Source: Lentilactobacillus parabuchneri DSM 5707 = NBRC 107865
GTDB taxonomy: Bacteria > Bacillota > Bacilli > Lactobacillales > Lactobacillaceae
Direction of reading: 5' to 3'
NCBI RefSeq assembly: GCF_001435315.1
Contig: NZ_AZGK01000019.1
Span: 1-37,319, forward strand
Length of the DNA: 37,319 bases
Part shown: positions 1 through 37,319 of the stretch, in pieces
Position numbering within the stretch: position 1 is the stretch's first letter
Layout of the letters: the number at the start of each line of letters is the position of its first letter
Notes under the pieces: generated by a model
What the model was told of the DNA's origin: nothing
Databases searched by the model: none
The model's input: only the letters and a program-made list of their open reading frames with translations
Translations under genes and position numbers: made by a program

Positions 1-370
1 AACCTGTCTCAAATATTGACTTCAATCCAGGCCGTTGGGAATAATCTACATGAGTGCCTGGCTTCTTAAAGCGCCGCCCCATTAGTGATCGAATGCCTAA
101 CTCCTGCATTAATCGGTAGACACGATTGGGGCCAATGACTACACCAAGTCTTCTCATGGCAATTGTGATCCGAGGGCACCCATAGGCTTTATAATTATTT
201 TTCCAAATTTCAAAGATCTGGCTTTTTAAAATCGTATCTTGTTTATCATGACGACTTGTCTGATAGTGTTTCCAATGATAATACGTACTTTTAGAAAGCC
301 CTAAGGCTTTCAAGATTATCCAGAGGCGGTGTTTACATAATTGTTCGTTGATAAAGTCTATGGCTTTAAC
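1..370 (-). CDS. IS3 transposase OrfB, 5' part (partial)
   Basis: The minus strand from about 370 to the edge encodes the N-terminal part of an IS3/IS150-type OrfB: FINEQLCKHRLW, LGLSKSTYYHW, YGCPRITIAMRRLG and VYRLMQELGIRS are in the HTH_21-type region that precedes the rve DDE core. The frame is -1 relative to orfA, as expected when OrfAB is made by programmed frameshifting. No independent start is clear. The DDE catalytic domain lies beyond the window, so activity cannot be judged. Confidence 0.7.
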
Positions 371-375
371 TTTGC

Positions 376-638
376 CTAATGCCTTCCCAGTAACACCGCC
401 GCTGCTTTTAAAATTTCATTTTCTTCTTTTAACTGCTGGTTTTCTTTCTGTAGTTGCTTGAAGGCTTCAACACTCGTTACGCCACCGTCAGGTAGTTCAA
501 CTAATTTGGCCCGCTTGATCCAATGACTGATGGTGGTTGGATGAACCCATATTCATTGGCTAAGGATTTCTTTGAACGATTTTCATTGTGATAAAGCTTA
601 ACGATGTTGTTTTTAAATTCATCTGAATAATATTTCAT
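376..638 (-). pseudogene. IS3 transposase OrfA, frameshifted
   Basis: OrfA is the helix-turn-helix and leucine-zipper subunit of IS3 transposases. Translation starts MKYYSDEFKNNIV after a GGAG-type ribosome site, then at the C-run 546-548 (GGG on the coding strand) the frame slips. Only one base later does the expected continuation VHPTTISHWIKRAK appear, followed by the coiled-coil part QKENQQLKEENEILK. The segment is 263 nt, one short of 88 codons, so a single G was lost. The product would be a short truncated peptide. An assembly error in a homopolymer would look the same. Confidence 0.8.
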
Positions 639-846
639 AAAAAAACTCCTATTCTGATTTTTATCATTATGACACAAAATCTAATGATTTTGGTACCAAA
701 TTTCAGTATAGGAGCAAAAATGATTAATCGCTCCTCAAGAAATGATTCTCTGTTAAAGAATATATTACAATTTCTCTATCTATTTAGTAGCGGGTATTTT
801 TGTACCGTTGATTATTTATTTGATCGAGAAATTTATGTAAAAATAA

Positions 847-872
847 AAAGCTGGGAAATAAATCTCAGCTTT
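847..872 (-). terminator. Rho-independent terminator of the ADP-ribosyltransferase gene
   Basis: A 10-bp stem (847-856 with 863-872, one G-U pair) closes a 6-nt AATAAA loop. Read on the minus strand it is followed by TTTTATTTTT. It lies about 14 bp beyond the stop of the gene at 886-1896. Confidence 0.8.
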
Positions 873-885
873 GATACATATGATT

Positions 886-1896
886 TTAGTTTTCTAAATT
901 GAGTGTAATCAGCCAATAAGCAGCATTTGAACTATGCTTCTTATTTTTTTGAGAAATGATTTTTCCTTTGGCACTGGTTTTTACAAACTCCATCGTAGAA
1001 ATAGTATGAGTTTTAACTTTTTGAATTTTAGTAGTAATTAATTTAGTATTATTTTTTAGCAAATATTCTTCTTCGCCCTTGTTTTCGGAAATTGGGTCAA
1101 TATAGGCACCGTGGTAGCCTTCCGGTAAGTTAATTTTCAAAATAACTTTACTAGAAAATCCAGTTGCAATCATTTTATTAATGCTTGTGGATGAAAAAGC
1201 ACGGTCTTCATATTGCTCACCATCTGCAATTGCTTTACCAGATAAAGATTGTTTTAAGCCTTCTAACGAGGTACCTCTGTATACGGTTAAGGGCGAAGCG
1301 AGTTTAAACGTCCCAATACTGTATTTAATTAAATTTATTTTTTGACTTATTTTTTTAGCAATATTTTTATTGGGGCTTCTTAGTGCGGTATTTATATTTG
1401 TGTATCCATTGCCTGTGTAGTATCGAAGAGCCCTTATTTCCTTCTTATTTAAGGTTTTTGACCATTTGAAAGAATTTTTTAATAATTTCTTTTGACCATT
1501 TTGGGTCAGTGTGATGGTTTTAGTGGAGTACGTATAATCGTTTATGTTCTTAATGAAGAAGTTTTCCGAGCTCCCAGGAATACTGACTAAGTATCCATTT
1601 TCCCTTGGCATTTTTTTAACCACTGTTAAGACAACATTTTTAGAAATAGAAACTGGATCTTGATAATTTGGCTGCTGATTATTTAAACCATAAGCGGTGG
1701 TTACTTTTTCTGTTACATATTGTTTTTTTCCAAAATTATATGTATGGGAATCAGTGTTACTTTGAATGACATGGATTGATTCACTTTTGGGTATTTTAGT
1801 TGTTGGCACGTTTGTTTTAGCATTTACGTTGTTGGGGAAAGTAAAAAGTGCTGTTAAGGTAACTGCAAACGCTAAAGCTTTATTATAATTTGACAT
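886..1896 (-). CDS. Secreted ADP-ribosyltransferase exoenzyme-like protein
   Basis: A 336-aa protein with a signal peptide (MSNYNKALAFAVTL..., likely cleaved after NVNA at about 26) and a C-terminal R-S-E class ADP-ribosyltransferase fold. The expected motifs appear in order: VYRGTS (Arg207), FSSTS (235-238) and GEEEYLL (E275-x-E277). An ExE rather than QxE signature usually goes with arginine or actin-type targets; the target here is unknown. Residues 27-190 form an N-terminal part I cannot assign. The start at 1896 is chosen over a longer frame from 1977 because it follows AAAGGAG, leaves a clean signal peptide, and an extended -10 box (1928-1936) lies upstream of it but inside the longer version. 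It is monocistronic with its own terminator and is flanked by IS elements, which suggests acquisition by transfer. It could be a toxin, an anti-competitor effector or a host-interaction factor. Confidence 0.85.
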   Translation of the reverse strand: MSNYNKALAFAVTLTALFTFPNNVNAKTNVPTTKIPKSESIHVIQSNTDSHTYNFGKKQYVTEKVTTAYGLNNQQPNYQDPVSISKNVVLTVVKKMPRENGYLVSIPGSSENFFIKNINDYTYSTKTITLTQNGQKKLLKNSFKWSKTLNKKEIRALRYYTGNGYTNINTALRSPNKNIAKKISQKINLIKYSIGTFKLASPLTVYRGTSLEGLKQSLSGKAIADGEQYEDRAFSSTSINKMIATGFSSKVILKINLPEGYHGAYIDPISENKGEEEYLLKNNTKLITTKIQKVKTHTISTMEFVKTSAKGKIISQKNKKHSSNAAYWLITLNLEN

Positions 1897-1927
1897 GTAG
1901 AAAACTCCTTTAGTGAAATTGGTATTT

Positions 1928-1936
1928 AGTATATCA
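1928..1936 (-). promoter_or_regulatory. Extended -10 promoter of the ADP-ribosyltransferase gene
   Basis: The minus strand reads TGATATACT, an extended -10 element. No good -35 is visible. Initiation near 1921 gives a leader of about 25 nt carrying AAAGGAG. Confidence 0.55.
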
Positions 1937-2044
1937 CGATGGTATTTAAAATAACAGTTAAATAAATGTGCATTCACTTTTTAAACATTGCTATACCAGT
2001 ATTTTAAGCTCTATGTTAATACGGAAGTTTGTCAAATGGTGTTG

Positions 2045-2094
2045 AAGGATAGTTTCTATCCTTTGGAGATCTCCTCGTGTGGGAGATCTTTTTT
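2045..2094 (+). terminator. Orphan tandem hairpins ending in a T-run
   Basis: Two consecutive perfect stems occur: AAGGATAG/CTATCCTT (2045-2063) and AGATCTCC/GGAGATCT (2067-2089), the second followed by TTTTTT. It looks like a strong plus-strand rho-independent terminator, yet no plus-strand gene lies upstream in 720-2040. It is probably a leftover from a gene removed by rearrangement, or the end of an unrecognised small RNA. Confidence 0.65.
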
Positions 2095-2186
2095 GTTGTT
2101 TTATTAGTTGCGGCGTTTAATCTGGTGTGTTGTCTGAATATCGTACTTGAAGGCATAACAAATAAGCCTACCATCGTGACGTTATT

Positions 2187-3595
2187 GTGGTAGATAATCT
2201 AGGCAATCAGCTGGTAGACGCGTGTGAACATATTGGCCTGATTGGAGAAGCCATAACAAGCACGTTTGAGCTCCTTGATCTTACGGTTGATGCCCTCTAT
2301 CGGTCCGTTAGAGTAGGACGATTTGGCGGCGTTAATTACTCCATTAAGATTCTTTCGTAGGGTATGCATGGCCGTATCTAGGGGCGTGCCGTTAGGCTGA
2401 TAGTTAGTGATGATATTCTTGAGTTCATCAGCGTGACGCCCCATCAAAGCATCGTGGAGATCGATGTAGGTTTCATAAGCGGTTTTGAAGGCCGGAAACG
2501 TATTGGTTCCAATATCAATAGCGTTCTGTTCGGTCGAGTACTCATTCAGGCCGAAGAGGTAGCGGCTCTTTTGTGCGTCAGGGTTGGCCTTGTGGAATAG
2601 GCGCCATAGTGATTTCAGTACTTTATATTCCCGCGAATGTTTGTCGAGTTGCTTTAAACATTGAGTGCGAGTGGTATCCATCGTCCGGCCCATTAATTGA
2701 ATAATGTGGAACCGATCAATAATGAGTTCGGCGTTAGGGAATAGTTCGTGCACGAATTCCTGATAGGAGGCGTCCATGTCCATGATGACGCGTTGAACCG
2801 CGGCCCGTTCTGCGGTGCTGTACTGACTAAGAAAGAACTGTTTGATGTTTCTATTAAGGCGGTCGCTAAGTACTTTAACTGATTTGTGAGTGTCGGCGTC
2901 AATGCAAATAAACGACATGGAGCCGTGCGTGGAACGGAATTCATCAAAGCATAGATTAATCGGTAACCGGCGGCTCGCGTGTGGATGAATATTAGCCGTC
3001 AAAATACGCTGAACTGAGTTTGTCGAAATACCGGTGAGACTGGCGATAGTCTTAGCCGGGAGTGATTTACTGGCTAGCTTCAGCACATGAGTCGCTAGTC
3101 CGTGACCGATGGCGTGGTTGGTTGATACCACTGGAGTGGTGGCCGTACAAGTGCTATGGCAGTTACTACAACGCCAGCGTTGCTTGTTTAGCTCTAGAAT
3201 TACGGGCCGGTCCATGGGTCCTGCAATGTGGACATGAGTGAACTTGTGTCCGTTAGGGTGCAACGTATTGTATCCACAGCTGGGACAGCGCCTGAGTGTG
3301 TAGGTAAGCTCTGCCTGGATGACCAAATACTTTTTGCGACCCGAGCCCCGACCATGAAATTCCTCACGAGTACCGAACACCTGAATGTTTGTGTCTGTAA
3401 TTCCCAGTAATTTAAGTGTATTATCTAGTTGAGACATCTATTCCTACCCCGCTTATCTTGAGTTTCGTCGCTTAAAGCATAGCACTAGGGAGACTTAGAT
3501 GCCTTTTTTTGTTATCAAAAAGGGCCTAGTACTTTTGGAATGGAAATACTTTCCAACACCCAAAATTCTAGACCCCTAAATTTGCGATCTACCAC
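2187..3595 (-). mobile_element. ISL3-family insertion sequence
   Basis: About 1.4 kb bounded by imperfect inverted repeats: GTGGTAGAT at 2187-2195 and its complement ATCTACCAC at 3587-3595, with further partial matches inwards (TCTAGG / TTTAGG). It contains one complete transposase gene on the minus strand. I could not identify a convincing 8-bp target duplication, so the exact ends are provisional. Confidence 0.7.
2199..3437 (-). CDS. ISL3-family transposase
   Basis: A 412-aa DDE transposase of the ISL3/IS204/IS1001/IS1165 class. The N-terminal zinc-ribbon part has two CxxC-type pairs (CPSCGYNT near 52-55 and CSNCHST near 89-92). It is followed by a helix-turn-helix ([18 protein letters not shown]). 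The catalytic core includes [14 protein letters not shown] and FHIIQLM, and a C-terminal [15 protein letters not shown] block supplies the Glu. The length is near the family norm and no frameshift is seen, so the element may be active. Confidence 0.92.
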
Positions 3596-3646
3596 GTATG
3601 TTTAAATCAAATTTATTTTAAATATACCTTGTACAGTGAAGTTTAT

Positions 3647-3700
3647 TGATTGTGTGATTTATGATAAAAGATTAATCTTTTATCATAAATCACACAATCA
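3647..3700. repeat. 54-bp perfect palindrome downstream of the partition operon
   Basis: Two 27-base arms match without mismatch and with no spacer (centre between 3673 and 3674). The arms contain TTTATGAT and GATTAATC, the same words that build the operator repeats upstream of parA. It lies 24 bp past the stop of the small partition gene, so it may be the operon's terminator, a second binding cluster for the RHH protein, or both. Confidence 0.85.
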
Positions 3701-3724
3701 GTAATACATAAGTTAAGCTCAATC

Positions 3725-3940
3725 TTATTTACGTTTGGCAAGGCCTTCACGAATAATTTTTTCTAAGACATCAACAATTTTTTCGTCATTCTCAAAAGCG
3801 ATGCGTTTAACTTCTTTATATGTGCTCATGCGAAGTTGAACGGTTTTAGTTCTTTCTGTTTCGAATTGGTATGGACTTTTTAGATTTTTAAGTTGTTCAG
3901 ATGCCTTTTTACTAACTTTGTTTAAAAAATCTTCTGCCAT
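3725..3940 (-). CDS. Ribbon-helix-helix partition protein (ParB-type partner of ParA)
   Basis: A 71-aa protein with an N-terminal basic, flexible part and a C-terminal ribbon-helix-helix domain (VQLRMSTYKEVKRIAFEN then the helix IVDVLEKIIREGL). In type Ib partition systems such small proteins bind the centromere, contact ParA and repress their own promoter. The gene follows parA by 6 bp after GAGGAG, so the two are cotranscribed and probably translationally linked. It is not related in sequence to large HTH-type ParB proteins. Confidence 0.8.
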   Translation of the reverse strand: MAEDFLNKVSKKASEQLKNLKSPYQFETERTKTVQLRMSTYKEVKRIAFENDEKIVDVLEKIIREGLAKRK

Positions 3941-3946
3941 GATAAA

Positions 3947-4732
3947 TTACTCCTCTAACTGTTGAATTCTAAGTAGTTGTTCATTAAGAACCATTTGGTA
4001 CATTTGGATTGCTCTTTTATCCCAATGGTCTTTATTCCGTATTCCTTCATTAGCAAACGTTTTAACTCGTTCTTGAGTTCTAATTGAGTTTGAAAAGACC
4101 CCTTCGCCAAAAAAGTCTTTTGCTTGTGCAGAAATTTCAGTATCAACTTTTGCACGTGGCTTCATTAAGTACAATATGACACCAACTAACTGAAAACTTC
4201 CATTGTATTGTTCACGTAGTTCACCTAAATGCGTAGCTGTTTTTAAAGAACTTGTATATGACTGCTTTTGAGTTTGTAAGACAATTGAGATGAAATCTGA
4301 AGCCATGATTGCGTTATTAGTAAAGACATTTATTGTTGGTGGTACGTCAATAAAAATATAATCGTAATTTTGTTTTAACTTTGAAAGCATTTGTGGTAAT
4401 AGAATATTACGTTTAACCCGACTAACTTTTTCTACAGCACCAATCCATAAAGACAATGTCCAATCTGTAGGAATCATATCAATTTGGTTTGTAACAGACA
4501 CAATAGATTTAGACAAATTCCCTCCAAGAAGGCCCTCATATAATGAAAGTTCCGGCTTTAAATCGGCTTTATAAGTCTCCTTCATAATTTCAGTTGCATT
4601 TCCCTGGGGATCGAAATCTATCAGTAGTACTTTTTTCCCCTCTTGACCCAATAAATAGGTTTCCATTACAGTCAAGGTGGTCTTACCAACGCCACCTTTA
4701 AAGTTGAAGTTTAATAGTGTTTTCCCATTCAT
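3947..4732 (-). CDS. parA: ParA-type partition ATPase
   Basis: A 261-aa Walker-type ATPase that moves plasmid copies to daughter cells. A deviant Walker A KGGVGKTT sits at residues 12-19, the switch/A' motif LLIDFDPQGNAT is near 36-47, and Walker B is FIDVPPT. There is no N-terminal HTH, consistent with type Ib ParA. It is the first gene of a two-gene operon transcribed leftward. The promoter at 4757-4785 has a repeat unit between its -35 and -10 boxes, pointing to autorepression by the downstream RHH protein. Confidence 0.9.
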   Translation of the reverse strand: MNGKTLLNFNFKGGVGKTTLTVMETYLLGQEGKKVLLIDFDPQGNATEIMKETYKADLKPELSLYEGLLGGNLSKSIVSVTNQIDMIPTDWTLSLWIGAVEKVSRVKRNILLPQMLSKLKQNYDYIFIDVPPTINVFTNNAIMASDFISIVLQTQKQSYTSSLKTATHLGELREQYNGSFQLVGVILYLMKPRAKVDTEISAQAKDFFGEGVFSNSIRTQERVKTFANEGIRNKDHWDKRAIQMYQMVLNEQLLRIQQLEE

Positions 4733-4756
4733 AGTAGCACCTACCTTTACATAAAC

Positions 4757-4821
4757 ACTTTACCATGATTTATGATTAATCGCAAATTTTATATGATTTA
4801 TGATTAATCATAAATCATATA
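4757..4821 (-). promoter_or_regulatory. parAB promoter with operator/centromere-like repeats
   Basis: The minus strand has -35 TTGCGA (4780-4785) and -10 TAAAGT (4757-4762) with a 17-bp spacer. A 17-base unit ATGATTTATGATTAATC occurs at 4765-4781, again at 4793-4809, and inverted at 4802-4818. The last two form a 32-bp perfect palindrome (4790-4821). The first copy fills the promoter spacer. The arrangement fits the operator and probable parS of an RHH-type partition system; binding is inferred. Confidence 0.7.
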
Positions 4822-4872
4822 CATAAAACTATTTACTTAACCTTTGCAGAATGATATGCTTTGTTCATAAAC

Positions 4873-5000
4873 AAAAAATCCCAATCCACTCGGGATTGGG
4901 ATTTTTGCAGTATTGACAAGTAGCTATCTTGCAGCTACCTAGTCCAAGCAATTTTCACCGCCAAGTTAAAATTGCTTGAACAAATTGTAATCTTGTTTAC
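4873..5000 (-). ncRNA. Antisense copy-control RNA (ctRNA) opposing the rep leader
   Basis: A minus-strand transcript of about 128 nt is predicted from a strong promoter (5007-5036) to a strong terminator (stem 4874-4887/4893-4906 followed by T-rich sequence). It contains two further stem-loops: an 11-bp stem CAAGCAATTTT/AAAATTGCTTG and a GTAGCT/AGCTAC hairpin. It is fully complementary to the leader that lies 5' of rep. This matches countertranscript RNAs of pIP501/pT181-like attenuation systems in architecture; I do not recognise a named family. The exact 5' end is estimated. Confidence 0.75.
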
Positions 5001-5112
5001 GTGCTAATTATACCGCAAGCAAACCTTAAGGGGCAAGCAAAGGTAAACTAATTAAAACGAAGATAAGACCAATGGACTAAGTAGCTTCTAATAACTACTT
5101 AGTCCATTTTTA
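4935..5112 (+). promoter_or_regulatory. Transcriptional attenuator in the rep leader
   Basis: A perfect 14-bp stem (5071-5084 with 5095-5108) followed by a T-run forms a plus-strand terminator in front of rep. An upstream leader segment CTACCTAGTCC (4935-4945) is nearly identical to the 3' arm of that stem and can pair at 10 of 11 positions with its 5' arm GGACTAAGTAG, which would act as antiterminator. The antisense RNA covers exactly this upstream segment. Inference: when the antisense RNA binds, the terminator forms and rep transcription stops. The plus-strand promoter is not clear. Confidence 0.7.
5007..5036 (-). promoter_or_regulatory. Promoter of the antisense RNA
   Basis: Minus strand: -35 TTGCCC (5031-5036), 18-bp spacer, perfect -10 TATAAT (5007-5012). 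No minus-strand ORF follows before the terminator, so it most likely drives the countertranscript. Confidence 0.7.
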
Positions 5113-5309
5113 GTTCTTAAAAATTAAAAAAAGTTGCCGAATTGCAACTCACAAACAAACACATGCTGGTGAATTTACAAAGTCCTCACTGCCAATGATG
5201 CTTTATAATTCAGTCAGAGCATATCAAATTTGTATTTTAGAACAAGTCTGATGTTTTAGCAACTCTCTTTGAAGACAGCATGTACAAGTCAATGAAGGGG
5301 AGTTTTATT

Positions 5310-6338
5310 ATGGATCAAACAAATTTTAATTTTATTGAATCAAAAAAAGCTTATGAAACCCGTTTTTTTCAATTCCCACAAGTTTTACTATACGGAGAAA
5401 AATACAAAAAGCTAAGTGATAGTGCTAAGTTAGGATATATGATTTTACGTGATCGTCTAGATTACTCATTAAGAAACAACTGGATTGATGAGAAGAATCG
5501 AGTCTATTTCATTTTCACAAATCAAGAGCTTCATAATTTATTTGGCTGGGGCAATGCGAAAATTGTTAAAGTAAAAAAAGAATTAGAAAGGGCAAAGTTA
5601 CTCTATCAAGTTAACTTAGGATTTGATCCGAAGAAAAAGAAGAATCTACCAAATCATCTTTATCTAGCTGACCTCGAAGTTACAACTAAAGACATTTACA
5701 AAAAAAAGATTACTAATGAAGAGCCGAAATCCCTTGATACAAGCGGAAGTTTCAAAATGGAACCCCGACAAAAAGAGCCGAAATCCCTTGATACAAGCGG
5801 AAGTTTCAAAATGGAACACAATCTAAACAATACTAGAGGTTTAGATACTAATAGATACAATATAGATACTCAAAAGTTGGACTTTTCCACAGCCAATTTC
5901 TCATCAGCCGAAATTCAAAAGCAAAACCAGGATTTGGTGAACCATGCTAATGACTTCTTAACTGATGAAGACAGTGGCTTACCGGTTTTCTTGGAACCAG
6001 AAGCCGTGCAATTACTTAGCTTCTGGTGCCGAACTCCGCAACAAATGCGGCGCTTCATTGGCATTATTTTAAATGCTAAGTACCGAGTTGAAAAGGATCA
6101 TCAAGATATTGGCGTCATAATCCCGCTTGGCGACGAAGAACTAAAATCTTTGATGACTAAAGCCTTGAGACGCTACTTTAACGCCCTAAGAAGCAATGAA
6201 AAGCATATCAAGAACGTGGAAAACTACTTGTACGGCACCATGCAAAACCTATTTGGCGTTTGGTGGAATAAACAAGCGGCTAGAGAATATGCGGCCAAAC
6301 ACCCCGAAGAACAGAACACTGACAATGAGCGTTCTTGA
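5310..6338 (+). CDS. repA: RepA_N-family plasmid replication initiator
   Basis: A 342-aa initiator for theta replication. The N-terminal RepA_N domain (residues 1-140) is recognisable from FFQFPQVLLYGEKYKKLS, AKLGYMILRDRLDYS, YFIFTNQELHNLFGWGN and KKELERAKLLYQV. A variable linker carries an 18-residue repeat (EPKSLDTSGSFKME twice), encoded by the direct repeats at 5719-5817. The conserved C-terminal helical domain follows (FWCRTPQQMRRFIGIIL..., YLYGTMQNLFGVWW). The start at 5310 is chosen because GAAGGGGAG lies just upstream; the in-frame ATG at 5280 lacks such a site. In this family the origin lies inside the rep gene. Expression is probably limited by the antisense RNA and attenuator upstream. 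Confidence 0.92.
   Translation: MDQTNFNFIESKKAYETRFFQFPQVLLYGEKYKKLSDSAKLGYMILRDRLDYSLRNNWIDEKNRVYFIFTNQELHNLFGWGNAKIVKVKKELERAKLLYQVNLGFDPKKKKNLPNHLYLADLEVTTKDIYKKKITNEEPKSLDTSGSFKMEPRQKEPKSLDTSGSFKMEHNLNNTRGLDTNRYNIDTQKLDFSTANFSSAEIQKQNQDLVNHANDFLTDEDSGLPVFLEPEAVQLLSFWCRTPQQMRRFIGIILNAKYRVEKDHQDIGVIIPLGDEELKSLMTKALRRYFNALRSNEKHIKNVENYLYGTMQNLFGVWWNKQAAREYAAKHPEEQNTDNERS
5719..5817 (+). repeat. 45-bp direct repeats inside rep (candidate oriV iterons)
   Basis: Two identical 45-base units (5719-5763 and 5773-5817) have a 54-bp period that keeps the reading frame. A weaker third copy of the core, GGTTTAGATACTAATAG, follows near 5838. RepA_N plasmids carry their origin as repeats within the linker part of rep, so this is the likely initiator-binding region. 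Confidence 0.7.
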
Positions 6339-6493
6339 AATTAAACGTCATATGGACTCATTTAAGCCTTTTTAAGTGTTACATGCATAATTATATTAAA
6401 ACGGCTTTAAAATCGCTTAGAAGTGAAAATAGGTGCCTTAAGTGGCCGAATTGACGATAGCTGAGCTAGAAAAACAGGATAGGAGCTTTTTAA

Positions 6494-6691
6494 ATGACCA
6501 AACCCAGCAAAGAAATCGAAACAATTGATCAATTGTTGGCTGACCCCTGGGCAGTCAATATTCAAGACATTTGGGAACAAGCGGCATATAATCCAGATCC
6601 TGATAAACGCAAGCTGTTTGACGCGTTACACACTTACCTCTTAGATAAACGCCAAGAGCAAATTATCAACGAAAAGCATTTTGTGATTTAA
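6494..6691 (+). CDS. Small acidic protein upstream of fic (possible antitoxin)
   Basis: A 65-aa protein preceded by AGGAGC 8 bases before the ATG. It is largely helical by composition (IDQLLADPWAVNIQDIWEQA, FDALHTYLLDKRQEQ) with no motif that I recognise. It lies 50 bp before the Fic gene, the place of an antitoxin in many toxin-antitoxin pairs, but the inhibitory S/TxxxE[G/N] motif of Fic antitoxins is not evident. It may instead be a plasmid-maintenance protein cotranscribed by chance. Confidence 0.6.
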   Translation: MTKPSKEIETIDQLLADPWAVNIQDIWEQAAYNPDPDKRKLFDALHTYLLDKRQEQIINEKHFVI

Positions 6692-6741
6692 CATGGACAG
6701 GTCAAATAATCAGTGACTGAAATAGAAAGGAGGCACAAAAT

Positions 6742-7482
6742 ATGGCTAAAACTCGAACATATATGGACAAGTATAAATTCACAGCTGCAGAAAACCAACG
6801 GTTTGCCCGAGCAAACTTTACCAAGTTAGTGCATACTAATGCTCGTTTTGAAGGCGTTAATACCACTTTGCCACAAACACAAACTATTATGGACGGTATG
6901 AGCGTAGCAGGAGTACCTGTTGAAGATGTTTTGACGATTGTTAATTTAAAGCGTGGGTGGCAATATATCACTGCTCAAAATTCCCCTTTAACGTTAACCA
7001 TGGAAAAACAAATCAACAAGATTGTGGCAGCGGAAGACGCCTTAGTACCGGGAGAATTACGGCAAGGGAAAGGAGGAGTTGATTTAGGTAGTGAAGACTT
7101 TTTTGAACCACCTTTAATTAACGAAAAACAAGAACAATCCTTTTTACAAAAAATCTTGGCTGATCCACGAACGACGATTACTGATAAAGCATTGACTGTC
7201 ATGTATCATAATATGCGCCAACAAATCTTTTGGGACGGGAACAAAAGGACGGCGACTTTAAGTGCTAATAAAATTATGATTGACGGTGGTGCAGGCTTAA
7301 TCAATGTGCCGTTAGATAAGTGGGATCAATGGAACGAACTAATTGCCAATTATTATCGAACTAATGACATGGCTAAAATTAAACGGTGGACATATGACAA
7401 TGGCATTCAAGGATTACAAATTAGAGCAAACTTAGCACTTAAATCAGTTAAAGACAAAACTAGTAAAAGAATTCAAAAATAG
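6742..7482 (+). CDS. fic: Fic-domain protein with variant active site
   Basis: A 246-aa Fic/DOC-fold protein; these usually transfer AMP or another phosphate-linked group to target proteins. The core motif reads QIFWDGNKRT (161-170): the anion-binding FxDGNKR is intact, but the catalytic His two residues before Phe is Gln161. Near the N-terminus ARFEGVNTT (34-42) resembles the class II self-inhibitory helix (S/TxxxE[G/N]) with Asn33 instead of Ser/Thr. AGGAGG lies 8 bases before the ATG. It could be a catalytically altered or dead enzyme, or use another nearby His (His156). Directly after its stop lies a fragment of an unrelated gene. Confidence 0.85.
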   Translation: MAKTRTYMDKYKFTAAENQRFARANFTKLVHTNARFEGVNTTLPQTQTIMDGMSVAGVPVEDVLTIVNLKRGWQYITAQNSPLTLTMEKQINKIVAAEDALVPGELRQGKGGVDLGSEDFFEPPLINEKQEQSFLQKILADPRTTITDKALTVMYHNMRQQIFWDGNKRTATLSANKIMIDGGAGLINVPLDKWDQWNELIANYYRTNDMAKIKRWTYDNGIQGLQIRANLALKSVKDKTSKRIQK

Positions 7483-7563
7483 TTAAAAGATTTTGCGGAT
7501 CAGAACCCAGAAATCAAGCCCAAAAATGATCCAGAAAATAAAAACGATCGGCCTAGTTATTAG
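7483..7563 (+). pseudogene. 3' remnant of an ArdC-like gene
   Basis: Immediately after the fic stop the same frame encodes LKDFADQNPEIKPKN... ending at TAG. The complete ArdC-like gene at 15117-16241 ends LKAFAEQNPEIKQPE..., so these 26 codons are the tail of a second, diverged copy. fic appears to have replaced or been recombined into the body of that gene. Confidence 0.75.
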
Positions 7564-7572
7564 GCTGATCGT
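7544..7572. terminator. Bidirectional terminator between fic and the mobilization genes
   Basis: A 12-bp stem (7544-7555 with 7561-7572, one G-U pair) with a 5-nt loop separates convergent genes. T-rich sequence follows on both strands (CTTTAAATTT and TTTTTATTTTC). Confidence 0.6.
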
Positions 7573-7831
7573 CTTTAAATTTATTCGGTTTATGAGCATT
7601 AACGTAATTGGCAAATATTTTTAAAAGTTCTTCGGTTTGTTCGACCGATAGGTTATCAGTTTGAAAGTATTTTTCGAGCAAAGCCCCTTTTTGAATTAAT
7701 CGGCGAGAATGGGCTTTGCGGGCTTGCCGATTTTCGTAGTATTTAGATTGCCGTAATTTAAAATCTTCTCGCTCAATTTTTTGTTTTAAACGCGCTTGCT
7801 GCTCAACTAGCTTTTCATATTGATTAGGCAT
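7553..7831 (-). CDS. Small basic mobilization-accessory protein
   Basis: A 92-aa, strongly charged, mostly helical protein (QARLKQKIEREDFKLRQ, NRQARKAHSRRLIQKGALLEKY) resembling the small MobC/TraC-like or DUF3847-like proteins found divergent to MOBQ relaxases. The start at 7831 (MPNQYEK) is chosen because AGGTGG then lies 8 bases upstream; GTG and ATG starts a few codons earlier overlap that site. It follows the next gene by 19 bp in the same operon. A role in the relaxosome is inferred from location. Its 3' end overlaps the terminator stem and the tail of the ArdC remnant on the other strand. Confidence 0.65.
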   Translation of the reverse strand: MPNQYEKLVEQQARLKQKIEREDFKLRQSKYYENRQARKAHSRRLIQKGALLEKYFQTDNLSVEQTEELLKIFANYVNAHKPNKFKDDQPNN

Positions 7832-7850
7832 AGTCATTACCACCTAACTA

Positions 7851-8060
7851 TTATCGGTTACTTTGAGCTTGATTTAAAAAGGCGGCAACTTTTTTAGCAA
7901 TCATTTTAATCTGTGGAGTGGTAAGTGTCCCATAATCCAAATTGGCTGATCTAATGATTTGCTTACCGAGATTTTGTTCAATTTTATTTTTTTCAGCTTT
8001 AATCTTTTGATTAAGCTGTTTTAATTTGGCTTCTTGTTTTTCTAAGTTACTTTGAGACAT
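7851..8060 (-). CDS. Small coiled-coil relaxosome-accessory protein
   Basis: A 69-aa protein that starts with a heptad-rich stretch (LEKQEAKLKQLNQKIKAEKN) followed by a short C-terminal helix (TTPQIKMIAKKVAAFLNQ). The ATG at 8060 follows GGAGG; a longer frame starting further upstream lacks such a site. It is the first gene of the leftward operon driven by the promoter at 8098-8126, next to oriT. Proteins of this size and place often help the relaxase at oriT; the function is inferred from context only. Confidence 0.65.
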   Translation of the reverse strand: MSQSNLEKQEAKLKQLNQKIKAEKNKIEQNLGKQIIRSANLDYGTLTTPQIKMIAKKVAAFLNQAQSNR

Positions 8061-8097
8061 AAGGATCCCTCCAATCATATTAAAAATAATCACCGAC

Positions 8098-8126
8098 ACT
8101 ATATCATACAGAGAACGTTAAGTCAA
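8098..8126 (-). promoter_or_regulatory. Promoter of the two accessory mobilization genes
   Basis: Minus strand: -35 TTGACT (8121-8126), 17-bp spacer, -10 TATAGT (8098-8103). It lies about 40 bp before the ATG at 8060. Confidence 0.65.
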
Positions 8127-8210
8127 AGGATAAAAGTTGAAATAGCGAAGCGGAAGTCATACACTAAAAGCAAATTCAGGAGAATCAGCAGACCGAGTGA
8201 AACGAGGTCA

Positions 8211-8247
8211 ATGCGCACTTACACACAACAACTAAAGTTGGTTGTGT
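8211..8247 (-). other. oriT: Origin of transfer (oriT), RSF1010/MOBQ type
   Basis: The minus strand carries an inverted repeat (ACACAACAACT at 8223-8233 and AGTTGGTTGTGT at 8236-8247, one extra base) followed directly by TAAGTGCGC (8213-8221). RSF1010-type oriTs have the same layout, an inverted repeat then TAAGTGCG/C, where the relaxase nicks. By analogy the nick would fall between 8214 and 8213. It lies just upstream of the MOBQ relaxase gene. Confidence 0.8.
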
Positions 8248-8273
8248 TATTGTGCTAAACACTTGTACTAGAA

Positions 8274-8288
8274 GTCGCCGATGGCGAC
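8274..8288. repeat. Short perfect hairpin between oriT and mobA
   Basis: GTCGCC GAT GGCGAC, a 6-bp GC-rich stem in an AT-rich leader about 45 bp before mobA. It could be an operator for a relaxosome protein or an mRNA structure; no T-run follows. Confidence 0.45.
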
Positions 8289-8331
8289 AACAAAATCAAA
8301 CCCATAAACCCAAAGAAAGGTGGTGACCGAC

Positions 8332-10395
8332 ATGGCAATTTTTCACATGAGCTTTAGTAATATTAGTGCTGGAAAAGGAAGAAGTGCAATTGCTGGAGCA
8401 AGTTATCGAAGTGGCGAAAAATTATTCGATCAAAAAGAAGGTCGAAGTTATTTTTATTCTCGGTCGGTTATGCCAGAAAGCTTTATTTTGACACCAAAGA
8501 ATGCGCCAGAATGGGCGAGTGATAGAGAGAAATTATGGAACGAAGTAGAAAGAAAAGACCGTCGAGCAAATTCACGGTACGCTAAAGAGTTTAACGTGGC
8601 TCTACCAGTTGAATTAAGTGAAGATGAACAGAAAGAATTATTGACAAAATATGTACAAGAAAATTTTGTTGATGAAGGTATGGTTGCCGATGTGGCAATT
8701 CATAGAGATCACCCAGATAATCCGCACGCTCATGTGATGTTAACTAACCGTCCATTTAACCCAGACGGAACGTGGGGATTGAAAAGTAAACGAGAAAACA
8801 TATTAGACGAAAATGGGAACAAGACTTATACAGGAAATAGTCGTTTCCCAAGATCAAGAAAGGTGTGGTTAGTTGATTGGGATAAAAAAGAAAAAATCAA
8901 TCAATGGCGGCACAATTGGGCGGTTAGTGTAAATCAAGTTTTAGAGCAAAAAAATATTCCCGATCGGATCAGCGAAAAATCATTTATCGAGGAGGGAATA
9001 GATGATACCCCAATGCAACATGAGGGAATCAATAGTAAGCGGCATGAAAGAAAAGAATTTAACCAACAAGTTAAGAACTATCGCAAGGCCAAAGCCAGTT
9101 ATAAAAACAACCAAGAAAAAGTAATCAATAGAGGTCATTTAGATAGCCTAAGTAAACACTTCTCGTTTAATGAAAAACGGGTAGTTAAAGAGTTAAGCCA
9201 TGAACTGAAAACTTATATCAGTTTGGAGAACTTAGATGATAAACGGCGCATGCTATTTAATTGGGAAAACAGCACCTTAATTAAACATGCGGTTGGTGAA
9301 GATGTGACTAAACAATTATTGACAATTAACCAACAAGAAAGCTCACTCAAAAAAGCAGATGAACTCTTAAATAAAGTGGTCGATCGCACGACGAAAAAAC
9401 TTTATCCAGAGCTTAATTTTGAACAGACCACGCAAGCTGAAAGACGAGAATTAATTAAGGAAACCGATAGCGAACAAACAGTTTTCAAGGGTAGTGAATT
9501 AAACGAACGTTTAATGAACATTCGTGATGATTTGTTGACCCAACAATTATTGACCTTTACTAAGCGGCCATACGTTGGTTTTAAGTTATTAATGCAACAA
9601 GAAAAGGAAGTTAAAACCGATCTGAAATATACGCTGATGATTCATGATGATAGCTTAGAAAGTCTAGAACACGTTGATCAAGGTCTACTAGAAAAGTATT
9701 CACCAACCGAGCAGCAAAAGATTACTCGCGCAGTCAAAGATTTGCGAACAATCATGGCTGTTAAGCAAGTCATTAAAACGCAATACCATGAAGTATTGAA
9801 AAGGGCCTTTCCCAAAGGCGATTTAGATGAATTACCAATGATTAAACAGGAACAAGCCTATACAGCCGTGATGTACTATGATCCTGTTTTAAAGCCATGT
9901 CAGGCTGAAACAATTGAACAGTGGCAAGCAAATCCACCACAGGTGTTCAGTCCCCAAGAACATCAACAAGGACTAGCTTATTTATCGGGACAGCTGAGCT
10001 TAGATCAGTTAGAAAATCATCACTTACAACGGGTTTTAAATCATGACGGCACTAAACAACTCTTTTTGGGCGAATGCAAAGCTGATCCGACGATTAAGAA
10101 CAGTCAGATCGAGAAAATCCAAATGCAGTTAAAAGAGCAACAAGCCAAGGACGACCAGTATAGAAAAGTAAATATTGGACATTATCAACCGCTAAATTAC
10201 AAGCCAGTTAGTCCAAGCTACTACTTAAAGACGGCCTTTAGTAACGCAATCATGACCGCCCTATATGCCCGTGATGAAGATTACGAACGGCAAAAACAGG
10301 CGCAAGGTTTAAAGGAGACTGAGTGGGAAATGACGAAAAAGCAACGGCAACACCAAACTCGAAACCGGCATGAAGATGGGGGCATGCACTTGTAA
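8332..10395 (+). CDS. mobA: MOBQ-family relaxase (MobA/MobL, TraA-like)
   Basis: A 687-aa relaxase that nicks oriT and pilots the single strand into the recipient. Tyr25 in GASYRSGEK matches the catalytic Tyr of RSF1010 MobA. The metal-binding motif [17 protein letters not shown] (124-140) gives His124, His127, His132 and His134. The relaxase domain occupies roughly residues 1-220; the rest is a long, charged helical part without an obvious helicase Walker motif. The start at 8332 follows AGGTGG with an 8-base gap. Downstream, the usual mating-pair genes are missing: the stop codon is followed at once by the body of a membrane protein in the same frame, marking a deletion. Confidence 0.92.
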
Positions 10396-10983
10396 TCTAA
10401 ATGTAAAATCAAATCCTTTGCGACATCGTTAGTCGTTGTGGTCGTCCTTGGGCGTATTGTGATGACAATTATAAAAGAGGCGGACGAAAGTACCGATGTG
10501 ACTTGGGCTAATATCATCATGGACGGAATTAAATCAGCGGCCGTGATTCCGGTTTTCGTGTTCTTACAAGGCTTTATTCAAGGTTCAATTACCTTGCCCC
10601 TGCTAAAGTATATGTTTAGTTCTGATCAGCAGTTCACTGCTAAATCAATTACCGGCATGAATAAAGTTCCTGGGTTAAAAGATGTTGGCATTTCGCTACC
10701 CTTACAGATTTTGTTTCTGCTAATCTTCACTGTCGTAACCGTCGTGTTCTTTATCAAAATGTGTGTGTTTGTGGCTGATATGGCGTGGTATAACCTGACA
10801 ATTCCTTTAGCTGCAATGAGCATGGCGACTGAAAGCTTTGATTATAGTGGCACGTGGTGGAAGAAGTATATTTATTACAATGCCTCCATTATTAGCCAGG
10901 TGCTTTGTATGTCATTATCAGTATGGTGTTTCACTAATATGGCTAAATACGGGTTTATTGCTTTTATTGCTCTTGAATTTACA
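10396..10983 (+). pseudogene. Transfer-region membrane protein, 5'-truncated and IS-interrupted (N-side piece)
   Basis: The frame directly after the mobA stop reads through KSFATSLVVVVLGRIVMT into EADESTDVTWANIIMDGIK and three further hydrophobic stretches (VIPVFVFLQGFIQG, LPLQILFLLIFTVVTVVFF, IISQVLCMSLSVWCF). It resembles the polytopic TrsL/VirB6-like proteins of Gram-positive transfer operons. Hydrophobic coding sequence begins right at the mobA end with no ribosome site or proper start; a GTG at 10438 is the first candidate. The 5' end was therefore probably deleted. The 3' end is cut by an IS30 element. If translated, this piece would add only two IS-encoded residues before a stop at 10989. 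Confidence 0.7.
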
Positions 10984-12065
10984 CTTTAAGTGCAACACTA
11001 ATTAAATAAAGAATGGCCCATGGCCAAATTTCTGTAAAATGATGTTTGCGAAAACAATCATGAAAGGAATTTAGCCATGGATCACTACAAGCATATTACC
11101 ATAGATGAACGGGAAACTATCTTTTTAATGAGGAATCATGGAAACTCACTTCGTGAGATTGCCAGCCATATCAAGAAAAGTTACTCAACCATTTCTCGAG
11201 AATTAAGCCGTAATTCTACTGGTAAATCCTATTCACCTTCGAAGGCTCAGGAGAAGTACAAACAGCGCAAAGGCAACTGTGGCAGAGTCTCTCTTTTGAG
11301 TAATCCTCAGGTGTTTGAAGTGGTGAGAGAACACTTCTGCGAAGACCTTTGGTCTCCGGAGGAAATATCGAATCGCTTGGCAGTCGAAAAGTATCCGGTG
11401 CAGATCAGTACCACGACTATTTACCGTGGGATTTTCAATGGCTTATTTGATAATTTGTTTAAATCTGGCAGCTCTAGTGCCGTGCGCCATCTAAGGCATC
11501 ACGGCAAGTCTCGCCACAATAAAGCTTATCAGGAAAAACGAGGCAAGATTCCAATCCCCAACAAGATTCATGATCGTCCGCGAGAAGCTGACAACCGTGT
11601 AGAAATTGGTCACTGGGAAGGTGATACCGTGTTAGGCAAAAGCGGAAAGGCTTGTGTCGTTACATTGGTTGATCGAAAATCTCGTTACCTGCTTATTGGT
11701 AAAGCTGCTAAAAGAACTTCAGAAGCAGTCACGGATACTTTGAGCGACTTAATGAAGCTATGGCCTGGTAGATCGTTAACGATTACCCCGGATAGGGGTA
11801 AAGAGTTTGCCAAAGTTCAATGTTTAACTGATAAATTTGGTACGCCCTTCTACTTTCCCGATCCTCACTCTCCTTGGCAACGAGGAACTAACGAAAATAC
11901 TAACGGCTTGCTTCGCGAATATTTGCCAAAAGGAACTGACCTTGATTCAATTACTGACCGCCGGATACAAGCATATGCAGAACAAATGAATAATCGTCCC
12001 CGTAAATGTCTCGGATGGAAAACGCCTTATGAAATATTCTTTAATGTAGTGTTGCACTTAATTTG
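10984..12065 (+). mobile_element. IS30-family insertion sequence with ACA target duplication
   Basis: About 1.08 kb with terminal inverted repeats sharing TAAGTGCAACACTA (left from about 10987, right up to about 12061). ACA occurs at 10981-10983 and 12066-12068, a 3-bp duplication as expected for IS30. Removing the IS and one ACA joins the two halves of the transfer gene in frame as GAA TTT ACA ATT CAA. Confidence 0.85.
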
Positions 12066-12066
12066 A
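11077..12066 (+). CDS. IS30-family transposase
   Basis: A 329-aa DDE transposase. The N-terminal HTH region is typical of the family (HITIDERETIFLM, GNSLREIASHIKKSYSTISREL). The core follows with WEGDTVLGKSG, LVDRKSRYLL, TITPDRGKEFA and PHSPWQRGTNENTNGLLREY, giving the D-D-E triad and the family's W-rich C-terminal motif. A ribosome site GAAAGGA precedes the ATG. The stop codon overlaps the right end of the element. It is intact and probably functional. Confidence 0.93.
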   Translation: MDHYKHITIDERETIFLMRNHGNSLREIASHIKKSYSTISRELSRNSTGKSYSPSKAQEKYKQRKGNCGRVSLLSNPQVFEVVREHFCEDLWSPEEISNRLAVEKYPVQISTTTIYRGIFNGLFDNLFKSGSSSAVRHLRHHGKSRHNKAYQEKRGKIPIPNKIHDRPREADNRVEIGHWEGDTVLGKSGKACVVTLVDRKSRYLLIGKAAKRTSEAVTDTLSDLMKLWPGRSLTITPDRGKEFAKVQCLTDKFGTPFYFPDPHSPWQRGTNENTNGLLREYLPKGTDLDSITDRRIQAYAEQMNNRPRKCLGWKTPYEIFFNVVLHLI

Positions 12067-12209
12067 CAATTCAAGCTTCAATCGGATTCGGTTTTCTGGT
12101 GGTCAAGACACCTGACGCCGTTAAAGACTTTTGGGCTTCAACCGGTGTGACTAAGAGTGCTGGTATGGGTGCCATGAGAATGTTTCAAAATTATTTCCGT
12201 AGCCACTAG
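12066..12209 (+). pseudogene. Transfer-region membrane protein (C-side piece after the IS30 insertion)
   Basis: ACA ATT CAA... continues the frame of the piece ending at 10983: TIQASIGFGFLVVKTPDA, then DFWASTGVTKSAGMG, ending FRSH and TAG at 12207. The piece has no start or ribosome site of its own. The next gene follows after 15 bp with AGGAGGGAG, so the downstream operon probably now depends on readthrough from, or outward transcription out of, the IS. Confidence 0.75.
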
Positions 12210-12224
12210 GAGGGAGAAATAGTT

Positions 12225-12635
12225 ATGAAAAAAATCGCACACTGGTTATTGGAAAAAGCCAAAAAGGATATGCGAACCGACCCTTTTACAACACCTTCCC
12301 GGCGGACTAAGCTGTCTTACTATTTTGATACCTTAGTTAGTATGATCTTCTATTTGATGGGAATTTACCTCATGTTAATGGATTTATACCAAGAGCTTTT
12401 CACGGCGAACCATACCGATTTTTTAGGAACTACGCTAATGGCCTTAGTTTTACTGCTGGGTGGCTTATTATTCCGTTGGTCAGCCTATGCAGATTTCAAA
12501 GCCATCAACCGGTATCAACAATATTTAAAGCAACAATCGATAGAGCAACAACAAGAATTGCGCCGTGAAACTTGGTTGAAAGCAACTGAACAAGGTAAAA
12601 CAGAATTAGAACAGAAGCTTAATCATAAGGAGTGA
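12225..12635 (+). CDS. Small transfer-region membrane protein
   Basis: A 136-aa protein with two membrane segments (about 37-55, MIFYLMGIYLMLMDLY, and 67-88, LMALVLLLGGLLF) and a long charged C-terminal cytoplasmic helix rich in Gln, Glu and Lys. I do not recognise a named family. Its place between the VirB6-like gene and topoisomerase III in a transfer operon suggests a mating-pair or coupling role. AGGAGGGAG precedes the ATG. It runs into topB at the stop. Confidence 0.75.
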   Translation: MKKIAHWLLEKAKKDMRTDPFTTPSRRTKLSYYFDTLVSMIFYLMGIYLMLMDLYQELFTANHTDFLGTTLMALVLLLGGLLFRWSAYADFKAINRYQQYLKQQSIEQQQELRRETWLKATEQGKTELEQKLNHKE

Positions 12636-12641
12636 ATGAAC

Positions 12642-14777
12642 ATGACCACTGTTATCTTAGCTGAAAAACCCAGTCAAGCCCGTTCATACGTCCAAGCCTT
12701 TCAAAAGAGCACAAAAAAACAGGGTTACTATACGGTTAGTGACCCTGTTTTGCCCGAAAATACATTTGTGACGTACGGTCTCGGACACTTAGTTGAACTA
12801 GCCACACCGGATAAATATGATCAGAAATACCAGCAATGGGCCTTATCTAATTTACCGATTTTCCCCGATAAATACAAGTTTGAAGTGTCAGCTAGTAAAA
12901 AGGACCAATACGGGATCGTCAAAGACCTGTTAGCAAAAGCCGATACCATTATTGTTGCCACCGATAGCGGTCGGGAAGGCTCTAATATCGCCTGGTCAAT
13001 CATGAACCAAGCCCAGATTGACGTTAAAAAGAAGACCATTAAGCGACTATGGTTGAATAGTTTGGAAAAAGACGCCATTATTACCGGCTTTAAAAATCTT
13101 GGTGACTGGCACAAAGACTATTTGGCTTATAAAGAAGCTCAAACCCGGCAAATTAGTGATTGGTTGATCGGTATGAATGGTAGTCCCTTATATACTTTAT
13201 TGTTGAGGAAAAATGGGGTGCGTGGGGTGTACTCAATTGGTCGCGTACAGACGCCAACCTTGTATATGGTCTATCAAAGAGACCAGGCAATCAAAAACTT
13301 TAAGCCGGAACCCTATTTTGAACTAAATGCTGAAATTTTAGCCAATCAGCAAAAATTCGTCGCAAAATTGGACCCCTATCAGCGCTTTAAAGATGAAAAA
13401 GGTCTACTAGCATTCATGCAAGCTAAAAACGTTCAGAAGGGCTCACAGGCCGGTTTAATCAAGGACGTCCAAAAACAGGCTAAAAAGCGTGCTAGTCCCC
13501 AACTATTCTCACTATCCAGTCTGCAAAGTGCCATGAATAAACGTTATCACGCCAGCGCCAGCCAAACCTTAGCAGCCATTCAAAGTTTATATGAAGCCAA
13601 GTTGTTGAGTTACCCCCGCACCGATTGTGCTTATATCACTGATGAAGAATTTGATTATTTAGTGGCTAATCTGACGAAGTATCTGGGTTTAGTCTCTAAG
13701 CAAGTCGCTTTAACCAATACCACCCCAAATAAACGTTACGTCAATGGGAAAAAGGTTGAAGAACATTACGCCATTATCATGACTAAAGTTGTGCCGACTA
13801 AAGAGAAACTAGCCAGCTTACCTAAATTACAGCAACAAGTCTATGACTTAGTTTTAAAAACGACGTTAGCGATGTTTGCTGACCCGTACGAGTACGAAGA
13901 AACCACCATTATCACCCAAGTTGGCGACGCCAATTTTAAAGCAACCGGTAAGGTCCCAACTAACCAAGCTTGGCAAGCTTTATTTGATGATCACAAAGCC
14001 GAACAGCAAGAAGCAGCCACCTTACCGATCGTTCACCAAGGCGATCAGGTTAAAGCAAATCTACAAACGCCGCAAAAAGAAACGACCCCTCCGGTACCCT
14101 TTACCGAAGGTACCCTGATTACGGCCATGAAGACCGCTGGCAAAACGCTTGATGATGAAGTAGCCCAGGCGATTCTCAAAGATGTGCAAGGCATTGGGAC
14201 AAGTGCGACCCGGGCCAATGTGCTGGAAGTGTTAAAGAAACGCGGCTACTTAGTTACTGAAAAGAATAAGTTGCACGTCAGTGAAGCCGGAATCACATTA
14301 TGTAAAGCGGTCGAACTCGAACCCTTGCTAACTAGTCCAGAAATGACGGCTAAATGGGAGCAAGCGTTACAGCAAATCAGTACCGAAGAACGCACCCCGG
14401 ATAACTTTTTGAGCCAGATTAAGAACTTTGTGGCCAAGTTAATCGCTGATGTTCCCACACAATTAACCGGCAATGTAGCCATTAAGCAACAAATCAATCA
14501 CCAACAGCAAGCACAAAAGTCCGACGAGGTCTTCTTAGAAACACCGCAAGCGACCGTTTTAAATAAACAGAAGTTTTACATTGTAAAGCCTAAGCAAGGC
14601 GAAAGCTTTACCCTGCCCAAGAAATGGAGCAGTAAGACCCTCGGTAAGACCGCAATTAAAGCGTTGGTCACCAAGGGGAAAACGAGCAAATTAAAGGGTT
14701 TCAAGAGTAAAAAAGGAAAGTCGTTTGACGCCAAGTTAAAGCTTGACGGCCATAAATTAAGTTTTGATTTTGATTAG
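12642..14777 (+). CDS. topB: Plasmid-type DNA topoisomerase III
   Basis: A 711-aa type IA topoisomerase; plasmid copies help resolve replication or transfer intermediates. The Toprim start VILAEKPSQA (Glu8), the ATDSGREGSNIAW region (106-118), YSIGRVQTPTLY (197-208) and the active-site LLSYPRTD with Tyr324 are all recognisable. The usual Toprim DxDxE is here D108-S-G110-R-E112, so the second metal-binding Asp is Gly. The ATG at 12642 sits 9 bases after AAGGAG; an ATG at 12636 is only 3 bases away, so the later start is preferred. The C-terminal 100 residues are Lys/Gln-rich and probably bind DNA. Confidence 0.92.
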   Translation: MTTVILAEKPSQARSYVQAFQKSTKKQGYYTVSDPVLPENTFVTYGLGHLVELATPDKYDQKYQQWALSNLPIFPDKYKFEVSASKKDQYGIVKDLLAKADTIIVATDSGREGSNIAWSIMNQAQIDVKKKTIKRLWLNSLEKDAIITGFKNLGDWHKDYLAYKEAQTRQISDWLIGMNGSPLYTLLLRKNGVRGVYSIGRVQTPTLYMVYQRDQAIKNFKPEPYFELNAEILANQQKFVAKLDPYQRFKDEKGLLAFMQAKNVQKGSQAGLIKDVQKQAKKRASPQLFSLSSLQSAMNKRYHASASQTLAAIQSLYEAKLLSYPRTDCAYITDEEFDYLVANLTKYLGLVSKQVALTNTTPNKRYVNGKKVEEHYAIIMTKVVPTKEKLASLPKLQQQVYDLVLKTTLAMFADPYEYEETTIITQVGDANFKATGKVPTNQAWQALFDDHKAEQQEAATLPIVHQGDQVKANLQTPQKETTPPVPFTEGTLITAMKTAGKTLDDEVAQAILKDVQGIGTSATRANVLEVLKKRGYLVTEKNKLHVSEAGITLCKAVELEPLLTSPEMTAKWEQALQQISTEERTPDNFLSQIKNFVAKLIADVPTQLTGNVAIKQQINHQQQAQKSDEVFLETPQATVLNKQKFYIVKPKQGESFTLPKKWSSKTLGKTAIKALVTKGKTSKLKGFKSKKGKSFDAKLKLDGHKLSFDFD

Positions 14778-14810
14778 AACCTGCCTACCGCCTGCACTAC
14801 GTTCCGGTTG

Positions 14811-14837
14811 GTGAACCCGTCATTTAGGTTCACTTTT
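14811..14837 (+). terminator. Possible terminator after topB
   Basis: A 7-bp stem GTGAACC/GGTTCAC (14811-14817, 14827-14833) is followed by TTTT. It is modest, and the next gene may still be transcribed through it. Confidence 0.4.
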
Positions 14838-14897
14838 ACAACCCTAAAAGTAAACCCAAACAACGGGTAAGATTAGCAAAGCAAAGGAGATCATGAA

Positions 14898-15113
14898 ATG
14901 GATAACGAATTAACAGTCATTGGGAGTGAATTACCGGTTTTGCAGACTAAAGGAGCCTACAAGTATTTAAAAGAAATTACTGGAAATGGAGCTTACTATC
15001 AAGTGGCTTGGCAAAAATTGTCTGACGGTTACGTTGCCCTTTATGGCACGACCTCAATTCAAACAAAAGTGGCTCCCATACTGAATGATATTTTTGAAGA
15101 TGAGGAGGGGTAA
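14898..15113 (+). CDS. Small conserved-looking plasmid protein
   Basis: A 71-aa protein with alternating strand-like segments (LTVIGSELPVL, YYQVAWQKLSDGYVALYG) and an acidic C-terminus (FEDEEG). I recognise no family. AAAGGAG lies 9 bases before the ATG. It ends 3 bp before the ArdC-like gene, whose ribosome site (GAGGAGGGG) lies inside its last codons, so the two are tightly coupled and probably work in the same process. Confidence 0.7.
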   Translation: MDNELTVIGSELPVLQTKGAYKYLKEITGNGAYYQVAWQKLSDGYVALYGTTSIQTKVAPILNDIFEDEEG

Positions 15114-15116
15114 CTT

Positions 15117-16241
15117 ATGCCAAATAAAGCAGATGTTAAGGCTTGGAAAGCACAATTAGTCGCCCAGGCTGAACAGCAAATCCTAAAATTAACTGATAGT
15201 GACCAATTTAAAAAGTATCTCAATACCCTGGCTAAATTTCATCGTTATAGCGCCAGAAACATTGATTTAATTTATGCGCAAAATCCTCAAGCCACTCAAG
15301 TCGCCGGTTTTAAGCAATGGCAGAAGGCTTTTAACCGCACCGTCAACCGGGGCGCAAAAGCGATTCGGATTGCGGCTCCGATCATTAAGAAGCTAACACC
15401 AGCCGAGCAGAAGCATCTTGATACCACCGATGAGCGCGCCATTGTCGGTTATCGCTATCTACCCGTCTTTGATGTGGCACAAACTAGCGGTGAACCAGTG
15501 TTAAGTGCTAAAGACTTTGTCAAAGAAAATTTGGCCGATCATCAGAATGTGACAAGCTTGTATAACGCATTCAAGGACTATCTCAACCAGCAAACCGACC
15601 TTAAAGTCAGTGAAGTGCCTTTAGCGACGCTAAATGGGGCTAAGGGGTATTTTCAACCCAGCACTAATGAAATCGTCATTGGTGGCGATGAGCCCGATAA
15701 TGCTTTAAAATTGAAGACGTTATATCATGAATATGCGCATAGCCAGCTACACGGATTAAAATCAGCCTTTAAAGATCGGCCACGAGCCTATCAGGAAACC
15801 CAAGCCGAAGCGATCGCGTATGTTGCCATGCAAAATATTGGCGTTGATACCAGCAACTACTCCCTCGGTTACGTGGCCACCTGGGCTAAAGATAAAGCCG
15901 TGATCCATAGTGCTTTAAGTGAGATCCAGCAAGTGAGCAACAAAGTGATTGAGCTTAGTGATGGCTTAACCAAACAATTAGGCTTACAAGAAGCCCCAAA
16001 AGAACCTGAGCATGATCTAAAAAAGCTATCAGCCCATGATCTTAATAAGTCCTATCAAGGCTTGCAACAACAAATTCAACAAGCAACTAGTCCACAACAG
16101 AAAGCACAATTTAAAAAACAGTTAAACGATGTGCACCAAGAAATCAGTGAGCGAACTCAAAAGCAACTGAAAGCATTTGCTGAACAGAATCCGGAGATCA
16201 AACAACCCGAATCCGAACTTGATCAAAGTCTAAAACGTTAG
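15117..16241 (+). CDS. ardC: ArdC-like antirestriction / zincin-domain protein
   Basis: A 374-aa protein with the two-part layout of ArdC. The N-terminal ssDNA-binding-type domain (1-125) includes KFHRYSARNIDLIYAQNP and GFKQWQKAFNRTVNRGAKAI. A zincin-like metallopeptidase domain has LYHEYAH (HExxH at 204-208) and a downstream Glu (227 or 231, in QETQAEAIAYV) as third ligand. ArdC proteins shield incoming plasmid DNA from the recipient's restriction enzymes. The C-terminal 90 residues are a Gln/Lys-rich coil. It is the last gene of the transfer operon, and the same plasmid carries a type I restriction system. A diverged fragment of the same gene tail lies after fic. Confidence 0.85.
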   Translation: MPNKADVKAWKAQLVAQAEQQILKLTDSDQFKKYLNTLAKFHRYSARNIDLIYAQNPQATQVAGFKQWQKAFNRTVNRGAKAIRIAAPIIKKLTPAEQKHLDTTDERAIVGYRYLPVFDVAQTSGEPVLSAKDFVKENLADHQNVTSLYNAFKDYLNQQTDLKVSEVPLATLNGAKGYFQPSTNEIVIGGDEPDNALKLKTLYHEYAHSQLHGLKSAFKDRPRAYQETQAEAIAYVAMQNIGVDTSNYSLGYVATWAKDKAVIHSALSEIQQVSNKVIELSDGLTKQLGLQEAPKEPEHDLKKLSAHDLNKSYQGLQQQIQQATSPQQKAQFKKQLNDVHQEISERTQKQLKAFAEQNPEIKQPESELDQSLKR

Positions 16242-16261
16242 CCAGTTTTTAAAGGTCATGC

Positions 16262-16398
16262 TATAATGTAATAGAAAAGGGAAGCCTTGCGCTAACAAGA
16301 CTTCCCGCGCAAGCCGCTTCAAAGGCGGTGGCATTAGTTAAAAAATGATAGTTGAGTCACCCTGTAACCTAGCCAAAGTTACGCAGGGCGGCTTTTTT
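16262..16398 (+). ncRNA. Antitoxin RNA of a type I toxin-antitoxin locus, with its promoter
   Basis: A perfect TATAAT (16262-16267) starts a predicted transcript from about 16274 that ends at the terminator 16360-16388 plus T6 (16393-16398). It encodes no credible protein. It runs convergently into the toxin gene. Its 5' part contains AAGGGAA, which recurs in the same orientation upstream of the toxin (near 16545), so the RNA can pair with the toxin leader as in Fst/RNAII systems. The -35 is weak. Confidence 0.7.
16360..16388. terminator. Shared bidirectional terminator of the type I TA locus
   Basis: CCCT-GTAAC pairs with GTTAC-GC-AGGG (2-nt bulge). T6 follows on the plus strand; the minus strand has a T-run about 10 nt further on (ATTTTTT). 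Convergent RNAs sharing a terminator are the hallmark of Fst-like loci. Confidence 0.7.
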
Positions 16399-16486
16399 AT
16401 TTGTTCCTTTTGTCGATGTATGTTAGCAACGCTAAAATAAACATTGCAAACAGCAACATCAACGAGAGTGTCTGGAAGACGCTCAT
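16397..16486 (-). CDS. Holin-like type I toxin peptide (Hol_Tox family)
   Basis: A 29-aa peptide: MSVFQTLSLMLLF followed by AMFILALLTYIDKRNK. It is a single membrane helix with a basic C-terminus, matching the putative holin-like toxin peptides common in lactobacilli and Fst-type toxins in layout. A GAAGG site lies 11 bases upstream. The mRNA from the promoter at 16585-16613 has a leader of about 90 nt. Its 3' end overlaps the convergent antitoxin RNA. Such peptides depolarise the membrane when the unstable antitoxin RNA is lost, so the locus would punish plasmid loss. Confidence 0.88.
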   Translation of the reverse strand: MSVFQTLSLMLLFAMFILALLTYIDKRNK

Positions 16487-16584
16487 TGACTGTGAAACCT
16501 TCCTGAAGATTATTCCATGTTCCCATGGGCCTCACCTCGCAAGGGAAAAGACAGCCACCGCCCTTAAAACTTCCTGCGTAATCC

Positions 16585-16613
16585 ATTATACAAGTGAATT
16601 AAGTATTGACCAA
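16585..16613 (-). promoter_or_regulatory. Promoter of the holin-like toxin mRNA
   Basis: Minus strand: -35 TTGGTC (16608-16613), 17-bp spacer, -10 TATAAT (16585-16590). Start near 16578. Confidence 0.75.
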
Positions 16614-16672
16614 GCACAATAAAAATTAAGTCATGGGGTTTCATAGGATCCTAAATTTGATCAAATTAAGAA

Positions 16673-17860
16673 TCAGCAAAACATCTTTTGTAGATACCCT
16701 TTTTTAAGTTCTTGGAGTTTTTCAAGCTTACGCTGATGAAGAGCGATGAGGTGGTCAAGATTATCGAAAAACTTACCAATTTGAACTTGTTCAGGTAATG
16801 TTGGAACTTTAAAATTAATCTTCATCATGACATCGGCGTTTAATTTAGCACGTCCACCGCCGACTAAATATGGTTCTATGTTGGTATGTTTCAAAGCGTT
16901 CGTCAAAAATTTGTTGTCCACTCTTTCTTCTTTAGCTTGAAGAACGTGGGCATGATTGTTGACCCAAACCTTACCATCAACATATTGAACAGGGTAGTTT
17001 TGTAAATCATTCGCACCGTCTTCTGCGACCAAAACAAATTCACCATTGTGAGTAAAACCTTCAACATAGTCCTGAATACCATTTGCACCGTAATAAGGTG
17101 TTTCCCCAGCTACACGTTCGGATGCTGTAATTGGAACTCGAAGATTATCATAGCGGTCTGCTAGTTCCGAAACCTTACGCTGTTCCCAAGCGTCAGCAAA
17201 CCCCGCAAATCGCAATTCAGGAACTTTTGCGCCATTTTTTGGAAACATTTTTTGCAAGTAGCCTTTTTTCTGTTCCTTGAGCAAATCTAACTTACGCTGG
17301 TTAGCAGCGATAAGGTTGTCCACATTCTCAAGAAAGCGCGCAATCTTACTTTGTTCTTCCAAGTTTGGTAGCGGAATTGGCATCTGGACAAAGTCTTTGT
17401 CTTTAATTGCAAACCGATCAGCACGAGCACCTGTGTCCCCGTTAAGTTCCATGAATCGATGCCACTTTGTACTTGAAAAGTATTTTTCCAAGTACATACC
17501 ATCAACGTTGTGCGCTCGGAAAATGTAATAAAGCGGTGACATAACGCCGGTACGTCCCAGTGTATTGCGCTTAATTGGGCCAACGGGCGCGAAGTTTGAA
17601 ATTCGAGGGTTATAAACAAAGTCACCGTCGCGTACAACATAATACGTGTTCAAGTTTTTCTCGTTTGAAATATCCTTATCAAAAAAATCACGTTGGCTGA
17701 TAATGCCATACTCGGCTGAGTTGGTTAATGTCTCCGAAAATTCATTATCTGAGTTCTTTTCGGTGACCTTTTCAGATATATCGCCTAACCTACGCTTTTC
17801 CCAAGGGTCAGTAAACCCTTTAAATCTTAACTGCGGGTAACTAGCTTGTTGATCTTTCAT
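16673..17860 (-). CDS. hsdS: Type I restriction-modification specificity subunit
   Basis: A 395-aa HsdS with two target-recognition domains. Each is followed by a conserved helical repeat: LEEQSKIARFLENVDNLI...KKGYLQKMF near 165-210 and LPEQVQIGKFFDNLDHLI...KKGYLQKMF at the end. The half-subunits open with WEKRRLGDI and WEQRKVSEL. The two domains define the two halves of a split DNA target, which cannot be read from sequence. Its ATG overlaps the hsdM stop (ATGA), giving coupled translation. No second hsdS or invertase lies next to it, so phase-variable shuffling is not evident. Confidence 0.95.
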   Translation of the reverse strand: MKDQQASYPQLRFKGFTDPWEKRRLGDISEKVTEKNSDNEFSETLTNSAEYGIISQRDFFDKDISNEKNLNTYYVVRDGDFVYNPRISNFAPVGPIKRNTLGRTGVMSPLYYIFRAHNVDGMYLEKYFSSTKWHRFMELNGDTGARADRFAIKDKDFVQMPIPLPNLEEQSKIARFLENVDNLIAANQRKLDLLKEQKKGYLQKMFPKNGAKVPELRFAGFADAWEQRKVSELADRYDNLRVPITASERVAGETPYYGANGIQDYVEGFTHNGEFVLVAEDGANDLQNYPVQYVDGKVWVNNHAHVLQAKEERVDNKFLTNALKHTNIEPYLVGGGRAKLNADVMMKINFKVPTLPEQVQIGKFFDNLDHLIALHQRKLEKLQELKKGYLQKMFC

Positions 17861-19473
17861 TTGTGGGCCTCCGGTTTTGACTGGTCATTAACCTGGGTGG
17901 TCACTAACTGGCTAGCTAATTCATTAAAGATTTGTTCATTCTGACTGATTTCCTCGTCCAGTTGCTTTAGATCAGCTTTGACCTGGTTCAGATCAATCTC
18001 GGGTTCCGGTTCAAACGTATCAACGTAGCGCGGAATATTTAAGTTGTAGTCATTCTCCTTGATTTCTGCCGGTGGGGCCACATGGGCATATTTATCGACA
18101 TCTTGCCGGTTTTGATAAGTGGTCACAATTTTTTGAATATTCGCTGCCGTTAGCTTATTTTGATTCTTGTCCTTTTCAAATTCCCGGGAGGCATCAATAA
18201 ACAAGACGTCATCAGTGGTTTTATGTTTCTTTAAAATCATGATTAACGTTGGAATACCAGTGGAATGAAAAATATTGGCGGGTAGTCCAATAATGGCATC
18301 AATCCGGTTATCTAACAGGAGCTTTTGGCGAATCTTGCCTTCCTTAGCCCCCCGAAATAGCACGCCATGGGGTAAGACGATGCCCATAGTTCCATGCTCC
18401 TGCAGATGATAAAAGCCGTGTAGCAGAAAGGCAAAGTCGGCTTTAGATTTAGGTGGTAAGACGCCATAGTCGCGGAAACGGGGATCAGACAAGCGTTTAT
18501 CACTGTTATCCCAGTGTGCCGAGTAGGGCGGGTTCATAACGACGGCATCAAATAAGTAAGGCTCGTCAACCGGCCAATCTTTACTTAACGTGTCACCATT
18601 GCGTAGGTGCATATCGTCATACGAGACTCCATGTAACATTAGGTTCATACGGGCCAGGTTATAGGTCGTGGTGTTCAATTCTTGGCCGTGATAACTCACT
18701 AAGCTGGGATTTTGCACGTGCTGTCCGACATTCAACAGCAGCGAACCAGAACCAACTGCTGGATCATAGATAGTCCGCACTTGGTTGTCACCCGCATTGC
18801 GCTGATAAGTCACAATCTGAGCAATAATGTCGGACACCTGCCGTGGAGTATAAAATTCACCCGCTTTTTTACCGGAATCACTGGCAAATTGCGCGATTAA
18901 GTATTCATAGGCGTCACCTAGGACGTCGCCTTGATGATGGATAAGATCAATCGCATTTAAAGCTAACATAGTATCACTAATAGTTTGGTTCCGTTGTTGT
19001 AAAGAACTGCCTAATTTATTACTACTTAAATCCACATCGGCAAACAAGCCCGAAAAGTCTTGCGCTGAAGATAGATTTTGTGTCGACTGTTCCAGATCAT
19101 GAAGTGCTTGAGATAAATCGTCTAACGCAAAAGTATGGGCTTGAATCTTGCCAATCAGGGTGGCGTACAACGCTTGTGGTTGAATTAAATAGCCCAGCGT
19201 GTTTTGCAAATACTCAACTAAACTGGGCTGCACTGAGACGCCTTCCAACTCAAACTGCGGATCCATATACTGAGCATATTTCCGGGTGACATTTTCGGTT
19301 TCGCCTGCCCAGTCACTAAAGGTCGTTAAGGTTTTCTCAGATAGAAACCGATAAAAAATTAACCCTAATAAATAGTTTTTATATTCAGAGGCGTCCATTT
19401 TCCCGCGTAAGACATCGGCCGCATTCCATAGGGCGCTTTCAAGTTGGCTAGCTTGAGTTGTTTTTTCTGACAT
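17857..19473 (-). CDS. hsdM: Type I restriction-modification DNA adenine methyltransferase subunit
   Basis: A 538-aa HsdM. The N-terminal helical domain is followed by the SAM-binding methylase fold: DPAVGSGSLL (237-246) is motif I and NPPY (314-317) is the catalytic N6-adenine motif. GEFYTPRQVSDII (205-217) is the family-typical stretch before motif I. With HsdS it forms the methylase; with HsdR the nuclease. It lies 13 bp after hsdR and overlaps hsdS. Length and neighbours fit the EcoR124-like type IC group. Confidence 0.96.
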   Translation of the reverse strand: MSEKTTQASQLESALWNAADVLRGKMDASEYKNYLLGLIFYRFLSEKTLTTFSDWAGETENVTRKYAQYMDPQFELEGVSVQPSLVEYLQNTLGYLIQPQALYATLIGKIQAHTFALDDLSQALHDLEQSTQNLSSAQDFSGLFADVDLSSNKLGSSLQQRNQTISDTMLALNAIDLIHHQGDVLGDAYEYLIAQFASDSGKKAGEFYTPRQVSDIIAQIVTYQRNAGDNQVRTIYDPAVGSGSLLLNVGQHVQNPSLVSYHGQELNTTTYNLARMNLMLHGVSYDDMHLRNGDTLSKDWPVDEPYLFDAVVMNPPYSAHWDNSDKRLSDPRFRDYGVLPPKSKADFAFLLHGFYHLQEHGTMGIVLPHGVLFRGAKEGKIRQKLLLDNRIDAIIGLPANIFHSTGIPTLIMILKKHKTTDDVLFIDASREFEKDKNQNKLTAANIQKIVTTYQNRQDVDKYAHVAPPAEIKENDYNLNIPRYVDTFEPEPEIDLNQVKADLKQLDEEISQNEQIFNELASQLVTTQVNDQSKPEAHK

Positions 19474-19486
19474 TGTTTAACCTCAC

Positions 19487-22400
19487 TTATTTTTGTAGAT
19501 AAATTGCTAAATCGTGTTCAATAAACTGCCGCCAAGCGGCCTGGGACTTAATCCGGTATAGTGGCAAAACAGCTGGAATCTTCGGCCCAGCGGCAGTTTG
19601 AGCTTGTAAGGCCGCTGCTAAATTCGCTGACTGCGTTAATTCTTGTTCATGATGCCATTCATCAGTACCCACGGTGTGTTCACGTGCCACCCGTAATAGG
19701 GCTGCTTGATCTAAGCCCCACGTATGGGCAAAGGTCGTCGTTTTTTTGACCAATTGTTTCTGGGCGTAATCAGCCACCAACTCCCGAGCATTCAACGCTA
19801 CTGGCGCTTTATTTTGGTCACTCTGTTGCTGAAACTGTTGCATTTGTTGCTCAATATAAGGCATGGCTTCGCGAATTAACTGGGCCTGTTGCGGTTGCGT
19901 TTCCGCTAATTTATTCAAACTAGCCTGTACTTTGGCACTATTTTGCAGATAATCCCTCATATGCGCTTGGGCTTGATCAGGTGTCGTGTACTGTTGCTGT
20001 TCATCAATCCAATCTTGAATTAATTGCGTCAAATAATCATAATCCACCAAGACGACTGAACCAACGGCCAAGGAAAAGTCTAAGGCAGCTAATTCTTCGG
20101 GGACTTTCTCAGGCTCTTGGTTAGTAACCGCCGCTTTAATCCGCAGATATTTACCCGTATAGGATTCTACTTCGGGCTGAGCGATACCAAAAGTCTTTTC
20201 GCTGTTCTCCCAAGTGAAATCGTTGTACATGGATAAGGAATTCAATTGTTGATTCACTTGGCGAAAGGCTTTCACAAACTGTACCTTGGCAGTAGTTCCT
20301 TTAAGGTCATCGGCAGCCGTCGGCGTTGGAGCAATGGCTTTTAAATCCACCACAGCCTTTTGAAATTTTAAGACGGCCTGCTGATAAGTGGGACGAATGA
20401 TGACATTAAAAGAGCCTTCGCCACTATATAACTTGTAAGCTTCACGTTCATTAGCTTCCATGATTGCCGGTACCCGAAAGGTCACAATTTGGCCTTCTTG
20501 TTTTAATTCCCGGTTTTGGAGCCGGTTGGTGCGTGAGTAGGCTTGAATAAGTTCTTGATAGGCTAAGGTGCGGTCAACAAAGAGCGTGTTTAGCCGAGGG
20601 GCATCAAAGCCTGTTAATAAACGGCGTACGACAATCACTAAATTTATTTCTTGATCCGTTTGTAAATGAGCAAAGACAGCCTCACGCCGGGCGGCCCGTT
20701 TCGCGACATCTTCGTTGTAGAGATTCAAATCAGTTAAATCAAAATTAGTGTGATACTGCTGATTATAATCTTTTAAAATGGTGGCCATTTGGTCATGTTT
20801 GTGCGCACTCTGATCTTCGTTTTCACTTAATGAATAAGTAATCGCAATTCGGGGCCAATCAGGATCTAGCTGATTGTGAGTGGCCCTTTTAGCGGCCTTA
20901 AAGGCTTGATAATAGCGTTGCGCCATTTCAATGGAACTGGTGGTCAAAATCGCATTATAGTTGCCATGACCCAAACTCGTTTTACGCGGGCCTTTTTGTA
21001 AAATATATTGAACAACTTGTTGGATATGTTCATCAGTCTCAAAGTCAGCCGGAGTTAAATACGTTTCTTCCAAGTCCTTCACTGACATCGCTTGAATCTT
21101 GGCTTGAATTTTCGCTTCATCAGCCGTACTCAGCAAGCGGCCTTGTTTATCTCGACGAGTTTTAACACATTGGGTTTCTTTTTCAAGGGCCCGGGTTATT
21201 AAAGCGTCTTTACCAATCGTTGTCACGTGTTCCACATTAAACGGTAACACGGCTTGGTCCTCTAAGGCGTCTCGCAAGTTATAAACGTGACAGACTTTAC
21301 CAAATAGCTCCTCCGTCGTAACTGCTAGATCACCCTTGAGCTGTTTTTTATTTTCATTAAAGATGGGGGTGCCGGTGTAACCATACCAATTACTATTGAC
21401 AAATGCTGCCCGAATTTCCTTTTGCATCTTACCAAATTGCGACCGGTGGGCTTCATCAACAAAGAAGATCACCCGTTGCTTTAAAGTTTTACTAAAGCGG
21501 GATTGCTTACCGGTTGCCAGCTGGGCTTGCGTTTTTTTGACCGCCCGATGAAGTTTTTGAATCGAGGTGACCAAGACCTTACCGTCATTTTGTTGCAATT
21601 TACGCATTAAATCACCGGTATTTTGGGCTTCGTTAATGGCAATATCGTCATTGGCAGCATAGGCACTAAAGTTGCTGGTTGTCTGTTCGTCTAAATCCCG
21701 CCGGTCAACTAAGAAGATGACCTTATCGACACCGGGATCTTGCGCCGCTAATTTAGCGGTTTTATATGAGGTGAGTGTTTTACCAGAACCCGTGGTATGC
21801 CAAACAAAGCCATCTTGATGGTCATGAATTCGATGCATGACAGCCTCAATCGCATAAATCTGATAAGGCCGTAAGAGAATTAAGCTCTGACGCTCTTGGT
21901 CGATGACCGTATATTCACTGACCATTTTGTGGGCCATGGGAATATTAAGGACTTGGCGCGTGAACGCTAAGCCGTTTTCCACGGGGTGATTATCGCGAGT
22001 CCGCCAATTAAACAAAAAGGCTTTATTGAAATGATCCGGTTCGGCATTCGCAAAATACGCCGTACTATCTGGTGTCATAATCACAAACATTTGCAGCAGC
22101 GAGTAAATCCCCGTATATTTACCTTCTTGCGCATATTTTTCAATTTGATTAAAAGCCTGGTTAAGTTCGACCGTGGCTTTTTTTAGTTCCAATTGAATTA
22201 AGGGTAACCCATTAATCAATAGGGTTACGTCAAAACGGCGATCAGGATCGATGTCTTGAGTACCAGCTAACCGTGGTCGTACCGCTTGCCGCACCACTTC
22301 ATAACTAGATTTACCACCAGCGACGTCCGCTTTCCAAAAGAATTCCAGGGTGACGGTCCTCAATTTGGCATCATCACGTTCAATTTTAACTTTGCCAATG

Positions 22401-22654
22401 CCATTTTCGGCGGCTAGTAACTTAGCTGCTTCGTAAGGTGTCCGGACCTCAATCGCCCGTTTAACTTGATTAAATTCGGTATCAGTTAAAGGGTGTCCCT
22501 GCAATTTAGCATAGTTATTGTTATTTAATTTATCGCGAAAATTAGCCCATAATTGATCCGGCGTCGCACCATACAGGTCTTTGCGTTCCACCCATTGATT
22601 ACTTCCGGTCGTTAAGGTTTTAACAACTTCTTTTTCAAACGACAGTTCCAACAT
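19487..22654 (-). CDS. hsdR: Type I restriction endonuclease subunit
   Basis: A 1055-aa motor-nuclease. The N-terminal PD-ExK nuclease has Asp142, Glu156 and Lys158 (LELKKA), with the same spacing as EcoR124I. The SF2 translocase has HTTGSGKT (286-293) and DEAH (400-403), with later helicase motifs YGYTGTPIF and LTGFDAPRLNTLFVDR. The long C-terminal helical part binds HsdM/HsdS. Length is close to type IC HsdR. AGGAAC precedes the ATG, and a TATAAT box at 22695-22700 (minus) may start the hsdRMS transcript. No frameshift is seen, so the system looks complete. Confidence 0.96.
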   Translation of the reverse strand: MLELSFEKEVVKTLTTGSNQWVERKDLYGATPDQLWANFRDKLNNNNYAKLQGHPLTDTEFNQVKRAIEVRTPYEAAKLLAAENGIGKVKIERDDAKLRTVTLEFFWKADVAGGKSSYEVVRQAVRPRLAGTQDIDPDRRFDVTLLINGLPLIQLELKKATVELNQAFNQIEKYAQEGKYTGIYSLLQMFVIMTPDSTAYFANAEPDHFNKAFLFNWRTRDNHPVENGLAFTRQVLNIPMAHKMVSEYTVIDQERQSLILLRPYQIYAIEAVMHRIHDHQDGFVWHTTGSGKTLTSYKTAKLAAQDPGVDKVIFLVDRRDLDEQTTSNFSAYAANDDIAINEAQNTGDLMRKLQQNDGKVLVTSIQKLHRAVKKTQAQLATGKQSRFSKTLKQRVIFFVDEAHRSQFGKMQKEIRAAFVNSNWYGYTGTPIFNENKKQLKGDLAVTTEELFGKVCHVYNLRDALEDQAVLPFNVEHVTTIGKDALITRALEKETQCVKTRRDKQGRLLSTADEAKIQAKIQAMSVKDLEETYLTPADFETDEHIQQVVQYILQKGPRKTSLGHGNYNAILTTSSIEMAQRYYQAFKAAKRATHNQLDPDWPRIAITYSLSENEDQSAHKHDQMATILKDYNQQYHTNFDLTDLNLYNEDVAKRAARREAVFAHLQTDQEINLVIVVRRLLTGFDAPRLNTLFVDRTLAYQELIQAYSRTNRLQNRELKQEGQIVTFRVPAIMEANEREAYKLYSGEGSFNVIIRPTYQQAVLKFQKAVVDLKAIAPTPTAADDLKGTTAKVQFVKAFRQVNQQLNSLSMYNDFTWENSEKTFGIAQPEVESYTGKYLRIKAAVTNQEPEKVPEELAALDFSLAVGSVVLVDYDYLTQLIQDWIDEQQQYTTPDQAQAHMRDYLQNSAKVQASLNKLAETQPQQAQLIREAMPYIEQQMQQFQQQSDQNKAPVALNARELVADYAQKQLVKKTTTFAHTWGLDQAALLRVAREHTVGTDEWHHEQELTQSANLAAALQAQTAAGPKIPAVLPLYRIKSQAAWRQFIEHDLAIYLQK

Positions 22655-22694
22655 TTAAAAAGTTCCTCTCGATGTCTACCTAGTTTACTAGTTA

Positions 22695-22700
22695 ATTATA
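22695..22700 (-). promoter_or_regulatory. Candidate -10 box of hsdRMS
   Basis: Perfect TATAAT on the minus strand about 40 bp before the hsdR ATG, with no good -35. hsdRMS may also be read through from the upstream ATPase gene, since no strong terminator separates them. Confidence 0.4.
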
Positions 22701-22785
22701 TGCTATTAGATAAGCGCTTCGATTTATAATTCCATTGATAGAATCAGTTTCTATGTCCACAAACTTTGATATGGAGCCCCACAGT

Positions 22786-24939
22786 TCATTTTGCAAGGCT
22801 ACTTAACCATTTTAAAATATCGTGCTTATTACTCTTATTCATTAAATCTCCTGCCATTTGTTCAACATGAAATCTGTCTTTGTTATATAAAACTTCAAGT
22901 AGAAATCTGATGTTACGTTGTAACTCACGCGATGAAATTGAATTTTCATCGGCAAACGTCATTCCGTGAGATAATGAGTTTATAACATCCAACATATTTT
23001 TAAAATCATCATCAGCATTATCCGGGATTCGATAAAACTCTTTTAATTTGTCATGCTCTCTATTTGTTGTATATTCTATTCTATAATGTGTTCTAGCATG
23101 TGATTCAAATAGCAAACGTGCTTTGTTGCCATAAGAAATATAGTTATCAGTGGGAAGCTTCTCTTGTGGTATTAGAGCAAATTGAAACACATCCTTAAAA
23201 TTTGCTTGATAATAATCAGAATAATTCTTTTTCTCATCGGGGCCTGCAATACTAATTGAACTATTTCCCTGACCATTTTTACTAATTTTGAACCATTCTG
23301 TCTTTTCTTTATTTGCATTAAAACCAAAATTATGAAAGTCTAAAGACGAATGGGTAAATATAAATAATTGACTATCCAACGAAGATAATTCTTTTATAAG
23401 CTTATTTACTAATTCCGTTAAATAATATCTATTATTAATATCTAAGCTTGTAATTGGATCATCTATTATGATTAAATCCACACCTGGAGCTAGTGATTTA
23501 TAAGGCTTATCAAATAAGTCAAAATAAAATTGTAAAAATCCTAATAATCGACATTCACCCTCACTTAAATCTTTTGTGCTAAGTTTTTCATCAGATATAG
23601 TGCTTTTTACCAGATAGTGTTGGTCATCTTGCATTATTTTCAGTCTGAAATTTAATCCTAATAAAGCGAATTGATGGTTCGATAGGTCTCTGAATGTTTT
23701 TAAATCAGATGTTTCAGATTCTTTCATTGCTATCCATTTATTATTGTCACGGATAATCATGGTATATTTATCAATTAGGTCTTTTGCTTTTTGAATACCT
23801 TCTATAATTTTGGGAATTTCGTTGTTTTCTTGTAATTGATTTCCCACCCATGATTTAGCGACAGACTCGATTTGAGATAACTGTGCATTAATACTCTTAA
23901 TCTTTTCACGATAACTGGAAATATTTTCCTGTAATGAATCGTAAAAATTTGAAAAATCAGAAAAATTAATATCATTTACAGGTATAGGGATAGACGTATC
24001 TTTAACTTTGCTACCTATTTTTACTCTCATATCGTCAATAAAATTAATAACAGATTCTGTATCGAATTCACCAAAGTTGGTTTTTATTGTTAATATTCTT
24101 TCTCTTATACTATTCAAATCCTTATCCATGATTTGCAAAGCTTGGATATATTTTGCATGTTCATTGTTCACTTTCTCTTCAATTTCTTTAGCGATCTCAG
24201 GGCCATCAAATTTATTTCCACAAAATCTACAAATTTCATCGTGATTTGCCATATTATGTACATTTAAGCCCTTACTGATCCACTCTACAATTTCATTTGT
24301 TATGTTTTCAGAAGGATTCGGTATCGGCTTTGCCATTGCTTCTGAAAATTTATCAAAACGATCTTTATTAATTGGAGATTGTAAATTGAGATTGTCAATC
24401 TCAGTTTGATATAGTTTTATTTGTTGTTCCAATTCTTTTGAAGAGTTAGGTATTGACAGATTGGGATGTATATCCCTAATCCATAAGTGAAGTGCTTCGA
24501 CCGGATTATTTTTAGCATGTTGCTTTTGCTTTATATTTTTTGAGAGATCAAAATGTTTTTTAGCTTGTGCTAATGTATTATTCAAAATGATAAACAAACT
24601 TTTATTTTTTTCATCAAGGGCCCTTTCAAATTCATTTATTTTATTTTGAATATTTTCATTAGCATCTTTGATACTCATTACACTTTTTTCAATATCCACC
24701 GCTGTCTGACCTACAGTCAGCTTTACACCTTTTAAAGAATCTTGAGTTAATATATTCTTTTGCACGTATTCTGAATTAAAAATTCTTGAGTTACTTAAGT
24801 CAGTTTCTACTAACCATCTTGCCAATGAAGTTTTCCCACTACCATTTGTCCCAAAAATAATATTTATTTTCTTAAATTTATCTTTTGAAGAATAATCGTT
24901 AAAAGACTTACTATTAATATTCATAATTTCTTGGATCAT
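22786..24939 (-). CDS. rloC: RloC/PrrC-like ABC ATPase, candidate anticodon nuclease
   Basis: A 717-aa ABC-type ATPase of the AAA_13 group. Walker A GTNGSGKT is at 30-37, signature LSEGE at 458-462, Walker B LIIIDDP near 489-495 and the H-loop His530. Long coiled coils flank CRFC (Cys237, Cys240), a zinc-hook-like CxxC as in RloC and Rad50. The C-terminal 180 residues after the ATPase contain R608-x3-E612 and His658 in NSLSHG, comparable with the Arg-x3-Glu...His triad of PrrC and RloC, although the gap to His is longer (46 versus about 30). Those enzymes cut tRNA anticodons when phage inhibits restriction. It lies directly upstream of hsdR, which supports the link. It could instead be an AAA_13 ATPase of another defence type. 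Confidence 0.7.
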   Translation of the reverse strand: MIQEIMNINSKSFNDYSSKDKFKKINIIFGTNGSGKTSLARWLVETDLSNSRIFNSEYVQKNILTQDSLKGVKLTVGQTAVDIEKSVMSIKDANENIQNKINEFERALDEKNKSLFIILNNTLAQAKKHFDLSKNIKQKQHAKNNPVEALHLWIRDIHPNLSIPNSSKELEQQIKLYQTEIDNLNLQSPINKDRFDKFSEAMAKPIPNPSENITNEIVEWISKGLNVHNMANHDEICRFCGNKFDGPEIAKEIEEKVNNEHAKYIQALQIMDKDLNSIRERILTIKTNFGEFDTESVINFIDDMRVKIGSKVKDTSIPIPVNDINFSDFSNFYDSLQENISSYREKIKSINAQLSQIESVAKSWVGNQLQENNEIPKIIEGIQKAKDLIDKYTMIIRDNNKWIAMKESETSDLKTFRDLSNHQFALLGLNFRLKIMQDDQHYLVKSTISDEKLSTKDLSEGECRLLGFLQFYFDLFDKPYKSLAPGVDLIIIDDPITSLDINNRYYLTELVNKLIKELSSLDSQLFIFTHSSLDFHNFGFNANKEKTEWFKISKNGQGNSSISIAGPDEKKNYSDYYQANFKDVFQFALIPQEKLPTDNYISYGNKARLLFESHARTHYRIEYTTNREHDKLKEFYRIPDNADDDFKNMLDVINSLSHGMTFADENSISSRELQRNIRFLLEVLYNKDRFHVEQMAGDLMNKSNKHDILKWLSSLAK

Positions 24940-25007
24940 TTTATCGCCCCGTAATTATGTTTTATTAGAAAATTTAGATTATCTACTTAGTAATACTAGC
25001 ATAGTCG

Positions 25008-25035
25008 ATTATAATAAAGAAACTTTGATCGTTAA
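25008..25035 (-). promoter_or_regulatory. Promoter of the RloC-like gene
   Basis: Minus strand: -35 TTAACG (25030-25035), 16-bp spacer, -10 TATAAT (25008-25013). The leader would be about 60 nt. The ribosome site before the ATG (GGGGC) is weak. Confidence 0.5.
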
Positions 25036-25036
25036 G

Positions 25037-25100
25037 GTATACCCTAATGGTCTTTTTTACTTCTGTGCTATACTAGGAATTACAAGTGTTCATTAGAACT
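25037..25100 (+). promoter_or_regulatory. Resolvase promoter and candidate res region
   Basis: An extended -10 TGCTATACT (25066-25074) precedes the resolvase gene. Short inverted elements lie around it (GGTATACC at 25036-25043; GTTC-ATTA-GAAC at 25088-25099). Resolvases of this class bind such subsites next to their own gene; the subsites here are only suggestive. Confidence 0.4.
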
Positions 25101-25120
25101 GTCCAAAGGGAGAATTGGAA

Positions 25121-25705
25121 ATGGCTAAAATCGGTTATGCGCGTGTGAGTTCCAAGGAGCAACATTTAGATCGACAGTTAGCGGCTTTAAAAGACGTTGA
25201 TAAATTATTTACGGATAAATTAAGTGGGGCTAACACTAATCGGCCAGAACTGCAAAAAATGCTGGCCTATATTCGTGAGGGTGATATTGTAATGGTCACT
25301 GAATTAGATCGCTTAGGCAGAAACAACCATGATTTGACTAAGATCATGAACTCCATTCAAAATAAGGGTGCCACCCTAGATGTGTTGAATTTACCGTCCA
25401 TGACAGGGATTGCTGACCCCAATTTACGTCAACTCATGACCAACCTCATTATTGAACTTTATAAATACCAAGCTGAAAGTGAACGTAAGCGGATCATTGA
25501 GCGTCAGCAACAAGGGATTTCCCTAGCCAAACAGCAGGGCAAATATCATGGTCGCAAGCCTCAATACGCTGAAGATGATCCCCGTTTGTTACATGCCTTT
25601 AAACTTTATCAAAATGGTATGAGCGATGTGGATGTGGCTCGAAATACTGGGATTAAGCGGACAACCTTTATTCGGTATCGAAAGAAATTCAGTGTGTATA
25701 GATAA
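25121..25705 (+). CDS. Serine recombinase (plasmid resolvase)
   Basis: A 194-aa resolvase/invertase of the Tn3/gamma-delta size class. The catalytic domain starts AKIGYARVSSKEQ with Ser10 as nucleophile; VTELDRLGRN and the following AESERKRIIERQQQGI helix are typical. A C-terminal HTH (GMSDVDVARNTGIKRTTFIRY) binds DNA. The start at 25121 follows AAGGGAG; a TTG two codons earlier is less likely. The probable job is dimer resolution of the plasmid, as no Tn3 transposase is next to it. It is divergent from the RloC-like gene. Confidence 0.92.
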   Translation: MAKIGYARVSSKEQHLDRQLAALKDVDKLFTDKLSGANTNRPELQKMLAYIREGDIVMVTELDRLGRNNHDLTKIMNSIQNKGATLDVLNLPSMTGIADPNLRQLMTNLIIELYKYQAESERKRIIERQQQGISLAKQQGKYHGRKPQYAEDDPRLLHAFKLYQNGMSDVDVARNTGIKRTTFIRYRKKFSVYR

Positions 25706-25782
25706 ATTTCTCATTAAATAAGCAGGGCAGTGAAGAAAAAATTTAAATAGGAGTGAAATAACAGATATATGGAAATAAAAGA

Positions 25783-27129
25783 GAGCGTAAAATATCTTGT
25801 GTAAATGCATAAAAGATTTCTGAATTGTATAGAAATAGGGAATGCCTTCCCTTATGATATTTAGTAATCACAGAAAACATCACAGGAGGCATTCCCCATG
25901 AATGAACTTACCACAGAAATTATCGCTGCACTAGCCCAAAAGTAAGATTTGGACGAAGTTTTTCGTCACCACATCGAAATTGCGATTAACCAGCTGCTTC
26001 AAACCGAATTGGCAGAGTTTTTGGGTTACGAACGCTACTCATACGCTGGGATTAACACTGGTAATAACTGCAACGGCAGTTATGAGCGCTCGTTTGATAC
26101 GAAGTACGGCCAACTTAACTTAACCATTCCTCGAGATCGCAATGGCCGGTTTGAAAATCATACCTTGCCAGCCTACGGTCGGCACAGTGATAATTTAGAA
26201 ACAACGGTCATTCAGTTGTATACCAAGGGAATTACCACTGCTGAAATTGCCGAACTCATTGAGAAAATGTACGGTGCTCACTACTCCAAAGCCACGGTTT
26301 CCAACATGACTAAAGCCGTCAATGAACAGGTTCAAGCTTTCCAGCAACGTCGACTGGCTTCACAATATGCGGCCATCTTCTTAGATGCCACTTACTTGCC
26401 GTTAAAGCGGGATACCGTTCAAAAAGAAGCCGTTCATATTGCGATTGGCATTCGTCCGGATGGTACGAAAGAAGTGTTGAACTACCAAGTGGCACCAACG
26501 GAATCGACTGGAATCTGGACTGAACTGCTGGGAACCTTGATCAAGCAGGGCGTTAAAGATGTGCTGTTGTTTGTGGCCGATGGGTTAGTTGGTTTGGATG
26601 AAGGCTTGAATCGGCATTTCCCTAAAGCCAAACGACAACGTTGCCTGGTTCATGTTGGGCGGAATCTGATGAACAAAGTTCGCGTAAAAGACCGCAAGGC
26701 CGTGATCAGTGACTTTAAACAAGTTCATCGGGCCGCCAACCGTGAAGCAGCCGAACTGAAACTGAATGAGTTCGCCAACAACTGGCATCAGACCTATCCA
26801 AAATTAATCGAAGATCTGCTTAAAATGCCGAATTTACTCACTTTCATGGACTTTCCACCAGCCATCCGGCAATCACTATACTCCACTAACCTGATTGAGA
26901 ACTTTAATAAGCATCTCAAGCGCACCACCCACCACAAAGAACAATTTTCAACGGAAGATTCACTGGATCGCTTCCTGGTTTCTCAGTTTAATGTTTATAA
27001 CGAGAAGTCTCTGAAGCGGATCCACCGAGGGTTCAAAGGACTCCAGGACACCTTGGAAGCATCATTTATTTAAGTTAGATACATATTATATGTACGAAGG
27101 CATTTCATTTACACAAGATTCTTGACGCT
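25783..27129 (+). mobile_element. IS256-family insertion sequence with an inactivated transposase
   Basis: About 1.35 kb with terminal inverted repeats: left GAGCGTAAAATATCTTGTG (from 25783) and, reversed at the right end (to about 27129), AGCGTCAAGAATCTTGTGT; both continue into AAATG. No 8-bp target duplication was recognised. It sits between the resolvase and the polysaccharide operon. Confidence 0.75.
25898..27073 (+). pseudogene. IS256-family transposase with premature stop at codon 16
   Basis: The gene starts ATG AAT GAA CTT after AGGAGG and reads MNELTTEIIAALAQK, then TAA at 25943-25945, then continues in the same frame DLDEVFRHHIEIAINQ to the natural end. A single G-to-T change in a GAA codon would explain it. 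The rest is complete: D in IFLDATYLPLK, D in FVADGLVGL and E in STNLIENFNK form the DDE triad. A start at TTG (25949) could give a shorter 374-aa protein missing 17 residues, but it has no ribosome site. Probably inactive or weakly active. Confidence 0.85.
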
Positions 27130-27270
27130 ACCTAAATAATTTTTCTACATTAAAACGTTTATTATTATCTGGGTGTTAGCATTATTTTTGTATTAAAGCC
27201 ATTCCCATTTTAAAAATTTGTAGTTAATTAGTAGACAGAAATAATGAAATGTTTAGTTATATAATGACAA

Positions 27271-27299
27271 TTGACTATTTATTAAATAAATGTAAAAAT
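27271..27299 (+). promoter_or_regulatory. Candidate promoter of the polysaccharide operon
   Basis: TTGACT (27271-27276) is followed after 16-17 bp by TGTAAAAAT. It is the best match in the 215-bp AT-rich gap between the IS256 end and the first operon gene. Confidence 0.45.
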
Positions 27300-27344
27300 T
27301 AGGGCTGTATTTATAATTTTAAGCTTTGGTTAAGTTAGGAGCGT

Positions 27345-28316
27345 ATGAAGAAAGTGCCTGTTAAAAAGAATTTGCATAATCATAGAAAACATAATCAATA
27401 TAAATTCAAAAAAATATTTTGGTTGTTTCTATTATTGTTATTGATTTTAGGGGTAGGTGTTGCTGGAATTGCCTATCGTAATATTTATAGGGCAACCACT
27501 ATTGTTTACAAAAAAGCGAATGCTCATAAAGAACGAAACGCTGGCAAGTTAATTGATAATAAACGCCCTATTTCTATTTTACTTTTAGGAACTGATACAG
27601 GCGCTCTTGGTCGCACGTATAAGGGGAGAACTGATACGATGATTATTATGTCAATTAATCCTCAAAAACAGAAAACTGTTATGATGAGTTTGCCACGCGA
27701 CATGAAAGTTAATTTATCTGGGTATTCGGAGTATTCTCCCGCTAAAATTAATGCTGCTTACACTTATGGTGGTACTAAAGAATCTATCGATACGGTTCAG
27801 AAATATTTAAAAGTCCCGATTGATTACTATGTTTTAGTTAATATGGGAGGGCTAAAAAAAGCTATCAACCAAGTTGGCGGAGTTACTGTAGTTTCACCAC
27901 TTACTTTTACATATTTAGGAGACCATTTTGTTAAGGGAAAGAAGTATCATTTATACGGGAATGATGCATTAAAGTTTTCCCGTATGCGGTACAGTGATCC
28001 ACAAGGTGATTATGGACGACAATTACGTCAACGGTTGATTTTAACAGGCCTATTAAAAAAATCGTTTTCGTATAGGACTTTCCTGTCTAGCAGTTTTTTA
28101 AAAACAATTTCTAACCAAGCTCAAACTGATTTGAATCGTTCTCAAATGTTTGGTTTATCAATAAACTATCGTAAAGCTGGTAACCATGTTGTTTCTGATC
28201 ATGTTCAAGGAGTAGGTAAGGAAATTGGTGGTCAAGATTTTGAAGTGGTTTCAAAATCTGAATTGATAAAATCATCAAATATTATTCGAAATAATTTAGG
28301 ATTGACGCGTTATTAA
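27345..28316 (+). CDS. cpsA: LytR-CpsA-Psr family protein, first gene of the polysaccharide operon
   Basis: A 323-aa membrane-anchored LCP enzyme, thought to transfer lipid-linked polymers to the cell wall or regulate their synthesis. A basic N-terminus (1-25) is followed by one membrane helix (about 25-46, FWLFLLLLLILGVGVAGIA). The extracellular LCP domain has LLLGTDTG, YKGRTDTMIIMSI, SLPRDMKV, and RYSDPQGDYGRQLRQR with the pyrophosphate-binding Asp and Arg residues. AGGAG lies close to the ATG (3 bases). It leads a same-strand operon that runs to at least 33239. Confidence 0.92.
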   Translation: MKKVPVKKNLHNHRKHNQYKFKKIFWLFLLLLLILGVGVAGIAYRNIYRATTIVYKKANAHKERNAGKLIDNKRPISILLLGTDTGALGRTYKGRTDTMIIMSINPQKQKTVMMSLPRDMKVNLSGYSEYSPAKINAAYTYGGTKESIDTVQKYLKVPIDYYVLVNMGGLKKAINQVGGVTVVSPLTFTYLGDHFVKGKKYHLYGNDALKFSRMRYSDPQGDYGRQLRQRLILTGLLKKSFSYRTFLSSSFLKTISNQAQTDLNRSQMFGLSINYRKAGNHVVSDHVQGVGKEIGGQDFEVVSKSELIKSSNIIRNNLGLTRY

Positions 28317-28345
28317 TTCTATATATAAATTTTTTGGAGGACAGC

Positions 28346-29203
28346 ATGGAAAATTATTTGGACCTTCGCCAAATATTAGGGATTATTCGTAAACATATTA
28401 TCTTTATCATAATTAGTTTTATCCTTTGTTTAATTATTGCTGTTGGTTTAGAGAAGTTTGTTATTACACCCCAGTTTACTTCGACTGCTCAAATTTTGGT
28501 TAATCAAAAAAAAGATACTTCAGTTCCAGGGGCAGCTTTTCAGGATCAGCAAGCTGATGTTCAAATGATCAGTACTTATAAGGATATCATTACAAACCAA
28601 TTGGTTTTGAAAACAGCTAGTGAGCGATTAGCTAATCCTGTCAAAGTAATTCGTTCAGCACGAAAGGCTCGATACCATGTTTCAGCAAATGGTCATCGTC
28701 ACTTAATTAAAGCATCACGGCCAGCTGTTGTTAAATCAACAGGGACTCCTTATGATGTGAGCGTTAAACAATTACAGGGAGCTATTTCTGTTACTAATCA
28801 ACAAAACTCACAAGTTTTTGCTTTAAATGTGGAGAGTGATGATCCACAAAAATCAGCTGCAATCGCTAATACAGTTGCACAGGTTTTTAAGCAAAAGATT
28901 CGTCGAATTATGAGTATTAATAATGTCACCATTGTTTCTGAGGCGACACCTGTAAAGCAGAAGTCGTTCCCTAAAACTTCAATAGTGTTACTAGCTGGGG
29001 CGGTAATTGGCTTACTGGTTGGTCTTGGCTATGCGTTCATTAGAGAATTAACAGATACAACAATTAAAGATGATGAATTTTTAACCAATGAGTTAAAATT
29101 GACTAATTTGGGTCACATAGCAGAAATTCGTAAAATACATGGTTCACATTTGGCTAATAAACGTCATGAAAAGCATCTTAAACCGAATCATCGAAGAGTT
29201 TAA
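28346..29203 (+). CDS. cpsC: Polysaccharide chain-length regulator / kinase activator (Wzz-type)
   Basis: A 285-aa Wzz-domain protein with two membrane helices, about 17-39 (HIIFIIISFILCLIIAVG) and 215-235 (IVLLAGAVIGLLVGLGYAF), around an extracellular part containing the PCP-type strand FTSTAQILVNQKK. The Pro-rich KQKSFPKTS precedes the second helix. In Gram-positives this protein activates the CpsD tyrosine kinase and sets chain length. The ATG at 28346 follows GGAGG. Confidence 0.9.
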   Translation: MENYLDLRQILGIIRKHIIFIIISFILCLIIAVGLEKFVITPQFTSTAQILVNQKKDTSVPGAAFQDQQADVQMISTYKDIITNQLVLKTASERLANPVKVIRSARKARYHVSANGHRHLIKASRPAVVKSTGTPYDVSVKQLQGAISVTNQQNSQVFALNVESDDPQKSAAIANTVAQVFKQKIRRIMSINNVTIVSEATPVKQKSFPKTSIVLLAGAVIGLLVGLGYAFIRELTDTTIKDDEFLTNELKLTNLGHIAEIRKIHGSHLANKRHEKHLKPNHRRV

Positions 29204-29227
29204 ATTTTAATTATGTAGGAGAAAATT

Positions 29228-29983
29228 ATGAACATTTTTCATCGTAAAGAAAAAAAGCTTTCCACCGATACTTTAAGGAATGGTGTGAAGCTAATTACTG
29301 ATGTTGATCCTAAAGACGTTGTTTCCGAACAATTTCGTACAGTTAGGACAAATATTAATTTTTCAGCAGTTAATCAAAAGTTAAAAACAATTATTTTTAC
29401 TTCTTCGGCAGTTAGCGAGGGGAAATCAACTGTTTCCGCTAATTTGGCGGTCATTTGGGCTCAGCAAGGGCAGAAGGTTCTATTTATTGATTCAGACTTG
29501 CGACGTCCAACTTTGCATACGACATTTGGTTTATTAAATACCAATGGCCTATCCACGGCTTTATCCACTGATATAGATTTCAATTCAGTAGTGCAAAAGA
29601 CGGAGATTGATAATTTATCTGTGATCACTAGTGGTCCCATTCCACCTAATCCATCAGACCTGTTGGCTTCTAATCGGATGAAAGAATTAATTTCTTATTT
29701 TAAGAAAATCTATGATGTGATTATTTTAGATGTTCCGCCATTATTGTCAGTTACTGATACGCAAATTATTGCAGCTCAGGTTGATGGGGTGGTGTTGGTA
29801 GTGCGCCAAGGATTAGCACAAAAATTAGCTATAAAGCGCTCAACTGAACTCTTAAAAATGGTTAAAGCCAATTTATTAGGTTATGTATTAAATGACGTTG
29901 CACCTAAGAATGGGTACGGTTATGGCTACGGTTATGGCTATGGTTATGGCTATGGGTACGGTTATGATAATGAGGGTAAATAG
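29228..29983 (+). CDS. cpsD: Tyrosine autokinase (BY-kinase)
   Basis: A 251-aa bacterial tyrosine kinase: Walker A SAVSEGKST near 62-70, Walker A' LFIDSDLRRPT, Walker B VIILDVPPLL. The C-terminal cluster is an uninterrupted run of nine Gly-Tyr pairs (encoded at 29912-29965) followed by DNEGK. The tyrosines are the autophosphorylation sites that tune polymer export with CpsC, and the phosphatase encoded next removes the phosphate. The hexamer DNA repeat makes the tail prone to length change. Confidence 0.94.
   Translation: MNIFHRKEKKLSTDTLRNGVKLITDVDPKDVVSEQFRTVRTNINFSAVNQKLKTIIFTSSAVSEGKSTVSANLAVIWAQQGQKVLFIDSDLRRPTLHTTFGLLNTNGLSTALSTDIDFNSVVQKTEIDNLSVITSGPIPPNPSDLLASNRMKELISYFKKIYDVIILDVPPLLSVTDTQIIAAQVDGVVLVVRQGLAQKLAIKRSTELLKMVKANLLGYVLNDVAPKNGYGYGYGYGYGYGYGYGYDNEGK
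29912..29965 (+). repeat. Hexanucleotide tandem repeat encoding the Gly-Tyr tail
   Basis: Nine consecutive units of GGN-TAY. Slippage by whole units would add or remove phospho-acceptor tyrosines without breaking the frame. Confidence 0.9.
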
Positions 29984-30005
29984 TTGCCAAGGGATATGAT
30001 ATAAA

Positions 30006-30773
30006 ATGATTGATTTGCATTGTCATTTGCTTCCAGGGGTGGATGACGGGTCTAAAAGTATGGATATTTCTTTGAAATTAGCTAATGATGCAGTAAGGGA
30101 TGGCATCGACTATGCATTATTAACGCCGCACCATATGAATGGTGTTTATCTTAATCATAAAAGGGCAGTTATTCAGCAAACACAAGAGTTTCAAATGGAG
30201 CTTGATAGACACAAAATTCCACTCAAAGTTTTCCCTGGGCAAGAAGTTAGAATAAATGGCGATTTATTAACCGCTCTTGATCAAGATGATATTTTATTTG
30301 CTGATGAGGGTGGGCAATACTTAATGTTAGAATTTCCGGATGACGATATCCCAAATTATACTAGTAATATGATTTATGAACTTATGCAACGGGGAATCAT
30401 ACCGGTTATCGTTCATCCAGAACGTAATACTAAGATTATGAAACAACCAGATATTTTATATGATTTGTTAAATAAAGGTTGTCTTTCTCAAATAACAGCT
30501 GGCAGTTATGTTGGAATCTTTGGTCACAAAGTACAAAAATTTAGTAAACAATTAATTCAGTCTGGACAAGTATACATTTTTGCTTCGGATGCTCATAATT
30601 TACCTAATCGTAAATATGAAATGACCAATGCTTTTGCAAAATTGGGTAATGAATTTGGGAATGACTATGTATCCAAATTTAATGAAAATGCCAAAAGAAT
30701 AATTAATGGTGATAATATTCTATCCAATGATTTTTCTAAAATAAAAACACATTTGTTTCATTTTTTTAAATAA
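30006..30773 (+). CDS. cpsB: PHP-family protein-tyrosine phosphatase
   Basis: A 255-aa manganese-dependent phosphatase of the CpsB/Wzb PHP class. The start MIDLHCHLLPGVDDGS is the family signature; LTPHHMNGVY, FPGQEVRI, IPVIVHPERN and FASDAHNLPNRKYEMT supply the remaining metal ligands. It reverses CpsD phosphorylation. The tail ENAKRIINGDNIL is matched by a fragment of a second phosphatase gene at 35305-35475. No strong ribosome site is visible (AAGGGATATGATATAAA upstream). Confidence 0.92.
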   Translation: MIDLHCHLLPGVDDGSKSMDISLKLANDAVRDGIDYALLTPHHMNGVYLNHKRAVIQQTQEFQMELDRHKIPLKVFPGQEVRINGDLLTALDQDDILFADEGGQYLMLEFPDDDIPNYTSNMIYELMQRGIIPVIVHPERNTKIMKQPDILYDLLNKGCLSQITAGSYVGIFGHKVQKFSKQLIQSGQVYIFASDAHNLPNRKYEMTNAFAKLGNEFGNDYVSKFNENAKRIINGDNILSNDFSKIKTHLFHFFK

Positions 30774-30794
30774 GGGGGAGGTGATGTATACTTT

Positions 30795-31499
30795 ATGCAA
30801 ACTGAGAGACGTAGTGGAGGAGATCCTAAATACGGTCATCCAATGACAGATAATAACGTAGTCGTAGTAAATAAGGAACGAGTTGAGCGACGCTTCTTTT
30901 ATCATTTTTTCAAAAGATTTTTTGATATATTATTAAGTATAATTGATATCATTCTTTTAACCCCTGTATTTATTATTACTGCCATTTTGATAAAAGTTGA
31001 CAATCCAGATGGTCCAATAATTTATTCTCAAATTAGAATTGGGAAGAATGGACACCCTTTTAGAATGTATAAGTTTAGATCAATGGTTGTAAATGCTGAT
31101 AAAATGTTAAAGGGCTTACTAGATCAGAATGATATAGAGGGCGCTATGTTTAAAATGAAATCGGATCCGCGAGTCACTAAAATTGGTCGAACTATTCGAA
31201 AATATAGTATTGACGAACTCCCACAATTACTAAATGTAATTAAGGGAGATATGTCTTTAGTAGGGCCTAGGCCTCCGTTAAAAAGAGAGGTGGAGGATTA
31301 TACTGAATATGATAAACAACGGTTATTGGTTGTCCCAGGATGTACAGGAATTTGGCAAATTAGCGAAAGAAATAAAGTTGGATTTCATGAAATGGTGAAA
31401 TTGGATATTAAGTATATAAATAGTTCAAATTTGTGGCTTGATTTTTTTATATTGTTTAAAACTATTTGGATAATTTTTTTCCCTAATAGTGCATATTGA
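30795..31499 (+). CDS. cpsE: Priming sugar-phosphate transferase
   Basis: A 234-aa polyprenyl-phosphate sugar-1-phosphate transferase that loads the first sugar onto undecaprenyl phosphate. One membrane hairpin lies at about 40-65 (LLSIIDIILLTPVFIITAI). The catalytic region follows: YSQIRIGKNGHPFRMYKFRS, DPRVTKIGRTIRKYSIDELP, GDMSLVGPRPPL and PGCTGIWQISERN. It is the short form without the extra N-terminal helices. GGGGGAGGTG lies upstream. The sugar (glucose, galactose or other) cannot be told from sequence. Confidence 0.93.
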   Translation: MQTERRSGGDPKYGHPMTDNNVVVVNKERVERRFFYHFFKRFFDILLSIIDIILLTPVFIITAILIKVDNPDGPIIYSQIRIGKNGHPFRMYKFRSMVVNADKMLKGLLDQNDIEGAMFKMKSDPRVTKIGRTIRKYSIDELPQLLNVIKGDMSLVGPRPPLKREVEDYTEYDKQRLLVVPGCTGIWQISERNKVGFHEMVKLDIKYINSSNLWLDFFILFKTIWIIFFPNSAY

Positions 31500-31508
31500 G
31501 AGGAGACT

Positions 31509-31961
31509 ATGATGAAAATTTGTTTGGTTGGATCAAGTGGTGGTCACTTAACACATTTACACATGTTAAAAAGATTTTGGGGGAATAAGGATAGGTTCTG
31601 GGTAACTTTTCCCAAAGAGGATGCTGAATATTTATTAAGTAAGGAAAAAACATACCCGTGTTACTTTCCTACCAATAGAAACATTAAGAACCTGATAAGA
31701 AATACTTTTTTAGCTTTTAAAATCCTTATAAGAGAAAAGCCTGATTTAATAATTTCTTCTGGGGCGGCAGTCGCAGTTCCCTTCTTTTATGTTGGAAAAA
31801 TTTTGGGTATCAAGACTATTTATATAGAAGTATTTGACAGAATAGATAAGCCTACCTTAACTGGAAAATTAGTTTATCCGATCACTGATTTATTTATAGT
31901 GCAGTGGAAAGAAATGAAGAAGATTTATCCGAAAGCTAAATATTTAGGGAGCATATTTTAA
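31509..31961 (+). CDS. cpsF: CpsF/Alg14-like glycosyltransferase partner
   Basis: A 150-aa protein with the Alg14 signature KICLVGSSGGHLTHL at the start and ISSGAAVAVPFFYVGK in the middle. In streptococcal serotype 14 the homologue boosts the activity of the galactosyltransferase encoded next. GAGGAG precedes the ATG (31509 or the next codon). Its stop overlaps the following start (TAATG), so the two subunits are translated together. Confidence 0.92.
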   Translation: MMKICLVGSSGGHLTHLHMLKRFWGNKDRFWVTFPKEDAEYLLSKEKTYPCYFPTNRNIKNLIRNTFLAFKILIREKPDLIISSGAAVAVPFFYVGKILGIKTIYIEVFDRIDKPTLTGKLVYPITDLFIVQWKEMKKIYPKAKYLGSIF

Positions 31962-32452
31962 TGATTTTTGTTACTGTAGGTACTCATGAACAACCATTTA
32001 ATAGACTAATAAGGAAAATAGACATATTAAAGGGACAAAATAAAATTATGGATGATGTATTCATTCAAATAGGTTATAGTACCTATATTCCTAAATATTG
32101 TCAATATAAGAGATTTATTTCACAATCAAAAATGGAGTGCCTTATTAAAATGTCCACTATAGTTATTACACATGGTGGCCCATCTTCCTTCATTGGGGCA
32201 TTGAAGCAAGGTAAAATGCCCATAGTAATACCACGACAGAAAAAATTCAATGAACATGTTAATAACCATCAACTCCTTTTTTGCAAAGAGTTGCAAAAAA
32301 GGGGCTTTCCTATAAAAGTAGTTATTAGCGAAAACGATTTATATGAAGTAATCAATGATATGCAATATACTGAAAACAAGAAATTTCACAGTAATAATAA
32401 AAGATTTAACCAGGAACTAGATGCTTTAGTGAAAAATATGTTTAATAGTTAG
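31961..32452 (+). CDS. cpsG: CpsG/Alg13-like glycosyltransferase catalytic subunit
   Basis: A 163-aa GT28 C-terminal-type protein: MIFVTVGTHEQPFNRLI, then ITHGGPSSFIGAL and IVIPRQKKFNEHVNNHQ, the nucleotide-sugar binding motifs. It pairs with the preceding protein, as Alg13 with Alg14, probably adding the second sugar (often beta-1,4-galactose). Length is normal. Confidence 0.92.
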   Translation: MIFVTVGTHEQPFNRLIRKIDILKGQNKIMDDVFIQIGYSTYIPKYCQYKRFISQSKMECLIKMSTIVITHGGPSSFIGALKQGKMPIVIPRQKKFNEHVNNHQLLFCKELQKRGFPIKVVISENDLYEVINDMQYTENKKFHSNNKRFNQELDALVKNMFNS

Positions 32453-32477
32453 TAGATTATTTAAGGAGTAGAATTAT

Positions 32478-33239
32478 ATGATACCTAAAGTTATTAATTA
32501 CTGTTGGTTTGGGGGAAAAGCCTTGCCAAGGAAGGTTAAATTGAACATAGATTCATGGAAAAAATTTTGTCCTGATTATAAGATTATTCAATGGAACGAA
32601 AAAAATTTTGATGTTAATAAATATTGTTTTGCCAGAGAAGCCTATGAAAAAAAGAAATGGGCATTTGTATCAGATGTAGCCCGTTTAGATATTATTTATA
32701 AACATGGTGGGATTTATCTGGATACTGATGTTGAATTAATTAAAAGCTTAGATCCGGTGTTAAATGCCCAAGCCTATTTTGCTTGTGAAGATCGTTTTTC
32801 TGTCGGTACTGGTCTTGGATTTGGATCTGTTAAGAAAAATGAATTTATTTTGTCTAATCTTAAAGAATATAAAAATAAGCATTTTATAAATTCTAATGGT
32901 TCATTAAATGAAATACTTTGTGTTGACGTGACAACACATTTGCTTTCATTGATGGGTTTTAAAGCTAATGGATCTAAGCAAATAATAAATGGGATGGTTA
33001 TTTATCCAAGCTCTTATTTTTGCCCTATCCAGCTTGGTCACCGAAATAATAAGGTATCATCTAATACTATATCTATACACCATTATAGTGCATCTTGGAA
33101 GGAAGCATCTGATAATATTAAAGGAAGCGACAGAATGATTATCTTAAAAAAATATATTAAGCATTATGTTGATTATATATGTGGATATGGTACATATAAT
33201 AAATTCAAAAAAATATTAAGGATGAAAAATAATTTTTGA
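32478..33239 (+). CDS. GT32-like glycosyltransferase with DXD motif
   Basis: A 253-aa glycosyltransferase of the GT32/capsular-synthesis type. MIPKVINYCWFGGK at the start, SDVARLDIIYKHGGIYLDTD (DXD, binding the nucleotide-sugar metal) and SIHHYSASW near the end are family landmarks. The sugar and linkage are unknown. AAGGAG precedes the ATG. It is the last intact gene of the compact operon; the next reading frame is degenerate. Confidence 0.88.
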   Translation: MIPKVINYCWFGGKALPRKVKLNIDSWKKFCPDYKIIQWNEKNFDVNKYCFAREAYEKKKWAFVSDVARLDIIYKHGGIYLDTDVELIKSLDPVLNAQAYFACEDRFSVGTGLGFGSVKKNEFILSNLKEYKNKHFINSNGSLNEILCVDVTTHLLSLMGFKANGSKQIINGMVIYPSSYFCPIQLGHRNNKVSSNTISIHHYSASWKEASDNIKGSDRMIILKKYIKHYVDYICGYGTYNKFKKILRMKNNF

Positions 33240-33270
33240 TAATTAAAATAAAATTTTAGGAGCAAATGGA

Positions 33271-33579
33271 TTGGATTCTGAAAATATGAATAAAAATATT
33301 GGAGTAATAGCAACTAAAGTATTTATTTTTACAGCAATTACTATTTCTATAATTGCAATCCTAAATGGGGCAAATATAATTTCTAATAATATTGCACCTA
33401 TTATTCAGGTATTGTCTATTGTACCAATTTTGATATTAGTAGTGAATTCAAATAATCGTTTTAGTATTACTTGGAGATCGGTTGTTTATTTGGATGAGAA
33501 TATACCATCGTCATACCAGAAGATACTGAGATTTGAATTATACATGAATAATGAAAAATCGGTGGCTTATACTTCATAA
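33271..33579 (+). pseudogene. Degenerate wzy-like polymerase gene with internal deletion
   Basis: The frame from TTG (33271; AGGAG 8 bases upstream) encodes ATKVFIFTAITISIIAILNG and ANIISNNIAPIIQ, which matches the intact wzy at 35971-37080 (ATKIFILVSITIYIMAILNG, ANIISNSFSAAIQ). After about residue 65 it jumps to NIPSSYQKILRFE, resembling the later SIPDIDYQKMLKWIA of that gene, then stops. The middle was deleted and the rest lost. The two genes share even the AGGAG-8-nt-nonATG start arrangement, so one is a diverged duplicate of the other. Confidence 0.75.
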
Positions 33580-34101
33580 TCAATATTATGATGGAGTAAT
33601 TGTATGGAATAAAGTGCGATATCCTCGAATGTTTTTATTTTCTTGATATCGACTAGTGCGCTTGTAGGTGGGATTGCGTTTCAGATGTTTGTAACCTCCC
33701 TGCATTCAATTATATAAGAGGTTCGGAAATATTCAGTTTAATATTCGATGGTGTTTTTATACTCCCTTCTTGACCATAATTGTGAATCAGGAACCGCATA
33801 TAGTTCTTGAAACTATAATGATTAGTACGGTATGATGAGTATTCAGATATTCAGTATGTCTTGCGTTAGGCATACTATTTAGCGGTATTCTTGTGCTGGA
33901 ATACTTTAACGTATTGTTTAAGCATGGTATTAGATTTGGCGTATTTATCATTTGACCTATCGAAGGTCACAAGAATTTGCGCATCTTAGTTAAACGACTT
34001 GAAGCTGGTTCTGTATATCAATGACATGGATGGACCAGGGGTAAAATGGGCAGACATTGTGATTATAGAACATCATTTTTTATGAAAGAACAAGGAAGAC
34101 T
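33580..34101 (+). other. Decayed sequence without an intact gene
   Basis: About 520 bp hold no plausible complete gene. Short plus-strand stretches look like remains of membrane proteins (STSALVGGIAFQMFV near 33650-33700; LGILFSGILVLEYFN near 33870-33920), broken by stops in every frame. I could not assign them to a family. The start of the following glycosyltransferase has only AAGGAAG upstream. Confidence 0.6.
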
Positions 34102-35208
34102 ATGAAAACTAAAGTGTTAATTGTTATTCCCAGACTGGGCGGTACCGGGGGGACTGAAACTGTTTTACTTTCGTGGCAGAAATATTTCTCTAATCATAGC
34201 GATGTCAAACTCACAGTCCTGGCCCCACAAGGGTTGCGAGTGACTGCATATGATCGTCCAATCGCTAAAATCGTTGAGCCTGTATCTAAAATACCGGTGC
34301 CTGCCCAACGATTGTTGATGATTCCAAGAATATTATGGGCATTGCATAAGAATCAATATGATGATGTTATCTGTACAACGTCTAAGTTGATCAAGATGAT
34401 AGCTGTTTTGAAAAAATTATGCATGCCAAAACATCGGCATTTTAGACTCGTGTCATGGATACATTCTTCCCTCTATGATGAACCTTCCATTACTATTTCA
34501 GACTTGCAATATGCTGATGCACATTTAGCCATCAGCTCTGGAATTATCAGCCAAATGCAACAAAATAAGATTACCGGTAAAAAATACCTGATTTTTAATC
34601 CAGTATCTGAATCTAAAACTGATGATGTCTCAAGTATGAGTGTGGTGAATGATCACATAAAAATCGTAAAGTTTGTCTATATTGGTCGGGTGATGTGGGA
34701 GGGGCAGAAAAATTTAGCCGAATTATTTTCTGCCCTTGATAAGGTGTCTGGAAATTGGCAGTTAGAAATTTTCGGCACAGGGGACGCAGCGGAGATAGAT
34801 CATGTTAAGAACTTCGTCAGCAATCACCAATTAGAAAAGCATGTAATTATACGTGGTTGGGTTGCAAAGCCATTTGACAACCTTGAATGTGATTACCTAG
34901 TATTGACTTCCAAGTACGAAGGTCTTCCGATGGTTTTGATTGAAGCTCAGCAACATGGGATTGCATGTATATCAGCGAATTGTCCCACCGGTCCCGACGA
35001 TATCATTACGTTGGAGAGTGGTTATTTGTATGAACCAGGCGATATTGATCAGCTATCAGGAATCTTGCAACGGTGCATTGACGCACCAACAGTACCGTTT
35101 GATCCGAGAAAGATTCGAGCGCTGTCGAGTCGTTTCGCTGAAGGTAAATATTTCGAGAATGTCGAGCGAAGTCTAAACATGATCAATACGTCGAACAGGA
35201 AAGGCTGA
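34102..35208 (+). CDS. GT4-family glycosyltransferase
   Basis: A 368-aa GT-B retaining glycosyltransferase. The N-terminal glycine-rich IPRLGGTGGTETVLLSW binds the acceptor side. The C-terminal GT4 domain has FVYIGRVMWEGQKNL, LEIFGTGDA, and the E-x7-E-type SKYEGLPMVLIEAQQHGI and CPTGPDDII. It resembles WaaB-like galactosyl/hexosyl transferases. The base composition is visibly more GC-rich than the AT-rich genes at 30795-33239 and 35971-37080, suggesting a different source. Two bases after its stop starts a truncated flippase, so both came from the same donor operon. Confidence 0.9.
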   Translation: MKTKVLIVIPRLGGTGGTETVLLSWQKYFSNHSDVKLTVLAPQGLRVTAYDRPIAKIVEPVSKIPVPAQRLLMIPRILWALHKNQYDDVICTTSKLIKMIAVLKKLCMPKHRHFRLVSWIHSSLYDEPSITISDLQYADAHLAISSGIISQMQQNKITGKKYLIFNPVSESKTDDVSSMSVVNDHIKIVKFVYIGRVMWEGQKNLAELFSALDKVSGNWQLEIFGTGDAAEIDHVKNFVSNHQLEKHVIIRGWVAKPFDNLECDYLVLTSKYEGLPMVLIEAQQHGIACISANCPTGPDDIITLESGYLYEPGDIDQLSGILQRCIDAPTVPFDPRKIRALSSRFAEGKYFENVERSLNMINTSNRKG

Positions 35209-35210
35209 GC

Positions 35211-35297
35211 ATGGCCAAGGGAAAAGTAAAAAAACTAGCGAGCAACTTAGGCATGTTTGCCATTGGAAATCTAGGAAGCAAATTAATCAGCTATCAA
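35211..35297 (+). pseudogene. 5' fragment of a polysaccharide flippase (wzx-like) gene
   Basis: Starting 2 bp after the glycosyltransferase stop, ATG GCC AAG... encodes MAKGKVKKLASNLGMFAIG and NLGSKLISY, the N-terminus of PST/MATE-like repeat-unit flippases. After about 28 codons the similarity ends abruptly and the sequence switches to the tail of a phosphatase gene in another frame. The flippase is therefore absent here. Confidence 0.7.
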
Positions 35298-35304
35298 AAG
35301 GTAA

Positions 35305-35475
35305 ATGAAAAATCGTGGTTTTGCAATGACGAAGGCCTATCAAGTATTAAACGAAATGGATTCCCAATATCCTGAACGTTTTGCAACCAACGCTCGGAAT
35401 TTGTTGAACGGCGATAAAATTAAAGCTAGAAGAATTGAAGTACCACGTAAGCAACGTAAACATTGGCTGTCTTAG
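35305..35475 (+). pseudogene. 3' fragment of a second PHP phosphatase gene
   Basis: Codons from 35305 to TAG at 35473 read KNRGFAMTKAYQVLNEMD, then ERFATNARNLLNGDKI, matching the C-terminus of the intact CpsB (NRKYEMTNAFAKLGN, ENAKRIINGDNI), with a longer basic tail. It is the remnant of another polysaccharide operon's regulatory gene, joined to the flippase stub. Confidence 0.75.
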
Positions 35476-35970
35476 AATAGTTGATGAGTAAGCGATATGA
35501 TGTATATGTTGAAAATTATTATATGCGTAATATATATTGAATTTATTACGCGTGAATTCTTTAGCAAATGAATAACAATTTAGGTAAAAGATAACCATCT
35601 TAAAAAAGTTTCTAGGCGAAGTAGTATTTGAAGTCGTGTTGTGAATTAAATAATCTGTCACCAATTATAATTTGAGCACTCATACTTATGGATTCAATAA
35701 GCATCAAGACCAGTTGATTAGAGTGTATTATGAAGACCGTTCCATGAACCCTCTAACTATGAAAAGACTTTAATCCGTTTAGAATACTCTGGACCAATAA
35801 TCACGCAAGATTTTCGATTGTCAATCAGTCATGGACAATCGAACGGGCTTTTATTGACTAGAATACTAATTAATAATAGGTCAAAAGTGCTGCACGTGAT
35901 TTGAAAAATTTGGCAGTTAGGTCTATTAAAGAATGTAATTTATTTAGTGAAGATTTTAGGAGTGTGCAGG
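35476..35970. other. Non-coding spacer with inverted repeats
   Basis: About 495 bp with no credible gene on either strand. Visible structure: an 8-bp inverted repeat GCGTAATA/TATTACGC (35525-35532, 35544-35551) and the hairpin at 35813-35843. The end holds the ribosome site of the wzy gene. Probably recombination debris plus a leader. Confidence 0.6.
35813..35843 (+). terminator. Hairpin upstream of wzy, possible terminator
   Basis: A 10-bp perfect stem TTCGATTGTC/GACAATCGAA with an 11-nt loop; TTTTATT follows six bases later. It may end the transcript of the relic region. Confidence 0.45.
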
Positions 35971-37080
35971 GTGAATCACAAAAGTATCGATATAAATATT
36001 GGATCCGAAGCAACTAAAATATTTATTCTTGTTTCAATTACCATTTATATAATGGCAATCTTAAACGGTGCTAATATAATTTCTAATAGCTTTTCGGCTG
36101 CAATTCAGGCTCTCTCCATTATACCGATTCTGATATTAACTTTAGTCGTACAACGCCAAATCAGTATTACTTTTATATTTGCTGTTATAGTCTCTATAGC
36201 AATTTGCATTATAAATGAGTCTGTTTATATGTTTTCCGGTACAATGATGATTGTATTTATTTATACGCTAAATAGTATACCAGATATAGACTATCAGAAA
36301 ATGTTAAAATGGATAGCTTTTACATCAATGACAACATTTGGAATGGTTGTGGGGATTAACTTATTAACTGGTTGGGGCTCGAATAACTATGAAATGTGGA
36401 GGGTAGATGGATTTATATTTAGAAAGTCATTAGGCTTTTCTCAGCCTAATGCTACAATGTTACTATGGCTTTCAATTGTATTGACTATTTGTTCTATTTA
36501 TAGAAAATCACAAAGATTGTTAACAATCTTTGTTGGTGTGTCAACTTATTTTATTTATAGCCAAACGCAATCTAGAACCTCAACATATGTCATTATGTTG
36601 TATTGTCTTTCGATACTGATTATAGGGAAACACGTCTATGATAGGGTTGGAAAAACGCTCTCTAAATTGGTATGTATTATATTACCAATTCTTTTCTTTC
36701 TCATATCTTTTTATTCGTTATTACATCCATATTCTGAGTGGCTGAATGCACTCTTGTCAGGTAGATTAAGCTTATACCAACAATTTTATGATACTTATGG
36801 TATACATCTCTTGAACACGCCTGAGCTTGAGAATGCAATGTTTGATAATGGTTATTTACAATCTTTATTGGCCAAAGGAGTTATCTTTACAATTCAATTA
36901 TTGTTTATTCTGATTTCTATAGGTTGGAAAGTGAACCGTATGAGAATCAAAGACATTCTTTTGTTTGGCATGTATATATCAATAGCCTTTACAGAAACAG
37001 CCTTGCAACATTTTGAGCTTTTTTTGCCTATAGCAATAATGTTTGCAGAAGCACATAAAAAAGAAGCATTAAATTATTAA
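35971..37080 (+). CDS. wzy: Polysaccharide polymerase (Wzy-like, O-antigen ligase/polymerase type)
   Basis: A 369-aa integral membrane protein with about ten hydrophobic helices (for instance FILVSITIYIMAILNG, IQALSIIPILILTLVV, LVCIILPILFFLISFYSLL) and a larger loop near 275-310 (HPYSEWLNALLSGRLSLY). This layout is typical of Wzy, which polymerises lipid-linked repeat units outside the membrane. The start chosen is GTG at 35971, 8 bases after AGGAG; a GTG at 35947 lies upstream of that site. A diverged, shrunken copy is at 33271-33579. No flippase is present within the window. Confidence 0.82.
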   Translation: MNHKSIDINIGSEATKIFILVSITIYIMAILNGANIISNSFSAAIQALSIIPILILTLVVQRQISITFIFAVIVSIAICIINESVYMFSGTMMIVFIYTLNSIPDIDYQKMLKWIAFTSMTTFGMVVGINLLTGWGSNNYEMWRVDGFIFRKSLGFSQPNATMLLWLSIVLTICSIYRKSQRLLTIFVGVSTYFIYSQTQSRTSTYVIMLYCLSILIIGKHVYDRVGKTLSKLVCIILPILFFLISFYSLLHPYSEWLNALLSGRLSLYQQFYDTYGIHLLNTPELENAMFDNGYLQSLLAKGVIFTIQLLFILISIGWKVNRMRIKDILLFGMYISIAFTETALQHFELFLPIAIMFAEAHKKEALNY

Positions 37081-37319
37081 TAATTACGTAAATTGTATAA
37101 ATAGTATGTATACTTTATAACAATGGAGTGTTTTAATGAATCTTTTGTTTAGTCAATGTCACATTACATTGAAAATTTAAAAAATGTAACTTTTTTGCGT
37201 GTGAATAGCTATGTACAATGATTTTCTGGGTGGCAGACTAATCAAGCATAAAATAGCTTATACTAGTTGATAACATCCCGTGATAATTATTAAGAAGCTG
37301 TCCAAGATCTATGATTTTT
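37081..37319. other. Window end, no assigned gene
   Basis: AT-rich sequence. An ATG at 37137 after GGAGTG opens a 14-codon frame (MNLLFSQCHITLKI) and stops, possibly the start of a broken gene. Nothing else can be supported. Confidence 0.4.

Follow-up and report, generated by a model that had tools for sequence, protein, structure and literature searches.

The window examined here, a contig of 37,319 bp, carries directly before a type I restriction operon a gene for an ABC ATPase with the marks of an anticodon nuclease. This raises the question of whether such a nuclease would be held in check by the neighbouring restriction enzyme, in the manner of PrrC, or would be switched by its own ATPase, in the manner of RloC. 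The features of the gene are listed below; a preliminary description had already given the ORF and the positions of Walker A, CxxC, the signature, Walker B and R608/E612/H658, and all of these were confirmed.

22786..24939, minus strand: rloC-like gene, 717 aa, ABC ATPase split by a long CxxC insert, with a predicted C-terminal nuclease domain (ORF, profile, alignment)
24829..24852, minus strand: Walker A GTNGSGKT, residues 30–37 (motif inspection)
24220..24231, minus strand: zinc-hook-like C237-R-F-C240, invariant in nine of nine aligned proteins, the window's included, in each of two alignments
23455..23568, minus strand: ABC signature LSEGE (458–462) to Walker B LIIIDDP (489–495) (motif inspection)
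22789..23259, minus strand: C-terminal domain, residues 561–717, predicted HEPN/anticodon-nuclease domain (profile comparison, dN/dS)
23104..23118, minus strand: R608 and E612 of the putative catalytic triad (alignment)
22966..22968, minus strand: H658 of the putative catalytic triad, with Ser (S657) just before it (alignment)

ORF calling gives an intact frame of 717 codons with an ATG start on the minus strand, and the plus strand over the same positions is riddled with stops. CRFC at 237 is the single CxxC of the protein, and the putative triad is laid out as R608-x3-E612-x45-SH658. The AAA_13 profile (PF13166), a search suggested by the preliminary description, matched nearly the whole length (E = 8.3e-43, 147.5 bits against a cut-off of 36; residues 19–683 on profile positions 12–711 of 713), and the best PADLOC match was PDC-S06 (E = 1.7e-32, residues 1–618), a candidate defence family by its PADLOC name. 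Residues R608, E612, N654, S657, H658, C237 and C240 are invariant in all nine aligned proteins (the window's and eight relatives, down to 19% identity), and the x45 spacing from Glu to His is kept in the window, two plasmid copies and six named subfamily relatives. A PDB search with the single 717-aa protein returned one match only, at E = 0.12, while a profile of nine proteins found the heads of Rad50 and AriA (best E = 1.2e-4), the remaining matches being weak and mostly unrelated; the C-terminal profile gave two implausible PDB matches (E = 0.11 and 0.2) and no credible sequence relative. Relatives are rare: 8 of 397 genomes of the family (its own included) and 1 of 398 of the phylum (its own) match at 1e-10. 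A scan of viral contigs gave one weak match, and a search of a phage collection gave two, with 24.0 and 21.8% identity.

The sections of PMC2610378 that define RloC describe PrrC-like ABC motifs, a Rad50-like insert with CxxC and a length of 658–897 aa, together with a triad of the form R-x3-E-x36-52-H in which a Ser often precedes the His. With 717 aa, a split ABC head (Walker A at 30, signature at 458, Walker B at 489), a putative zinc hook at C237/C240 in mid-insert, and x45 with S657 before H658, the window protein agrees with each of these features at the level of length, motifs and spacing. Its C-terminal domain aligned in hhalign over 129 columns (probability 93.7%, E = 1.8e-7) with a profile of five RloCs chosen from 16 sequence-assigned Lactobacillales RloCs; the five are loosely aligned around the His. 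The subfamily C-terminal profile aligned with four PrrC-like proteins over 11 columns only (probability 6.4%). According to the same sections of PMC2610378, PrrC proteins have 341–416 aa, the E. coli PrrC triad is R320-E324-H356 (x31) and that of Geobacillus kaustophilus RloC is R692-E696-H737 (x40), the mutation of which led to loss of activity; both nucleases are assigned to HEPN in the part of PMC3710099 cited here. The earlier remark that the His lies further away than in known enzymes thus holds against E. coli PrrC and G. kaustophilus RloC but not against the RloC range as given in PMC2610378, and the suggestion of a new subfamily that was drawn from it is rejected, since the published x36-52 covers x45.

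For comparison within the order Lactobacillales, 295 genomes were searched with AAA_13, of which 31 match at 1e-7 and 28 lie above the cut-off. Sixteen of the 19 intact long proteins besides the window's were compared (L098, L101 and L104, which had the lowest scores, and broken copies were left out), as were four of six ORFs of 371–449 aa. These four short ORFs were named PrrC-like by size, absence of CxxC and hsd gene order. They have 375, 395, 433 and 442 aa, no CxxC and a spacing of x34-38, and all four are in hsd loci, between hsd genes. The window protein, with its 717 aa and its CxxC, has neither the size nor the hookless head of PrrC, and membership of PrrC was ruled out on these grounds; it shares with PrrC the linkage to type IC hsd genes, but rloC precedes the operon instead of lying between its genes. 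Among the 16 long proteins the spacing is x28 in L116-L118, x36 to x38 in L108, L109, L112 and L114, and x45-51 in L119-L123; within the x28-56 searched, L110, L111, L113 and L115 gave no credible triad His, the alignment placing an SH closer to R-x3-E in L110 and L115 and showing the triad residues lost in L111 and L113. It follows that AAA_13 proteins of RloC size do not all keep to the published range, nor do all of them retain the triad. As an observation in its own right, L110, L111, L113 and L115-L118 are proteins of this kind in which the SH is nearer to R-x3-E than the published range or the triad is lost.

In a tree built from the C-lobe of the head and the nuclease domain (31 rows, 249 columns), the window subfamily is one clade (100/99) among the RloCs, beside RloC L120 (82/88), and the PrrC-like proteins form a separate clade (100/100); the AU test did not reject a grouping of the subfamily with PrrC (p = 0.256). 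The residues N605 and S657 that flank the triad are as in most aligned RloCs. The motif around H658, INSLSHG, is nearer to the INLLSHG/VNLLSHG of two of the four PrrC-like proteins, which share the pattern NxLSHG, than to the DGSH or NSH of several RloCs. Of the designation 'RloC/PrrC-like', the RloC part is therefore borne out by size, split ABC head, CxxC, spacing and C-terminal profile, and the PrrC part is not, the PrrC-like proteins of 375–442 aa forming a clade of their own. The window protein looks like an RloC-type anticodon-nuclease candidate in a well-marked small clade. It is alike to the RloCs of G. kaustophilus and Acinetobacter baylyi in size, CxxC-split ABC head, R-x3-E-x36-52-SH and whole-length AAA_13 match; it differs from that of G. 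kaustophilus in its x45 as against x40. With the PrrC of EcoprrI it has in common an ABC ATPase, a triad in the same order and an adjacent type IC hsd operon; that PrrC is about half its size, lacks the zinc-hook insert and, in E. coli, has x31.

The restriction operon lies on the same strand in the order rloC-hsdR-hsdM-hsdS, 131 bp separating rloC from hsdR:

19487..22654, minus strand: hsdR, 1055 aa, type IC (EcoR124-like) (Pfam, PDB matches)
17857..19473, minus strand: hsdM, 538 aa (Pfam, PDB matches)
16673..17860, minus strand: hsdS, 395 aa, two Methylase_S stretches (Pfam)
22695..22700, minus strand: TATAAT before hsdR, a promoter-like site of hsdR's own

HsdR carries an EcoR124_C domain (Pfam), and its PDB matches at E = 1e-5 or better comprise five distinct HsdR sequences of 1038 residues, one named EcoR124II; the other four we take to be EcoR124I and variants. 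HsdM matches the M subunit of EcoR124II at 350 bits and 3lkd at 555 bits. The assignment of the adjacent system to type IC is well supported by these sequence matches, and the description of a complete type IC hsdRMS directly adjoining in the same orientation is upheld by EcoR124_C, the EcoR124-type PDB matches, the expected Pfam domains and the short gap. At the position of the hsdR TATAAT, 12 of 13 plasmids without rloC have TATAATAAACTAGTGAG, and the thirteenth (L031) has a different stretch with GTATAGTATAATAG. The contig was also said to be a mobile plasmid, and it does contain replication, partition and mobilisation genes (a RepA_N replication protein, a ParA-like protein and a MobA/MobL relaxase, besides a topoisomerase). 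Beside hsdS, at 15117-16241, the window encodes an ArdC-like protein (PF08401, E = 1.7e-5); several related plasmids likewise have a gene annotated as ArdC-like close to hsdS.

Restriction neighbours recur in the subfamily. Latilactobacillus graminis has the same order, rloC (47%) - hsdR (30%) - hsdM (49%) - hsdS (25%), with a gap of 101 bp between rloC and hsdR; as this rloC heads a different hsdRMS operon, the pairing has recurred. In Staphylococcus caledonicus the rloC relative is followed immediately by fragments of a type ISP enzyme, and in Agrilactobacillus yilanensis a fused methylase-helicase of 1462 aa lies 1.6 kb upstream. The query set was restricted to type I and type ISP enzymes and a single fused enzyme; with it, restriction-modification genes of these three kinds were found near four of the seven full-length subfamily loci (the window and L020-L025; up to 10 kb a side). 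None were found with this set at L023, L024 and L025 over the same distance, or at the truncated relatives L012 and L019; for L008 and L009 the surroundings covered were 1.5 kb. Among the other RloCs of the order, 4 of 16 are near restriction genes (L108, L109, L112, L116), as are all four PrrC-like genes, and these raw counts (4/7 against 4/16) are not taken to indicate an excess of restriction linkage. A more distant RloC of Glutamicibacter directly follows hsdR, with hsdM further upstream. HSDR_N domains occur in 52 of 101 family genomes, and chance adjacency of rloC and restriction genes is estimated at under about 1%; but defence genes cluster in general, so that the data indicate a recurrent pairing, not control. 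Two side observations concern these loci. In L108 and L109 the RloC gene comes straight after hsdM...hsdR, so that RloCs linked to restriction genes are no great rarity in the order, and in L021, L023 and L024 (a Staphylococcus and two lactobacilli) the rloC relatives adjoin a SPOUT methyltransferase gene (rlmH, the SCC insertion site). In the 2008 survey, as reported in the cited part of PMC2610378, only 8 of 72 RloCs were in type I or III loci, whereas the window rloC stands directly before a type IC hsdRMS.

Comparison of plasmids gives the gene and the operon separate histories. At least 80% of the window hsdR is contained in 88 plasmids, of which only two carry rloC above 60% identity (L010, L011), and in each of these two it is followed by the same hsdRMS; rloC is intact and directly before hsdR in every one of the three plasmid copies. 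Between the window and L010, dS is 0.007 for rloC and 0.210 for hsdR, and the near-identical block spans about 22605 to 25046. The GC contents, 29.4% versus 44.2%, were likewise counted against a tight link between rloC and hsdRMS. HsdR of the two rloC carriers is 95.3 and 93.9% identical to the window's, and that of 13 others 94.1-96.2%. Among the 16 HsdRs compared no residue is diagnostic of the three rloC carriers, and co-adaptation of HsdR to rloC was ruled out on this basis.

The 13 other plasmids are a non-random set (L013 from a protein search, L030-L033 chosen for genes between matches, and eight hand-picked from the best 40 of 828), and their slot before hsdR is occupied by other defence, metabolic or mobile genes. 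It holds a 22% RloC in opposite orientation in L013, an AAA-family ATPase and a UvrD helicase in L030, TrlF in L031, two genes in L032, one weakly like GmrSD but below the cut-off, and a TIR protein with a methyltransferase in L033. L037 has a DncV-like cyclase somewhat further from hsdR, and the seven remaining plasmids have metabolic, HTH/polymerase or IS genes. The rloC-hsdRMS link is, by these sequence comparisons, a loose one, and rloC appears to move from plasmid to plasmid without the restriction operon beside it.

The other side of the exchanged block is marked by the following features:

25115..25705, plus strand: serine recombinase (resolvase) gene, 196 aa (ORF, Pfam)
25033..25046, no strand assigned: palindrome-like TAAGGTATACCCTA, edge of the exchanged block, possible resolvase site (plasmid comparison)
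25008..25035, minus strand: promoter-like site for rloC, TTAACG, 16, TATAAT, 10/12 (scan)

The palindrome is perfect, as TAGGGTATACCCTA, in L032, L033 and L039, and across six plasmids (the window, L030-L033 and L039) its right half TACCCTA is constant and its left half variable. When window positions 24833-25440 were compared with plasmids, 56 of the best 60 of 516 matches start at 25029-25039; among the same 60, the two rloC carriers match from the start, and the other two first match further along, one of these where its own record begins. Left of the edge, six further plasmids have mostly non-defence annotations (copper ATPase and repressor, CorA, sulfite exporter, ATP-binding protein, regulators, hypothetical). 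We infer that 25033-25046 is a candidate crossover site of the resolvase, through which plasmids of lactic-acid bacteria would exchange adjacent modules. The best candidate promoter for rloC extends into this edge; the promoter scan overall gave 14 sites against a shuffle mean of 14.8, no more than expected by chance.

Selection on rloC was estimated with our own Nei-Gojobori script. Against the Lactiplantibacillus plantarum copy (L011), the gene as a whole has a dN/dS of 0.29, with values of 0.50 for the insert, 0.16 and 0.12 for the two head parts and 0.056 for residues 561-717, so that the nuclease domain is the most strongly constrained part in this comparison. The value of 0.78 between the window and L010 comes from only 3 synonymous and 10 other changes, too few to interpret.

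Taken together, these data favour, with a probability of about 70%, a self-switched RloC, a tRNase with a HEPN-type nuclease triggered by DNA breaks and carried as plasmid cargo. The established part of this reading is the family, the residues and their conservation, the selection and the separate history of the cassette. By analogy with its relatives, the protein would be a dimeric ABC ATPase whose long insert, with its zinc hook, may sense broken DNA; ATP hydrolysis would release the C-terminal HEPN-type nuclease (R608, E612, H658), which zinc would otherwise restrain, and the released nuclease would cut tRNA anticodon loops and stop translation, such that a phage-damaged cell would yield no phage. 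The switch would be its own ATPase and hook, not mainly a restriction enzyme, and the gene would be cargo, a low-GC cassette of ~2.4 kb probably moved between lactobacillus plasmids and flanked on one side by a common type IC hsdRMS operon and on the other by a resolvase module. The sections of PMC3874168 cited here report that the activity of RloC is governed by its own ATPase and by linear DNA, that it cuts tRNA upon DNA breaks, and that A. baylyi RloC is activated by DNA breaks even in restriction-deficient cells. We infer that the window protein acts like these RloCs and would defend the cell or the plasmid against phages chiefly by its own switch.

The main alternative has the adjacent type IC complex hold the nuclease inactive until a phage anti-restriction factor frees it, a two-stage defence as put forward in the preliminary description. 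Its model is PrrC, which is held by EcoprrI and released by T4 Stp (in the parts cited of PMC3874168 and PMC12707154); in that of PMC11555353, a PrrC together with its type I genes confers protection from T1 and T7. The position of rloC on the same strand, 131 bp upstream of a type IC partner like that of E. coli PrrC, is what this arrangement would give; the L. graminis operon, with an rloC of 47% but an HsdR of 30%, an HsdM of 49% and an HsdS of 25% identity, the three kinds of restriction genes at subfamily loci, the rarity of chance adjacency when HSDR_N is found in only about half of the family genomes, and the PrrC-like motif around H658 also point towards it. However, the restriction neighbours of the subfamily are in no clear excess over those of the order's remaining RloC loci, and defence genes tend to cluster in any case; rloC is missing from nearly all plasmids with the window-type hsdR, and in the 13 viewed other genes precede hsdR; the histories of rloC and hsdR differ, with HsdR showing no co-adaptation; the C-terminal profile resembles RloC, not PrrC; and the ArdC-like gene beside hsdS, whose family (PF08401) takes its name from an anti-restriction factor, would sit badly with such a guard. 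We consider this alternative unlikely, though not far-fetched. The preferred reading of a self-switched RloC, taken alone, would for its part not predict rloC directly before hsdR in three copies and a relative before another hsdRMS in L. graminis. A combination of both, in which the clade of the window, L. graminis and S. caledonicus proteins would be repeatedly coupled to unrelated restriction systems and would respond both to DNA breaks, by way of its zinc-hook ATPase, and to failure of the adjacent restriction enzyme, would make it a bridge between RloC and PrrC on an exchangeable plasmid cassette at a resolvase site; we regard this as rather improbable.

The protein might also be a toxin that shares this ABC-ATPase architecture but whose C-terminal HEPN domain cuts another RNA (mRNA or rRNA) and not the anticodon loops of tRNA. 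The targets of HEPN RNases are diverse, according to the part of PMC3710099 cited here, and C-terminal identity to three RloCs and the four PrrC-like proteins is only 15-22%; but the register of the triad, N605 and S657 are those of most RloCs aligned, and the match to RloC C-terminal domains covers most of the domain, which leaves this a very unlikely reading. The idea that the gene currently plays no part in defence, being a neutral passenger or in decay, would fit the existence of truncated or split relatives (L007, L008, L009, L012) but is scarcely credible given its intactness in all three plasmid copies and the low dN/dS against the L. plantarum copy, above all in the C-terminal domain.

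RloC has been proposed to have swapped control by a restriction enzyme for an internal DNA-break switch, and whether RloCs still team with restriction enzymes is left open in the part of PMC3874168 cited here, where a section title asks it for enzymes encoded elsewhere. PrrC-style control of the window RloC by a restriction enzyme is possible. A ready natural experiment is offered by this plasmid RloC with its intact type IC neighbour, by the relative in front of another hsdRMS, and by the many plasmids in which the same hsdRMS occurs without rloC. The locus further suggests a site at which lactic-acid-bacterium plasmids exchange cargo, including defence genes. Elsewhere in the window, positions 889-1977 on the minus strand encode a 363-aa protein with an ADP-ribosyltransferase exoenzyme domain (E = 7.2e-30), and positions 27345-33239, after an IS256 element, hold a run of genes that, named by eye, reads as an exopolysaccharide operon (GYGYGY-tailed tyrosine kinase, priming glycosyltransferase and others).
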